Assembly (NCBI GenBank): GCA_902573725.1
Contig: CACGLE010000003.1
Location: forward strand, 1-64,000
Origin: an uncultured SAR116 cluster alpha proteobacterium
Lineage (GTDB): Bacteria; Pseudomonadota; Alphaproteobacteria; Puniceispirillales; Puniceispirillaceae
Direction: 5' to 3'
DNA length: 64,000 bases
In this document: positions 1-64,000 of the stretch, in pieces
How the letters are laid out: each line of letters starts with the position of its first letter
Position numbering within the stretch: position 1 is the first letter of the stretch
The notes under the pieces: model-generated
The model's database searches: none
The model's input: only the letters and a program-made list of their open reading frames with translations
Told to the model about the DNA's origin: nothing
Translations under genes and position numbers: made by a program

Positions 1-2
1 TT

Positions 3-2378
3 GATGCGGTAAATAACTACAAAACAGCAATTGAAACTGGATTGCTGAAAATCATGTCCAAAATGGGGATATCTGTTTTATCATCGTACAGAGGTGGATA
101 TAATTTTGAGGCACTTGGGCTCTCACGTACCCTTGTTGTAGATTATTTTCCTTCAATGTCGTCCAGAATATCTGGTCTTGGATTAAATGGAATCCAAACC
201 CGAGTTTTGGAGATGCACCAGCGTGCTTTCTCAAACGAAGTTACATATCTACCAGTTGGAGGACAGTTCAAATATCGTAAGTCTGGTGAAGCTCATGCTT
301 TTGATGGCCAGGTGATTCATGCTATGCAACACGCCTGTAATACTGGTTCATACGATAGTTGGAAAAAATATGTGTCTATGGTCAGTCGGCAGGGACCAAT
401 AAATTTACGGGATTTATTAGATTTTACTCCAAAAAAGAAACCGATCTCTGTAGAGAAAGTGGAGAGTATAACCGATATAAGAAGGCGTCTAGTATCTCCA
501 GGTATAAGCCTAGGCGCATTGAGCCCAGAGGCGCACGAAACCCTTTCTATTGCAATGAACCGGATTGGTGCAAAATCTGATTCGGGAGAGGGGGGAGAAG
601 ATCCTGATAGATATCGTTTGCGTGAAAATGGAGATGACCCGTCTAGCGCGATTAAGCAGGTTGCGTCTGGTAGATTTGGGGTTACAGCAGAATATCTCAA
701 CAATTGTAAAGAGATAGAGATTAAAATAGCTCAAGGTGCTAAGCCCGGAGAAGGTGGACAGCTTCCAGGAATAAAGGTCAACAGTCTTATAGCCAGATTG
801 CGTCATTCTACTCCTGGTGTAACTCTAATTTCACCACCACCTCATCATGATATATATTCCATAGAGGACCTAGCGCAGCTGATTTATGATTTAAAACAAA
901 TTAATCCTGAAGCAAAAGTATGTGTTAAGTTAGTCGCGTCTACTGGTATTGGAACAATTGCGGCAGGAGTAGCTAAAGCAAAAGCCGATACAATCTTGAT
1001 TTCAGGACATGGTGGTGGAACGGGAGCAAGTCCACAAACTTCAATAAAATACGCCGGCATGCCATGGGAAATGGGACTTACAGAGGTACATCAGGTGCTC
1101 ACTATGAATGGGCTGAGAGAAACCGTTGTATTAAGAACTGATGGTGGTTTAAAAACAGGCCGAGACGTTGTCATGGCAGCAATTCTCGGTGCAGATGAAT
1201 ATGGTATTGGAACTTCTTCACTGCTTGCAATGGGATGTGTAATGGTTCGTCAGTGTCATGCAAACACCTGCCCTGTAGGCGTTTGTACACAAAGAGAAGA
1301 CTTACGCGCAAAATTTGAGGGAACGCCTGAAAAAGTTGTTCAATTGTTTACACATATTGCTGAGGAGGTAAGAGAGATCGTTGCCTCCCTTGGTTATAAG
1401 AACATTTCAGAGTTAATAGGTCGAACAGAATTACTTGCACAAGTCTCACGTGGGGACTCTGCCTTGGATGACTTAGATCTAAACCCGATCCTTGTACAGA
1501 CCGATGTTCAAGCAAAGCAACGTGGAGGTAACCGTGATGCAGAAAGAATGGAAGTTCCTGACACACTTGATGCACAAATGGTAAAAGATACGGAAAAAGC
1601 ACTTGTAACTGGCGGAAAAATGCAACTATCTTACAATATTGAAAATACTCAAAGAGCTATTGGTACAAGACTTTCATCGCATATTGTTCGTAAGTTTGGA
1701 CTTGCAGGCATGAAGCATGGTCAGATATCAGCTCGTCTACGTGGCTCTGCTGGACAGTCTTTGGGTGCATTTGCGACGCAAGGACTTCGCCTCGATATTA
1801 TTGGAGATGCAAATGATTACGTTGGTAAAGGACTATCAGGTGGAATGATAACAGTTCGTCCTTCAGCGGATTCTTCTTTTACAGCGTCAGAAAATACCAT
1901 AATTGGTAATACGGTTTTGTATGGAGCAACGAGTGGTATGCTATTCGCAGCAGGTCAGGCTGGAGAGCGTTTTTGTGTCCGAAACTCAGGTGCTACAGGT
2001 GTTGTAGAGGGTTGTGGTTCCAACGGTTGTGAATACATGACTGGAGGAAGCGCGGTAATTCTTGGACCTATTGGGTCAAATTTTGGTGCTGGTATGACGG
2101 GGGGCATGGCGTTTTTGTATGATCCAGAGGGTGATAGCCTTAAAGATTTTAATATTGAAACCTTGCATATTTCTCGTCTACAATCAGGATTTTGGAGTAA
2201 TAGCTTGTTAGAAATATTAAAACAACATGCGCGGGAAACTAATTCCGCAATAGCTAAGCGTCTTGTAAATGATTGGCTTTTGGAAATAGAAAATTTTTGG
2301 CATGTAGTCCCAACTGAGATACTTAATACGTTGGAGCCCCCATTGGACAGTGAAAATATCGTAGGTAAAATTGCTTAA
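3..2378 (+). CDS. gltB: glutamate synthase (NADPH) large subunit, C-terminal portion (5' end outside window)
   Basis: Open frame from base 3 (DAVNNYKTAIETGLLKIMSKMGISVLSSYRGG); FMN-binding/central GltS motifs (SGHGGGTGASPQTSIKYAGMPWEMGL, CHANTCPVGVCTQ); C-terminal beta-helix repeats. Confidence 0.96.
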   Translation, partial: DAVNNYKTAIETGLLKIMSKMGISVLSSYRGGYNFEALGLSRTLVVDYFPSMSSRISGLGLNGIQTRVLEMHQRAFSNEVTYLPVGGQFKYRKSGEAHAFDGQVIHAMQHACNTGSYDSWKKYVSMVSRQGPINLRDLLDFTPKKKPISVEKVESITDIRRRLVSPGISLGALSPEAHETLSIAMNRIGAKSDSGEGGEDPDRYRLRENGDDPSSAIKQVASGRFGVTAEYLNNCKEIEIKIAQGAKPGEGGQLPGIKVNSLIARLRHSTPGVTLISPPPHHDIYSIEDLAQLIYDLKQINPEAKVCVKLVASTGIGTIAAGVAKAKADTILISGHGGGTGASPQTSIKYAGMPWEMGLTEVHQVLTMNGLRETVVLRTDGGLKTGRDVVMAAILGADEYGIGTSSLLAMGCVMVRQCHANTCPVGVCTQREDLRAKFEGTPEKVVQLFTHIAEEVREIVASLGYKNISELIGRTELLAQVSRGDSALDDLDLNPILVQTDVQAKQRGGNRDAERMEVPDTLDAQMVKDTEKALVTGGKMQLSYNIENTQRAIGTRLSSHIVRKFGLAGMKHGQISARLRGSAGQSLGAFATQGLRLDIIGDANDYVGKGLSGGMITVRPSADSSFTASENTIIGNTVLYGATSGMLFAAGQAGERFCVRNSGATGVVEGCGSNGCEYMTGGSAVILGPIGSNFGAGMTGGMAFLYDPEGDSLKDFNIETLHISRLQSGFWSNSLLEILKQHARETNSAIAKRLVNDWLLEIENFWHVVPTEILNTLEPPLDSENIVGKIA

Positions 2379-2390
2379 GAACGCCTATTG

Positions 2391-2927
2391 ATGCCGGAGA
2401 GGTTCGTTATACGAGGTTATCTTCACCGAGATAAATCCGCTGTAAAACGATTAACAGAGGAGGCTTTTGGCCCCGCGCATCAAAAACGATCTGTTTGGAA
2501 TTTAAGAAAAGCAAAACCAATCATTAGACTGGGATTAATCGTTGAAGATATGAACATAGCATCTTTCGATAGTTATGGTCAGAATGGGAGAATAGTTGGG
2601 AGTTTACAATTTTGGCCTATTAGAATTGCAGACTTTCCATCTCTTCTTCTTGGCCCACTTGCAGTTAAACAGCATTTAAGGGGTCTTGGTGTAGGCCGAT
2701 TGCTTATTGAAGAATCATTAAAAAAAATACAGAAAAGCAATTGGCATTTTTGTATTGTTTCTGGAGAACCAGATTATTATCCTAAGTTCGGATTTAAACC
2801 CATTCCTAAGAATTTAATTTGGCCTGGTCCGATTGAAAGACAGAGGCTACAATATATTAATTTAGGATATTCCAAATTAGAAACATTATCCAACCGACCA
2901 TTGCATATCTTGTCAGAAATTTCATGA
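2391..2927 (+). CDS. GNAT family N-acetyltransferase
   Basis: GNAT core LGPLAVKQHLRGLGVGRLLIEESL and GEPDYYPKFGF. Confidence 0.85.
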   Translation: MPERFVIRGYLHRDKSAVKRLTEEAFGPAHQKRSVWNLRKAKPIIRLGLIVEDMNIASFDSYGQNGRIVGSLQFWPIRIADFPSLLLGPLAVKQHLRGLGVGRLLIEESLKKIQKSNWHFCIVSGEPDYYPKFGFKPIPKNLIWPGPIERQRLQYINLGYSKLETLSNRPLHILSEIS

Positions 2928-2969
2928 GATTATATGGTATCGTGACGTTAGATTAGACAAATTTATTAA

Positions 2970-3647
2970 ATGCATTATAAATCTCAATTACACCATTTTA
3001 CATTATCAGCAGCAAGTAGACTCATTCGACTTCAGCTTGCAGAATATCAATATGATTTTACATTAATTAATCATTTTCCTTGGAAAAGAGACGAGAATTT
3101 TCTTGCTATTAACCCCTCTGGTTCATTGCCGGTTTTTCAATTCAATAATGATGTTATTATATCTGGGTCGAGAGCAATTAGTGAATGGATAGAAGAAACA
3201 ACGGCCACGTCGAGACTACTTGCAGGCTCAAGCATGCATCGAGCAGAAATAAGACGTTTGTTAGATTGGTTTGAAGATAAATTTTACTATGAGGTTGGTT
3301 TGCCGCTCTTGCATGAGAGGGTGATCAAGCGATTTGAGAGCGGTGCAGATGCCTCTTCGGAAATCATTCGAACAGCACTTGCGAATGCACAAGTGCATCT
3401 TGAATATCTAAATTGGTTAGCTGACCAAAATAGCTGGCTTGTAGGCACACAGCTATCTCTAGCTGATTTTTCCGCAGCTGCTCATATTTCTATAATGGAT
3501 TATTTTGGTGATATTCAATGGGATAAATACCCAGCGGCGGCTTCGTGGTATATGAAGATTAAATCTCGACCTTGTTTTCATGCTCTTTTAAGTGACCAGC
3601 TTATGGGTGTTACACCCTCTTCTCATTACGCAGAACTTGATTTCTAG
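2970..3647 (+). CDS. glutathione S-transferase family protein
   Basis: N-terminal thioredoxin-like fold (NPSGSLPVFQF) and C-terminal GST helical motif (LADFSAAAHISIMDY). Confidence 0.85.
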   Translation: MHYKSQLHHFTLSAASRLIRLQLAEYQYDFTLINHFPWKRDENFLAINPSGSLPVFQFNNDVIISGSRAISEWIEETTATSRLLAGSSMHRAEIRRLLDWFEDKFYYEVGLPLLHERVIKRFESGADASSEIIRTALANAQVHLEYLNWLADQNSWLVGTQLSLADFSAAAHISIMDYFGDIQWDKYPAAASWYMKIKSRPCFHALLSDQLMGVTPSSHYAELDF

Positions 3648-3731
3648 ATTTTTTGATATTTGAAGAAGCTTAAATTGTTTTTTACTTTATTTTGAAAGAT
3701 TTATTCTAGTATTTTTTTATCGGTTCTATTT

Positions 3732-4508
3732 TTAGGAAGTCAGTTCTTCAAGGCTGTTGATAAGCGAATTTATTTGTTCAGGGTTTGAGTATCGATGATT
3801 AGCTGTTTTATCGAGTTGAATTTTAACATTGTTTGAGCATAGCTTTTCTGCTATTTCTAGAGATGTTTGCCATGGAACTTCTTCATCAAGTAAACCATGA
3901 TGTAAAATAGCTCGGCCATAAAATCCAATATCATTCTCTAAAATTAGGTGTTTTTTAGCTTCTTGAATAAGTTGGAAGGGATACTTTACCTTTGTTTTGT
4001 CGTAAGGATTAGGAATTGTTAAAACACCTTGTTTACGGAATTCATTCTTTTGTGTTTCATTCAAGGTTTCCCAAATTAGAGACTTAGTAAAATCAGGTGC
4101 TGCCGCTATTCCAATTAGACTATCTATTTTTTCCAGACGATATTTGCAGAGAGAGAGCATAAGCCAACCACCAAGAGATGAACCAATCAAAATTTGTTTT
4201 TTGTTAATTATCTTATCGAAAATATCGCAACTATCTTCGATCCATTGACCTACGGTAGCAGACATTATATCCCCTCCGCTTTGACCATGCCCATATAAAT
4301 CAAATCTAGTAAATTCTATTTTGTTTCGGATTGACCATTCCATAATCGCTTCTGCTTTACTTCCAAACATGTCAGAACCGTGACCATGGAGAAATAGTAT
4401 TCCAATCTTATCTGTTGAAGGATTTTTCGGCATGTATTGTTGGTAGGCAATTTCATAGCCACGCGTCGTTGGTAACATTTTTATATCTATCAAATGATTG
4501 GCTTTCAT
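3732..4508 (-). CDS. alpha/beta hydrolase
   Basis: HGHGSD oxyanion motif, GSSLGG nucleophile elbow, late NHRY histidine. Confidence 0.8.
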   Translation of the reverse strand: MKANHLIDIKMLPTTRGYEIAYQQYMPKNPSTDKIGILFLHGHGSDMFGSKAEAIMEWSIRNKIEFTRFDLYGHGQSGGDIMSATVGQWIEDSCDIFDKIINKKQILIGSSLGGWLMLSLCKYRLEKIDSLIGIAAAPDFTKSLIWETLNETQKNEFRKQGVLTIPNPYDKTKVKYPFQLIQEAKKHLILENDIGFYGRAILHHGLLDEEVPWQTSLEIAEKLCSNNVKIQLDKTANHRYSNPEQINSLINSLEELTS

Positions 4509-4654
4509 AATCGATGCTTTTTTATTATAGTAATAATTTCGTTTTTGACTTCAGCGTTATTTAATATTCATATTGCCTAAATTATTTACTAAGCTTAAAA
4601 ATATTTTTGTAATTAATGTTATGTAGGCTTTGCTCATAAGAAATCTATCTTAAT

Positions 4655-5842
4655 ATGTCACAAAAAACAAACTTGATTAGACCAGTTATTGCTCAAATAA
4701 TACCAGCGTTAAGCAATGGTGGGGTAGAAAGGGGAACTATTGAGACCGCTCAGGCAATTAGTGACGTTGGGTGGAATCCTATTGTAATTAGTTCAGGTGG
4801 CATGCTCGAATCTCAATTGAAACGGGCTGGCGCAAAACATTTTACTCTTCCTGTAGATAAAAAAAATCCAATCTCTTGGCAATTTACAAAAATTAAATTA
4901 CAAAAAATTTTAAAAAGTGAAAATGTTGATATTGTGCATATTCGCTCAAGAGTTCCCGCGTGGATAGGTCTTCCTGTCGCAAAAGTCCTTGATATACCTA
5001 CTGTTTCGACAATACATGGAAAGTTCGAGGCATATAACTTATTGAAACGAGCATATAATAAACAAATGCTTAAAGCCGATGAAATTATTGCAATATCAAA
5101 ATTTACTAAATCTGTAATTGAGCGTCAGTTTCCTAAATTATTGCCTAGTATATCTCTAAATGTAATTCATAGGGGCGTTGATACTTCAGTATTCAACCCA
5201 ATTAACGTTACGCAACAACGGATTATTAATGAAGCAGAAAGAATTGGATTACCAGATGATTTGCCTGTAGTTATGTTGCCTGCTCGTCCTTCGAGTTGGA
5301 AAGGACATCTTATCTTGCTGCGTGCACTTGCTCGGCTGGAACATTTGCGAGTTGCAATTGTATTATTGGGAGCAGGGGACTTTAATACTGGATATGCTGA
5401 AATGTTGGAGAAAACATCAGTTGAATTGGGGCTTGGCGCGAATGTAAGAATTACAACTTCATCGAGGGATATGCCAGCTGCCTTAATGTTAGCCGATGTT
5501 GTTGTAATGCCTTCTATTCATCCAGAGCCATTCGGAAGGATTGCGATTGAGGCACAAGCAATGGGAAGGCCAGTTATAGCATTTGACCATGGAGGTGCAA
5601 GAGAGACTATTTTAGAGGGAAAAACAGGATGGCTCGCAAAGCCAAATGATATTGATAGCTTATCTGAAAATCTTAAGACAGCTTTAAGTATTTCTAAGTC
5701 AAAAAGAAATGAATTATCTGATTTGGCACAATCTAGTGTAAAACGACGATTTAGTGTCAGGAAAATGACCAACTCAACTTTAGAAATTTATCGAAAACTT
5801 CTTCTCAAAAAGGGCTTTTCTCCACTTGTTTTAGGAAAGTGA
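4655..5842 (+). CDS. glycosyltransferase family 4
   Basis: GGVERGTIETAQAI N-terminus and PEPFGRIAIEAQAMGRPVIAFDHGGARETI signature. Confidence 0.88.
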   Translation: MSQKTNLIRPVIAQIIPALSNGGVERGTIETAQAISDVGWNPIVISSGGMLESQLKRAGAKHFTLPVDKKNPISWQFTKIKLQKILKSENVDIVHIRSRVPAWIGLPVAKVLDIPTVSTIHGKFEAYNLLKRAYNKQMLKADEIIAISKFTKSVIERQFPKLLPSISLNVIHRGVDTSVFNPINVTQQRIINEAERIGLPDDLPVVMLPARPSSWKGHLILLRALARLEHLRVAIVLLGAGDFNTGYAEMLEKTSVELGLGANVRITTSSRDMPAALMLADVVVMPSIHPEPFGRIAIEAQAMGRPVIAFDHGGARETILEGKTGWLAKPNDIDSLSENLKTALSISKSKRNELSDLAQSSVKRRFSVRKMTNSTLEIYRKLLLKKGFSPLVLGK

Positions 5843-5896
5843 ACAAGTTAAATTCTCGTAAGTATTTTTTTAGTCTTGATAAAGGGATAAAATTTG

Positions 5897-7828
5897 ATGC
5901 TAAAAATAGCTCTACCAGATGGGTCTGAGCGGCACTACAATGCTCCAGTAACAGCGGCTCAAATTGCAGCTGACATTGGTTCTGGTCTCGCAAAAGCAGC
6001 TATTGCCGCTGTTGTAAATGGTGAAAATTGGGATATAAACAGAGTCATTAATGTAGATAGTGAAATCCGTTTGATTACTTTTAAAGATGATTATTCTCTT
6101 GAGCTGATTAGACATGATTGCGCCCACATTTTAGCAGAGGCTGTGTTAGAGCTATTTCCTGAAACACAAGTTACTATAGGGCCTGCGATTGAAACCGGTT
6201 TTTATTATGATTTTTACAGAAAAAGTCCTTTCAGCACCGATGATTTAGCAACTATAGAGCAGAGAATGCATGAAATAGTGGACCGCGACGAAGAAATCAC
6301 CCGTGGTGAATGGAGCAGAGAAGAAGCAATCCGCTTTTACAAAGATCGTAATGAGCCTTTCAAAATTGAATTAGTAGACGCAATCCCTGAAAAAGAAACA
6401 GTCAGTTACTACCAGCAAGGAAAATTTATTGACCTCTGTAGAGGTCCACACATGGTCTCCACAAAAAAAGTTGGCCATGCATTTAAGCTAATGAAAGTTG
6501 CTGGGGCTTATTGGCGCGGGGACTCTAACAATCCAATGCTGCAGAGAATTTACGGAACTGCGTTTGCAAGTCAAGCGGACCTTCAAGCGTATTTGAATAT
6601 GTTGGAAGAGGCTGAAAAAAGAGACCATAGAAAATTAGGTAAAGCGCTGAATTTATTTCATATGCAGGAAGAAGCCACTGGTTCGATTTTTTGGCATCCA
6701 AATGGTTGGACACTTTTTCGTGAAATAGAAAATTATATAAGAAGACGACTTGCTACTGAGAATTATAAGGAAGTAAAAACCCCTCAAATGATAGATAGAA
6801 GCTTATGGGAAGCATCTGGACATTGGGAAAAATTTGGTGAGAACATGTTCACCGCAAATACACAAGAAGACAAAACCTTGGCACTAAAACCAATGAATTG
6901 TCCTGGGCATGTGCAAATTTATCGACAGGGAGTAAAATCCTATCGTGATTTACCTCTTCGTATGTCAGAATTTGGTTCTTGTCATAGAAATGAGCCATCT
7001 GGTGCCTTGCATGGTATTATGAGAGTAAGAGCTTTTACTCAAGATGATGCACATATTTTTTGCACGGAGGAGCAAATTAATTCAGAATCTGTCGCTTTTT
7101 GTAATTTGTTAAAGGATATTTATAAGGATTTTGGATTTTCAAACATAAGAGTAAAATTTTCGGATCGTCCTGAAGTTCGAGCCGGTGATGATGCGACATG
7201 GGATAAAGCGGAACAAGCTCTAACTTCAGCAACTCAGGCTGCGGGTATAGAAACTTCCTCAAATCCTGGAGAGGGTGCATTCTATGGCCCTAAATTGGAA
7301 TTTGTGTTAACTGATGCTATTGGTCGTGATTGGCAATGTGGTACGTTGCAAGTTGATTTTATTTTACCAGAAAGACTTGATGCAGAATATGTTGATGAGG
7401 ACGGGCTCCGGAAACGTCCTGTGATGTTACATCGTGCTATTTTAGGGTCGCTAGAGAGATGGATTGGAATTTTAATTGAACAGTATTCTGGAAAAATGCC
7501 TGCTTGGTTATCGCCTGTCCAAGTTGTTATCGCTCCAATCACTGAGACGACGAATAATTATGCAAAATTTATTTATCAATTATTAGAAGATTCTGGATTA
7601 AGGGTGGATATCGACCTTAGGAACGAGAAAATCGGCTACAAGATCAGAGAACATAGCACTTCAAAGGTTCCTTTTATTCTTGCCGTTGGTGCTCGAGAGG
7701 AAGAAGCCAAAACTGTCGCATTACGTCAATTAGGTTCGCAAAACCAAGAGGTTATGACACTTGATAAAGTTTCTTCATTTCTTCAATCACAATGTATGCC
7801 ACCTGATTTATTAAATAATATTAAATAA
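5897..7828 (+). CDS. thrS: threonyl-tRNA synthetase
   Basis: TGS domain, [23 protein letters not shown], class II motifs; followed by infC-rpmI-rplT-pheST. Confidence 0.97.
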
Positions 7829-7934
7829 GAAAAATCGCTTACTTGCAATCGAATACATTTCAACGTATGACTAAACAATTAGAGCCTAGTTAATATAATT
7901 AGTGTTAACAGGTTGAAAACTTTCGATAACTATT

Positions 7935-8483
7935 ATGGAGAATTCAATAGTACGTACAAGACAAGAAATGCCATCTTCATCAGATGGTCCGCGAATAAAT
8001 GAAATGATTAATTCTCGGTCCGTTAGATGTATCGATCCAGATGGCGAACAACTTGGAATATTATCCATCGATGAAGCAATGAATAAAGCTGAAGAACTAG
8101 GGCTTGACCTAGTTGAACTCCAGCCTAATGCCGACCCTCCCGTTTGTAAAATACTCGATTATGGTAAACATAAATACCAAGCTCAAAAACGTGCTAACGA
8201 AGCGCGAAAAAAACAAAAAATAATAGAAGTTAAGGAAATCAAGCTACGGCCTAATATCGACCAGCATGATTATCAAGTAAAAATGAAAGCCGTCCGAAAG
8301 TTTATTGATGGAGGCGATAAGGTGAAAATCACATTGAGGTTTAGAGGCCGTGAAATGGCACACGTTGAACTTGGAACAGATTTGTTGTCTCGCGTTCAGG
8401 AAGATATAGATGATTTTGCAAAAATAGAGTCTATGCCTAAGATGGAAGGTCGACAAATGACAATGATACTTGCTCCTAAGTGA
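7935..8483 (+). CDS. infC: translation initiation factor IF-3
   Basis: [47 protein letters not shown]. Confidence 0.96.
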
Positions 8484-8631
8484 CGATTTCTCCGTCAAGC
8501 TCATTTCAGCTAAACTCTTAATCTGAAGGTTTACTTCTTTTATAGAGAAATATCCTGCTATATGACGGTTAAATTATCATTGCTTTTATCGTGTTCAGCT
8601 AGTATAAACCCGGAATTGTAAGTCGAGTATA

Positions 8632-8668
8632 GGCCATGAAAGGGCATGCCTTGCCGGCATTAATTTTT
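8632..8668 (+). promoter_or_regulatory. possible rpmI-rplT leader with overlapping hairpins
   Basis: ggccatg-aaagg-gcatgcc overlaps atgcc-ttgcc-ggcat, which is followed by taattttt; lies in the 210-nt infC-rpmI gap. Confidence 0.3.
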
Positions 8669-8693
8669 GTAAATAATAAGAAATGAGGATAAA

Positions 8694-8891
8694 ATGCCCA
8701 AACTAAAAACTAAGAGTGGTGCAAAAAAGCGGTTCTCTCTTACAGCTAAAGGAAAAGTTCGCGGTTCAGCAGCTTTTCTAAGTCACAATTTACGAAGGCG
8801 TTCTCAAAAAATGAAAAGACAAGCTCGGGGAACGATGATACTTCATCCCGCCGATGCGAAGATAGTGAAGGGATTTCTTCCCTACGCCTAA
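8694..8891 (+). CDS. rpmI: 50S ribosomal protein L35
   Basis: MPKLKTKSGAKKRFSLTAKGKVRGSAAF. Confidence 0.97.
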   Translation: MPKLKTKSGAKKRFSLTAKGKVRGSAAFLSHNLRRRSQKMKRQARGTMILHPADAKIVKGFLPYA

Positions 8892-8914
8892 ATTAGCTAA
8901 ATAGGAGAAGTGCA

Positions 8915-9271
8915 ATGGCTCGTGTGAGTAGAGGTACGACGACACATGCTCGTCATCGTAAAGTAATTAAGGCCGCCAAAGGTTATTATGGTCGCCGCAA
9001 AAACACATTTAAGGTTGCAAAGCAAGCAGTCGATAAAGCTAGGCAATATGCATATCGCGATAGACGGGTACGTAAACGTGAATTCAGGGCATTATGGATA
9101 CAAAGAATAAATGCGGCGGCCCGGGTCCATGGGGTTACCTACTCAACGCTTATGGGTGGTCTCATAAAGGCAGGTGTTGAAGTAGACAGGAAGATGCTTG
9201 CAGACCTAGCAGTTCATGAGCCTACAGCATTTGCGGAATTAGTTGCGATATCACAGAAAGCTGCAAGTTAG
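8915..9271 (+). CDS. rplT: 50S ribosomal protein L20
   Basis: [39 protein letters not shown]. Confidence 0.97.
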
Positions 9272-9294
9272 TAGGATTGGCTCCTGATAGTATT

Positions 9295-10368
9295 ATGGCA
9301 GATATAAATTATCTAAAGGAAAAATTTCTTAGTGATATAAGTCAAGCAAGTGATTTAGAACAGCTTAACGAAATTAAAATAGCAGCTTTGGGGAAGAAAG
9401 GTGCAATATCGGAAGAGCTTTCCAAACTCGGTAAGATGGCTGCTGATGCAAGAAAAGAGGTGGGTCAAATTATAAATTCTGTAAAGCAGGATTTAAATTT
9501 CGCGCTAACAGAGAGACATGCGACTTTAGCAAAGCAGGCATTAGAAAATAAACTGGAAACCGAGAAAATTGATGTTTCATTACCTTCAAGACCCTCAGTG
9601 CACGCCAAAATACATCCTCTTTCTAGAACAATGGAAGAAATCTCCGCGATTTTCTCTGATATGGGTTTTGTTATTGCTGAGGGCCCTGAAATAGAGACTG
9701 ACGAACATAATTTCACGGCACTTAATATACCTCCTGAACATCCTGCGAGACAAGAACACGATACTTTTTATTTAAAACCTGATGAGTCAGGTGAGCGACC
9801 CGTGCTTAGAACGCATACATCACCTGTTCAAATAAGAACAATGCGTTCTAAAGAACCTCCAATTAGAATCATTGTCCCTGGTCGGACTTACCGGTCAGAT
9901 CATGATGCAACCCATTCTCCAATGTTTCATCAATGTGAAGGATTAGTGATTGGGCCAAATATCCATATGGGACATCTGAAGGCGACATTAATTGATTTCT
10001 GTCGAAGCTTTTTTGGAGTAGTGGAATTGCCGGTCAGATTTCGCCCAAGCTATTTTCCGTTTACAGAACCCTCAGCAGAGGTGGATATAGGATGTAGTAG
10101 AGAGGATGGTGGGTTAAAGATTGGAGCAGGTGATGATTGGCTAGAGATTCTTGGAAGTGGAATGGTTAATCCTCGTGTGCTCGAAAATTGTGGGTATGAT
10201 CCCTCTACTACTCAGGGCTTCGCATTTGGGATGGGTGTTGAAAGGCTTGCAATGCTGAAATACGGTATACCTGACTTACGTACTTTTTATGACTCGGATT
10301 TGCGCTGGTTGCATCATTATGGTTTCATGCCTCATGATGTGGCAGGTTTACACACCGGCATAGTGTAG
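9295..10368 (+). CDS. pheS: phenylalanyl-tRNA synthetase alpha subunit
   Basis: HPLSRTMEEISAIFSDMGF; GRTYRSDHDATHSPMFHQCEGL; GMGVERLAMLKYGI. Confidence 0.97.
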   Translation: MADINYLKEKFLSDISQASDLEQLNEIKIAALGKKGAISEELSKLGKMAADARKEVGQIINSVKQDLNFALTERHATLAKQALENKLETEKIDVSLPSRPSVHAKIHPLSRTMEEISAIFSDMGFVIAEGPEIETDEHNFTALNIPPEHPARQEHDTFYLKPDESGERPVLRTHTSPVQIRTMRSKEPPIRIIVPGRTYRSDHDATHSPMFHQCEGLVIGPNIHMGHLKATLIDFCRSFFGVVELPVRFRPSYFPFTEPSAEVDIGCSREDGGLKIGAGDDWLEILGSGMVNPRVLENCGYDPSTTQGFAFGMGVERLAMLKYGIPDLRTFYDSDLRWLHHYGFMPHDVAGLHTGIV

Positions 10369-10381
10369 GGGGAGTGACCAA

Positions 10382-12781
10382 ATGAAATTCACTCTTAACT
10401 GGCTTCGTGACCATTTAGATACATCTCGCTCCTTAGACGAAATCTGTAAAGGGTTAGTAAGTTTAGGTCATGAAGTAGAGGAGGTTATTGATCCTGCTAA
10501 GAATTTATCTGATTTCAGAATTGTTGAAATTAGAGATGTAAATCCCCATCCAGAAGCAGATAGACTTAAGGTTTGCTCAGTTGATGATAATGGCACACTT
10601 CTTCAGATTGTATGTGGTGCGCCAAATGCACGTGTTGGTTTAAAAACAGTATTAGCACCTGTTGGTAGTTACGTTCCAGGTATTGATATTGTTATAAAAA
10701 AAAGCAATATCCGTGGTCAGGAATCAAACGGTATGTTATGCGCCTTTTCTGAGCTTGCGCTGGATGGCAATAGTGATGGTATTATTGAATTGGCAGAGCA
10801 TGCAGAAATAGGCACTTCCTACATTGACTATGCAGATTTAAATGACCCTATAATTGAAATCGCGATAACGCCAAATCGTGGTGATTGCTTGGGCGTCAGA
10901 GGAATTGCTCGTGATTTATTTGCTGCTGGTTTTGGTAAATTAAAGTCTTTAGATGCTTCTGAATGTTCAGGTGTGTTTGATAGTCCAATTCATTGGGAAC
11001 TAGCACGAGATTGCAAAGAAATTGTACCACGGGTTACAGGCAGATTTTTTCGAAATGTTTCTAATGGTGACTGTCCGAATTGGATGGCAAAAAGACTAAA
11101 TGCAGTTGGTCAGCGGCCTATCTCTGCTTTAGTAGATATAACCAATTATATCATGATTGATTTAGGCAGACCATTACATGCTTTTGATGCTGATAAAATC
11201 AATGGAGATACACTTTTTATAAGACGTGCAGAAAATGAAGAGAAGATATTTGCTCTTAACGAAAAAGAGTACACATGCACCTCAGATATGTTAGTCATAG
11301 GCGATAGAGATGGAGCTGATGATATTGCAGGCATCATGGGTGGACAGAGAACAGGAATAAGTAATACCACTAAAAATCTATTTTTAGAGATAGCTGTGTT
11401 TGACCCTGTTAGTGTTGCTACTACTGGACGAAGCCTGAATATACATTCTGACGCAAGATATCGCTTCGAGCGTGGATTGGATGGTGAGTCTCCTGATTCG
11501 TTATCTGGTTATATTGCGCGGTTTGTTCAGAAAATTTGTGGTGGCGAAATAAGTCATGTTGTAAGTGTAGGCGATGGTGTTGAATGGCAACGCAAAATCA
11601 CATTTAAGCCTGAATTGACAAGACAACTAACAGGCATCGAATTGGCACACACAGAACAGAGCAATATTTTAAAAGATTTAGGCTTTGTTGTAAAACATGA
11701 CCAGGATCATAGCTGGGAAGTGATGCCACCGGCATGGCGAAATGACGTGGATGGCGAGGCAGATTTAGTAGAAGAAATAGTTAGAATAGCTGGATACGAC
11801 AAATTACCTATGGTATCGCTGCCCGCAACGAGTGTCGTGGCTAAGCCAGTCTATTCGCACGAACAATTAAGGCCCGTTCTTCTTCGACGTCTGCTGGTGG
11901 CAGCTGGACTTTATGAGGCTGTTACATTTTCTTTTATGGCGCAGTCAGATGCTGTATTGTTTGATGGCGGGGATGAAGCACTAACCCTGGTAAACCCAAT
12001 TAGTAGTGAACTTGATTGTATGAGACCATCCATCCTGCCTAATCTTTTACAAGCATTATCGCGGAACATGAACCGTGGTACGAAGAATATACGGCTTTTT
12101 GAAATTGGTCCTGTATTTCACGGTACAAAAGAGACAGACCAAACGCTTTCTTGCTCAGGAGTGTTAAGTGGGGATTTTCAGTATGGTGATTGGCAGAGTA
12201 ATGCGCGCTCTGTTGATGTATTTGACGTAAAAAAAATAATGGAGCAAATATGCGAAACACTCTCCATTTCTTATCATTCGTTAATAATGAAAACGCCTGG
12301 ACCAAAGTGGTTCCATCCAGGTCAATCTGCAACCATGATGTTAGGTAAAATTGCCATCGGTAGCTTTGGAATGATACATCCCGAAATTCTTCGTGAATTT
12401 GATATAAAAGTGCCTGTTGCAGCGTTTGATTGTTCCATAAATGCAATACCAACAACGCGCAAGAAATCAGTTGCACGCGCCTTATTTAAACCCTCAGCCT
12501 TTCAGACTGTTGAAAGAGATTTTGCATTTGTCCTTGACCAAAATGTTAGTGCCTCTTCACTTCTGCGGGCGGTAAAAGCGGGCGCCAAAGAGCAGATATC
12601 TGACATTGGTGTCTTTGATGTATATGAGGGAGATGAAATTGGACACGGTAAAAAATCAATTGCAGTCAAAATACAGCTTACTCCCAGTGATGCAACATTT
12701 ACTGAGGCTGAGCTTCAGAAAATAAGTAATGATATAATCAAATCTGTCGAAAAACAGTGTTTAGCAATATTGCGCGGATAA
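10382..12781 (+). CDS. pheT: phenylalanyl-tRNA synthetase beta subunit
   Basis: Full-length 799 aa, MKFTLNWLRDHLDT, ITPNRGDCLGVRGIARDL, C-terminal anticodon-binding FDX-ACB domain. Confidence 0.97.
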   Translation: MKFTLNWLRDHLDTSRSLDEICKGLVSLGHEVEEVIDPAKNLSDFRIVEIRDVNPHPEADRLKVCSVDDNGTLLQIVCGAPNARVGLKTVLAPVGSYVPGIDIVIKKSNIRGQESNGMLCAFSELALDGNSDGIIELAEHAEIGTSYIDYADLNDPIIEIAITPNRGDCLGVRGIARDLFAAGFGKLKSLDASECSGVFDSPIHWELARDCKEIVPRVTGRFFRNVSNGDCPNWMAKRLNAVGQRPISALVDITNYIMIDLGRPLHAFDADKINGDTLFIRRAENEEKIFALNEKEYTCTSDMLVIGDRDGADDIAGIMGGQRTGISNTTKNLFLEIAVFDPVSVATTGRSLNIHSDARYRFERGLDGESPDSLSGYIARFVQKICGGEISHVVSVGDGVEWQRKITFKPELTRQLTGIELAHTEQSNILKDLGFVVKHDQDHSWEVMPPAWRNDVDGEADLVEEIVRIAGYDKLPMVSLPATSVVAKPVYSHEQLRPVLLRRLLVAAGLYEAVTFSFMAQSDAVLFDGGDEALTLVNPISSELDCMRPSILPNLLQALSRNMNRGTKNIRLFEIGPVFHGTKETDQTLSCSGVLSGDFQYGDWQSNARSVDVFDVKKIMEQICETLSISYHSLIMKTPGPKWFHPGQSATMMLGKIAIGSFGMIHPEILREFDIKVPVAAFDCSINAIPTTRKKSVARALFKPSAFQTVERDFAFVLDQNVSASSLLRAVKAGAKEQISDIGVFDVYEGDEIGHGKKSIAVKIQLTPSDATFTEAELQKISNDIIKSVEKQCLAILRG

Positions 12782-12848
12782 AATTTTTTAAATAGGTTCA
12801 TTATTTATTCTCATTTTTTACTAATAAACATGAAACACAAAAAGATTA

Positions 12849-14525
12849 CTAAATTCTGTTTATTGCTGAAATGAGCGCTCTTATTGGAGCCTGAGTAATG
12901 GATGTATCCACACCTGCACCAAATACAGATGCTCCATTATCGTCGGGGACTTTAAGCTCAACATAAGCGGCAGCCTCAGCTTGGGAGGTGCTTGAACGTG
13001 TATTTTGTCCAAAATCAGCAAGTCTAAATGAAATATTAAAAGTTTTTCGGAAGCCGTTTACAAAAGCTGAAACTGGACCATTTCCGGTTTCAACAAAGGA
13101 AAATTCTTCTCCTTGATAGTTTACAGTTGCTGAGACTTGCTCTGTTCCCGAAGAGCGGGAAACTGGATAGGATTGGAATGATACAAGTTCAAAGGGTTTA
13201 GAAAGGTTAATGTAGAATTGATTATAAATTTCCCAAATTTTGGAGGCTGTTATTTCAGAACCGCTGATATCCGCCTCTTTCTGCACTAATTGGCTGAATT
13301 CTATTTCCATGGCCCTTGGTATTCTCACGTGATGCTCTGTTTCTAGTAACCAAGCAGAACCTGCTTTGCCTGATTGTGAATTCACGCGGATAATTGCTTC
13401 ATAAGTGCGGCCAATATCGGCAGGGTCTATTGGTAAATAAGGAACTTGCCATAACGTTTCATTAGATTTGCTATTTGCTTCCATACCTTTTCGAATAGCA
13501 TCTTGGTGAGAACCTGAGAATGCCGTATGTACTAACTGTCCGGCATAAGGATGACGCTGATGCACAGGGATCTGATTACAAAATTCTGCAACTTCAACCA
13601 GTGATTGTATGTCAGATAAATCAAGATTTGGGTCAGTTCCCTGTGTCATCATATTTAGTCCAAGCGTAATAATATCTACATTTCCTGTTCGCTCACCATT
13701 ACCAAACAAGGTGCCCTCAACCCTATCGGCACCTGCCATTAGACCAAACTCTGTCGCAGCAATTCCTGTCCCTCTATCATTATGCGGGTGAAGCGACAAA
13801 ATTACAGAATTTCTCTTGGTAAAATGCCTATGCATCCATTCAATTTGATCTGCATAAATATTAGGAGTAGACATCTCTACCGTTGCAGGAAGATTTATAA
13901 TAACCTTCTTTTCTTCAGAGGCTTGCCAGATTTGAAGCACTTCCTCACATACCTCAAGTGCGTATTCAAGTTCTGTTCCTGTAAAGCTTTCGGGGGAGTA
14001 TTGTAATCTGATGTTTGTCTCTGAACTTAGTTTGCTAAGCTTATCAGCAACAAGCTTAGCCCCCTCTGTTGCGATTTCTTTTACACCTTGTCTATCAGAA
14101 TTAAATACAACGCGTCTCTGAAGAGTTGAAGTCGAATTATATAAATGCAAAATAGCTTTTTTTGCGCCCTCGAGAGACTCAATGGTTCTATCTATTAAGT
14201 GCTCTCTCGCTTGAGTTAGAACTTGAATTGTAACGTCGTTAGGTATGTGATCAGTTTCAATTAATTCTCTTAAAAATTGAAAATCAGTTTCCGAAGCAGA
14301 TGGAAATCCAACTTCAATCTCCTTAAAGCCCATATTAACAAGAGTTTGGAACATTTTCATTTTTCGGCTACTATCCATTGGCTCAATCAATGATTGATTG
14401 CCATCTCTTAAGTCAACTGAGCACCATGTTGGTGCTTCAGATATAAGGCTAGAAGGCCATGTTCTATCTGCTAGACCAATTGGTGGGAAGGGCTGGTATT
14501 TATGTACCGGCATTTTGGTGCGCAT
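12849..14525 (-). CDS. leuA: 2-isopropylmalate synthase (long LeuA form)
   Basis: APTWCSVDLRDGNQSLIEPM; LHPHNDRGTGIAATEFGLMAGADRVEGTLFGNGERTGN; regulatory C-terminal domain. Confidence 0.94.
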   Translation of the reverse strand: MRTKMPVHKYQPFPPIGLADRTWPSSLISEAPTWCSVDLRDGNQSLIEPMDSSRKMKMFQTLVNMGFKEIEVGFPSASETDFQFLRELIETDHIPNDVTIQVLTQAREHLIDRTIESLEGAKKAILHLYNSTSTLQRRVVFNSDRQGVKEIATEGAKLVADKLSKLSSETNIRLQYSPESFTGTELEYALEVCEEVLQIWQASEEKKVIINLPATVEMSTPNIYADQIEWMHRHFTKRNSVILSLHPHNDRGTGIAATEFGLMAGADRVEGTLFGNGERTGNVDIITLGLNMMTQGTDPNLDLSDIQSLVEVAEFCNQIPVHQRHPYAGQLVHTAFSGSHQDAIRKGMEANSKSNETLWQVPYLPIDPADIGRTYEAIIRVNSQSGKAGSAWLLETEHHVRIPRAMEIEFSQLVQKEADISGSEITASKIWEIYNQFYINLSKPFELVSFQSYPVSRSSGTEQVSATVNYQGEEFSFVETGNGPVSAFVNGFRKTFNISFRLADFGQNTRSSTSQAEAAAYVELKVPDDNGASVFGAGVDTSITQAPIRALISAINRI

Positions 14526-14647
14526 AGTCGTAACCAGTTCTATTAAAAATCATTTTCTTACCGTTCATCTTTTACCATTACTAACTTGTGGGTCAAGATT
14601 CATCACAATTTTTTCTATTTATTATATGTTTTCGTATATTAAACAGT

Positions 14648-14685
14648 AAAAAAGAGCCCTTCATTTATTCTTATAATGAATGCTC
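14648..14685 (-). terminator. putative attenuator/terminator in the leuA 5' leader
   Basis: On the minus strand GAGCATTCATT-ATAAGAATA-AATGAAGGGCTC then TTTTTT; about 122 nt upstream of leuA with no minus-strand gene ahead of it. Confidence 0.5.
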
Positions 14686-14822
14686 GATTTACTTATCAGA
14701 TAATGGAAGAAAACACCAAAAAGACTTGCATTTATTAATTTAAGTACACAAATTGTTCAGTGAATATTATTGTTGCGATCTAATTGAAGAATTAACAATA
14801 AGTCTGGAGAAAATATCAAACA

Positions 14823-16625
14823 ATGAGCCAGCTTTCTCATATTCGAAACTTTTCTATTGTAGCCCATATCGATCATGGTAAATCGACCCTGGCTGATAGA
14901 TTGATTCAATTCTGTGGTGGACTATCAGAGCGAGAGATGTCTGAGCAGGTCTTAGATAATATGGATATTGAGAGAGAGAGAGGTATTACTATAAAGGCAC
15001 AAACTGTTCGCCTCTCATATACGGCAAAGGACGGGCAATTATATCAACTCAATTTGATGGATACACCTGGACATGTGGATTTTGGTTATGAAGTATCTCG
15101 CTCACTTGCAGCCTGCGAAGGCTCATTGCTTGTTGTGGATGCTAGTCAGGGGGTTGAGGCTCAAACACTAGCTAATGTCTATAAGGCAATCGATGTTGAT
15201 CATGAAATCGTTGTAGTTCTTAATAAGATGGATCTACCTTCAGCAGAGCCTGACCGGATAAAAGCTCAAATCGAAGAGGTAGTGGGTCTGCCAGCAGATG
15301 ACGCAATCGCAATATCAGCAAAAACTGGACTTGGTATTGATGAAGTGTTGGAAGCACTTGTGCACGATTTAGCACCGCCAAAAGGAAATAGGGAAGAGCC
15401 TTTGAAAGCTCTGCTTGTTGATAGTTGGTATGATGCATACTTGGGTGTGATGACATTGGTTCGCGTTCGAGATGGTGTTTTAAAAAAAGGCATGAAAATA
15501 AGGATGTGTGCTACTGGAGCAACTCATACGATCGAACGTGTTGGAATCTTTGGTCCTAAAGCAACTATTATTGATGAACTGGGTCCAGGAGAGGTTGGAT
15601 TTATCAATGCGGGGGTTAAAACAGTATCTGATGCTAAAGTAGGGGACACCATTACGGATGACCGTAGACCCTGTGAGGAGATTCTGCCAGGCTTCAAGCC
15701 ATCTGTTCCTGTTGTCTTTTGTGGATTGTTTCCAATAGACAGTGCTGATTTTCCAGAGCTTAGAAATGCGCTTGAAAAGTTAAGTTTGAACGATAGCTCA
15801 TTTTCTTTTGAGGCTGAGACATCTGCTGCCATTGGATTTGGTTTCCGTTGTGGATTTTTGGGTTTGCTTCATATGGAAGTTATTAGAGAGAGATTAAATC
15901 GAGAATTCGGGCTCGAATTAATTTCAACCGCTCCATCAGTCGTTTATGAAATTGAACTTACAGATGGGACAGTTGAAAAGCTTCATAATCCTGCAGATAT
16001 GCCAGAGGTGACAAAAATCAGCAATCTTTCTGAGCCTTGGATTACGGCTACTATAATGACACCTGATGAGTATCTTGGGCCGGTTTTAAGTTTATGCACT
16101 GAAAGAAGAGGTGAGCAAATAGACCTCACATATACCGGCACAAGAGCAATGGTGGTTTATAGGCTTCCACTCAATGAAGTTGTGTTTGATTTTTATGATA
16201 AGTTAAAGTCCATAACTAGAGGATATGCAAGTTTTGACTATCAGATTGCAGATTATAAAGTGGGCGACTTAGTAAAGGTCTCCATATTAGTGAATGGCGA
16301 CCCAGTAGATGCATTGTCTATGATCGTCCACCGGGAACAAGCGGAAATTAGGGGTAGAGCAATTTGTTTGAGACTAAAAGACCTCATCCCTCGTCAAATG
16401 TACAAGGTAGCTTTGCAAGCGGCAATAGGCGGTAAGGTAATTGCTCGTGAAACAATAGCTGCTTTGAGAAAAGACGTTACTGCAAAATGTTACGGAGGGG
16501 ACGTATCACGTAAAAGAAAATTATTGGATAAGCAAAAAGAAGGTAAAAAGAGAATGCGACAGTTTGGAAAAGTTGATATTCCTCAGAATGCATTCTTTGA
16601 GGCACTAAAGATGGGTGATAATTAA
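14823..16625 (+). CDS. lepA: elongation factor 4 (LepA GTPase)
   Basis: [36 protein letters not shown]-terminal LepA domain ([25 protein letters not shown]). Confidence 0.97.
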
Positions 16626-16993
16626 CGTCGTCCGTCGCGCCACAAGTTATTATACATTAGTTTTCGTCCACGCCTGCGCGGTAACCATTTTGATACAAAT
16701 AGAAAAAAAACTCCCAGTGCAAGGAAAAATAATGATGCCGGCAATTGGAGAGCGCTAGATATTGTTGGATGCCATAAAAAAGAGGGGCAGCCTAAGATAC
16801 TTATCAGACTGCATGGATCTACATATCTATCTATAATAGCTTCAGTTAATTGAAGAGATGTAGGTGAGTTGTTATACCACACTTCTCCTAATAAAGTTGA
16901 ACTCTCTTTTTGCTGTAATCTATCGGTTACAAAAAACCAAAAAGATAGTAAACAAGACAATATACATAATATATTTAAAATCAACCTAGGCAT
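16622..16993 (-). CDS. hypothetical membrane protein
   Basis: ORF with two hydrophobic segments; start MPRLILN preferred over the longer ORF start at 17137; 3' end overlaps the lepA stop. Confidence 0.45.
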
Positions 16994-17186
16994 AAGTACA
17001 TACTGTTCAATTAACTCTTTGTATGCAACAAAAATAAGGCCTAAAAAACATTTCATACTTTGTACAAGTTTATTTGCAAAAATAAGCCCTTTTAGGGTAG
17101 AAACACTACTGTATAAAAAAACAAATTCATCGCTCAAAAAAATGGAAGTGATTTATTGAAGAGATACACGTTATTATACATAAAAT

Positions 17187-17276
17187 GGAGGGATGGCCGA
17201 GTGGTTTAAGGCGCACGCCTGGAAAGCGTGTTGGGGTTAACGCCCCTCCGGGGTTCGAATCCCCGTCCCTCCGCCA
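17187..17276 (+). tRNA. tRNA-Ser (anticodon GGA), CCA encoded
   Basis: Acceptor ggaggga/tccctcc, anticodon stem cacgc-ctGGAaa-gcgtg, long variable arm, ggTTCGAatcc T-arm, 3' gCCA. Confidence 0.95.
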
Positions 17277-17335
17277 CACTACCCTTATTAGTACCATCTT
17301 TTAATCAAAAATATCTCGATAAATGGATTTTATAA

Positions 17336-17926
17336 ATGATTGCCTTTGTTTTGGCTATTTTCTTGTTAATTTTGACGCCTGGTCCAGGTGTTTTATCACT
17401 TGCTGGAGTTGGTGCAGCATTTGGTTGGCGCCAAGGAATTAAATATTTAATTGGATTATTTATTGGCTATAATATTGCCTTTTTGGCAGCTATTTTTGGC
17501 CTTTCCACAGTAATGTTAGCTAATCCAACAGTTCGCACGGGATTATTGTTTATATCAGCTTCGTATCTTGGTTACTTAGCCATAAGGATTGCTTTTGCAA
17601 GAACTAATATATCATTTATAAACATTCCTAAACCTGGATTACTGACTGGGTTAACATTTCAGCTTATAAACCCAAAAGTATATGCTGTAAATATGACCAT
17701 TCTTAGTGGTTTTGCGTTTCATCCTCAAAATTTCATAGTTGAAACCAGTCTTAAATTTTTAATAACTAATGTAATTTGGACCCTCCTTCATTGTTTGTGG
17801 TTATTCTTTGGCATTAAAATAAATCAATTGGATTTATCTGAGCATATGCAAAAAAATATAAATATTTTCATGGCAATCAGCCTTGTGGTGGTGGTTGGAT
17901 TATCTATTTGGTCAATTTTAATTTAG
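17336..17926 (+). CDS. LysE family translocator
   Basis: N-terminal LTPGPGVLSLAGVGAAFGWRQGIKYLIG and INPKVYAVNM motif; 6-TM-like hydrophobicity. Confidence 0.85.
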   Translation: MIAFVLAIFLLILTPGPGVLSLAGVGAAFGWRQGIKYLIGLFIGYNIAFLAAIFGLSTVMLANPTVRTGLLFISASYLGYLAIRIAFARTNISFINIPKPGLLTGLTFQLINPKVYAVNMTILSGFAFHPQNFIVETSLKFLITNVIWTLLHCLWLFFGIKINQLDLSEHMQKNINIFMAISLVVVVGLSIWSILI

Positions 17927-18240
17927 ATAGAGTATTTTACCAATGTCTTCTAAATTACGGCGAGTTGGAACATCATATTGTGAATACATAATGCCTTTAA
18001 CGCTGATAAAGGTATGCAAAATATTCCTTATTTTTTGGCTACTTGCCTTCTTACTAACTAGAGTTTTGTATGACTAAAAATAAAATTCAACCTAACATAA
18101 TAATATTGCATCTTTTGTTTCTTATATATTGCATTATCAAAATTTTTATTTTGTAATAATCAACTAGCATTAATATTTAGCCTAATCATATTGTTTGACC
18201 TATTATTGAATGCAACGCTTTAAATTGGAGATAAAATTAA

Positions 18241-18585
18241 ATGGTAAAACCCATGACTAAGGAAATTCTATTCATGAATTGTATGGAATTAGACTTTGCC
18301 ACTAAAGTTGAGCTTGAACATTGGATAGCCACTTTTGAAGAAAAAGTATGGACGAATGATATTATGAAAAAATTATCAAAAGCCGGATTAGTCAGAACCA
18401 CAGCGGCTCAAGTTTGGAATAAAGAAAATCACAGAATCACTCGGATTTTTGAATATGAAAACGAAAAAGCTTATAAAAATTGTCAGGAAATAATAGCAAA
18501 AGAAATCATGCCCAAAGCAATGGCTCATTACAGTCCAAGGATGCGAAATAATAGGGGTATTGTTTTTTATGATTATAGAAGCTGA
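18241..18585 (+). CDS. hypothetical protein (small, possibly dimeric alpha-beta barrel-like)
   Basis: Intact 114-aa ORF with codon usage resembling neighbours; no confident family. Confidence 0.5.
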   Translation: MVKPMTKEILFMNCMELDFATKVELEHWIATFEEKVWTNDIMKKLSKAGLVRTTAAQVWNKENHRITRIFEYENEKAYKNCQEIIAKEIMPKAMAHYSPRMRNNRGIVFYDYRS

Positions 18586-18658
18586 ATCAATTAAATATAT
18601 TAGACGTTAAAACTAATCGAAATTGGTCTCAAATCCAAAAATTTTATAAGGAACTTTG

Positions 18659-19378
18659 ATGCAAAAAAAGACAGGATTTTTATTAATCGCGGATATAAGC
18701 GGCTATACACCTTTTATCAAAAATCATTCGATGAGAAAGAAACCACTTATTGGAAAAAAAATTGCAGATTTTTGGGACAGCCATGCTGATAAATTGATCA
18801 ATACGTTATTGGAAGAAATAATTAAGAATTTTGAGTTAGTCATGAAGTTTAATAAGTTGGAAGGTGACGCTGCTCTTTTTTTTCTAGAAGAGCTTAATGG
18901 TGAAAACCAAATACAGGGCATTTATGACAAAATGTTAGTTACTAGAGAAAAATTTAACTCAAAAGTAAATTCATTACAGTTCGTGCAATCTTGTCCTTGC
19001 GACCCATGTCAGCAATCCAAAAATTTAAAGTTGAAAATGTTTCTTCACAAAGGCTTTTTTCTCCAAACAGAAATTAGAAATAATCAAGAGTTGTCGGGTG
19101 AAGCTCTGATTTTTATTCATCGAATGTTAAAAAATAAAATAAAATCTTCTGAATATTTTTTGTTTTCAGAGGCTGTTTTGAAGAACTTAGATAAGCATTT
19201 AGAGTTTTCACTAATCACACAAAAAGTAGATGATTTTGGTAAACAGAAATTTGGATTTATTGACTTTGAAGATAAAACTAATTTTGTGGCAGACAATACC
19301 TTTGCACAGAAATTTCTGGATACGTATAAAATGCTAAGTTTTTTTACAAATAAAAAAAACCAACATTCTGAAGCATAG
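18659..19378 (+). CDS. DUF2652-like / nucleotide-cyclase-fold protein
   Basis: GFLLIADISGYTPFI, KLEGDAALFF, CPCDPCQQSKNLKLKMFLHKG, LIFIHRMLKN. Confidence 0.6.
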   Translation: MQKKTGFLLIADISGYTPFIKNHSMRKKPLIGKKIADFWDSHADKLINTLLEEIIKNFELVMKFNKLEGDAALFFLEELNGENQIQGIYDKMLVTREKFNSKVNSLQFVQSCPCDPCQQSKNLKLKMFLHKGFFLQTEIRNNQELSGEALIFIHRMLKNKIKSSEYFLFSEAVLKNLDKHLEFSLITQKVDDFGKQKFGFIDFEDKTNFVADNTFAQKFLDTYKMLSFFTNKKNQHSEA

Positions 19379-19507
19379 GACGGTATTGCCTTTCAAGATG
19401 TCACCGGGTCTGTGTCTGACTAGATTTCATAAATTAAAATTTAGAAAAAACTAAACTTTAAAGAAAACAGTCGTTATTTTAAATAATTCATGTTTTCTTC
19501 CTACAAC

Positions 19508-19536
19508 AGGACAGCCTTTGCGCTGTCCTTTTTTTA
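19508..19536 (+). terminator. rho-independent terminator
   Basis: AGGACAG-cctttgcg-CTGTCCT followed by TTTTTT. Confidence 0.85.
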
Positions 19537-19551
19537 TGGCAAGATGACTAT

Positions 19552-19986
19552 ATGAAAATAAAACTTGGATTAAAAAATACAAAATTATGGTTTTATTTTC
19601 TTCTTGTATGTCACCTTTGCGTCTCGTTGGAAGCAAATTCAATGATTTTAGATAAATACGCTTGGACTAATCGACTAGTCATAGTAGTTACTGAGAAAAA
19701 CAAAAATAAACTAGAGAAAGATGTAAGACAGTTCTTTGAGCTTTATCGTTGTGATGTTGATGATAGAAATTTAAAATTACTCAGTTTTTTCACAGATGAT
19801 CCAATAATGCAAATGTTGCCGCCCTCAGTTCAGTCTCAAACTGGTATGTGGCTTATTGGATATGATGGGAATATTAAAGCTTACAGTGAAGATGGCCAAC
19901 TTTTAACAAAGCTATTTGAAATTATTGATAAGATGCCAATGCGAAAAGGTGAAATGAAATCAGGTAGCCGTGATTGTATCAAATGA
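19552..19986 (+). CDS. secreted DUF4174-like protein
   Basis: Signal-peptide-like N-terminus, KYAWTNRLVIVVTEK, MWLIGYDGNIK, IDKMPMRKGEMK. Confidence 0.65.
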   Translation: MKIKLGLKNTKLWFYFLLVCHLCVSLEANSMILDKYAWTNRLVIVVTEKNKNKLEKDVRQFFELYRCDVDDRNLKLLSFFTDDPIMQMLPPSVQSQTGMWLIGYDGNIKAYSEDGQLLTKLFEIIDKMPMRKGEMKSGSRDCIK

Positions 19987-20073
19987 ATGCGTATTCTTTA
20001 TCAACATAAGATGGTTAAGTAGTTGGTCATAACCGTAATTATATAAATTTAAAGGTATGAATTATGCACTGTG

Positions 20074-21003
20074 TTATTGTCGAAATGTTTTGGAGAATGG
20101 TGTTTTTAAATCCAATAAAGAATTTAAAAGTGCGGCTTCATTTAACAGGCTTTCATCACTTATCCGAATGGGATTGATATCTATGCCGCCTCGCCTTGTA
20201 TAAAGACAGGCTACGAGTATTTTACTGTGAGGAAGTAAATCACATAATGTTTTAAAAACATGTTCACAAATCTCTTCATGAAAATGATTTTCTTGTCTCA
20301 TAGATATGATGTACTTGAGAAGTGATATTTTTGTCGGCACTTGATCCCCAATAATTTTAATAAAGATGTCTCCCCAGTCTGGCTGGTTTGTTACTCTGCA
20401 GTTAGAACGTAAAGCTCTTGAGGATACTTGAAAATCAGCGGGCTTAGTAATTTGTTCGGTCTGAAGCAAAGAAGGGTTTTGTTTAAATATATCAAAGTCT
20501 TCCCTCTCAAAATCGATACTATCTTCAAGTGGAGTAAAACCAGTAAAAATATTTTTTGGTTCCAGTGTGTTTTTGTCATGGAAAGATGCATTGACTTCCG
20601 TTTTCAATAGCTTACTCAAAATTTCAATAACCTTATTAGTCGCTTTCTTTGTTGCACTTTGGTAGTCACCTTCAAATTTTACAAAATTGAAGGAGTTTAA
20701 AAAAAGTTTGAGTGATTTAGACTCTATTATATTTAGTGACTCACACGGATAAATTATTTTTAAAAGTCCAGTCACAGGATAGCTGTTCGACAATAAGAAC
20801 GAAAATTCAAAAGCATGCCACACATCCCATCCTAAAAATGGAAGGTTTTCACTTTTAATGTTATCATGTTCTCGATTGAGTGCTCGGGGTATACATACCA
20901 GTAAGTTTTCGTCTATTTCAAATTGACTCTGATATTTTTTATTTAGACCACCATTGGATTTTTTCCCTAGATGTTTTGACGCAATTTTGTCGATTTCATC
21001 CAT
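20074..21003 (-). CDS. queF: NADPH-dependent 7-cyano-7-deazaguanine reductase (long, E. coli-type QueF)
   Basis: SRALRSNCRVTNQPDWGDIFI catalytic Cys region, QENHFHEEICEHVF, YTRRGGIDINPIR. Confidence 0.93.
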   Translation of the reverse strand: MDEIDKIASKHLGKKSNGGLNKKYQSQFEIDENLLVCIPRALNREHDNIKSENLPFLGWDVWHAFEFSFLLSNSYPVTGLLKIIYPCESLNIIESKSLKLFLNSFNFVKFEGDYQSATKKATNKVIEILSKLLKTEVNASFHDKNTLEPKNIFTGFTPLEDSIDFEREDFDIFKQNPSLLQTEQITKPADFQVSSRALRSNCRVTNQPDWGDIFIKIIGDQVPTKISLLKYIISMRQENHFHEEICEHVFKTLCDLLPHSKILVACLYTRRGGIDINPIRISDESLLNEAALLNSLLDLKTPFSKTFRQ

Positions 21004-21159
21004 CTCACATCCTCATATCCAAATTTCACCAAAAATCATCAAGAAGGTTTGTTAGTTTTATCTCCAAAAGTATGTTTTTGAAAGCTATTCGTCTAAATTA
21101 AATCCAATATGCTTATTGTTGCGTATATATGAGACAATATGTCACATAGGGAGTGAAGT

Positions 21160-21453
21160 ATGGGTAAAGCGATTGTTAATATGTGGAACTTGATTATGGA
21201 CCATAATGTTAATCCATTAAAGAACATTCAGGATCTACAGACCAGACATCTATTTATGCAATTGTTAGCTTGGATGTGGTGCGTTATTTTCGCAAGTAGC
21301 GTTGGTTCTTTTTTAGCGTTTGGTATTAGCGCTATATTACATTCACTATTAATAGCCGGAGTGGCAATAACGGTTGCTACCTTTGAAATGGCAAAAAAAC
21401 AACCCCAATATTTTGGAGGTTTAGGTCGTTCAGCCAACGGTGAACATGAGTAA
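21160..21453 (+). CDS. small hypothetical membrane protein
   Basis: 97-aa ORF with two hydrophobic stretches, good upstream SD (gggagtgaag). Confidence 0.55.
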   Translation: MGKAIVNMWNLIMDHNVNPLKNIQDLQTRHLFMQLLAWMWCVIFASSVGSFLAFGISAILHSLLIAGVAITVATFEMAKKQPQYFGGLGRSANGEHE

Positions 21454-21494
21454 GTTGAACTGATATAAAAACAAATTAGAATAAGCTGGTTTAA

Positions 21495-21872
21495 ATGAAT
21501 AATATTGGCACATCTGTAATAGGGTTTTTAGAAAAAAGCCTTTTGACTGTAGTGGCAGTTTTAACAATAATTGCCACTTTGCAAGAACTCTTAGCTATTT
21601 TTGATGCTCGAAAAGTGCAATTAGCTGACCTACTTCTTCTTTTTCTTTATACTGAGGTTCTTGGAATGGTTGGAGCCTTTTATAAAAGTAAGAAAATTCC
21701 CATTACACTTCCACTTTTTATTGCGATGACTGCACTCGCAAGGTTGATAATTTTGCAAGGTAAAGAGATGGATGCCATTATATTACTATATGAGGCTGGC
21801 GCTATTTTAATTCTAGCATTGGCATGTTTGGCTATTCGCTTTAGACCGCCATCCAATGAAGAAAATGAATAA
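21495..21872 (+). CDS. PsiE-like (phosphate-starvation-inducible family) membrane protein
   Basis: 125 aa, four hydrophobic segments, TEVLGMVGAFYKSKKIPITLPLFIAMTALARLII. Confidence 0.65.
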   Translation: MNNIGTSVIGFLEKSLLTVVAVLTIIATLQELLAIFDARKVQLADLLLLFLYTEVLGMVGAFYKSKKIPITLPLFIAMTALARLIILQGKEMDAIILLYEAGAILILALACLAIRFRPPSNEENE

Positions 21873-22165
21873 GTTTTAATATAATAAGTCCCCAATTTAT
21901 TATTTCTTTTAGAAGAAGTGCCTCACATTCTTGTTGTGGCCCTAAAATGCTTTTTTTTGTTTGAACAGCAAATAGCTAATTTTATAAATAAACTTGAACC
22001 GGTTTTTAGTTTTTTCATTATGTATTCGTCAACCTGAATACAAAAAACAAATGAATATTCGACATCCATTTGATCTGCTTTTACAGAATTTGCACGGAAA
22101 CGCCTTTTATGACATCTTACTAATGTTAATATTCAAGACCAAACTCCTAACTTCTCGAGAGATAG

Positions 22166-23341
22166 ATGAGCATAAATAAACCAGTCAGAGCACGAGATGG
22201 CCAACAATGGATATATGATTATCTAATGAGAACAACCGGCCGTGCTATCCATTTTGAGATTGATGGTCGCCAACTTCCCTCTCCGGTAAAATCAATTAAA
22301 ATGGCAGCAAAGTATCTATCAAAGAAAGCAGAAAAGGCCGAGAAATTAGCTTCGTTATCTAAGTCCAACGGCGATTTAATCAGTGCTAGAATTTTATATC
22401 GAAAAGCCTCTGAAATGTTTCGTGAGGCTCAGCATTTTACAGTGCCAATCATAAGTGATTATAGATGGGGCTTATATGAAAAATGTCTTTCTTGTACTGA
22501 GGAGCTGCATAAACTCTCAGAATATAAAATTAACAAAGTGTATCTTGAAACGGAAATTGGTCTTATCCCAGCGTTATGGCACATTGTTGATACAGAGGTA
22601 GAAGCGCCAGCGGTAGTCTTTATTCCTGGAATGGATAATACAAAAGAAAACTATCCAAATCCTCTAGAAAACGAATTTCATATGAGAGGAATGCATGTAT
22701 TGGCGATTGATGGTCCGGGGCAAGGTGAAATGCTTAGGGAGGGTGTTTATGTAACACAGGATAATCATATTATTGCCGCTAAAGCTGCATATGAATTTCT
22801 AGCTAAACAAAAAACAGTAGATGAAAAGAAGATTGGCATATGCGGAAGAAGTTTTGGCACTTTTTGGTCAATGAGAGCAGCTGCAGCTGAGCTAAGATTT
22901 GCCGCCCTAGCAGGTGCGGTGGCATGTTATTTTTGGGATAATCTCAATATATTCGATGAGGCACCAATTCGATTCAAACAGATATTTATGGAAATGGCAG
23001 GCACTCATTCGGAAGAGCAATTTGACTTAATGTGTCAGGATTTTAGTCTCAAACCAGATGTTGAGAAGATCTCTTGTCCAACGCTAATGGCAACTGGTGA
23101 ATTTGACCCGTTGAGTCCATTAGAGGACGCCGATGCAATTTTCAATAAACTAAATGCTCCAAAAGAGATGTGGGTGTTTGAAGATGAATTTCATCCAATC
23201 CGAACTCCAGAGGCACTGTCAGGGCACAGCGTTTTTCACTATATCGCCCATTGGATGAGACAAGCGTTGGACGGAAATCTTCCTTCTAAATATGAAAAGA
23301 GGCGCTATATTTCAAAAAATGGTGATGGCATGTTTGGCTAA
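22166..23341 (+). CDS. alpha/beta hydrolase (FrsA / pseudooxynicotine-hydrolase-like)
   Basis: FIPGMDNTKENYP, DGPGQGE, GRSFGTF nucleophile elbow, late DEFHPI histidine. Confidence 0.75.
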   Translation: MSINKPVRARDGQQWIYDYLMRTTGRAIHFEIDGRQLPSPVKSIKMAAKYLSKKAEKAEKLASLSKSNGDLISARILYRKASEMFREAQHFTVPIISDYRWGLYEKCLSCTEELHKLSEYKINKVYLETEIGLIPALWHIVDTEVEAPAVVFIPGMDNTKENYPNPLENEFHMRGMHVLAIDGPGQGEMLREGVYVTQDNHIIAAKAAYEFLAKQKTVDEKKIGICGRSFGTFWSMRAAAAELRFAALAGAVACYFWDNLNIFDEAPIRFKQIFMEMAGTHSEEQFDLMCQDFSLKPDVEKISCPTLMATGEFDPLSPLEDADAIFNKLNAPKEMWVFEDEFHPIRTPEALSGHSVFHYIAHWMRQALDGNLPSKYEKRRYISKNGDGMFG

Positions 23342-23367
23342 TAGCAAAATTCTTTAAAACTAGTTTA

Positions 23368-23820
23368 TTATGAGAGCAAATCCTTTTCTTTAGCATGACT
23401 CACAATAAAATCTTTCAGCAAAATAAAATTCTTAATGATATTTACGAATTCAGGTTCTAAGTTCCTAGACATAGCATTATGCAATTCAATCCAATGTCGC
23501 TCCCGTATACTTTTTTCGGGCCATTCATCAAATTGTTTAAGTACAAACATGGGATAATAAGTTACGCAAACATGACCTAATTTACCATTTTGAGATTTTG
23601 ATATCCTTTGAGTAATAGGAAATTTCTTAAATACTTTTCCAATTATTCCAGCCTCTTCAAATGCCTCTCTTTTGCATGGTTTTTTGCGGCTTTCTTTTTT
23701 ATCTTTATTACCTTTAGGAAATATCAAACGCTCTCTTGTCCTTGAGGTAATAAGCATTAAGCGGCATTGGTTTTCAGTTATGTTAAAAGGAATAGCTCCG
23801 ATTTTATGGCTCAAATTCAT
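23368..23820 (-). CDS. NUDIX hydrolase
   Basis: Nudix box GNKDKKESRKKPCKREAFEEAGIIG. Confidence 0.85.
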   Translation of the reverse strand: MNLSHKIGAIPFNITENQCRLMLITSRTRERLIFPKGNKDKKESRKKPCKREAFEEAGIIGKVFKKFPITQRISKSQNGKLGHVCVTYYPMFVLKQFDEWPEKSIRERHWIELHNAMSRNLEPEFVNIIKNFILLKDFIVSHAKEKDLLS

Positions 23821-23935
23821 GCTTTCTTTGTATCATTGGTAATTTACTTTAAGACCTCTCGTACTTTTCTGTATTAAATATCTAAAATTTACATATCGAA
23901 ATTTTTTAAATTTTTGTTTCATACATTTAAAAAAA

Positions 23936-24616
23936 TCAAATTTCAGTTTTGGGTCGCTTTTCATCTAGCATTTCGGCATTAACAATAAAGTAAATTTGTT
24001 CTGCAATACTTGTACAATAATCACCGATGCGTTCAATATTTTTTGCGATGAACAAAGCATTAATATCAGAGGCGCTGGAACCTTTCTCAACCATTCCTCT
24101 ATAAATTTTTTTATAAACTATGTTATGTTGTGCGTCTAATTCTTCATCACCCTCCCAGACTAATTTTGCTTTTTTTGCATCAAGTCGTGCCAGGGCATCA
24201 AGTACATCAATGAGTAATTCTCTCGCTATTTCAGAAATTCCATTAACTTTTTTTAAAATGTTTAAATCGCCATCTTCTGCTATCATGCGTTCGCGACGTT
24301 TAATTATGTTTTTAGAATAGTCACCTATTCGCTCAAGAAAAGTGGCGATCTTTGGAGCCGTAATTATACGTCGTAAATCATTTGCTTGAGGTGAACGGAT
24401 TGCAATGATTTCTACAGTTTTATTGTAAATTTCACTTTCAAGGTGGTCAATTTTTTTATCGTTTTCTATCAAGCTTTTGAGTTTTACTTCGTCGTCCGCC
24501 ATACCGTCAATCACTGCAGTAAATTGACTTAAGGCAAGATTGCCCATCGTCGTAATTAGTTTAGCTAGCTCATTTAAATCATCATCGAAGGCAGAGTTTA
24601 TATGTTCTTTAGTCAT
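23936..24616 (-). CDS. phoU: phosphate transport system regulator PhoU
   Basis: Two PhoU repeats, RRIITAPKIATFLERIGDYSKNI and IAKNIERIGDYCTSIAEQI; downstream of pstB. Confidence 0.95.
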   Translation of the reverse strand: MTKEHINSAFDDDLNELAKLITTMGNLALSQFTAVIDGMADDEVKLKSLIENDKKIDHLESEIYNKTVEIIAIRSPQANDLRRIITAPKIATFLERIGDYSKNIIKRRERMIAEDGDLNILKKVNGISEIARELLIDVLDALARLDAKKAKLVWEGDEELDAQHNIVYKKIYRGMVEKGSSASDINALFIAKNIERIGDYCTSIAEQIYFIVNAEMLDEKRPKTEI

Positions 24617-24625
24617 TTTGATTTC

Positions 24626-25396
24626 CTAACCAATTTTTCCAGAAATGTAGGCTTCGGTCTGAGAGTCTTTGGGGCGAACAAATATTTCTTTAGTATCTCC
24701 ATACTCAATCAAATTTCCAAGATGGAAGTAGGCTGTTTTCTGAGAAACTCTTGCGGCCTGCTGCATTGAATGAGTTACGATTATAATCGTATATTCTTTA
24801 GCTAAATCCGACATCAGGTCCTCTATATTAGAAGTTGCTATCGGATCAAGTGCAGAGCACGGTTCATCCATAAGTATGATCTGAGGTTCAACTGCGATTG
24901 TTCGCGCGATACATAGACGCTGTTGTTGCCCCCCTGACAAACTTGTGCCAGATTCATCTAGACGGTCTCTTGCCTCATTCCATAAACCTGCACCTTTAAG
25001 TGCTTTTTCTACTATATCGTCAAGTTCAGACTTATTTGAAGCTAGTCCGTGTATGCGTGGGCCGTAAGCAACATTTTCATAGATTGATTTTGGAAATGGA
25101 TTTGGTTTTTGAAATACCATTCCAACTTTTGCTCTAAGCGGTACAACATCAATGGACGGGTCATAGATATCTTTTCCGTCAACAATTACGGTCCCCTCTA
25201 TTCTACAACTATCAATGGTATCGTTCATACGATTAATAGTTCGTAAAAAAGTGGACTTACCACAACCGGAAGGTCCAATGAAAGCAGTGATGGACCTCCT
25301 CCCTATGTCAATGCTGATATTATTGATAGCCTTTTTTTGTCCGTAATAGACAGACACATTTTTACAGTTAACTATACTCTCAACAGTCTCGGTCAT
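24626..25396 (-). CDS. pstB: phosphate ABC transporter ATP-binding protein
   Basis: [52 protein letters not shown]. Confidence 0.96.
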
Positions 25397-25411
25397 CTAT
25401 AATCCCCTAGT

Positions 25412-26692
25412 TTACCATCGACGTTCTAATTTACGACGAAGCCAGACAGCCCCTCCATTCATAATCATCAAAAATAATAATAATATTATTATCGCGGCAC
25501 TAGTTTTATGAACAAACATTCTTTCAGCAAAATCCGCCCACATAAAAATTTGAACAGGAAGAACAGTTCCTGGGTCTGTAATCGACCCTGGAATATCAAC
25601 TATGAAGGCAACCATGCCAATCATCAAAAGAGGTGCAGTCTCTCCCAAGGCTTGTGCCATTCCTATGATAGTACCAGTAAGCATTCCCGGTATAGCTAAA
25701 GGCACCACGTGATGCATTGTTGCCTGCATCTTTGATGCCCCAATTGCAAGCGCTCCGTCTCTAATACTTGGTGGCACTGCTTTTATTGCAGCCCGACTTG
25801 AAATAATTATTGTCGGCAATGTCATTAATGCCAAAACCAATCCACCAATTAAAGGGATTGATCTTGGCATTCCAAACAGATTAATAAATATCGCTAAACC
25901 TAGTATTCCGAATACTACAGAAGGTACTGCTGCTAGATTGTTAATATTGATTTCAATTAGTTCAGTGAACTTATTTTTAGGAGCAAATTCCTCAAGATAG
26001 ACAGCTGTTGCTACTCCAAGTGGAAAGGCTATTAAAAAACAGACTGCTAATGTCAACATTGAGCCTATAAAAGCTCCTTTTATTCCTGCCATTTCTGCGT
26101 TACGAGACGCGCTCCCAAAAAATAAGTAGTCAGATATTTCATATGTAATTATGCCAGCTTCGTTCATTTTTTCTAAATAGTTTATCTCGATGTCATTAAG
26201 TCGCCTCTGCTTCTCTGGTGTTTGTTTTTTAATATATCCTCGAAAAAATGAGTCAGCATCATCATCTAATGCAAATTTTATCTTTTGTCTTGAATTTACC
26301 TTATCAGTATTTTTTTGCACAAAATTCACAAGCCTTAAGTCAGATCCATTTGATAAAAGGCTTCGGGCAGCTTTTTTTTCATTTCGCTTTTTTGCTCCAG
26401 TAAATTCTAGAACGGCTTCATTAATAATTTTTTTTGCTTCTCCTTCAAAAAGAGACTGGTCTGACATGTCACCCCTAGGATCGATTCGTTCCCTGGTTAA
26501 TTCAACTTCAAAAGTTGCATAGTATTGAAAAAAACCTGGAAGACCTTTTGAGCATATTGATATTAAAAGTATCGCTAAAAAGGCAATAGCAAGTGCAACA
26601 GCAAAAATGCCAAAAAACTTAAAATTTCTTTCTTTAGTTTGTCTGGCTTTTAAGCCATCTATTACTATCTTTTCAGTGCGCGTTTGAGCCAT
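25412..26692 (-). CDS. pstA: phosphate ABC transporter permease PstA, with long periplasmic insert
   Basis: BPD_transp region SRAAIKAVPPSIRDGALAIGASKMQ; N-terminal periplasmic domain; order pstSCAB-phoU. Confidence 0.93.
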   Translation of the reverse strand: MAQTRTEKIVIDGLKARQTKERNFKFFGIFAVALAIAFLAILLISICSKGLPGFFQYYATFEVELTRERIDPRGDMSDQSLFEGEAKKIINEAVLEFTGAKKRNEKKAARSLLSNGSDLRLVNFVQKNTDKVNSRQKIKFALDDDADSFFRGYIKKQTPEKQRRLNDIEINYLEKMNEAGIITYEISDYLFFGSASRNAEMAGIKGAFIGSMLTLAVCFLIAFPLGVATAVYLEEFAPKNKFTELIEININNLAAVPSVVFGILGLAIFINLFGMPRSIPLIGGLVLALMTLPTIIISSRAAIKAVPPSIRDGALAIGASKMQATMHHVVPLAIPGMLTGTIIGMAQALGETAPLLMIGMVAFIVDIPGSITDPGTVLPVQIFMWADFAERMFVHKTSAAIIILLLFLMIMNGGAVWLRRKLERRW

Positions 26693-26704
26693 TTTTTAGT
26701 CCAA

Positions 26705-28090
26705 TTAATCGTATTTTTCTCTATATTTTTTTACAATTTGTAATGCAAAAAAATTCAAAATAAGTGTTATTATTATTAACGTTAAAGCAAGAGCAAAAGC
26801 GGATAAAGTCTTAGCAGACTCAAACTCCTGGTCACCAACTAATATGGTAACAATCTGAGCGGTAACTGTGGTAACTGCATCAAGCGGGTTTAGTGATAAA
26901 TTCGCAGCTAATCCAGCAGCCATAACAACAATCATTGTCTCTCCCACAGCACGAGATACTGCTAAAATTATGCTTGCAACTATGCCGGGTAATGCTGCTG
27001 GTAAAACGACTTTTTTTATAGTTTCACTTTTTGTTGAGCCAAGCCCTAGTGCTGCATCCCTAAGCGATTGAGGAACAGCTCTGATTACATCATCAGACAA
27101 AGAAGAGACGAACGGTATGATCATTATGCCCATAACAAAGCCTGCTGCTAATGCAGACTCAGATGCCACATCTAGCCCAATTAGTCCTCCTGTTTCACGA
27201 AAAAACGGAGCGATAGTCAAAGCAGCAAAAAATCCGTATACTACTGTTGGAACTCCAGCAAGAATTTCAAGCAAAGGTTTGAAAATTCCACGGATTTTTT
27301 TAGTTGCATATTCTGAAAGATAAACAGCCGATAAAAGTCCTACAGGTACAGAAACGCTTAATGCAATAATGGAGATGAGAAAAGTACCAACAAATAATGG
27401 TATTGACCCATACGTTGACAGCCCCGCTTGGCCAGAACCAGCTCGAGCTGCCCCCTCAAATTCAGGATTCCATGTCAGTCCAGTTAAAAACTCATAGATG
27501 GGTACTAATTTAAAGAATCTTATAGATTCAAATATAACTGAAAAAATAATTCCTATTGTTGTTATGATTGCGATCAAAGAACATATAATCAGCCCGATCA
27601 TAATAAGTTTTTCAACAGCATTTCTCGCTCGAAAATCTATTTTTACAAAGCTCAAAGCATATAAGCCAAAAGCAAATGAGCATATTATAGTTATAATCGA
27701 TATCAAACTGTCTGAATGCCCGCGCCAAATTATTAATTTTTGCGCTAAATCCATCATCCATCGCTCTGGTTCACCAACAATTATACCATCGGCAATATTG
27801 TTTATTGCTGCCAATAATATTAAAAAAGTCTGCTTACCTTCAATTATTAGGTTATTAGGGAGCCTATTTTTTAACATCTGGTCAAAAATTACATCATCGC
27901 AAATAATCCACAATGATAATAAAATAAGCGGCGGTACAATAGATAAAATTGCTGGAAATAATCCGTGATAAATATTCAAAGAATGAGGTTTCTTGTTCTC
28001 ATTCATGCAAATATTTTTAATCCTATTCTTTCCCAGGAAAAATAAAAAAATACCAATCAATGTTGTTACAATGTACGTTGCAGGTATCAT
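26705..28090 (-). CDS. pstC: phosphate ABC transporter permease PstC
   Basis: SVPVGLLSAVYLSEYA, RAVPQSLRDAALGLGSTKSETIKKVVLPAALPGI. Confidence 0.93.
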   Translation of the reverse strand: MIPATYIVTTLIGIFLFFLGKNRIKNICMNENKKPHSLNIYHGLFPAILSIVPPLILLSLWIICDDVIFDQMLKNRLPNNLIIEGKQTFLILLAAINNIADGIIVGEPERWMMDLAQKLIIWRGHSDSLISIITIICSFAFGLYALSFVKIDFRARNAVEKLIMIGLIICSLIAIITTIGIIFSVIFESIRFFKLVPIYEFLTGLTWNPEFEGAARAGSGQAGLSTYGSIPLFVGTFLISIIALSVSVPVGLLSAVYLSEYATKKIRGIFKPLLEILAGVPTVVYGFFAALTIAPFFRETGGLIGLDVASESALAAGFVMGIMIIPFVSSLSDDVIRAVPQSLRDAALGLGSTKSETIKKVVLPAALPGIVASIILAVSRAVGETMIVVMAAGLAANLSLNPLDAVTTVTAQIVTILVGDQEFESAKTLSAFALALTLIIITLILNFFALQIVKKYREKYD

Positions 28091-28102
28091 TTTTATCCTA
28101 TA

Positions 28103-28143
28103 AAAATAAAAAGGCGCCAGCTATAGTGTGTAACTGACGCCTT
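28103..28143 (-). terminator. intercistronic hairpin between pstS and pstC
   Basis: Minus strand aaGGCGTCAG...CTGGCGCC followed by tttttattttt. Confidence 0.75.
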
Positions 28144-28162
28144 ATATAATTACAATTGTTAA

Positions 28163-29194
28163 TTAAAGCATATCGGCAGTTAATTTAGGTAACTCTTTAA
28201 TCGCCTTTGTGTATTTAGCCTGTTCATCATCAGGCATAGGAACCATACCTGCATCAGATAATAAACCATCCTCGCCCCAATGCTTTGTCCATTCTTCCAT
28301 ATATTCCGCGATTCCAGGCACCACGCCAACATGAGCATGCTTCACGTAAAAATATAGTGCTCTAGATATTGCATAATCACCACTAGCGATTGCTTCAAAT
28401 GTTGCTTCCCCGCCATCGATAACAGCGCTCTTCAGAGTATCTGTGTTTTGGTCTAAATAAGAGAAACCAAATATACCATATGCTGAAGTATCTTCCTGAA
28501 GCTTTTGAACGATTAAATTATCTTGTTCACCAGCTTCAATGTAGGCTCCGTCTGTTCGCATGGCAATGCATTTATCTGCCTTTGCATTAATCGCTTTCAA
28601 CGCCTTTTTTGCCACCGTGTCTTTTTTACAATAGGCTTTTTCGTTGACCATTTCAACAAATGATGCACGCGTGCCGGATGTTGTCGGAGGACCATAAACT
28701 CTAATTTCTATATCTGGATAACTTGGGTTAATTTCACTCCATTTTTTGAATGGATTTGGAATCCAAGAGCCATCCTCTTGAGGAATTTCTGCAGTAAGTG
28801 CCTTACCCAAATCAGCTTTTGAAATTGTAAGTGTTTGTCCATCGATTGAGTTTGCTACCGCTATTCCATCGTATCCAACTTTTATTTCGGTTAAGTCTAC
28901 ACCATTTTTGTCACAGTATTCTAGTTCAGATGTTTTCATTCGTGATGAAGCATTCCCGATATCGATGTATTCAGTTCCAATTCCGTCACAAACTCCTTTT
29001 TTCCCTACAGATGAACCCCCTGATTCAACCACTGGAGTTTTAAATGAAGGATTTTTGCCCATTTCCTCTGCTATTATTGTAGCAAAGGGTAACACTGTTG
29101 AGGAGCCAGCTAAACTTAGTTGTTCTCTAGCCTCAGCAATCCCAGCTATTGAAAAAGAGATAGCTAACGTTGTCATAACATGTGAAATTCGCAT
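28163..29194 (-). CDS. pstS: phosphate ABC transporter substrate-binding protein
   Basis: Signal peptide, LSLAGSSTVLPFA, SSRMKTSELEYCDKNGVDLTE; start MRISHVMTT chosen for its upstream SD. Confidence 0.95.
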   Translation of the reverse strand: MRISHVMTTLAISFSIAGIAEAREQLSLAGSSTVLPFATIIAEEMGKNPSFKTPVVESGGSSVGKKGVCDGIGTEYIDIGNASSRMKTSELEYCDKNGVDLTEIKVGYDGIAVANSIDGQTLTISKADLGKALTAEIPQEDGSWIPNPFKKWSEINPSYPDIEIRVYGPPTTSGTRASFVEMVNEKAYCKKDTVAKKALKAINAKADKCIAMRTDGAYIEAGEQDNLIVQKLQEDTSAYGIFGFSYLDQNTDTLKSAVIDGGEATFEAIASGDYAISRALYFYVKHAHVGVVPGIAEYMEEWTKHWGEDGLLSDAGMVPMPDDEQAKYTKAIKELPKLTADML

Positions 29195-29234
29195 AACATT
29201 TTCCTTTAACAAATTTAATTTATGCAAATTCTTT

Positions 29235-29266
29235 AAATGTCATTTATTACAGTTTTGTGACACGAA
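29235..29266 (-). promoter_or_regulatory. candidate PhoB box upstream of pstS
   Basis: Minus strand GTGTCACAAAA CTGTAATAAAT GACATTTAAAG, 11-nt direct repeats. Confidence 0.6.
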
Positions 29267-29272
29267 AAAAAA

Positions 29273-30001
29273 TTAAGAAACTACATTATTTTCGCTTAAT
29301 GCTAAAGCATAGCCTGAGCTTCTGACAGTCCTAATAACATTTCCCCAAGATTTGTCATTAGAATGTCTACTTAATGCTTTTCTGAGTCTTCCAATATGGA
29401 CATCGACAGTTCTATCTTCAACAAAGACCCCGTGTCCCCAAGCATTATCTAATAATTGTGCCCTGCTGAAAACCTGACCCGGTCTCTCCATTAATGTTGA
29501 TAAAATATTAAATTCTTTAGGGCCTAAATTAATTTTAATTCCATCTCTTTCAACTAATCTTTTTCCTGGATAAAGTTTCAAATTCCCATGTTCTAATACT
29601 TCACTAACTGTTGAAGGTCGGGTTCTTCTCAAAATAGCTTTAATGCGAGAGATAAGCTCTTTTGGTGAAAACGGTTTAGTAATATAATCATCCGCACCAA
29701 TATCCAGTCCCAAAGTTCGGTCGCCTTCCTCTCCTCTTGCACTAAGCATTATTATTGGAATTTGGCGGGTAGATGCTTGAGAACGTAATTTTCTACAAAC
29801 TTCAACGCCAGATAAAAAAGGCATCATCCAATCTAAAATGATTATATCGGGTAAAATATCTTCAGCAATTTCCACTGCTTTCTCGCCATTATCTGAAGAT
29901 GTTACATTAAAGTTGGCTTGTTTGAGGTTATAGCGTAACAGTTCTAATTGATTAGGTTCGTCATCGACTATAAGCACGTTGATAGTTTGGTAAATTTCCA
30001 T
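29273..30001 (-). CDS. phoB: phosphate regulon response regulator PhoB
   Basis: Receiver domain (VDDEPNQLELLRYNL, DWMMP) and winged-helix DNA-binding domain (VDVHIGRLRKALS). Confidence 0.95.
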   Translation of the reverse strand: MEIYQTINVLIVDDEPNQLELLRYNLKQANFNVTSSDNGEKAVEIAEDILPDIIILDWMMPFLSGVEVCRKLRSQASTRQIPIIMLSARGEEGDRTLGLDIGADDYITKPFSPKELISRIKAILRRTRPSTVSEVLEHGNLKLYPGKRLVERDGIKINLGPKEFNILSTLMERPGQVFSRAQLLDNAWGHGVFVEDRTVDVHIGRLRKALSRHSNDKSWGNVIRTVRSSGYALALSENNVVS

Positions 30002-30037
30002 GGTGTTGTGTCATATATAATTATTACAAATCTATTA

Positions 30038-30070
30038 ATTATAATAGAAATATGACATTGATATGACAAC
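30038..30070 (-). promoter_or_regulatory. candidate PhoB-dependent phoB promoter
   Basis: Minus strand GTTGTCATATCAATGTCATA (11-nt repeat of TGTCATAT) then TATAAT -10 at 30038-30043. Confidence 0.7.
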
Positions 30071-30083
30071 TTTTAGTAGAAAG

Positions 30084-31187
30084 TTATTCATTGGGTCTTA
30101 AAGCCGACAAAAAAGTATGAAAGTAAGGCAATGAAACTTTGAATGTTGTCTTACCTTTTAGCTCGCTCTCTATATGAAGTTCTCCTCTATGTTTGGAAAT
30201 TATATGTTTGACAATTGCTAATCCTAGACCTGTTCCACCCATTTGACGTGAACGACCTTTATCAACTCTGTAAAAACGTTCCGTTAGTCTTGGTATATGT
30301 TTTGCTTCTATCCCCTCTCCATTATTTACTATGTCTACAATAACTCTACCAAATGGTGCGTCAGTAAGTTTTATTTTTATTGTGGACTCAGAATAACTAT
30401 ATTTGAGAGCATTATCGATTAGATTGTGAAAAACCTCTATTATTTCATCTGACTCTCCCCTAATTATAGGTTCTTCAGTTTTGTTTGCCCTTTGGTCTTG
30501 AAAGTCAATTACGTGTCCTGTTTTCATCGCTCTATTGTTCATTGAGGCTATGACGGAAGATAAAACTGTTTTAATGAATACTTTTCCAGTAGGAGCAATG
30601 TGTTCCTCTACTTCTACCCTTGATAATGACATCAAATCATCTATGAGTCGGGACATTCGTTTTGCTTCGTCTTCCATTATTTTTAAGAAGCGCTCCTTCA
30701 TATTATTTTCGATGTTGGGTGTGTTCTGAAGGGTTTCAATAAATCCCATTAGACTTGTAAGAGGAGACCTTAATTCATGGCTTATGTTTGAAATAAAGTC
30801 ACGACGCATTTTCTCGACATTATGCTGAAGGGTCATGTCCATTAACAAAACAGCAGCTCTATGGTCACTAATTATCATCAAACGCCCTGTAAGTTGATGG
30901 TACTCATTATTTTTTAAGGTTGCTGTGAATTCACCTATTTTATCCTTTTTATTAATACAAACTTGTAATTCGTCTTTTAGCGCATCAGAAATTACCCGCT
31001 CGTATATTAAGGAACCTATCAAATTATCTCCAAGCAGTCGCTTAGCCGCTGTGTTCGCGTCCTTAATTTCATAATTAAGGTCAATTTCTAATAATGCGTC
31101 ATCCATCATTTTTCCCACAAGAAAAAGCGCATTAGTATTAATAATACTATGATTTTTATTTATATCATCTTCAATAAGCTCGTTCAC
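30084..31187 (-). CDS. phoR: phosphate regulon sensor histidine kinase PhoR-like, no evident transmembrane segment
   Basis: PAS region, RRDFISNISHELRSPLTSLMGFIETLQ H-box, HATPase N/G boxes; next to phoB. Confidence 0.9.
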   Translation of the reverse strand: MNELIEDDINKNHSIINTNALFLVGKMMDDALLEIDLNYEIKDANTAAKRLLGDNLIGSLIYERVISDALKDELQVCINKKDKIGEFTATLKNNEYHQLTGRLMIISDHRAAVLLMDMTLQHNVEKMRRDFISNISHELRSPLTSLMGFIETLQNTPNIENNMKERFLKIMEDEAKRMSRLIDDLMSLSRVEVEEHIAPTGKVFIKTVLSSVIASMNNRAMKTGHVIDFQDQRANKTEEPIIRGESDEIIEVFHNLIDNALKYSYSESTIKIKLTDAPFGRVIVDIVNNGEGIEAKHIPRLTERFYRVDKGRSRQMGGTGLGLAIVKHIISKHRGELHIESELKGKTTFKVSLPYFHTFLSALRPNE

Positions 31188-31310
31188 AACAATGCCTTAC
31201 GGTAATGAGTCGTATAAAATAAGAAAATTTCTTAAATAATCTTACTCTTGTTTTTCTCTCTTTTATAAATGTTTCTATCTTCTCTTTAATTTGTGTTTTA
31301 CCCTTATGCA

Positions 31311-32225
31311 ATGAAATTGATTTATCGTTATATTTACTCTAGCGCCCCTGCAATGCTTATACTTGCGACATTGGGTTGGGGAAGCAACACTATTGCAGGC
31401 AGACTAGCAGTTGATGAAATTAATCCAATGACGCTGATTTTTCTCAGGTGGGGTATTGTTGTTGTTCTTATCTGGTCGACGAGCAGTAAAGAGATTATTG
31501 CTAATTGGAATTTAGTTAGCCAAAAACTAAGATGGATTTTTTTTATGGGCGCTTTTGGCTTGAGTTCATTTAATGCGCTATTTTATTTGGCAGCACATTC
31601 CACTACTGCTATCAATTTAGGCATAATCCAGAGTATTATGCCAGCTATGATTTTAGTAGGTTCATTCTTCTTATTTGGATCTCGAGTAAATATTATCCAA
31701 ATAATCGGAGTGGTATTAACTTTTGTTGGATGCGCAATTGTTGTTACAAAAGGTTCAATTAATCACCTTCTTTTATTAACATTCAACAATGGTGATTTGC
31801 TAATGCTTTTAGCCTGTTTGTTTTATGCAGGATATTCACTTGGTTTAAAAAATAGACCAAATGTTTCTGGGCTAGTGATGATGGGGTATTTTTCGATTGC
31901 GGCGTTCTCAATGACAATACCATTAGTTTTAATAGAAACATTTATTTATGGATTTCAGGAACCTACTGTTAAAGGATGGTATGTCGTTCTATATATAGCT
32001 ATCGTTCCTTCCTTTTTGTCTCAGATTTTTTTTATGAGGGGGGTTGATCTAATAGGTCCTAGTTCTGCAGGTCTTTATGCAAACCTAGTTCCAATCTTTT
32101 CTGCAGTTATGGCGGTTATAATATTAGATGAGACTTTCAGCTTTTATCATCTTATAGCAATGGTTATTGTTTTTAGTGGTATTTACTTATTTGAGCATCA
32201 TAAAAATACTATATCAAAATCATAA
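31311..32225 (+). CDS. EamA/DMT family transporter
   Basis: ATLGWGSNTIAGRLAVDEINPMTLIFLRW and repeated EamA halves. Confidence 0.88.
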   Translation: MKLIYRYIYSSAPAMLILATLGWGSNTIAGRLAVDEINPMTLIFLRWGIVVVLIWSTSSKEIIANWNLVSQKLRWIFFMGAFGLSSFNALFYLAAHSTTAINLGIIQSIMPAMILVGSFFLFGSRVNIIQIIGVVLTFVGCAIVVTKGSINHLLLLTFNNGDLLMLLACLFYAGYSLGLKNRPNVSGLVMMGYFSIAAFSMTIPLVLIETFIYGFQEPTVKGWYVVLYIAIVPSFLSQIFFMRGVDLIGPSSAGLYANLVPIFSAVMAVIILDETFSFYHLIAMVIVFSGIYLFEHHKNTISKS

Positions 32226-32274
32226 AAAGACTTACCACTCTGTAATACGCTTAGTGTCTTAAGGAAAATTCTAT

Positions 32275-33516
32275 ATGGCTAATTTAGACAGGATTAGAGC
32301 AGAGAAATTAATGTTGGAAATGGGTGTGGAAGCATTAATTCTTCTTTCCCCAGAAAGCTTTGTTTATGCCACTGGGGTAAATGCAGGCGTTGCAACAATG
32401 TGGCGCAGGTCAGGCGCTGTAGCTGTTTTAATTCCTAGGGACCACACAATTGCTGAAACTGCTATTGTAAGCGATTTATTTGTGGAAAATTTTCGGGCTC
32501 TTAGTCACATAAAAGATGTGAGAGAGAGCCCAATTTGGGTTGAGACATCAAATCTTACAATGGAAGATAAAAGTAAAAGCGCGAAGGAACAAATTGCCTC
32601 TTTTGCAGTTGCTCAGAGTAGGCCTCAAGAATTCAATCGCCCTACCACATTTGAGCCACAAATTTGTTATCAGCATTTACGGGATGTAATTTTTGAGCAT
32701 GGTCTAGCTGATTCCCGAATTGGGTATGAGGCTTCAGCTATATCTGTATCTGAGTATCCAGAAATGAAAACTATACTTAAGAAGATAGAACTGGTAGAGG
32801 CGGATAATATGATTAACACGCTCAAAATGGTCAAAAATGAAACAGAAATAGAGCACCTCAAACTAGCTTCTAAGATTGCAGAGAGTGGAATGATCGCAAT
32901 AAGAGATTCGATACAAGAGGGTATTTCAAGAGATGAATTAGCAATGATCTGGAAAGAGAAAATATACGGTCATTCTAAGAGTGCCGCATTGAATGGTTCA
33001 TGGGAATATATTTCTGTTGGGGATAACCCGTGGGGAGGAAATGCCAGAGTGAAAGAGGGGGATTTAATAAAAGTTGATGTTGGATGTCTTGTTGATGGTT
33101 ATAGTTCAGATGGAGCTCGCACCTTTGTATTTGGGGAACCAAATAATACAAAATTAGAAATATACGATGCCTTGCTTTCAGGTTTTCAAGCAGAATGTAG
33201 CCAGTTGCATCCAGGAAAACAATTAAAAGATATTTATTGGGCTGCACTATCGGCCATAAGAGCCCGCGGCTTTAGCTCTTACACGAGGGGACACTTTGGG
33301 CATGGGCTTGGTAACGGCTTAGGAAGTGAGCAGTGGCCATTTATCTCAGCAGATGCAGAAACAAGATTAGAGCCTGGCATGGTCATGGCATTTGAATGCC
33401 CTTGGTATATAGATGGCTTAGGGGCTATGATCATTGAAAATCAATTTCTTGTTTCTGATACTGGATACGAAATGATGAACTCACTTCCGATACAACTTCA
33501 GTCGATAAAAAGATAA
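32275..33516 (+). CDS. M24 family metallopeptidase (Xaa-Pro aminopeptidase-like)
   Basis: KVDVGCLVDGYSSDGARTFVFG, GHFGHGLGNGLGSE, MAFECPWYIDG, MIIENQFLV. Confidence 0.88.
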   Translation: MANLDRIRAEKLMLEMGVEALILLSPESFVYATGVNAGVATMWRRSGAVAVLIPRDHTIAETAIVSDLFVENFRALSHIKDVRESPIWVETSNLTMEDKSKSAKEQIASFAVAQSRPQEFNRPTTFEPQICYQHLRDVIFEHGLADSRIGYEASAISVSEYPEMKTILKKIELVEADNMINTLKMVKNETEIEHLKLASKIAESGMIAIRDSIQEGISRDELAMIWKEKIYGHSKSAALNGSWEYISVGDNPWGGNARVKEGDLIKVDVGCLVDGYSSDGARTFVFGEPNNTKLEIYDALLSGFQAECSQLHPGKQLKDIYWAALSAIRARGFSSYTRGHFGHGLGNGLGSEQWPFISADAETRLEPGMVMAFECPWYIDGLGAMIIENQFLVSDTGYEMMNSLPIQLQSIKR

Positions 33517-33520
33517 ATCA

Positions 33521-34816
33521 CTACATTAGTCTGGAAGGTAAAAATAAGGCAATTTCTGGTGCCAGAGTGAGTATGCCAATACCAAGAAGTAGTATAAGCC
33601 AGTAAGGCATTGTGGCCAGGGCGGTTTCTCCCAGAGACACCTTCTCCTTCGTAACAGATACAAGAACAGATAAGTTTAGACCTACTGGCGGTGTTACCTG
33701 CCCAATTTCAATCATTATTGTTACGATAACACCAAGCCAGATTGGGTCATATCCTAGTCCTATCATAAGAGGCAATAGTATGGGGAGGGTCATAATCATC
33801 AATGAAAGTCCATCAAAAAAACAACCTAATATTAAATAAACAAGAATTACAGTAATTAAAACTGCAATTGGACCGAGGTTTGTTTCTCTAACTGTTTCTA
33901 ATATAGATTGAGGAATTCCGAGTAAACTGACTGCTTGGGCAAGGATGGTCGCGCCAATAACAACAAACATGATCGAAGCATAAAGTAATGTTGCAGAGAA
34001 AATAGCTTCAACTAGTTTTCTAAATGTTAATGAACCCCATAGCTTTCCGAGAATGATAGTTGCTATGACACCAACGCCAGCTGCCTCCGTCGGCGTTGCA
34101 ATACCAAAAGTAATGCTTCCCATGATTGCAAAAACAACAATTAAAAATGGCCATATACTAAGAATATCAATAATGATTTTGGTGAATTTAAATACTGTGT
34201 CGTTAGTAGGCGCAAGAGGCGGTTGGCGCATACATTTAAAATAAATATAAATCATAAACATTATGGCAAATAGAACACCTGGAATTATTCCGGCTAAAAA
34301 GAGCTGTCCAATAGATGTTTCTGTTAGTGCCCCATAAATTAAAAGCGACAGGCTAGGTGGAATCAAAAGACCGAGTGTTCCACCACCAGCAAGTGAACCC
34401 ACAACCATTTTCTTGTCATATCCTCTTTCAGTCATTTCTGGATAAGCGACCGAGCCTACTGCCGCTGCTGTAGATAAACTTGAACCACTCACTGCTCCGA
34501 ACAACGTACAAACCGCTATATTTGTGTGCAAAAGCCCTCCAGGTATATTTTGGAACAAAGGAGATAAAGCAACATAAATTTTTTTGCTGACTTCACTTCG
34601 GAGCATAATTTCTCCTAGAATTATGAACAATGGAATAGCACTCAGAGTGAAGGAATTGAGAACATTCCAAACAGCATCCACTGCAACAAATGTGATTCCA
34701 CCAGCAACAAAATGGAGAAGTATTAGGCCTGTTAGACCAAGAGAGGCCCCCAAAGCCAAGCCGCTCCCTGCCAGTAGTGATAAACCACCAGTTAAAATTA
34801 CCCAAAAAGATGTCAT
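33521..34816 (-). CDS. TRAP transporter large permease DctM
   Basis: DctM motifs (SAIPLFIILGEIMLRS, GGLLHTNIAVCTLFGAVSGSS, GGTLGLLIPPS). Confidence 0.93.
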   Translation of the reverse strand: MTSFWVILTGGLSLLAGSGLALGASLGLTGLILLHFVAGGITFVAVDAVWNVLNSFTLSAIPLFIILGEIMLRSEVSKKIYVALSPLFQNIPGGLLHTNIAVCTLFGAVSGSSLSTAAAVGSVAYPEMTERGYDKKMVVGSLAGGGTLGLLIPPSLSLLIYGALTETSIGQLFLAGIIPGVLFAIMFMIYIYFKCMRQPPLAPTNDTVFKFTKIIIDILSIWPFLIVVFAIMGSITFGIATPTEAAGVGVIATIILGKLWGSLTFRKLVEAIFSATLLYASIMFVVIGATILAQAVSLLGIPQSILETVRETNLGPIAVLITVILVYLILGCFFDGLSLMIMTLPILLPLMIGLGYDPIWLGVIVTIMIEIGQVTPPVGLNLSVLVSVTKEKVSLGETALATMPYWLILLLGIGILTLAPEIALFLPSRLM

Positions 34817-35337
34817 TTGATTTTCTCAGTATTACCCAAAATACCTCTGATAAAAAATGCAACAATGGTTAGAGCCATTGAAATTGGTAGAATCAACATC
34901 CAAGGGTACATTAATAGTCGTCCCACCTCTGTTTTTATTTGTCTGTCGAAGGCAAACTGGAACCAAGGAACACACAAATAAAAAAACCAGAAACAGAAGC
35001 CGCATCCAAACAAGCAAGCTAGGGCGTTCACCCATATTTTAAGCCTCTCTGGCAGATAAGATAGGACTATTAAAACACGCACGTGTTTTGCTTTTAAGGT
35101 TATTATTGGTAAAGCAAGAAAAAAGGAGGCTGTCATCAAAAGCCCAACTAACTCTTCAGTGAAACGAAATGGTGCATACGCCAGATATCGCATCGTCACG
35201 CTAGCACCTATAAGTGCGATTATCATAATGCTAGCTAAAGAGGCCAAAATAGCCATTGCGTAAAAGATAGGAGTTACAAACATTTCAGTTGTTTTGCAAA
35301 CTACAAAGAGTTTTTTTTGAAATGTTTGTTCTCCCAA
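34813..35337 (-). CDS. TRAP transporter small permease DctQ
   Basis: Four TM, ELVGLLMTASFFLALPIITLKAKHVRVLIV; overlaps dctM by 4 nt. Confidence 0.88.
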   Translation of the reverse strand: MGEQTFQKKLFVVCKTTEMFVTPIFYAMAILASLASIMIIALIGASVTMRYLAYAPFRFTEELVGLLMTASFFLALPIITLKAKHVRVLIVLSYLPERLKIWVNALACLFGCGFCFWFFYLCVPWFQFAFDRQIKTEVGRLLMYPWMLILPISMALTIVAFFIRGILGNTEKIK

Positions 35338-35367
35338 ATTATTACTCCACTAATAGTAACGCTCTGC

Positions 35368-36378
35368 TTAACGTCCAAGAACGTCCAATATACGTTGACG
35401 ATACTCTGGAGCTTTTCCGCCTGCATCAGATGCCATTGCCTTCCAGGTTTCTGATGCTGCAGATAAAAATTCACTTCTATCCTCTTCTGAAAAATCGGCT
35501 AAAAATTCAATTCCTTGATCGGAAAGTTTCTTTCTTGCATCATTTTCTTTTTGGTCAGCCTGTGAATATTCATTTGTTCTAGCCCAGACATTATTAGCAG
35601 CAGTGGTTACAGCATTTCTTTCAGTATCAGAAAGTGCGTTCCAAGCGTCTTTCGATGCGCCCAATACATACGGAACTCCTGCTACAGGGTATAAGTATGA
35701 TGCATATTTTGTTACTTCTTGTAATGAAATAGTATGCGCGAAGAGCGCTGGATAAACCGCACAGTCTACAACACCAGTCTGTAATGCTACATATAGGTCA
35801 TTTTGACCGACGATTTGGGCAGAAACTCCTAATTTTGTAAAAGTTTCAACCTGATCATTACTCCATACACGCAGTTTTCGAGTCTTAAGATCCGCCAGGC
35901 TGCGAACAGGTTTTTCACGACAAAAGATAGATGCTTTTAGAATTGGTAATGCCATAAATCCTGTTGGGACTATGTCAAGTTCAGTAAGCACTTCTTTATA
36001 AATCTCTTGTATCTCCGGTAAGGCTGTTATTAATTCCTCTGAACTTCCGACGGAACCTTGAATCATAACAGCATTTAATGCAGGAACATCGCGACCAAGG
36101 TAATTGGCCCATACAAGTCCCATTTCAACTGCACCCTGAGGCAACCAACGCGCTACATCGTTATCTTTCAGGTTTAATGACCCACCATGAAACACATCTA
36201 TTTTTAAGCTCCCGTTTGTTAAATCGGACACTTCGGCAGCAAAGGCCTCTAGTTGTTTCGACTCACCACGTCCCTCAGGTAAGCCATTATTAAATTTCCA
36301 TTGGCTCGCTCCAACCACGCTGGTGCTAAGGCCTAATGCTAAAAGGCTGATAAATGAAATATAAAGTTTCTTAAGCAA
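35368..36378 (-). CDS. TRAP transporter substrate-binding protein DctP
   Basis: Signal peptide, [32 protein letters not shown]. Confidence 0.92.
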
Positions 36379-36641
36379 TTTTTTCTCCGTAAAGTATATT
36401 TTTGAGATTTATACAATTTTATTTTTATTTCGGGCATAAAATAAGTTATGTGAAAATAAATTTTTTAAATTCTTTTTTTATTTTAAAATAAAATTCCTTC
36501 ATTTGATATGCAAGCAGGCTAATTGCCTCCAAATTTGAAGCTTTTAATTAATGAGTATTTGATAAAATTTTCTAAACACAGGAAATGGTTTTAAGGTACT
36601 AAAGTGTATTTTAAGTTTTGAAAAACCTCTCACCTAGGAAA

Positions 36642-37046
36642 TTATACTTTTTCTTCCTTAAAATGTTTATCTGCAATCCAATTGATTAAGTTGATTTCTT
36701 GTTTTTCGTGAAGAGAGACATAAGTAAAAATCATATTTGTTACATTAGTGACTAATTCTTTAGGATAAGGCAAATATGTAAGTTCTTGCCTTCCAAAAGA
36801 GGGACTTGCCGTCCCAAGTTGCCAATTTGTCTCAATCCTTGTATTTACAAGTTTGAGCGTTGGACCTCCCGTTTTAGACTCTATTTCATTTGGAAAATCA
36901 GATAGTTTTAAATAGGCCATTTTATCATTTGATTGCGTGAATCCATCTATAAATTCAGTTGATAATAGCAATATATCTTTCTTTATATCATTCTCAGACA
37001 TGTGAGAATGCAAGAACCCATCATGCATATGGATATTTGATAACAT
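36642..37046 (-). CDS. hypothetical protein, apparently co-transcribed with the ureohydrolase
   Basis: Intact 134-aa ORF 21 nt downstream of the ureohydrolase stop, same strand. Confidence 0.55.
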   Translation of the reverse strand: MLSNIHMHDGFLHSHMSENDIKKDILLLSTEFIDGFTQSNDKMAYLKLSDFPNEIESKTGGPTLKLVNTRIETNWQLGTASPSFGRQELTYLPYPKELVTNVTNMIFTYVSLHEKQEINLINWIADKHFKEEKV

Positions 37047-37067
37047 TTTGAATATTCCTTATATGTC

Positions 37068-38300
37068 TCAATCGATATTAGACCACCTGGTTCCTTCAAA
37101 CTCTCCAGCAGGAATTTCAACAGGTTTATCAATATGTTTACGATGCTTGCCGAGGCTCCCAGAAACGGTCATTGCTCCAAGAACCTCAACGATAACTCGG
37201 GTACCCATAAGGGCGGTGATTTCAGATTGGTCATATGGCGGTGACACCTCTACTAATTCCATTCCACAAATACCTTCAGCTGCGACACCAGCAACAAGTT
37301 GCAATGCCTCTCGTGGGAGAAAACCTCCAGGCTCAGGCCAACCTGTACCAGGAACAAATCCGCAGTCTATGCTATCAATGTCAAACGACATATATACCAT
37401 GTCCGTATCTTTCCAGGCCAGTTCAAGAGCTATTTCTATAGTTTTCTCAATACCTAATTTTTCCACATCACTCATGGTTAAAATATTAGTATTACGCTCT
37501 CTTGCAACTTCCACTGCCTCCCTTGGTACCTGCCAACCACCAATTCCTACTTGAACCAGGTTTTCTGGTTTAACATTATCTAAATTTGTTGCGTGAAACC
37601 AAGGGGTTGTATGCATACGCTCATCGAGGTCTTTTTCCTGGATATCAGCATGTCGGTCAAAGTGAATTATTCCAATCCTCTTCGATGTGCATTCTGCAAT
37701 GCCTCGAACAGTTGGAAATCCGATTGAGTGGTCCCCTCCAAGGATAATTGGAAGTGAACCACTTGAAAAAACGTGAGAGCAAGCCCGCGAAATTTGGTCA
37801 AAAGTTTTCTCTATATTTGCAGGTATCGTAAAAATATCTCCTGCATCACATAATGTCATCTGCTCTCGGAGATCTACTGCCATTTCATAGTTATATGGGG
37901 TATACAAAGCAGAAATTTTTCGAATTCCTTGAGGGCCAAATCTCGTACCTGGTCGGTAGGTGGTTCCTCCATCGAAAGGCGCGCCAAGTATTGTAGCATC
38001 ATAGTTTTTTACATCATTTACATTTTCGGCATATGGCGCTTTCAAAAAGGTATTTATTCCAGCGAAATGTGGTAATTCTCCTCGAGAGAAAGTCGGGATA
38101 CTTTTATCTTCAATGCTGTCTGCACCAGTTAGACCCATCTTCAAAGCCCATGATTTTTCTTCATCAAGCCTATTTTTGGGAATTTTTCCTTCTTCTTTTG
38201 CAGATTTCCATCCTTGAAGTTCATCTAAATTGGGGTGATGAAACCTTTTTTCAATTTTGCTTTTAAAATCCAAAACTCTTCTTATATCGTCACTCGACAT
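37068..38300 (-). CDS. ureohydrolase (agmatinase/arginase) family protein, possibly of guanidine-hydrolase type
   Basis: Metal motifs GGDHS, HFDRHADIQ, SFDIDSID; about 95-aa N-terminal extension; VPGTGWPEPGG. Confidence 0.88.
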   Translation of the reverse strand: MSSDDIRRVLDFKSKIEKRFHHPNLDELQGWKSAKEEGKIPKNRLDEEKSWALKMGLTGADSIEDKSIPTFSRGELPHFAGINTFLKAPYAENVNDVKNYDATILGAPFDGGTTYRPGTRFGPQGIRKISALYTPYNYEMAVDLREQMTLCDAGDIFTIPANIEKTFDQISRACSHVFSSGSLPIILGGDHSIGFPTVRGIAECTSKRIGIIHFDRHADIQEKDLDERMHTTPWFHATNLDNVKPENLVQVGIGGWQVPREAVEVARERNTNILTMSDVEKLGIEKTIEIALELAWKDTDMVYMSFDIDSIDCGFVPGTGWPEPGGFLPREALQLVAGVAAEGICGMELVEVSPPYDQSEITALMGTRVIVEVLGAMTVSGSLGKHRKHIDKPVEIPAGEFEGTRWSNID

Positions 38301-38360
38301 TAAAACTTCCTTTCAAAAAACCAGACACCAATTTATATTACAAATTGATACCCAACATCG

Positions 38361-38382
38361 ATGTTTTTTTTGCATCACACTG
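38361..38382 (-). promoter_or_regulatory. shared 22-bp upstream motif, copy 1
   Basis: ATGTTTTTTTTGCATCACACTG, about 61 nt upstream of the ureohydrolase start; near-identical to 58091-58112. Confidence 0.5.
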
Positions 38383-38471
38383 GTTTAAAATTAGCACATG
38401 ACTCATTCAAAAAAAAAGGCTAACTTTGATCGCACAATAATGTCAACAGTCAACATAATATCATAGGCGCT

Positions 38472-39944
38472 ATGTTTTCCTCCTCCACTTCAAACGAGCT
38501 AAATGATAAAACAGCTACTGAACTTCTCGACTTAATTAACAAACGAGAGATAGGCTGTGTTGAGTTAATAAATAGTTGCATAAACCGTTATGAGAAAATA
38601 AATCATTCCATAAATGCAATTGTTGAGACAAACTTCGATGAGGCTATAAAAATTTGCGAAACACTAGATAGTAATTCTAGCAAAAAAACAAATGGAACAA
38701 CTAGCCTCCCATTACCTATTGGCATAAAAGATTTGAACGATGTAAAGGGTCTAAAAACATCATACGGGTCACCACTTTTTAAAGATAACGTCGCTGAGGA
38801 AGATGATGATGTTGTTAGTAGTTTAAGAAGATTTTCTGCTATAATTTTCGGGAAAACTAATGTACCAGAGCACGGGTTTGGCGCCACAACAACTAATCCG
38901 TTACAAGGCAGCACAGGTAACCCATTCAATCCAGATTTAAGTGCTGGTGCATCAACGGGCGGAGGGGCTGCCGCAGTGGCATCTGGTATTGTTCCACTTG
39001 CCACAGGTTCTGATTTTGCTGGATCGTTAAGAACGCCAGCAGGTTTTTGCGGTATCGCTGGAATGAGGCCGTCTAATGGCATAGTCTCAACTAATAGAAG
39101 GTCAAATATGTGGTCACCCTTCGATGTAGAAGGGCCTATGGGTAGAACAGCAGCCGATTGTAAATTATTACTCGCAAGGATGGCGAAGTCGCATCCCCTA
39201 GATCCATTCTCAAAAGACCCCGATGGTTCACTCTTTTTCCCAGCAAAAGAAATAGATTTAAAGAAATTAAAAGTCGCAATATCTCATGACCTTGGGTTCG
39301 CGGTGATGTCAAACTCCTACAAGGATACGTTTTATTCGAAGTTTGCTCTTTTCGAAGAACTTTTTGAACAAACAAACAGAGAGCATATGGATTTATCTAA
39401 AGCTGAAACTACGTTTATGACGTTACGAAGCATTGGATTTCTAGGCGATTTTGGATTGATGGAAAAAGATTTTGGTGATGAATTGGGTGAGGTGATCATA
39501 AAAGAGCTTGAGATTGCCAGACAACTCTCTTCAGAGGATGTTGCTCAATCTTTTTTGGATCATAGTGAAATAGTTCGCAAAAGTAATAAATTTTTTGAAA
39601 CTTATGACCTTCTCATTACACCTGCTGCTTCTGTCACTCCTTTTCCGCATGAAATAGAATACCCATCGCATATCGATGAAGTATTTTATAAGGGTTACTT
39701 AGACTGGGAAGCTATCAGCTGGGGGATTACGTTAACACAGTGTCCATCTGTAGTCATTAATTGCGGTGTAGATACAAACAGGATGCCGTTTGGCATTCAG
39801 ATTATAGCTAAACAAAATAGGGATGCGTTTTTACTTGATGCTGCGCACTCCATTGAAAAGGCATTTTTGGGGATTGATGAATTATCCAGACCATTCCCAA
39901 ATTTGGAAAAGTTGGCTGCCATGAATGCGTTAACTTTAACTTAA
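38472..39944 (+). CDS. amidase (amidase signature family)
   Basis: PLPIGIKDLNDVKG, GASTGGGAAAVASGIVPLATGSDFAGSLRTPAGFCG. Confidence 0.9.
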   Translation: MFSSSTSNELNDKTATELLDLINKREIGCVELINSCINRYEKINHSINAIVETNFDEAIKICETLDSNSSKKTNGTTSLPLPIGIKDLNDVKGLKTSYGSPLFKDNVAEEDDDVVSSLRRFSAIIFGKTNVPEHGFGATTTNPLQGSTGNPFNPDLSAGASTGGGAAAVASGIVPLATGSDFAGSLRTPAGFCGIAGMRPSNGIVSTNRRSNMWSPFDVEGPMGRTAADCKLLLARMAKSHPLDPFSKDPDGSLFFPAKEIDLKKLKVAISHDLGFAVMSNSYKDTFYSKFALFEELFEQTNREHMDLSKAETTFMTLRSIGFLGDFGLMEKDFGDELGEVIIKELEIARQLSSEDVAQSFLDHSEIVRKSNKFFETYDLLITPAASVTPFPHEIEYPSHIDEVFYKGYLDWEAISWGITLTQCPSVVINCGVDTNRMPFGIQIIAKQNRDAFLLDAAHSIEKAFLGIDELSRPFPNLEKLAAMNALTLT

Positions 39945-39963
39945 ATCAACAAAGGAGAAAAAA

Positions 39964-40782
39964 ATGTTGAGAATTATATTAGTAGGTATCATAGCTCTGC
40001 TATTACCTTTTAAAATGGTTACTGCAGATACATTGAGTGATGTAAAATCAAGCGGTAAACTAATATTTGGCCTCGAAGCAGGTTATAAACCATTTGAGTT
40101 TTTAGATGAAAACAATAAGTTAGTCGGTTATGACATCGATGTTGGATCTGAAATAGGTAAGCGCCTTGGTGGTGTTGAACCAACACCAAAAGACACAAAT
40201 TGGTCTACAGTTATTCAATCGCTTTATAATGGAGATTTCAATCTTATTTTGGGTGGCATGACTGCAACAGAAGAAAGATATAAGCGCGTGAACTTTTCCT
40301 ACCCGTATATGGATGCAAGTTCAGGTTTATTGGTAATGAAGGATTCAGGCATAACCTCACCATCAATGCTCGGTGGAAAAACTGTTTCTGCAGGTGCTGG
40401 TACACCCCAAATCAATCAGCTAAATCTTGCAGCCAAGGAACATGGCATTAGTTATAATGGTGATATCAAAACCTATGATAAAGACGAAGTTGCCTATGCT
40501 GCAATGCGTTCAGGAAGGTTAGACGCATATGCTTCTACCTTAGTAAGCTTACTAGCCTTTGCTCAAACTAGTGATGATTTTACAGTTATTCCATTTACTT
40601 CAAACATGTGGAAAGCTGAATATACTGCTATGGCATTCCGTAAAGAAGACGAGTCATTTAGGTCTGCAATAAACCAAATTATCGTAGATATGAAAAATGA
40701 TGGAACATTAGCTTCTCTTCAAGAGAAGTGGTTTGGTCAATCATTTGTTGACTTACTTCCAAATGAGGCTCCTACTTGGTAA
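39964..40782 (+). CDS. amino-acid ABC transporter substrate-binding protein
   Basis: SBP_bac_3 motifs: LIFGLEAGYKPFEFLDENNKLVGYDIDVGSEIG. Confidence 0.92.
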   Translation: MLRIILVGIIALLLPFKMVTADTLSDVKSSGKLIFGLEAGYKPFEFLDENNKLVGYDIDVGSEIGKRLGGVEPTPKDTNWSTVIQSLYNGDFNLILGGMTATEERYKRVNFSYPYMDASSGLLVMKDSGITSPSMLGGKTVSAGAGTPQINQLNLAAKEHGISYNGDIKTYDKDEVAYAAMRSGRLDAYASTLVSLLAFAQTSDDFTVIPFTSNMWKAEYTAMAFRKEDESFRSAINQIIVDMKNDGTLASLQEKWFGQSFVDLLPNEAPTW

Positions 40783-40810
40783 GCCAAATTTAAGAAGTGA
40801 AACTTAATAA

Positions 40811-41488
40811 ATGGATTTCATTTTTATAATAGACCAAATGCCCCGGCTTTTGCCGGGGCTAATGCTTACGATAGAATTAAGTCTTCTTGGCTTTTTAATT
40901 GCCACGATTATTGGAGTTCCTCTAGGTATATTAAGAGCGTATAAAATTCCTTTCTTTTTATCCTGGGTTATAGACTTTTATGTATTTGTTGTTCGTGGCA
41001 CTCCAATTTTAGTTCAAATATACGCAGCCTATTTTCTACTTCCTATTTTTGGAATTAAGATATCACCTTTCTGGATCGGGATTGTGGCACTCTCTTTTAA
41101 TAGTGCAGGATATCAAATAGAAATAGCAAGAGCTGCTATACTTTCAATGGATGATGGACAATATGAAGGAGCTTTCGCTCTTGGTCTTGCTAAATCCTAT
41201 ACTCTATTTTTCATCATATTACCGCAGGCAGTTATTAGAATGCTTCCACCTATGGCGAATGAAATGTCAAACTTGATAAAGGCTTCTTCGGTTTTATCTG
41301 TTATAACCGTTTTTGAGCTCCATAAGGCTGCAAACGCAATCATCTCAGATAGCTTTAAATTTTTGGAGATGTTGTTTGCACAAGCGGTTTTATACGTGGC
41401 TTTTGTGGTTGCTATGACCCAATTGTCTATTTATCTCGAGAAAAAAATAGGCGCTAACCTTCAGATAAAAAATCTTTCACAACGTTAA
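40811..41488 (+). CDS. polar amino-acid ABC transporter permease
   Basis: VVRGTPILVQIYAAYFLLP, EGAFALGLAKSYTLFFIILPQAVIRMLPPMANE. Confidence 0.92.
   Translation: MDFIFIIDQMPRLLPGLMLTIELSLLGFLIATIIGVPLGILRAYKIPFFLSWVIDFYVFVVRGTPILVQIYAAYFLLPIFGIKISPFWIGIVALSFNSAGYQIEIARAAILSMDDGQYEGAFALGLAKSYTLFFIILPQAVIRMLPPMANEMSNLIKASSVLSVITVFELHKAANAIISDSFKFLEMLFAQAVLYVAFVVAMTQLSIYLEKKIGANLQIKNLSQR
40840..40859 (+). other. 8-bp perfect GC hairpin within the 5' end of the permease CDS
   Basis: GCCCCGGC-TTTT-GCCGGGGC. Confidence 0.8.
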
Positions 41489-41508
41489 CGTTTTAATTAG
41501 GAGTAAAA

Positions 41509-42159
41509 ATGGCATTAGATTTAGCTTTCATGTTGCAAATATTGCCAGATATGATAGCGGCCTTTTGGCTCACAATTAAAATAAGTCTGATAACGGTTGT
41601 TGCCTCGGTAATAGCGGGGATTCTATTAACAGCAATTAGAATGATGGGCGGAAAAATTTCTAGATATTCTATAATTGCATTTGTGGAGTTTACGCGAGGA
41701 GCACCACCCCTAGTTCATATATCTATTATTTATTTTCTGCTCCCTGAATTTGGTATTGTTTTCAACGAATTTTGGACCGGTGTTATTGCTCTTTCACTTA
41801 TTGGGGCAGGTTATTCTGCTGAGATTTTCAGGGGTGCAATTGACTCGATCGGTTCATCGCAAGTAGATGCTTCAAAAGCAATAGGCTTGTCTCGCATTCA
41901 AACTTTTAGACTAGTTCTAATACCGCAAGCATTGCGTTTGAGTCTCCCGCCTTTGACAAATGAATTGGCTAATGTGATCAAGGCTTCTTCTTTATTATCA
42001 GTTATCTCAGTAAACGAATTGACCAAAGTTGCAAACGACCTAATTTTTGTTCATTTTGTTGTAATCGAGGTTCTAATTGAACTTACTTGTCTGTATCTCA
42101 TCATTGTAGGTTTTTTAATGTTTCTATCAAAATATATGGAAGCGAAATTTAAATATTGA
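41509..42159 (+). CDS. polar amino-acid ABC transporter permease (second)
   Basis: FTRGAPPLVHISIIYFLLPEFG, DASKAIGLSRIQTFRLVLIPQALRLSLPPLTNELAN. Confidence 0.92.
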   Translation: MALDLAFMLQILPDMIAAFWLTIKISLITVVASVIAGILLTAIRMMGGKISRYSIIAFVEFTRGAPPLVHISIIYFLLPEFGIVFNEFWTGVIALSLIGAGYSAEIFRGAIDSIGSSQVDASKAIGLSRIQTFRLVLIPQALRLSLPPLTNELANVIKASSLLSVISVNELTKVANDLIFVHFVVIEVLIELTCLYLIIVGFLMFLSKYMEAKFKY

Positions 42160-42177
42160 TGCTTCGTAGTGATCTTT

Positions 42178-43398
42178 ATGACAGAAACTAATGTTACACA
42201 ATTTGGAAATTCTTTTAGAGTTGCAAGTTACTTTGACAAAGCCTCCAAAGGTGCAAGTTTATGTTTATGGGTAAAAACAGGTGCTTGTTGTGATCCAGAA
42301 AATAAAGAAGGCCTGTCACACTTGCTCGAACATACTCTTTTTGGTCTTCGAAAATCGGCAAATATATCTCATATTTATTCGTCAATTATCAACAGGCAGT
42401 TAAACATAAAAGCATTTACCAAGGCTGAACATACCGCATTTATTATTAAGTCAGTAGATAAGTTCGATCTTAAAAAATGCATAGATATTTTATGGGAGAT
42501 TTATTCTGGAAGATGGTTATCGGATGAGGCCCTTTATGATGCCAAAATAGATATCAGTAAGGAAATAGACGAATTATCTAAAGACCCTGTGAAAATCTTA
42601 TTTGAGGTTTTAAATTCTGTATGTTTTCCTTCTCAGTCCTATGGAAGAAGAATTACAGGTACGAAAGAAACAATCCATAGAATTAAAGTTGATGACCTAG
42701 TTTCCTTTCAAAAGCACTTCTATGTCCCTGAACACAGTTTGATTTGTGCTTGTGGAAACATTGAACATCAGCAACTTGTAGATTTTACAGAAGCAAAATT
42801 TTCTTCATTTCCAAAAAATATGAACTTTGCTTTACCATCTTCAAATTGGTTTGGTGGCATCAGAAAAATCAAGTCTGTCGATAAAGAAACGCGTCTAGCA
42901 TGTGCTATTCCTTTTGAGACAAAAGGGTCAGAACAATACTATTTTTATTGGATTTTATCATATTTACTCTCGAAAAAAACTAATAACGTAATACTTACAG
43001 CCTTAAAAAGAGAACATATTAGTTGCGATGCTTTAAATGTTTACCCTGAGTTTTTATCACATTTTAGTAGAATGCAGATTTATTTAAATACATCTGACGT
43101 AAATATTAATGCCATTATGAAAATAATAATGGATGAGCTCTCTTTGATCACTTTTTCAAAAGCAGAGTATCTTTTAAAAAATGTGGGAGATTTGGAGATC
43201 ACTAGTTTTCTTAAATTATTCAAATTAAAAAATAGAAATATAGAGCATTTAGCGATGGGATTAGGAGAGTACAATTTATTTCCCTCTGAAATTCCTTTTC
43301 CAAAATCAATAGACGATATTAAAGGTAATTTAGATCTTATTCTAGAAAATTTTTACCAAAAAAATAAAATAGCAATTGCTTATTCTGTGGCGTATTGA
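42178..43398 (+). CDS. M16 family metallopeptidase homologue
   Basis: HLLEHTLFGL (HxxEH) plus downstream Glu (ISKEIDEL). Confidence 0.8.
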   Translation: MTETNVTQFGNSFRVASYFDKASKGASLCLWVKTGACCDPENKEGLSHLLEHTLFGLRKSANISHIYSSIINRQLNIKAFTKAEHTAFIIKSVDKFDLKKCIDILWEIYSGRWLSDEALYDAKIDISKEIDELSKDPVKILFEVLNSVCFPSQSYGRRITGTKETIHRIKVDDLVSFQKHFYVPEHSLICACGNIEHQQLVDFTEAKFSSFPKNMNFALPSSNWFGGIRKIKSVDKETRLACAIPFETKGSEQYYFYWILSYLLSKKTNNVILTALKREHISCDALNVYPEFLSHFSRMQIYLNTSDVNINAIMKIIMDELSLITFSKAEYLLKNVGDLEITSFLKLFKLKNRNIEHLAMGLGEYNLFPSEIPFPKSIDDIKGNLDLILENFYQKNKIAIAYSVAY

Positions 43399-43437
43399 TG
43401 CGATATTTAAAATTGCAAAATATGAGGAGGTCATCTG

Positions 43438-45387
43438 ATGTCAGAGCATGAAAAAAATATCGGATTCCTTTGGCCATGTGATGGATTAAATGACAGTGAA
43501 TATTGGAAATTTTTGCCTAAAGATGTCGGGTGGCTTACCGCACGGTATGGCGCTAATACCGCCACTGAAGAATTAACAGATAAAAATTTGGAACAGTATG
43601 CCTCTCTTGATACATTACAAAAAGCTATAGATATTTTTAAAGCTGTAAATTTAGATGCGATAGCCTGTGGAGACCATGCCGCTAGTTTCATACTTGGTAA
43701 GGACCATGAGGAATACTTAATAGAAAAACTTCAAAAACAATCTGGTTGCCCTGTAACGTTTCCTAGTAGGTCGATTGTAAGATTAATCAAAAATAAAAAC
43801 TTTAAAGATATATTATTAGTTTCACCTTATTCCAGAGAAATCACTGAGAAATTCGAGCGCTATCTCGCTGATTATAATATAAAGACGGTTGCTTCTGTTT
43901 CTTTGGAAGCCACAGACGAAGTTCAAATAAATTCGTTATCTTCTTCAAGTCTTCCTAAGTTAATCATTGATTTTGTTAAAAATAATAAGAGAGCTGAATT
44001 GCTGGTAATAGCGGGTGGCGGGATTTCTTTTTCTGATGAAATTTCAAAAGTCGAAACAATTTTAAATATCCCGATTTTAACTGCTGTTGGTGCCTTAGTA
44101 AAAGATGCAATAGAATTAATAGGGCAAGATTATAAAAAAGCGGGTATGGGGCGGATATTTTTAGAACAAAAAAGTGGTCAGCTTAAAAAAATTAAAGAAA
44201 GATTGTCATCTGGCACTAAAAACTTTTCTTTGACAGAAAAACCGCCCATCTTTGAATCTGGTGTAGGCGCAGTGTTGGTTGACGATAAAAATAATACTTA
44301 TTTTGATTTTGCTTCTGGGTCTGGGACTACAGCACTAGGCCATGGCAATAATGGTCTTATAGATGCGGTACAACAACAATTGCAGGCGGGTATTTTTCAT
44401 ATAGGACCACATTTTAATACAGGCATTCAAGCTGACTTTTATTCTGAATTATCCTCATTTTTGCCCCCTGAATTATCAAGATTTCACCCATCAATTAGTG
44501 GCTCAGAAGCAGCAGAGATTGCTATAAAAAGCGCAATGCATTTTACAGGTGCTAAGCAATTTTTGGGTTTTTCTGGTGGCTATCATGGACGTACATTAGG
44601 AGCACTTGCAGTATCTGGTGAGAAAGGTAAAAATGCTTCTTTAGGACCGTTCCACCCAAAGGCTCACATTCTGCCCTTCCCGGAAAAGAATAACGGTTTG
44701 TCTGAAACTTTAGAAAAATATGATGAGAAGCAGTTAGCCGGAGTAATAATAGAGCCAATTCAAGCTACGGCGGGTCTTAAATTCGCAGATAAACAAAGCT
44801 TGATTAAACTCAGAGAATTTACAACTAAAAATAAAATCCCTCTAATCTTTGATGAAACTTTCACCGGTTTTTGTCGAACTGGTAAGATGTTTGGTTATGA
44901 GCATTTTGATGTAACACCAGATATAATCATACTTGGAAAAGCAATTTCTGCTGGTTTCCCTGCAGGACTGGTTATATCAACTGAGGAGATTCTCACATTC
45001 TGGGAGAAAGGTACTCAATCTTCTACTTTTCAGCTTAATCCAGTTGCCGCTGCTGCCTCACTTTTTTTCCTTGACCAAATTAAAAAGCATGGATTGCTAA
45101 ATAATATTAGCCTGCAGTCTGAGCAATTTTATAACTTATTAAAGGACTTTGTAGATTTCAAAAATGTAACTGATGTGAGGGGCATTGGAAGTTTTTGGGT
45201 TATAGAATTCTCATCGTCAGATTTAAATAAAAATGCTCGTAAAATGGCACTGCAAAATGGTTTGATAACATGGGAATGTGGTGAATTTGGTGAATGTTTA
45301 GGCTTGGTGCCTCCATTGAATATGGAGCCATATATAATTGAACGCGCATGTAGCATTTTAAGAAAAAGTATTTTGGAAATATCTTGA
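43438..45387 (+). CDS. fusion: N-terminal Asp/Glu racemase/maleate isomerase-like domain + C-terminal class III aminotransferase
   Basis: N-terminus: AIACGDHAASFILG, GCPVTFPSRSIVRLIK, LLVSPYSREITEKFERYL; C-terminus: SGSEAAEIAIKSAMHFTGAKQFLGFSGGYHGRTLGALAVSG, DIIILGKAISAG (PLP Lys). Confidence 0.88.
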   Translation: MSEHEKNIGFLWPCDGLNDSEYWKFLPKDVGWLTARYGANTATEELTDKNLEQYASLDTLQKAIDIFKAVNLDAIACGDHAASFILGKDHEEYLIEKLQKQSGCPVTFPSRSIVRLIKNKNFKDILLVSPYSREITEKFERYLADYNIKTVASVSLEATDEVQINSLSSSSLPKLIIDFVKNNKRAELLVIAGGGISFSDEISKVETILNIPILTAVGALVKDAIELIGQDYKKAGMGRIFLEQKSGQLKKIKERLSSGTKNFSLTEKPPIFESGVGAVLVDDKNNTYFDFASGSGTTALGHGNNGLIDAVQQQLQAGIFHIGPHFNTGIQADFYSELSSFLPPELSRFHPSISGSEAAEIAIKSAMHFTGAKQFLGFSGGYHGRTLGALAVSGEKGKNASLGPFHPKAHILPFPEKNNGLSETLEKYDEKQLAGVIIEPIQATAGLKFADKQSLIKLREFTTKNKIPLIFDETFTGFCRTGKMFGYEHFDVTPDIIILGKAISAGFPAGLVISTEEILTFWEKGTQSSTFQLNPVAAAASLFFLDQIKKHGLLNNISLQSEQFYNLLKDFVDFKNVTDVRGIGSFWVIEFSSSDLNKNARKMALQNGLITWECGEFGECLGLVPPLNMEPYIIERACSILRKSILEIS

Positions 45388-45433
45388 ATAGCTTGTAAGC
45401 ATTAGCTTAACCTCTTTGTGTTATATGCAAAGA

Positions 45434-46639
45434 TTATGTTTTCAATTCCGGAAGTCTCCAAACAACAAACGAGGTTGCAATTAGAAAAAGAGTTGTGCCA
45501 GTAAGACAGGCTAGCACTCCACCTTGCTGGAAAAGCAAGCCTGATAAAAATGTACCAAATAGTCGACCAGCTGCATTTGCTGCGTAATAAAAACCGATAT
45601 CCTCAGCAGCCTTTTTGCTCCCAGCATAAGCAACAATCAAAAAGGAATGAAGAGAAGAATTAATCGCAAAGACAAATCCAAACAAAATAAGGCCAGATAG
45701 CAATAACAGTAAATCTGTTTTTGCCGACATGATACCTAGGAGAAAAAGGGAAACAAGCGCAAGTGATATAGACCACACTAATATACTTGTTGAAGAAACT
45801 GTTCTTTTTCCATTGTTAGTTACATATATGATATTGGGGGCAATCGCTTGCACGAGACCATAAAATACCGTCCAACCTGCAAGAAACCCTCCCACTTCCC
45901 AGAAATCCCATCCATTTGTATAAAGAAAAATGGGTATAGCTACTACGAACCAAATATCCCGTCCGCCAAACAAGAAAATCCTAGCTAATGCAATTTTATT
46001 TACTTCCGGTGATTTACTAAAAAGCTCTTTTATTCGTCCTGATGGCCTACTTGTACCCAAATTTTTTGGCAGAAGGAAAGAAACTAAAAGAAGAACTAGT
46101 CCAAGAGACCCTGCCATAACCCACAGGCTATTTTGAAAACCAAATTTTGTCAGTAATATTCCGCCTAGAAAAAACCCTATTCCTTTCATTGCATTTTTGG
46201 ATCCTGTGAACCAGGAAACCCAGTAAAAAAGAACTTGCCTTCCGTCAACTTCCATGCTCTTGATTGCAGATTTTGAAGCCGTTTTAGTAAAATCTTTGGC
46301 AAGCCCCGAAATGCCTTGAGCTGCCAATACCCAAATAATTGATAGGATATAATCGAATGATGGGTCTAATAGTGAAAGGAAAATTAAACCTATAATTTGT
46401 AAGCTTAATCCTACTAATAACATTATGCGAATGCCAAAGCGGGTTGTAAGCCACCCACCCCCCAAATTTGCAACGACACCTGCAAATTCATAAAGGAGAA
46501 AAAGTAAAGCGAGCGTAAGTGGAGAAAATCCAAGTTTAAAAAAATAGAAAAGCACGAGCATCCTCAGGGCGCCATCTGACAAAGTGAAGCCTAAATAGGA
46601 CGAGGTAACTATAAAGTAATGACTGATTGATGCGTTCAT
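45434..46639 (-). CDS. arsJ: organoarsenical (1-arseno-3-phosphoglycerate) efflux MFS transporter ArsJ
   Basis: [82 protein letters not shown]; overlaps an upstream GAPDH gene by 4 nt. Confidence 0.87.
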
Positions 46640-47679
46640 TGCTCTTTGTCGATAACCATCTTTGCCAAATCTACCATTCGGCAGGCATATCCCATTTCAT
46701 TATCATACCAAGCATAGAGTTTTAGCATTGTTTCGTTAGTAACCAGTGTACTCTCTGCGTCAATAATGGCGCTTCGGGTATCATTTACGAAATCCGCTGA
46801 AACAAGAGCCCGACTCTCAAAACCGAGAATTCCACATAATTCGTTTTCTGCGGCATCCGCAAATAGCGAATTCACATACTCCCTAGTGGTAGATTGGCTA
46901 AGTTCAAATACAGCATCTGTCAAACTAGCATTAAGTACTGGTGCCCTTACTGCATGACCGTTGAGTTTTCCATCAAGCTCTGGATAAATTAATCCTATAG
47001 CACTTGCGCTACCAGTAGTAGTTGGGATAAGTGAGGTCATGCCTGAACGCGCACGACGTAAGTCATTATGAGGAGCATCAACCATCACATTTGTATTTGT
47101 CGGGTCATGTATCGTTGTAATTTGACCGTGGCGGATGCCAATTGTTTCATGCACAACTTTCACCATTGGCGCAAGGCAATTTGTAGTGCAGGAAGCGGCC
47201 GTGATAATTCCATTTTTTTTTGGATTATAGAGATGTTCGTTGATGCCATATACGATGTTTAGAGCATCTTCATCATATACAGGGGCTGAGACGATGACTT
47301 TCCTAACGCCTTTATCAAAGTATCCAGCTAATTTTTCTTTTGTACGGAATTTTCCCGTACAGTCAAAAACAATGCTACAACCAAAGTCCGCCCAATCTAT
47401 ATCTTCTGGCATATTGTACGAAGAGAAACTTAAGTTATGGTCATTTATAGTTATGCTATTCTCGTTTGAAGCGATATCTGCCTTCCATCTCCCATGAACG
47501 GTATCAAACTCTAAAAGGTGAGCTGTAGTTTCAGCTCCGCCGTTAATTTCATTTACATGAGTAATTTCAAGTTGCGTATTTGCATTGTTATCCCCAGTTA
47601 CCCGAGTGACGCCACCTAAAGCTGAACGAAGCACCAAACGCCCAATACGCCCCATTCCATTGATACCAATTTTAATCAT
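46636..47679 (-). CDS. ArsJ-associated glyceraldehyde-3-phosphate dehydrogenase
   Basis: [35 protein letters not shown] catalytic Cys, [18 protein letters not shown]; coupled to arsJ. Confidence 0.92.
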
Positions 47680-47710
47680 AATATTTATCCAAAATTATTT
47701 AATATTAAGT

Positions 47711-47733
47711 TAATATTACACTTTTATTACAAT
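47711..47733 (-). promoter_or_regulatory. possible PhoB-like box upstream of GAPDH-arsJ
   Basis: Minus strand TTGTAATAAAA GTGTAATATTA; 11-nt spacing; AT-rich so tentative. Confidence 0.35.
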
Positions 47734-47912
47734 TCGCCTTTATTCAATCATAATTCCAGTAGCAAAGAACACCTTTTCATTTTTTTATGAGATTTAGGAA
47801 TGGCTAAGAATGTGATGCTTGCTTTAATATAAGATTTCGCCATATGTCACAGGCAAAACTCAACGAAATTTTATGTATATTTAGTTCTATCTAACTACTT
47901 ACGTTTCAGCGA

Positions 47913-49172
47913 CTAATTATGGTTTGACATCTCAGAGATAAGTTCAAGAAGTTGTGTTAATGCTGTAGATAGAATTTTACCAGAAATATTGATAGGTGGA
48001 AGGACCATGACGCATTCTCCATTCATTCCTCCTCCATAAGTTAGTATTTTGGCTTTTTCCATTGTATCATTCTGTATCTGATTAGCTAAATCTGAGTTAT
48101 CAAATGTAATCGCGCATTGTGCTCCAACAAATCGTACATCTTTGACCGTTGTAATATTTCTTAAATCTTTTTTAAATTTCGAAAAACAGGGTTCTATTAT
48201 TTCATTTACGTGAGTGACTAAGTCTGTATCTTTAATCTCTTTGATGGTCGCACAGGCAGCGGCGCATGCAATTGGATTACCTTGAAACGTTGAAGTATGG
48301 GAACCAGCCCCCCATCTTTTAAGAAGGTCACCTTTTGCAATTACCGCAGAAAGCGGTAAAGAGGCTGATAGCCCTTTTCCTATCACAATAAGGTCAGGGG
48401 AAATATTCGAATATTGGTAAGAAAAATTCTTTCCAGAACGACCCATGCCTGACCAAATTTCATCAACTATTAATAGACTTTTATTTTTCTTAGCTATTTC
48501 TTCTAGGCCTTGAAGGAAGGCTGGGTAGGGACCCCAAACACCTGAAACTCCCTGAATGGGTTCTACTAAAATAGCTGCAATAGGCTGGTCGTGTTTAACG
48601 TAATGATTAAGTTGCCGCTCACATTTTTCAAGGCACATATCAACTTCGGTATTATCTCTGGGGTATTGGGAAAAACTAACAAAATCACCTATTTTCCCAA
48701 TAAAGGGCAGGCGTATTTTTTCAGAATGTGTAACACTTAGTGCTCCCAAGGTACGACCGTGGTATCCACCCTCAAAGGCTATAATACGCTCATTACCACT
48801 TAAAAAACGACTCAATTTTATAGCGGTTTCTATCGCTTCTGAACCAGAGTTCGCTAAATGTATTGAAATATCTTCTAAACCCAGAAAATGACTTAAAGAA
48901 GAATATAACTCACTTCGGAGGGGGGAGATCAAACGAGTTCCAGTATGAAAAATACCAGATTTCAAGGCCTCACTGATCGCAAATTTTTGAGAAGGATGAT
49001 TGTGACCCAAATTAGTGGTAGCTGAACCACAAACAAGATCCAGATATTTTTGATTGTCCTCTGTAAACAACCAAGGTCCTTCCCCTCTAACGAAAATTGG
49101 GGGTGTATCCGACAATCTAAAAGTATTAACCGCTGTGCTTTCAAATTTCTTTGTTAAGTATAGCTCTTTCAT
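47913..49172 (-). CDS. class III aminotransferase
   Basis: NSGSEAIETAIKLSRFLSGNERIIAFEGGYHGRTLGALSVTHS, PDLIVIGKGLSASLPLSAVI. Confidence 0.92.
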   Translation of the reverse strand: MKELYLTKKFESTAVNTFRLSDTPPIFVRGEGPWLFTEDNQKYLDLVCGSATTNLGHNHPSQKFAISEALKSGIFHTGTRLISPLRSELYSSLSHFLGLEDISIHLANSGSEAIETAIKLSRFLSGNERIIAFEGGYHGRTLGALSVTHSEKIRLPFIGKIGDFVSFSQYPRDNTEVDMCLEKCERQLNHYVKHDQPIAAILVEPIQGVSGVWGPYPAFLQGLEEIAKKNKSLLIVDEIWSGMGRSGKNFSYQYSNISPDLIVIGKGLSASLPLSAVIAKGDLLKRWGAGSHTSTFQGNPIACAAACATIKEIKDTDLVTHVNEIIEPCFSKFKKDLRNITTVKDVRFVGAQCAITFDNSDLANQIQNDTMEKAKILTYGGGMNGECVMVLPPINISGKILSTALTQLLELISEMSNHN

Positions 49173-49176
49173 TGTT

Positions 49177-50229
49177 TTAGTTGGTTATTGAATGTAAATT
49201 AGATTGTAATAGTTTGATTTGAACATTTCCATTTATACTAGGAAGTTTTTGCTTTCGTGGAACGTTTAAATCAATGACTAATTTATTTTCAAACTCTACG
49301 GTTACCTGGTTACTGGCTCCCTTAGTTAGTATATCAAGGACGCGTCCATTCAAATAGTTTTTGGTTTTCTTATTGTCATTTGAAATTTCTAAGAATTCAG
49401 GCCGAATAACTGCATAATCTTCGTTTAATTTCTCAGCTATATTCGTTTTGCATTGCACATTAGTATCGACTAGGAAAGCTTTTGTTTTGTCTTTGGCGTC
49501 ACGTTTTAACGGCCATAAAGCACAGTTCCCGAAGAAATTTGCTACAAATTCTGAAGCAGGTTTGTCATAAAGCTCATTTGGGGTCCCAATTTGTTCTATT
49601 TGGCCGTCCTTCAAAATGGCAATTCTATCGCTTAATGCCATTGCCTCTTCTTGGTCATGTGTAACACATACAAATGTTGTCCCAACTTGCTTGTGAATTC
49701 TTCTTAGCTCCTCGCGAAGTCTAATACGAAGATTGGCATCCAACGCACTTAGCGGTTCATCAAGTAAAAGTATTTTTGGGTTCGTAATAAGAGCTCTTGC
49801 TAATGCAACTCTTTGCCTTTGACCACCGGAAAGTTCAGATGGAAATCTATTTTGCACTGAAGAGAGTTGCATCGTCTCTAACCAATCAATTGCTTGTTTG
49901 TCTCGTTCAGCTTTTTTAATACCCCGCATGCGAAGACCATACGATACGTTGTCGCATATGCTCATGTGCGGAAACAGCGCGTAATCTTGAAACATTATAG
50001 AAATGTCTCGCTTAGTAGGATTTAAACGGGTAATCTCATCATCTTCTAGAAAAACATGACCACTAGTTACGTTCTCTAACCCCGCAATTATTCTCAAGAT
50101 TGTTGTTTTACCGCAACCAGAGGGGCCTAATAAAGTTAAGAACTCACCAGTTTTAATTTCGATAGATACGTCATCTACCGCTATTGTTTTACCAAATTTT
50201 TTTGTAATATTCTTTAACTTCATAGACAT
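49177..50229 (-). CDS. ABC transporter ATP-binding protein (PotA-like, with C-terminal TOBE region)
   Basis: GPSGCGKTTILRIIAGLE, SGGQRQRVALARALITNPKILLLDEPLSALD. Confidence 0.93.
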   Translation of the reverse strand: MSMKLKNITKKFGKTIAVDDVSIEIKTGEFLTLLGPSGCGKTTILRIIAGLENVTSGHVFLEDDEITRLNPTKRDISIMFQDYALFPHMSICDNVSYGLRMRGIKKAERDKQAIDWLETMQLSSVQNRFPSELSGGQRQRVALARALITNPKILLLDEPLSALDANLRIRLREELRRIHKQVGTTFVCVTHDQEEAMALSDRIAILKDGQIEQIGTPNELYDKPASEFVANFFGNCALWPLKRDAKDKTKAFLVDTNVQCKTNIAEKLNEDYAVIRPEFLEISNDNKKTKNYLNGRVLDILTKGASNQVTVEFENKLVIDLNVPRKQKLPSINGNVQIKLLQSNLHSITN

Positions 50230-50283
50230 CTTTGACTTACCGTAAATTTTGAATTAAATTTTTTTTAGTTTTAATTATAATTT

Positions 50284-50940
50284 ATGAACATGCTGTTACC
50301 CAAACTTCCAACGACGATTTCCGATTATATATTCACTGACCTTCGTGAAGGAATTATAAATGGAACTCTCAAACCAAACCAAACTCTTAGAGAGGAGGAA
50401 ATCAGTCTTCGCTTTGGTTCCTCTAGGGGGCCGATAAGAGAGTCTTTGCGCCTTTTGTTGCAGACAGGGTTGGTCGTTCACCAACCACGCAAGGGCTTTA
50501 AAGTTCGTGATTATACTCCAATGCAGATTAGACAAATATACACCCTTAGGGCCAACCTTGAGGGGCTTGTTATTATGGAACTTGAAAATAAAGAGCTTGG
50601 TAGTTTGATAAAAACGCTCAAAGAATCTAACGAAAGAATGGAAACTTCCTTTAAAAAAAATAACATCGTTGATTATTTCCAGGAAAATATTTTTTTTCAT
50701 CAACAAATAATTGATTTCGCTAATAATGATATACTCAAGAAAACAATCGCACTTGTAAACGAAGTCTCTCTTCCAGTTAGATATCAACTTATGCATCATT
50801 CTCTTCCTTCTAGAAGGTCTCTTACTTATCATGAACAAATAGTAAATTTTATTGAGCAGAATAATTTATTAGATGCTCGAATATTTACAGAAAAACATGT
50901 TCTAGAAAACATTGAAAAAGCATCCCTTGTTTATTCATAA
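50284..50940 (+). CDS. GntR family transcriptional regulator (FCD type)
   Basis: GIINGTLKPNQTLREEEISLRFGSSRGPIRESLRLLLQTGLV; helical C-terminal domain. Confidence 0.92.
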   Translation: MNMLLPKLPTTISDYIFTDLREGIINGTLKPNQTLREEEISLRFGSSRGPIRESLRLLLQTGLVVHQPRKGFKVRDYTPMQIRQIYTLRANLEGLVIMELENKELGSLIKTLKESNERMETSFKKNNIVDYFQENIFFHQQIIDFANNDILKKTIALVNEVSLPVRYQLMHHSLPSRRSLTYHEQIVNFIEQNNLLDARIFTEKHVLENIEKASLVYS

Positions 50941-50950
50941 TAAAACCCTC

Positions 50951-51328
50951 TTAATGTGCTATTGCCGTTAATGCTATTTCAACAATAGTACCTTCTCCGA
51001 TATCTGATACTTCGACAAGGTTTCTCGTTGGGGGTCTGTTTCCAAAAACTTCTGAAAATACCAAATTGACCGCATCCTTTTCAGATAGGTCTGTCATATA
51101 AACAACAGCAAGTAAAACATCTTCGACGTCAGACCCAGCTTCACGAAGTATAGTAATACAATGTTCAAGAGAAAGACGAGCTTGGTTGACTGCACCTTCA
51201 ACTATTTTGCCAGTCGACATATCTCTAGGCATTTGGCCGCCAATAAATACCATCCCCGCTCCTTTTGTTCCCTGTGATACAGGAGAAGTGGAAGCAGGTG
51301 CTTTATCTGTTTTAATTATTTCTATCAT
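50951..51328 (-). CDS. RidA/YjgF family protein
   Basis: GAGMVFIGGQMPRDMSTGKI, RPPTRNLVEVSDIGEGTIVEIALTAIA. Confidence 0.92.
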   Translation of the reverse strand: MIEIIKTDKAPASTSPVSQGTKGAGMVFIGGQMPRDMSTGKIVEGAVNQARLSLEHCITILREAGSDVEDVLLAVVYMTDLSEKDAVNLVFSEVFGNRPPTRNLVEVSDIGEGTIVEIALTAIAH

Positions 51329-51343
51329 TCAGCTCTCCAAAAT

Positions 51344-52717
51344 TTATGAAAAAACTTCTTTAACGTTAATTGTTGTTGTAAATTCACTTAAACCCCAAGC
51401 TCCTCCTTCTCTACCTAACCCTGCTTCCTTAAAACCACCGGTCGGTGCTTGGGCCCCTTGAATACCAGTATTATTCAATCCAATTGAACCATAATTCAAT
51501 GAGGTAATAAATTGATTTAAAAAGGTATGATCTTGTGAGTATGCATACAGCACAAGAGGTTGTTGATTATTATGTAGTAGCTTTTTTAAACTTTTTCTAT
51601 CATCAAAAACACAGATCCCCAGCAAAGGTGCAAAAATTTCATGCTCCATAAAAAGATCAGGTTCTTCACATAAATAAGCTGCTGGATTATAAAAGAAGCC
51701 ATCGCCAACATGTTTTTGATTTTTGTTTATAATGCATCTAGCTCCAGACTGGTTCAATCTTTCTTCAAATGAATAGAGATCTTCTAGTGCTTTTTTTGTA
51801 CGAATAGGGCCCATTAGTGCACTTGCATATTTATCCGTAGGCAATGACTCTATTTCGAAAAATTTGCTTTCAATTTTTTCAATAACATCATTTGCGATAT
51901 CTTTTTCTAAAAAAAGAATGTTTTGAGCAGAGCAGGCTTGACCTGCGGCTTTTGTTTTTCTGATAACGAGATCTGTTACAGCTTTTTCAATATCTGCATC
52001 TGAAAATATAATGAATGGATTTATTCCACCAAGTTCACCAACAAATCTTTTAAGTCCACTACCAGCATTTATAGAGAGAATTTTGCCCACTTCAGTCGAA
52101 CCGGTAAAGCTTATTACTCCAATCTCTCTAGAATGCATAAGTTGTTTAATGATTTCTCTATCTTTGGTTTTTAAAAAACACATTAGGTGGTCTAGTTTTT
52201 CCAAACCAATCACTTCTTCCAATTTCGATGCCGTTTTAATTCCTAATTCGGGAGGTTTAATAATTGCACCCGCACCAGAGCCAATACAATTTGCAATTTT
52301 GCGCGTAATCCCAGCCAGAGGGTCGTTGTAAGGTGTAATTAATAGACCAAGACCCAAGGGAACTGTATTTATCCAACGACCATCTTCTATCTCTTCTTTG
52401 AAATTAGCAGAGGAAAGTAAATCAGACATATAGATTAGAAAAGATTTAGCGTAATCAATTTCCGCTTTTGCCTCTGATTGCGTCTTTCCAACTTCTGCTA
52501 CAATTAACCCCTCAAATTCTTCGCGTGCTTTTTCAATAGCATTTGACAATAAGATTAATGCGCTGGCCCTATTTGAGGCCTCGGATAATTCTTTGAACGA
52601 TTTATCATTTAATCTTTCTAAAGCACTACTAAATTCAGAAACTGAAGTTTGTGTCCACGTGTCAAAAGCTTCGCCCGTGTTAGGAGATATGCATTTAAAT
52701 TGCTCTTTATTTTCCAT
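51344..52717 (-). CDS. aldehyde dehydrogenase family protein
   Basis: VPLGLGLLITPYNDPL, FTGSTEVGKIL, GELGG, AAGQACSAQNILFLEKDI catalytic Cys. Confidence 0.92.
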   Translation of the reverse strand: MENKEQFKCISPNTGEAFDTWTQTSVSEFSSALERLNDKSFKELSEASNRASALILLSNAIEKAREEFEGLIVAEVGKTQSEAKAEIDYAKSFLIYMSDLLSSANFKEEIEDGRWINTVPLGLGLLITPYNDPLAGITRKIANCIGSGAGAIIKPPELGIKTASKLEEVIGLEKLDHLMCFLKTKDREIIKQLMHSREIGVISFTGSTEVGKILSINAGSGLKRFVGELGGINPFIIFSDADIEKAVTDLVIRKTKAAGQACSAQNILFLEKDIANDVIEKIESKFFEIESLPTDKYASALMGPIRTKKALEDLYSFEERLNQSGARCIINKNQKHVGDGFFYNPAAYLCEEPDLFMEHEIFAPLLGICVFDDRKSLKKLLHNNQQPLVLYAYSQDHTFLNQFITSLNYGSIGLNNTGIQGAQAPTGGFKEAGLGREGGAWGLSEFTTTINVKEVFS

Positions 52718-53789
52718 TTAAAACATTATCCAATTGGTTAAATATAATTTTTAATTCAGACAATGGGCGGGCAAAACACAAACGGAAGTGGTCTTTATAA
52801 TCCTTTCCAAAGACATCACCCTTTAAAAGGAGCACCCCTATTTTTAATGCCTTGCTTTCCAACTCAGAGTAATTTTTTACTTTCGGAAAGTAATAAAATG
52901 AGCCAACTTGGGTAATAAAATCCCAATTTTGCGATTCCATGAACTTTTTTGTCTCTTTACGCTGTTCTATCAGAGATGGCATCTTTAAATTATTTTTTAC
53001 TGCATTCAATGCCATAATTTGAGCGGGCGCAGGGGCTGAGCTTAGAATTGTTTGATGAATATTTGTAAAATTTTCGGCTAATTTTTTTGGAACTAATGTT
53101 GCAGAGACCCTGGCACCTTGAAGAAGAAAATTTTTTGAAAACGAGTCAACAATAAATAATTTATCTGAAATCTCACAGGTTGCTTCGGACCACTTTTGTT
53201 CATCAAAAATAATTTTTGAGAAGCTTTGATCAATGACTATATAAAAGCCATATTTCTTTGAAAGTTGAACTAAACCTGAGAGTAAATGGCTGTCATAGAT
53301 TATACCTGCAGGATTGTTAGGGTTGCTGAATATAATAACTTTAAATTTATTTACCTTAAAACATTGCTCTATTTCGGTAAGATCTAAATTAAACCCGTTT
53401 GAAAAGTGAGTAGGCATTTCGATTGCCTGGCAGTCTGCAACTTTACAAATGTCAAAGTAACTTGGCCACGTAGGAGAGGGTATTAGAACGCGATCTTGAG
53501 AATTAGTTATAGTTTTAAGAATTGCAAATAAAGCAGATTTTGCTCCAGCTGAAATAATGACTTCATGTTCGTTATGATCCCAATTGTTAAAAAGGGTTGA
53601 TTTCGTGTGCTCGATTAATTCAGGCATGCCAGCAGGGTGGGTCAGTTTCCCCCAAGATGGATCAGTAGAAAGTGTATCATTATAACTAGGAAGATTAGGA
53701 GTCGATAAAGACCATAACTTTTTGTTATCAAGGCTTGCAGCTTTGATTTTTTCTCCAATTTCTAATGTGGGTGATCTTCTTAATTTCAT
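52707..53789 (-). CDS. class I/II aminotransferase
   Basis: ISAGAKSALFAI, FSNPNNPAGIIYD, DSFSKNFLLQGARVSA PLP Lys. Confidence 0.9.
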   Translation of the reverse strand: MKLRRSPTLEIGEKIKAASLDNKKLWSLSTPNLPSYNDTLSTDPSWGKLTHPAGMPELIEHTKSTLFNNWDHNEHEVIISAGAKSALFAILKTITNSQDRVLIPSPTWPSYFDICKVADCQAIEMPTHFSNGFNLDLTEIEQCFKVNKFKVIIFSNPNNPAGIIYDSHLLSGLVQLSKKYGFYIVIDQSFSKIIFDEQKWSEATCEISDKLFIVDSFSKNFLLQGARVSATLVPKKLAENFTNIHQTILSSAPAPAQIMALNAVKNNLKMPSLIEQRKETKKFMESQNWDFITQVGSFYYFPKVKNYSELESKALKIGVLLLKGDVFGKDYKDHFRLCFARPLSELKIIFNQLDNVLNGK

Positions 53790-53806
53790 TTAACTCATAT
53801 CTTTCA

Positions 53807-54622
53807 TTAGGCCTTATTTTTGTCTAAATCTGTTTGCTTAAATAATAAAATAAACTGTGCTATTAGACCTAAGGTTAGCGAGAAAATAAAAACAGCTGTG
53901 CCAACAGCATTTATTTTTGGCTCAAAGCCGGTTACCAATGAGGTCCAAATTCTTATGGGTAAAGTGACCTCGAAGTTAGTTAAAAAATATGCAATAACGA
54001 ATTCATCAAATGAAAAAGTAAATGTAAGTAATAATGTTGCAAATATTGAGGGCGCGCAAATAGGAGCAAGAATTAAAATTATCGATTTAATCCGTGTGGA
54101 ACCTAAGGAAATCGCAGCTTCTTCCATTGACTTAGGAATTTTATCAATGCGATTTTTTAAATTAATAACTGCTAGGGGTAATACATATAAAGTTTGCCCA
54201 AGTAAAACTAACCAAAGAGCTGGCTCAATCCCAATGGATACAATTTGAAGACGCATTCCAATACCAATTAGAATCATTGGTATAACAAGCGGGCATACAA
54301 CAATGCCAAATAAAAGAGCGTGTGCTGGTACTTTTGCTTTGCTGAATGCATAAGCAGCTAAAAAACCTAAAATGGTGGCAAAAATACTCGCAAGCGATGC
54401 CATCATTAGGCTCGTAAAAAAGCTATTAATAAAGCTATTATCGGCTATGAGGCTTACATACCATTCGAAAGTTGGTTCTCTAAATGGAAGCGTTTGATAT
54501 TTCCCGCTATTAAAAGAAAAAACTACCATAACTAAAATTGGCAAATATATAACTATCAATGACAAACAGAAAAATGCCGTGAGGATTAATAGCATAAATT
54601 TATTGACTATTAGTCCGTTCAT
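53807..54622 (-). CDS. ABC transporter permease (PotC-like)
   Basis: EEAAISLGSTRIKSIILILAPICAPSI; start taken at MNGLIVNKF, ATGA overlap with PotB-like gene. Confidence 0.9.
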   Translation of the reverse strand: MNGLIVNKFMLLILTAFFCLSLIVIYLPILVMVVFSFNSGKYQTLPFREPTFEWYVSLIADNSFINSFFTSLMMASLASIFATILGFLAAYAFSKAKVPAHALLFGIVVCPLVIPMILIGIGMRLQIVSIGIEPALWLVLLGQTLYVLPLAVINLKNRIDKIPKSMEEAAISLGSTRIKSIILILAPICAPSIFATLLLTFTFSFDEFVIAYFLTNFEVTLPIRIWTSLVTGFEPKINAVGTAVFIFSLTLGLIAQFILLFKQTDLDKNKA

Positions 54623-55464
54623 ACACTCAACCTTTTTCTTCTTAGCATTCCATAAATTATAAGAGGTAATCCGCACATGATGACTGTCATTGCAAGGATA
54701 ATGGCTATAGTTGCAGCCTGAGATAGGTCATAGGTGCCTTTCAGAATAGATAACATGATCTGCGCTAATACCGGTTTTAAACCTCCGCCTAAAAGTGTAG
54801 GCACTGCATAATCGCCGACACATACGATGAAAGATAAAAAGATGCCGGCTATCCACCCTGGTAGGCCAAGTGGAAATATAATATCTTTAAAAATGTTAAA
54901 AGGCTTAGCCCCTAAATTCGAAGCTGCCTCAATTAGCTTTGTATCGATTGATACTAGTGCGCCGTAAAGGGTAAAAGTTGTAAGCATTGAACAAAATAAT
55001 GCCAATCCGAATATTGACGCGTTCATTGTATATAGAATACCCAGAGTAACTGACATTCCCGTTATTAGTTCAATAAACCAAGCAATTACGCCATTATCAG
55101 ATAGAACAAGTTGCCAAGAGAATGCCCTAATTGTAAAGCTAGTCCAAAATGGAGCTAGAATAGCTAAAAGAAATAAGGGGCGCCATTTCTTATTAACACA
55201 AAATACAATGAAATATGCTAGTGGCCAGGCTACTAAACTACCCATTATCGTTGCAGATATGGCTAAGGTAATGCTTCGATATAACGCTTGAGTAAGATGA
55301 GGTGTTGAAAAGAAGAGTTTAAAATTATCAAGTCCAAATCCATTTTCAGTGGTAAGACTTAAAATCACCATGTTAACTGTGGGAATTAAAAAAAACAATA
55401 TACACAACAACAAGGCAGGTAATAAAAAAGGCCATGGATTTATTGTGTTAGATGAACCCCCCAT
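54619..55464 (-). CDS. ABC transporter permease (PotB-like)
   Basis: LIEAASNLGAKPFNIFKDIIFPLGLPGWIAG. Confidence 0.9.
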   Translation of the reverse strand: MGGSSNTINPWPFLLPALLLCILFFLIPTVNMVILSLTTENGFGLDNFKLFFSTPHLTQALYRSITLAISATIMGSLVAWPLAYFIVFCVNKKWRPLFLLAILAPFWTSFTIRAFSWQLVLSDNGVIAWFIELITGMSVTLGILYTMNASIFGLALFCSMLTTFTLYGALVSIDTKLIEAASNLGAKPFNIFKDIIFPLGLPGWIAGIFLSFIVCVGDYAVPTLLGGGLKPVLAQIMLSILKGTYDLSQAATIAIILAMTVIMCGLPLIIYGMLRRKRLSV

Positions 55465-55468
55465 TTTT

Positions 55469-56815
55469 TTACCAGTTTATAATTATTGCTCTCATTGGAG
55501 CGCCGTCGATACAGGTCATTTTTAGTGGCACCGCTGCCAAAAAGATATTATTATTTTCTACTTCTCCGAGGTCTTTCAAATCTTCAATAAAGGGAATGCC
55601 TGCCTGGAATATTTTATGATGTATTTCAAACTCATGGTTATATACATGCCTGCCAGGCATTTCTCGAGCAATAAAGTCTTGGGGAAAATCTAAACATATT
55701 GCCGCAGGTTGCTTTTCTATAAGCCAATCTGCAGCTGAGGGTTCTATATTTGGGGCGTGAGTGTGCCAGCGTGTGGACTTGTAGCCGAGGCGGTTTGTTA
55801 AATCACTCCTAAGAATGATTCGTTTGTTTTTTCCTATATTTCCACCTGACCGTTGTTCAAGTAACTCTGCGGTTACAGGGGAAGGCAACTTAATATCCGA
55901 CATATCTATAATAGAAGCATCACCTAAAAAAAGATCCAAACCCATATTAGGAAGTTCCTGAATAGTTGGTCCCGTTTGCTCCATATGTCTTGGGGCATCA
56001 CAATGAGTAAATGCATGTCCAGATTGAATATACTGTGTTTGATCTAAATAACCACTTTCATAATTACCTTTTTCACGCCATATTTCCATTCTCCAACGCC
56101 AATGGTTCAACAATGGTGTTGAGACATCATTTATTGAAGGATTGTCAGAAGGCCATGATGTTAAAGCCACAGGTCTTGTTGGTGAAGTAGTCATGCCCTC
56201 ACCTTTTATGGGGAGTGCTAGGAGAAATACCTTGGACTTAATTTGCTCGAGATTGCAAAGATTTTCGGTTACTACCAACCCAGCTTGATGCGCTCTATCC
56301 CTAAATTCACTGTTAGGGTTGAATATACCATTTGTAAAATCTTCTCTCTTACTATTAAAACTATCACAAGAAAAATCAACGCATATGTTTCTTACCCCTC
56401 TCTCAGCGGCGATTTCAGCTATCGCAGGCGCAAGCTTCGGGGTTTGTGTAAAATATTCACGTCGTCGAATTGGTATACTACTAGCATGACCTGTTTTAAT
56501 GATGATTAGTTTTGATAGTGGGCCAAGTCCAATTTTATTTGTGAAATCACCAGCAGCAATAAAACCGCTTTTTGCATTTTCAGATAAGTCAATTACTTCA
56601 GCCACACCCGCAAAATCGTTAATTTCTAAATCGTCTAATGTTGGTTTATTAGGAAAGTGCCACCCTGGAGCACTAGCATAAGTAAATCCCTTACCAGCCC
56701 AACGAAGACCAAATTCTTGGAATTCATCACCATCTTGATAAGATTGTGAAACAAGAGGGAAGGAGTCCCAAAACCAATGAGGTTCAATGGTCTGGGAAAG
56801 ACTAATATAATTCAT
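55469..56815 (-). CDS. tandem two-domain cyclase/kynurenine formamidase-like protein
   Basis: C-terminal half HAFTHCDAPRHM metal motif; N-terminal half homologous in layout but with FTYASAPGWHF. Confidence 0.8.
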   Translation of the reverse strand: MNYISLSQTIEPHWFWDSFPLVSQSYQDGDEFQEFGLRWAGKGFTYASAPGWHFPNKPTLDDLEINDFAGVAEVIDLSENAKSGFIAAGDFTNKIGLGPLSKLIIIKTGHASSIPIRRREYFTQTPKLAPAIAEIAAERGVRNICVDFSCDSFNSKREDFTNGIFNPNSEFRDRAHQAGLVVTENLCNLEQIKSKVFLLALPIKGEGMTTSPTRPVALTSWPSDNPSINDVSTPLLNHWRWRMEIWREKGNYESGYLDQTQYIQSGHAFTHCDAPRHMEQTGPTIQELPNMGLDLFLGDASIIDMSDIKLPSPVTAELLEQRSGGNIGKNKRIILRSDLTNRLGYKSTRWHTHAPNIEPSAADWLIEKQPAAICLDFPQDFIAREMPGRHVYNHEFEIHHKIFQAGIPFIEDLKDLGEVENNNIFLAAVPLKMTCIDGAPMRAIIINW

Positions 56816-56829
56816 TTTTTACCTTTAAG

Positions 56830-56858
56830 ATTGATGGCTGCAATTTGCAGCCATCAAT
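56830..56858 (-). other. 12-bp perfect stem-loop between potD-like and cyclase genes
   Basis: ATTGATGGCTGC-AATTT-GCAGCCATCAAT. Confidence 0.85.
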
Positions 56859-56867
56859 AAACTAGAT

Positions 56868-58022
56868 TTATGCGTTTTTAAACTTTTCCCAAGAAGCCAT
56901 CCACTCGTCGCGATTATCTGGACTCTTCCTTGGAGATAGATTTGCCATAAAGATTTCATCAAATTTTTCAATATTTGATAAATTCAATAATTCTCTCTTA
57001 TCATCAGGTAGCATGACAGCGGCCTTCTTATTGGGGACCATACTGTAATAAGTCTTGGCAATAGCAAGTTTTGACTGGAAAGCTGGTCCTGTTACATATT
57101 GGACAAATTTTACTGCATTATCTTTGTTTGGAGTTGTTGCAGAAACACAAACAGCTTGGTCCCATGTTACTCCCCCTTGTTCAGGAACAAGAGCTTTAAA
57201 AGGGAGACCATCATCATACATACCCGCTTGGACCCATTCACCCGCAATTGCAAGATCATATGAGCCACCTGCCATCGCTTGAATTACCTGGCTGGTATTT
57301 CCTACGAGTCCAACTTGAGGACGGAGTTTCATTAAAGTATCGTTCAATGCTGAAAATGCGGCTGAGTCCAAATCATATGGATTAGGATTACCATTGTATT
57401 TTGACATGCAACCCATATTTGGAAGGAACCAGTCAAAAAGGGCTACTCTGCCTTTGACAGAAGAGTCAAAAAGGATGTCATAAGAGGAAACATCAGACTC
57501 TGAGAATTTTTTATGATTGTAGGTAATACCGTAATAGCCAAAACGATTAACGATCGCGTACAACTTTCCAGACTTCCACACAGGAGGCCATTTAGCAATA
57601 ATATCGAAGTAGTCATCTAATGGGAAATCACCAGGATTCAGTTCAGCTATTATGCCATCCTCAATTGCTTTTGGTATGTAAGCGCTAGTGGGTGTAATAA
57701 CATCAAAAGTTCCCGGTGATGATGTTTGCATTAAGGCAATCATCTCCTCATCCGAACCATCATGAATTTTCAAATTCACCTTGATACCAGTTTTATCTTC
57801 GAATTCTGTAAGCATCCCAGGCTCTTCGTAACCGCCGAAAGCTAACACATTCACAGATGTGGACGCGCTTGCGGTTCTAGAAACGAATGGTGCAGATAGG
57901 CTAACCGCGCCGAGTGCTGCGCCTTGTGCTATAAATTTTCTTCTCGTACCACCTAAGGTAGTGCTGGGATAATTTAAAACATTTTTTAATTTGGAATAAT
58001 CATTGTTCATTAAAGTCTCCAT
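56868..58022 (-). CDS. PotD-like extracellular solute-binding protein with Tat-type signal
   Basis: TRRKFIAQGAALGAVSLSAPF; SBP core FAGNTSQVIQAMAGGSYDLAIAGEWVQAG-like region; adjacent PotABC. Confidence 0.9.
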   Translation of the reverse strand: METLMNNDYSKLKNVLNYPSTTLGGTRRKFIAQGAALGAVSLSAPFVSRTASASTSVNVLAFGGYEEPGMLTEFEDKTGIKVNLKIHDGSDEEMIALMQTSSPGTFDVITPTSAYIPKAIEDGIIAELNPGDFPLDDYFDIIAKWPPVWKSGKLYAIVNRFGYYGITYNHKKFSESDVSSYDILFDSSVKGRVALFDWFLPNMGCMSKYNGNPNPYDLDSAAFSALNDTLMKLRPQVGLVGNTSQVIQAMAGGSYDLAIAGEWVQAGMYDDGLPFKALVPEQGGVTWDQAVCVSATTPNKDNAVKFVQYVTGPAFQSKLAIAKTYYSMVPNKKAAVMLPDDKRELLNLSNIEKFDEIFMANLSPRKSPDNRDEWMASWEKFKNA

Positions 58023-58090
58023 GAAAACTTGGTTAAGTTTTTGTCAATTGTTAACATTTTACATTTTAGTTAAAAATCTAGCAAATTCTA

Positions 58091-58112
58091 ATGTTTTTTT
58101 CGCATCACACCG
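58091..58112 (-). promoter_or_regulatory. shared 22-bp upstream motif, copy 2
   Basis: ATGTTTTTTTCGCATCACACCG, about 69-81 nt upstream of the potD-like start. Confidence 0.5.
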
Positions 58113-58286
58113 CAAACGAAAATGCACTATTGGCAGAAAAATAATGCTTTTCATTACGTTACGTTAATTTGATTGAAATATCGGGTTATTTTTTTTTAAT
58201 TGTGTTATGCGAATGTTCAAATTATTTACAATCTAAGGTAATTTTTTACTGTTTTATACCGGTAGTAGATAAAATGATTCTTTTGC

Positions 58287-60125
58287 CTACTCTGCTGCCA
58301 TATCAAAACTTAGAAAACCCCCAGATTGTCGGTTCCAATAACTTGCGTATAATCCATTAGCATTTAGAAGAGAATTATGAGTCCCTTGTTCAATTATTTG
58401 TCCCTCATCTAAAACAATAATGCGATCCATATGGGCAATTGTCGAAAGGCGATGGGCAATTGCAAAGACAGTTTTGCCAACCATAATTTTCTTTAAAGCC
58501 TGCTGTATTACACTTTCAACTTCACTATCTAATGCGCTTGTAGCTTCATCTAAAATTAGGATTGGAGCATTCTTTATGATTGCGCGAGCAAGTGCTATTC
58601 TCTGTCTTTGACCGCCAGACAATTTTACCCCTCTCTCCCCTAAGAAAGCATCATACCCTTTGCGCCCCTGGTTATCTAAGAGGCCTAATATAAATTCGTG
58701 CGCGCCGGCGTGTTTCGCTGCTGCTGTGATATCTTCTTCAGCTGCATCTGCACGTCCATATACTATGTTATCACGGGCACTTCTATTAAACATTGATGTC
58801 TCTTGGGATACTACACTTATATGATGGCGTAGACTTTCCTGTGTGAGGTCACGAACATCATTTTTATTAATTAAAACATTACCTTGTTCTGTATCGTAAA
58901 AACGCAATAAAAGGGCCATGAGTGTCGATTTTCCTGCTCCAGATGCACCTACTACGCCAAGCTTTTCACCTTGTTTGATGGAAATAGAAATATCTTTTAA
59001 GCCACTTATTTTTTGACCATATGAGAAAGAAACATTTTTGAATTCAATGTCAGCTTTTTCGACTAGCAATTTTTTAGCATTCTTTTTGTCGCTCATATCT
59101 TGGGAAACCGCTAGGGTGCGCATCGCATCTTCCACCTCGCCTAGGTTTGTATAAATTGCCATTAGACTAAAACTAACCCAACCAGCCATCATCATAAGGC
59201 GCATTGCAACTGAGCCAGCTGCAACTACATCTCCTGGAGTTGCAATGCCAGTGGTCCATAAAAAAATTGTACAAGTGGTGACAGCCACAAAAATGCTACT
59301 TGCGTATACTAGGATACAGGTTCTAAACCAAACAATTTTTTCACCATATTTAACGATAGCATGTTTTAGTTTTGTAAAGGCATTAATTGCTGCTCTGTCT
59401 TCATGATGTGAATTAGAGAAAAGTTTAACAAGATTAATATTGCTCACTGTATCAACGATTTGTCCGGTAGCCTCCGCTTGGGCGCCTGCTCGTTTTGATG
59501 AAGTGTTTTTTATACGCGGCATGAAATAGGACATCAGTAAATAGAAGCCAAAAAACCAAAAAATTACAATAAGCCCAGCGCGCCAATCTATTAGACTTAT
59601 AATTACGAAAGATGCAACAACGGAGGCTAATGCAAAAAGAACAGTGTGAATAAGTTCAACAACGACATCCGTTAAGGCGCTTGAAGCCTGTATTTCTTTT
59701 TGCGCTATTCTTCCTGCAAAATCATTATCAAAAAAGCTTTTAGAATGACCCAGAGTCCAACGATGTATTTTTATAGAAATTAAGCTTCTTATTCCAGGAC
59801 TTACAATTATCGATTGCATGTAGTTCGAAAAAAAGAAGAAAATTGGTCTAATAAAAAAAAGAAAGGCCATTAAAGCTAAAAGCATAAATCCTTTCTCTTC
59901 AAAAAGATTTTGTGGGTTTGATTCAACTAGATAATCAACCACAAAACCGATTATAGCAGCAGTGAATGTCTCTATTACACCGGATGCGATACTGGCAAAC
60001 GATGCTAAAAATAAAACTGGGAAAGAACCTTGTAAACACCATTTGATGAACGGAAATAAAATTTTTGGGGGTTGTGCTTCTGCTTTTTTTTCTACGTCAA
60101 TCCAATGGCGGGGGTGTGAAATCAT
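58287..60125 (-). CDS. ABC exporter, fused TM-ATPase (MsbA-like)
   Basis: GVVGASGAGKSTLMALLLRFYD, LSGGQRQRIALARAIIKNAPILILDEATSALD; six-TM N-terminus. Confidence 0.92.
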   Translation of the reverse strand: MISHPRHWIDVEKKAEAQPPKILFPFIKWCLQGSFPVLFLASFASIASGVIETFTAAIIGFVVDYLVESNPQNLFEEKGFMLLALMAFLFFIRPIFFFFSNYMQSIIVSPGIRSLISIKIHRWTLGHSKSFFDNDFAGRIAQKEIQASSALTDVVVELIHTVLFALASVVASFVIISLIDWRAGLIVIFWFFGFYLLMSYFMPRIKNTSSKRAGAQAEATGQIVDTVSNINLVKLFSNSHHEDRAAINAFTKLKHAIVKYGEKIVWFRTCILVYASSIFVAVTTCTIFLWTTGIATPGDVVAAGSVAMRLMMMAGWVSFSLMAIYTNLGEVEDAMRTLAVSQDMSDKKNAKKLLVEKADIEFKNVSFSYGQKISGLKDISISIKQGEKLGVVGASGAGKSTLMALLLRFYDTEQGNVLINKNDVRDLTQESLRHHISVVSQETSMFNRSARDNIVYGRADAAEEDITAAAKHAGAHEFILGLLDNQGRKGYDAFLGERGVKLSGGQRQRIALARAIIKNAPILILDEATSALDSEVESVIQQALKKIMVGKTVFAIAHRLSTIAHMDRIIVLDEGQIIEQGTHNSLLNANGLYASYWNRQSGGFLSFDMAAE

Positions 60126-60220
60126 TTTACTCTAACTTTTCAATTAATTTTACATTCAAAGTAATGAAATTTAATACGGAATGACTTTTCCCTTGGATGA
60201 AGAAAAAATTTTTAAAAATT

Positions 60221-60958
60221 TTATTTTTTGAATTTGAAACTAGGAAGAGTGGCAAGACTCTCTTTGAGTGCTTTTCCCCACTCGTTTGAAATCATGTTAA
60301 AGTACGCATCATCATTTTTTATTTTTATGGTTGGACGCGCAATAAAGCTATCCTTTTCATATGTATAAATATCAAGAGGCAAACCAACAGATAAGTTTGC
60401 TTTAATGGTTGAATCGAAGGACACCATTAAAAGTTTGATTGCCTCTTCAAAGGTCATTTCAGGATAAAACCCTCTCACCAAGATTGGACGCCCATATTTT
60501 GTCTCTCCGATTTGAAAAAACGGATTTTCTTCTGAAACCTCTATAAAGTTTCCCTCTGGATAAATTAAATACAGACGTTGTTCACCGCCCTTTATTTGTC
60601 CCCCCAAAATAAATGTTGCAGAGAATGAGTTATCACCTTTCTGCTGACCCTTCGAGGTTACATCGATTATTTCTGCCAATGTTTCACTCACAGTTTTGGC
60701 AACTCGGAACATTGTTGGAGCTTGAAGAATCGACGGAAACCGCTCGTTCTTTACTTTAGTTTGCTCTGATAGAGTACTAATTACCGCTTGACTAGTTGCT
60801 AAATTACCAGCAACTGAAAGGAAAATTTGTCTTTCTCCTTGAATTCCCCATGAGAATGTTTTGGGGTATCTGGATATATTATCAAGCCCACCATTCGTAA
60901 GAGTATCAGACATAAAGACTAAACCATGTGAAAGTTTTAAGGCTACGCAATATGACAT
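60221..60958 (-). CDS. Anbu-type proteasome-like Ntn hydrolase
   Basis: MSYCVALKLSHGLVFMSDTLTNGGLDNISRYPKTF; next to transglutaminase, alpha-E and ATP-grasp genes. Confidence 0.85.
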   Translation of the reverse strand: MSYCVALKLSHGLVFMSDTLTNGGLDNISRYPKTFSWGIQGERQIFLSVAGNLATSQAVISTLSEQTKVKNERFPSILQAPTMFRVAKTVSETLAEIIDVTSKGQQKGDNSFSATFILGGQIKGGEQRLYLIYPEGNFIEVSEENPFFQIGETKYGRPILVRGFYPEMTFEEAIKLLMVSFDSTIKANLSVGLPLDIYTYEKDSFIARPTIKIKNDDAYFNMISNEWGKALKESLATLPSFKFKK

Positions 60959-60976
60959 AATTTTTATCTCTTTATA

Positions 60977-61792
60977 CTATTGTTCAGCAATAACTATACT
61001 TGTTATCAACTTTTCATTGCCGCTACCGTGTCTGATACCTGATAAGGGAACAACATCGTGATAATCAAAACCTGTTGCTAATTTAATATATTTTTCATCC
61101 GGTGAAATTCCATTTGATATATCGAAGCCTACCCATCCTAGCCCATCAACGTGAACTTCGGCCCATGCATGACTGGCCTCTTGAATAATTTTATCACTCA
61201 TCATTAAGTATCCGCTGACATATCTAGCAGAAAAACCAAGAAGCCTTGTAATAGTTAAAAATACATGAACGTGATCTTGACACACACCCTTACCTAACTC
61301 TAACGCTTGTTCAGCACTAGTGGCTATGTTGGTCTTTCCTTTTTTATATAGAATTTTTTTCCTAATGATAGAGGATAACTTGTGTAATAATGAGATATCG
61401 TCGCTTAACCCTTTTCTTTTTAACTTATTAATTTGTGAGCATAACATTTTTATTCTTTTACCAGGAGTAGTTAAAGGTGTTGGTCTGCAAAATAAACCAA
61501 GGGGCAAATTACCATAATGGCCTCCAACCACCCCAAACGTATCTTTCACTTTTACACTTCCGCTGCAAGAAATGGTTATTCTATCTGACATCAAATCATA
61601 CTTACATAAATGAATAATATTACCGTGATAATCCTTACTTTTAAGTTCTAAATTTGCTCCCTCAATCCCGATGCTCCAATCGATAACTTTTTGATTTCCA
61701 TTAGATAATGGGCTTAAATGCAGTCTTTGTATTACTGATTGTGGAATTTCCTCAAATTCGTATGTGGTTTTGTGTTTAATTGAATACAGCAT
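60977..61792 (-). CDS. transglutaminase-like cysteine protease family protein
   Basis: GKGVCQDHVHVFL (Cys), ASHAWAEVHVDGLGWVGFDISNG (His, Asp). Confidence 0.92.
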   Translation of the reverse strand: MLYSIKHKTTYEFEEIPQSVIQRLHLSPLSNGNQKVIDWSIGIEGANLELKSKDYHGNIIHLCKYDLMSDRITISCSGSVKVKDTFGVVGGHYGNLPLGLFCRPTPLTTPGKRIKMLCSQINKLKRKGLSDDISLLHKLSSIIRKKILYKKGKTNIATSAEQALELGKGVCQDHVHVFLTITRLLGFSARYVSGYLMMSDKIIQEASHAWAEVHVDGLGWVGFDISNGISPDEKYIKLATGFDYHDVVPLSGIRHGSGNEKLITSIVIAEQ

Positions 61793-61796
61793 TGTA

Positions 61797-62732
61797 CTAA
61801 AAATTAAAGTCATTGCTAATCTTCTGATTCAAGTTATTAATTTGAATTATCAGATTTGAAATGAAATTCCTTAAGTCTACTGTATGCACATTTGCAACAG
61901 ATGATACATTTAAATCACTTAACAACTTATTACTTAACTTACTTGAATCATAAGATTTATCATATGTAATAGCCAAGTCATTAAGGTTTTCCTTTAGCTC
62001 CCTATAGCAAAATGATATCGACCGAGGCATTCTTTTATCAAAAATAAGAAAATCTGAAATTTCATTCGGTTTTAGACGTCCAGTTTTTAACCAGTTGAAT
62101 GATCGCCAAGCCGAGAGAGAACGCAATAAAATTTCCCATTGAGCCTTATCCTCCTGCCCTCCCATAGTTGAAGCGGTTTCGAGGAGTAAATGATATTTTT
62201 CGTTTATAGCTCTAGCTGTATTATCAGCTCGCTCAATGAAAGTTCCCAAACGGAGAAAATTGAAAATATCATTGTGTAACATTGTTCCGTATAGAGAACC
62301 TCGAAAAAGGGAACTACCTTTAACAATATCTTCAAGAATTATAGGTAAATTTTGGATACTTACTTGGCGTTTTAAGGAATATTCACAATTCATCCAACAT
62401 TCATTCAATGATTGCCATACCTCTTGTGTTAAATATGTTCTAACTGAACGACCATTTTGTCTAGCATTATTCATTAATACTGCGATACTATTTAAGTTTT
62501 GTCGGTCCCTCAGAAGAAAATTAATCACGTTAATCATAGATTTATTTTCGTATGATAAATTAAAAATATCAGAAAAACCGCTTGCCAAGACAATTGAACC
62601 CCATTCATCTTGGTCCTCATCTTTATGAGATAGATAATGATGAAGCGTAGCTTGAATTCGCCTAGCTTTATTTTCGCTTCTCTCAAGATAACGAGCCATC
62701 CAATATAAATTATTGCCATGTCTTCCGAGCAT
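61797..62732 (-). CDS. alpha-E domain protein
   Basis: MLGRHGNNLYWMARYLERSENKARRIQA, FIERADNTARAINEKY; ATG directly follows the upstream TAG. Confidence 0.9.
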   Translation of the reverse strand: MLGRHGNNLYWMARYLERSENKARRIQATLHHYLSHKDEDQDEWGSIVLASGFSDIFNLSYENKSMINVINFLLRDRQNLNSIAVLMNNARQNGRSVRTYLTQEVWQSLNECWMNCEYSLKRQVSIQNLPIILEDIVKGSSLFRGSLYGTMLHNDIFNFLRLGTFIERADNTARAINEKYHLLLETASTMGGQEDKAQWEILLRSLSAWRSFNWLKTGRLKPNEISDFLIFDKRMPRSISFCYRELKENLNDLAITYDKSYDSSKLSNKLLSDLNVSSVANVHTVDLRNFISNLIIQINNLNQKISNDFNF

Positions 62733-64000
62733 CTATGACTCCAACACCCAAGTATCTTTTGTTCCTCCACCTTGGCTTGAATTTACTACCAATGACCCTT
62801 TTTTTAGTGCTACCCTGGTTAGACCGCCGGCAGTTACTTTGATACCCTCAGGAGAGACCAACACAAATGGTCGTAAATCTACATGTCTTGGTGCAAGGCC
62901 TGACTTGGTCAAAATGGGAACTGTGGATAAAGATAATGTTGGTTGAGCTATATAGTTACTAGGGTTTTTTAAAAGCTTTCGCTTAAATGAAGCAATCTCT
63001 CTATTACTGGATGTTGGTCCAACTAACATTCCATAACCACCAGAACCGTGGACCTCTTTCACGACTAATTTACTAAGATTTTCAATTACATAAGATAAAC
63101 TAGATTTTTCTGAGCAACGCCAAGTTGGGATATTATTTAAGATGGGTTTATCACCCATATAGAATTTCACAATTTCCGGCATATACGAATAAATTGCTTT
63201 GTCATCTGCTATGCCGGAACCAGGAGCGTTAGCGAGCATAAGTCTTTTTTCTCTATACGCATCAAAAATTCCTGGTGAACCAAGAAGACTATGTGGGTTG
63301 AAGGATAGTGGATCCAAGTATTCATCATCAATTCGTCTATAAATAACGTCAACTTTTTGGGTTCCAGCAGTAGTATTAATGATTATGTTGCCCCCATCTA
63401 ACTCTAAATCAGTTCCCTGAATTAATTCCACACCCATCTCATCGGCGAGAAAAGAATGTTCATAATAGGCTGAGTTGTGAACGCCAGGTGTAAGTACCAC
63501 TATAGTTGGATTATCGCATATTTCTCTGCTTGATTTTGCGAGTGCGTCATATAAATGTTTCGGATAATCTGCGATTGATTTTACTTTATTATCAGCGAAC
63601 AACTCTGGAAACATATGCCTCATTGTCGATCGATTCTCAATCATGTATGAAACGCCTGATGGCACCCTAGCATTATCCTCAAGGACAAAAAAATCATTCT
63701 CAGCAGTTCTAACAATATCAATGCCTACAATGTGTGTGTAAATGTTACCTGGTGGTTTGAAGCCACACATTTGTGGCAAAAAAGCTTTATTATGGTTAAT
63801 TAATTCAGATGGAACAATGCCTGCCTTGACTATTTCTTGCTTATTGTACACATCGCTTAAAAATGCATTTATTGCAGCCACTCGTTGAACAATGCCTTTC
63901 TCTAGACGCCTCCACTCTTCTTCAAGAATTATTCTCGGTATAATGTCAAATGGAATCAAACGTTCCTGGTCGTCTTTATTACCATAAACGTTAAAGGTAA
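62733..64000 (-). CDS. circularly permuted ATP-grasp protein (N-terminus outside window)
   Basis: Frame stays open to the window end (TFNVYGNKDDQERLIPFDIIPRII); VLEDNARVPSGVSYMIENR; VVKEVHGSGGYGMLVGP. Confidence 0.92.
   Translation of the reverse strand, partial: TFNVYGNKDDQERLIPFDIIPRIILEEEWRRLEKGIVQRVAAINAFLSDVYNKQEIVKAGIVPSELINHNKAFLPQMCGFKPPGNIYTHIVGIDIVRTAENDFFVLEDNARVPSGVSYMIENRSTMRHMFPELFADNKVKSIADYPKHLYDALAKSSREICDNPTIVVLTPGVHNSAYYEHSFLADEMGVELIQGTDLELDGGNIIINTTAGTQKVDVIYRRIDDEYLDPLSFNPHSLLGSPGIFDAYREKRLMLANAPGSGIADDKAIYSYMPEIVKFYMGDKPILNNIPTWRCSEKSSLSYVIENLSKLVVKEVHGSGGYGMLVGPTSSNREIASFKRKLLKNPSNYIAQPTLSLSTVPILTKSGLAPRHVDLRPFVLVSPEGIKVTAGGLTRVALKKGSLVVNSSQGGGTKDTWVLES

Follow-up and report, generated by a model that had tools for sequence, protein, structure and literature searches.

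A conserved SAR116 fusion of an arylmalonate decarboxylase-fold domain, lacking both catalytic cysteines, with a class III aminotransferase

The fusion gene and its neighbourhood

The 64,000-nucleotide stretch of SAR116 DNA analysed here (the window) comes from an incomplete assembly (1.45 Mb in 75 contigs, 64% complete) and contains the following genes and domains:

37068-38300, minus strand: predicted GdmH-like guanidine hydrolase, divergently oriented (523 bits to 7esr/7oi1)
38472-39944, plus strand: amidase that opens the same-strand run ending with the fusion gene (Pfam, gene order)
39964-42159, plus strand: amino-acid-type ABC importer, a binding protein and two permeases with no adjoining ATPase gene (ORFs, Pfam, gene order)
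39964-40782, plus strand: periplasmic binding protein of that importer
42169-43398, plus strand: M16 (insulinase-like) peptidase, directly upstream of the fusion in 12 of 12 loci (Pfam, gene order)
43438-45387, plus strand: fusion gene, AMDase/maleate-isomerase-fold domain plus class III aminotransferase (ORF, Pfam, relatives)
43438-44172, plus strand: N-terminal domain of the fusion, residues 1-245 (PF17645, AF2 model)
44203-45384, plus strand: class III aminotransferase domain, about residues 256-649 (PF00202; best PDB sequence match 1vef)
47913-49172, minus strand: another class III aminotransferase, not fused, with 35% identity to the one in the fusion (Pfam, alignment)

The fusion gene is an uninterrupted frame of 649 amino acids from ATG to stop, and profile searches of its two halves gave matches above the Pfam cut-offs: PF17645 (Amdase) at residues 59-241 with about 64-67 bits (cut-off 25.9) and PF00202 (Aminotran_3) at residues 272-643 with 266 bits (cut-off 30.5). 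Reading frame and Pfam therefore agree with an earlier note on this DNA, which had described one ORF joining a racemase-like domain to a class III aminotransferase.

Could the frame be an artefact of assembly or sequencing that joined two genes? Twelve other SAR116 contigs (L039-L050, from a species-level genome collection) encode the identical arrangement, with full-length identities of 59-99% to the window's protein and an interdomain linker whose length varies by at most one residue, and because of these contigs we reject a frameshift or assembly join. One related contig does have a chimeric-looking end near the locus (L168:1-2238, genome G113), where the M16 gene continues into that of the unfused aminotransferase and the fusion fragment is inverted; even so, we consider the chance of an artefactual join negligible.

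Full-strength matches to the fusion were found in 13 of the 136 genomes of the order, and G113 is a fourteenth, with the C-terminal part of the fusion at its contig end; the spread covers three genera of one family. There were no full-strength relatives in 385 class-level or 399 phylum-level genomes or among the PLSDB plasmids, and a scan of 84,980 species with two N-terminal peptide patterns, whose reach is limited to fusions matching those patterns, gave matches in SAR116 only. In the fetched PF17645 loci no aminotransferase domain stands beside any other member of the family, and we found no published description of such a fusion in the open-access literature. Both halves are under purifying selection. 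When the window is compared with L042 and L043, dS of the aminotransferase half (44203-45384) is about 0.26-0.29 and that of the flanking genes and N-terminal domain about 0.8-1.8, which suggests recombination, its breakpoint lying close to the boundary between the domains.

Over the extent that their contigs cover, 12 loci keep one gene order: amidase, ABC importer, M16 peptidase and fusion on one strand, with the guanidine-hydrolase-like gene divergent from the amidase. Beyond the fusion, genes on the opposite strand encode the unfused class III enzyme and then a polyamine-type ABC ATPase, RidA, an aldehyde dehydrogenase and a class I/II PLP enzyme, along with permeases and other proteins. 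The hydrolase gene (37068-38300) and its surroundings to 58022 belong to a large, conserved SAR116 island, in which the GdmH-type hydrolase is accompanied by RidA, the aldehyde dehydrogenase, several PLP enzymes and a pair of ABC importers. The second-best curated match of the class I/II PLP enzyme (52707-53789, minus strand) is GntC, the hydroxyarginine cyclodehydratase, at 162 bits, below the cut-off of 415. Across SAR116 the M16 peptidase, with identities as low as 36%, diverges far faster than the adjoining importer genes (79-100%). In some genomes ArsJ and an arsenate-linked GAPDH (45434-47679 in the window) separate the fusion from the second class III enzyme; both are missing there in L044, L045 and L047-L050. 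A syntenic 134-aa protein with no Pfam or NCBIfam match, which could be an accessory protein, adjoins the guanidine hydrolase (36642-37046, minus strand).

At the sequence level the predicted guanidine hydrolase belongs to the 7esr/7oi1 ureohydrolase clade, and in alignment it keeps both Thr97 and Trp305 of the Synechocystis enzyme, the two residues that set guanidine specificity in GdmH (PMC11410670). Among the 136 genomes, the hydrolase, the importer's binding protein and the fusion co-occur in the same SAR116 members; in G112 the fusion is present and the hydrolase was not found, and its contig (L050) ends inside the importer. Urease is present in most genomes checked, whether or not they have the island. 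A search for a guanidine riboswitch found none, and the genes recognised beside the fusion include none for ectoine degradation.

The N-terminal domain and its two catalytic positions

Because the aminotransferase half of the full-length AF2 model is unreliable (mean pLDDT 64), we used a model of the N-terminal domain alone (pLDDT 80.5, pTM 0.84). Its top Foldseek matches are arylmalonate decarboxylase (AMDase; TM 0.80/0.85 to 3dg9) and maleate isomerase (TM 0.81/0.81 to 4fq5). AMDase (EC 4.1.1.76; PF17645; 3dg9, 2vlb, 3ixl) is its best match in both sequence and fold, and maleate cis-trans isomerase (4fq5, 2xed) shares the fold at a TM of about 0.8. The two-lobed fold and the family profile place the domain in the PF17645 branch of the Asp/Glu racemase superfamily, the superfamily to which it had been assigned from sequence. 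The superfamily scaffold residues D15, R36, P130, Y131, E206, P212 and G238 are retained. The best curated NCBIfam model is arylmalonate decarboxylase at 78.8 bits, well under its cut-off of 225; the second is EutA, the ectoine utilisation protein (TIGR02990), and with 44.5 bits against a cut-off of 318 that weak family match was rejected as an identity for the domain.

The codons that matter for catalysis are as follows, all on the plus strand:

43477-43479: Cys14 (in FLWPCDG), invariant in the fusion clade; the column is mostly Ser/Thr in homologues
43666-43668: Cys77, the presumed first cysteine of the earlier note, two residues before the catalytic position
43672-43677: Asp79-His80, aligned with the first catalytic Cys-Thr pair and unchanged throughout the fusion clade
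44014-44016: Gly193, which alignments place on the second catalytic Cys (AMDase Cys188)

The register at the two sites was tested by MAFFT alignment with 109 homologues, by profile-profile comparison with hhalign and against the published AMDase motif. MAFFT aligns the first site (..Y-G-C-T-S..) without gaps to C77-G78-D79-H80-A81, with Asp79 at the Cys position, and the second site (S-C-T) to A192-G193-G194, with Gly193 at the Cys position; hhalign gives the same register with 99.7% probability and no gaps over the first site. The AMDase motif LMGTSLSF is residues 72-79 (PMC4996985), and CGDHAASF of the fusion (residues 77-84) aligns to it. The second site reads LVIAGGGISF. In the AF2 model residues 74-77 form a strand and 80-86 a helix, and residue 79 lies at the strand-helix turn where the fold keeps its catalytic residue.

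The earlier note had taken the cysteine of AIACGDHAASF for the first catalytic residue and proposed a one-cysteine, AMDase-like enzyme using it. Only the phmmer alignment with the AMDase G74C/C188S mutant 3ixl puts Cys77 on the Cys74 position, and it needs a two-residue gap to do so, whereas three gapless alignment routes give Asp79; moreover, Cys77 lies within the strand, in a column that is Tyr, Phe or Leu in 97 of the 109 homologues. Asp79 and Gly193 occupy the two sites, so the domain is not a one-cysteine AMDase, and we regard a catalytic Cys77 as very improbable. Even if Cys77 were at the site the pattern would be the opposite of AMDase, because AMDase keeps Cys188 with a first-site Gly. 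The note was right that the second site has no Cys-Thr, with Gly193 replacing Cys188, and the alignments put no other cysteine there; Cys14 is invariant but lies in the N-terminal loop. As judged from the alignments, then, the N-terminal domain has a cysteine at neither catalytic position, and this conclusion is much firmer than the mechanism proposed below.

How far does the domain depart from its characterised relatives? AMDase requires Cys188 as proton donor together with Gly74 (PMC4996985), where the fusion has Gly193 and Asp79. Half of the AMDase dioxyanion hole (Thr75, Ser76, Tyr126, Gly189) is kept, as Y131 and G194, but Thr75/Ser76 are replaced by His80/Ala81; in addition the second-site Thr is Gly194 and a usually conserved Asn is Val217. 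Maleate isomerase uses two cysteines, neither of which the fusion has, although the Asp/Asn column of the N-terminal loop is kept (Asp15). AMDase is also free-standing, in contrast to the domain described here.

The 109 PF17645 domains sampled come nearly all from alphaproteobacterial genomes. Their site-1/site-2 pairs are 80 C/C, 9 G/C (the AMDase pattern), 5 C/G, 2 C/D, 1 C/A, 1 D/A and one incomplete pair; in the other 10, Cys and Asp are missing from both sites. Cys is absent from both sites in 11 of the 109, so loss of both cysteines is not unique to the fused clade; the Asp/Gly pair and fusion to an aminotransferase were each seen in none of them. Some individual sequences are of interest in their own right. 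Two free-standing proteins (L066:1234-1995 and L067:1210-1995) carry a single catalytic-site cysteine, at site 1 (QCCAPGTF), their site 2 being Gly (GGGM), and are natural counterparts of engineered C74-only AMDase variants. In L061 and L151 site 1 is Cys and site 2 is Asp (VPDTA), and L061 also has an N-terminal WP..E-YY motif resembling that of the fusion. The sole sampled non-fused member with Asp at site 1 is free-standing and has Ala at site 2 (L120:727-1533).

Across the 13 fusion sequences, whose N-terminal domains are 54-99% identical, C14, D15, C77, G78, D79, H80 and G193-G195 are invariant. The domain's dN/dS is 0.11-0.24 and we conclude from this that it is not decaying; it is probably still working.

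The aminotransferase half

Two codons of this half deserve mention, both placed by alignments and on the plus strand:

44938-44940: Lys501, the expected PLP Schiff-base lysine, invariant
45301-45303: Gly622, where ArgD-type enzymes have a carboxylate-binding Arg (VIRFLPPL)

The half aligns end to end with class III enzymes of the ArgD/GABA-AT group (1vef, PuuE 7jh3), and its PLP-binding residues are intact: E357, Y382, H383, D472, K501 and T530 are invariant in the fusion relatives, as expected of a class III aminotransferase. It differs from the ArgD/OAT/GABA-AT group in having Gly622 in place of the carboxylate-binding Arg, which the genome's own ArgD-like protein (L032) retains, and its scores fall well short of the cut-offs of all 25 NCBIfam models listed as its best matches. 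The unfused class III enzyme likewise has no such Arg. The missing Arg suggests that both enzymes probably do not handle the usual glutamate-type substrates; the fused half may well transaminate, but its use of glutamate/2-oxoglutarate is uncertain given Gly622.

Possible functions of the fusion

What might the two halves do together? The reading we prefer, tentatively and with a probability of roughly 0.4, is single-face acid/base catalysis by Asp79 combined with PLP chemistry in the C-terminal domain, in a pathway for a nitrogen-rich compound. The N-terminal half keeps the AMDase/maleate-isomerase fold and much of its scaffold, but both proton-transfer cysteines are replaced, which would leave Asp79, perhaps with the adjacent invariant His80, as the only acid/base. 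This half would act on a single face of a carbanion or enediolate stabilised by a carboxylate, and the step (decarboxylation, isomerisation or elimination) would be linked to the amino chemistry carried out by the C-terminal half, a PLP enzyme of class III aminotransferase fold. One-face catalysis has a precedent in AMDase, including its engineered C74-only forms (PMC12576825), and elimination has one in the superfamily in Alma1 (PMC8163506). Because the fusion travels with the guanidine hydrolase, we suppose that the island imports and degrades a nitrogen-rich, probably guanidino, compound.

The replacement of Thr and Ser in the carboxylate hole (His80, Ala81), of the second-site Thr (Gly194) and of a usually conserved Asn (Val217) tells against this reading and could mean that catalysis has been lost; Gly622 in the aminotransferase half and the negative riboswitch search count against it as well. 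The main competitor, which we think less probable though a real possibility, is a non-enzymatic N-terminal domain with a ligand-binding, regulatory or oligomerisation role, which would sense a carboxylate or hand it over to the aminotransferase half. It fits the replacement of both cysteines and of most proton-transfer and carboxylate-hole residues, as well as the long branch leading to the fused clade (1.78 substitutions per site). However, D79-H80, C14 and the GGG stretch are invariant down to 54% identity, so the replacements are not random; dN/dS is low, and a pure spacer would need no invariant pocket. Catalysis could instead have passed to a relocated cysteine (Cys14, possibly with Cys77) or to a metal site made of Cys14, Cys77, Asp15, Asp79 and His80, an idea that we consider rather unlikely. 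Cys14, Cys77 and Cys104 are invariant across the fusion clade, Cys14 belongs to the N-terminal loop, which in homologues forms part of the pocket wall (column 14, beside the Asp/Asn column and equivalent to AMDase Pro14/Pro15, is a pocket position by homology), and the ends of strands beta1 and beta3 should be close in this fold; against it, we know of no metal-dependent or relocated-cysteine member of the superfamily.

A more specific form of the Asp79 reading, which we offer as little more than speculation, is that the fusion splits guanidine off a larger guanidino compound. One half would deal with the amino group, the AMDase-fold half would use Asp79/His80 to abstract the proton alpha to a carboxylate, and guanidine would be eliminated and passed to the neighbouring GdmH and on to urease. 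The elimination would resemble the departure of DMS from DMSP in Alma1, a DMSP lyase of the aspartate racemase superfamily that acts on DMSP and, to our knowledge, is not fused to an aminotransferase; the likeness drawn here is one of reaction precedent. The natural source of guanidine has been described as an open question (PMC12186494), and if this reading were true such a source would have been identified.

The fusion is real and conserved, though it was partly misread at first, and it is probably a repurposed enzyme in a nitrogen-scavenging pathway. In that case an AMDase-fold domain would be working inside an aminotransferase protein without the superfamily-defining cysteines. Through the predicted guanidinase and the importer that accompany it in these ocean bacteria, the fusion points to an uncharacterised way in which nitrogen from guanidino compounds may become available to marine bacteria, and the island is a directly testable set of genes.
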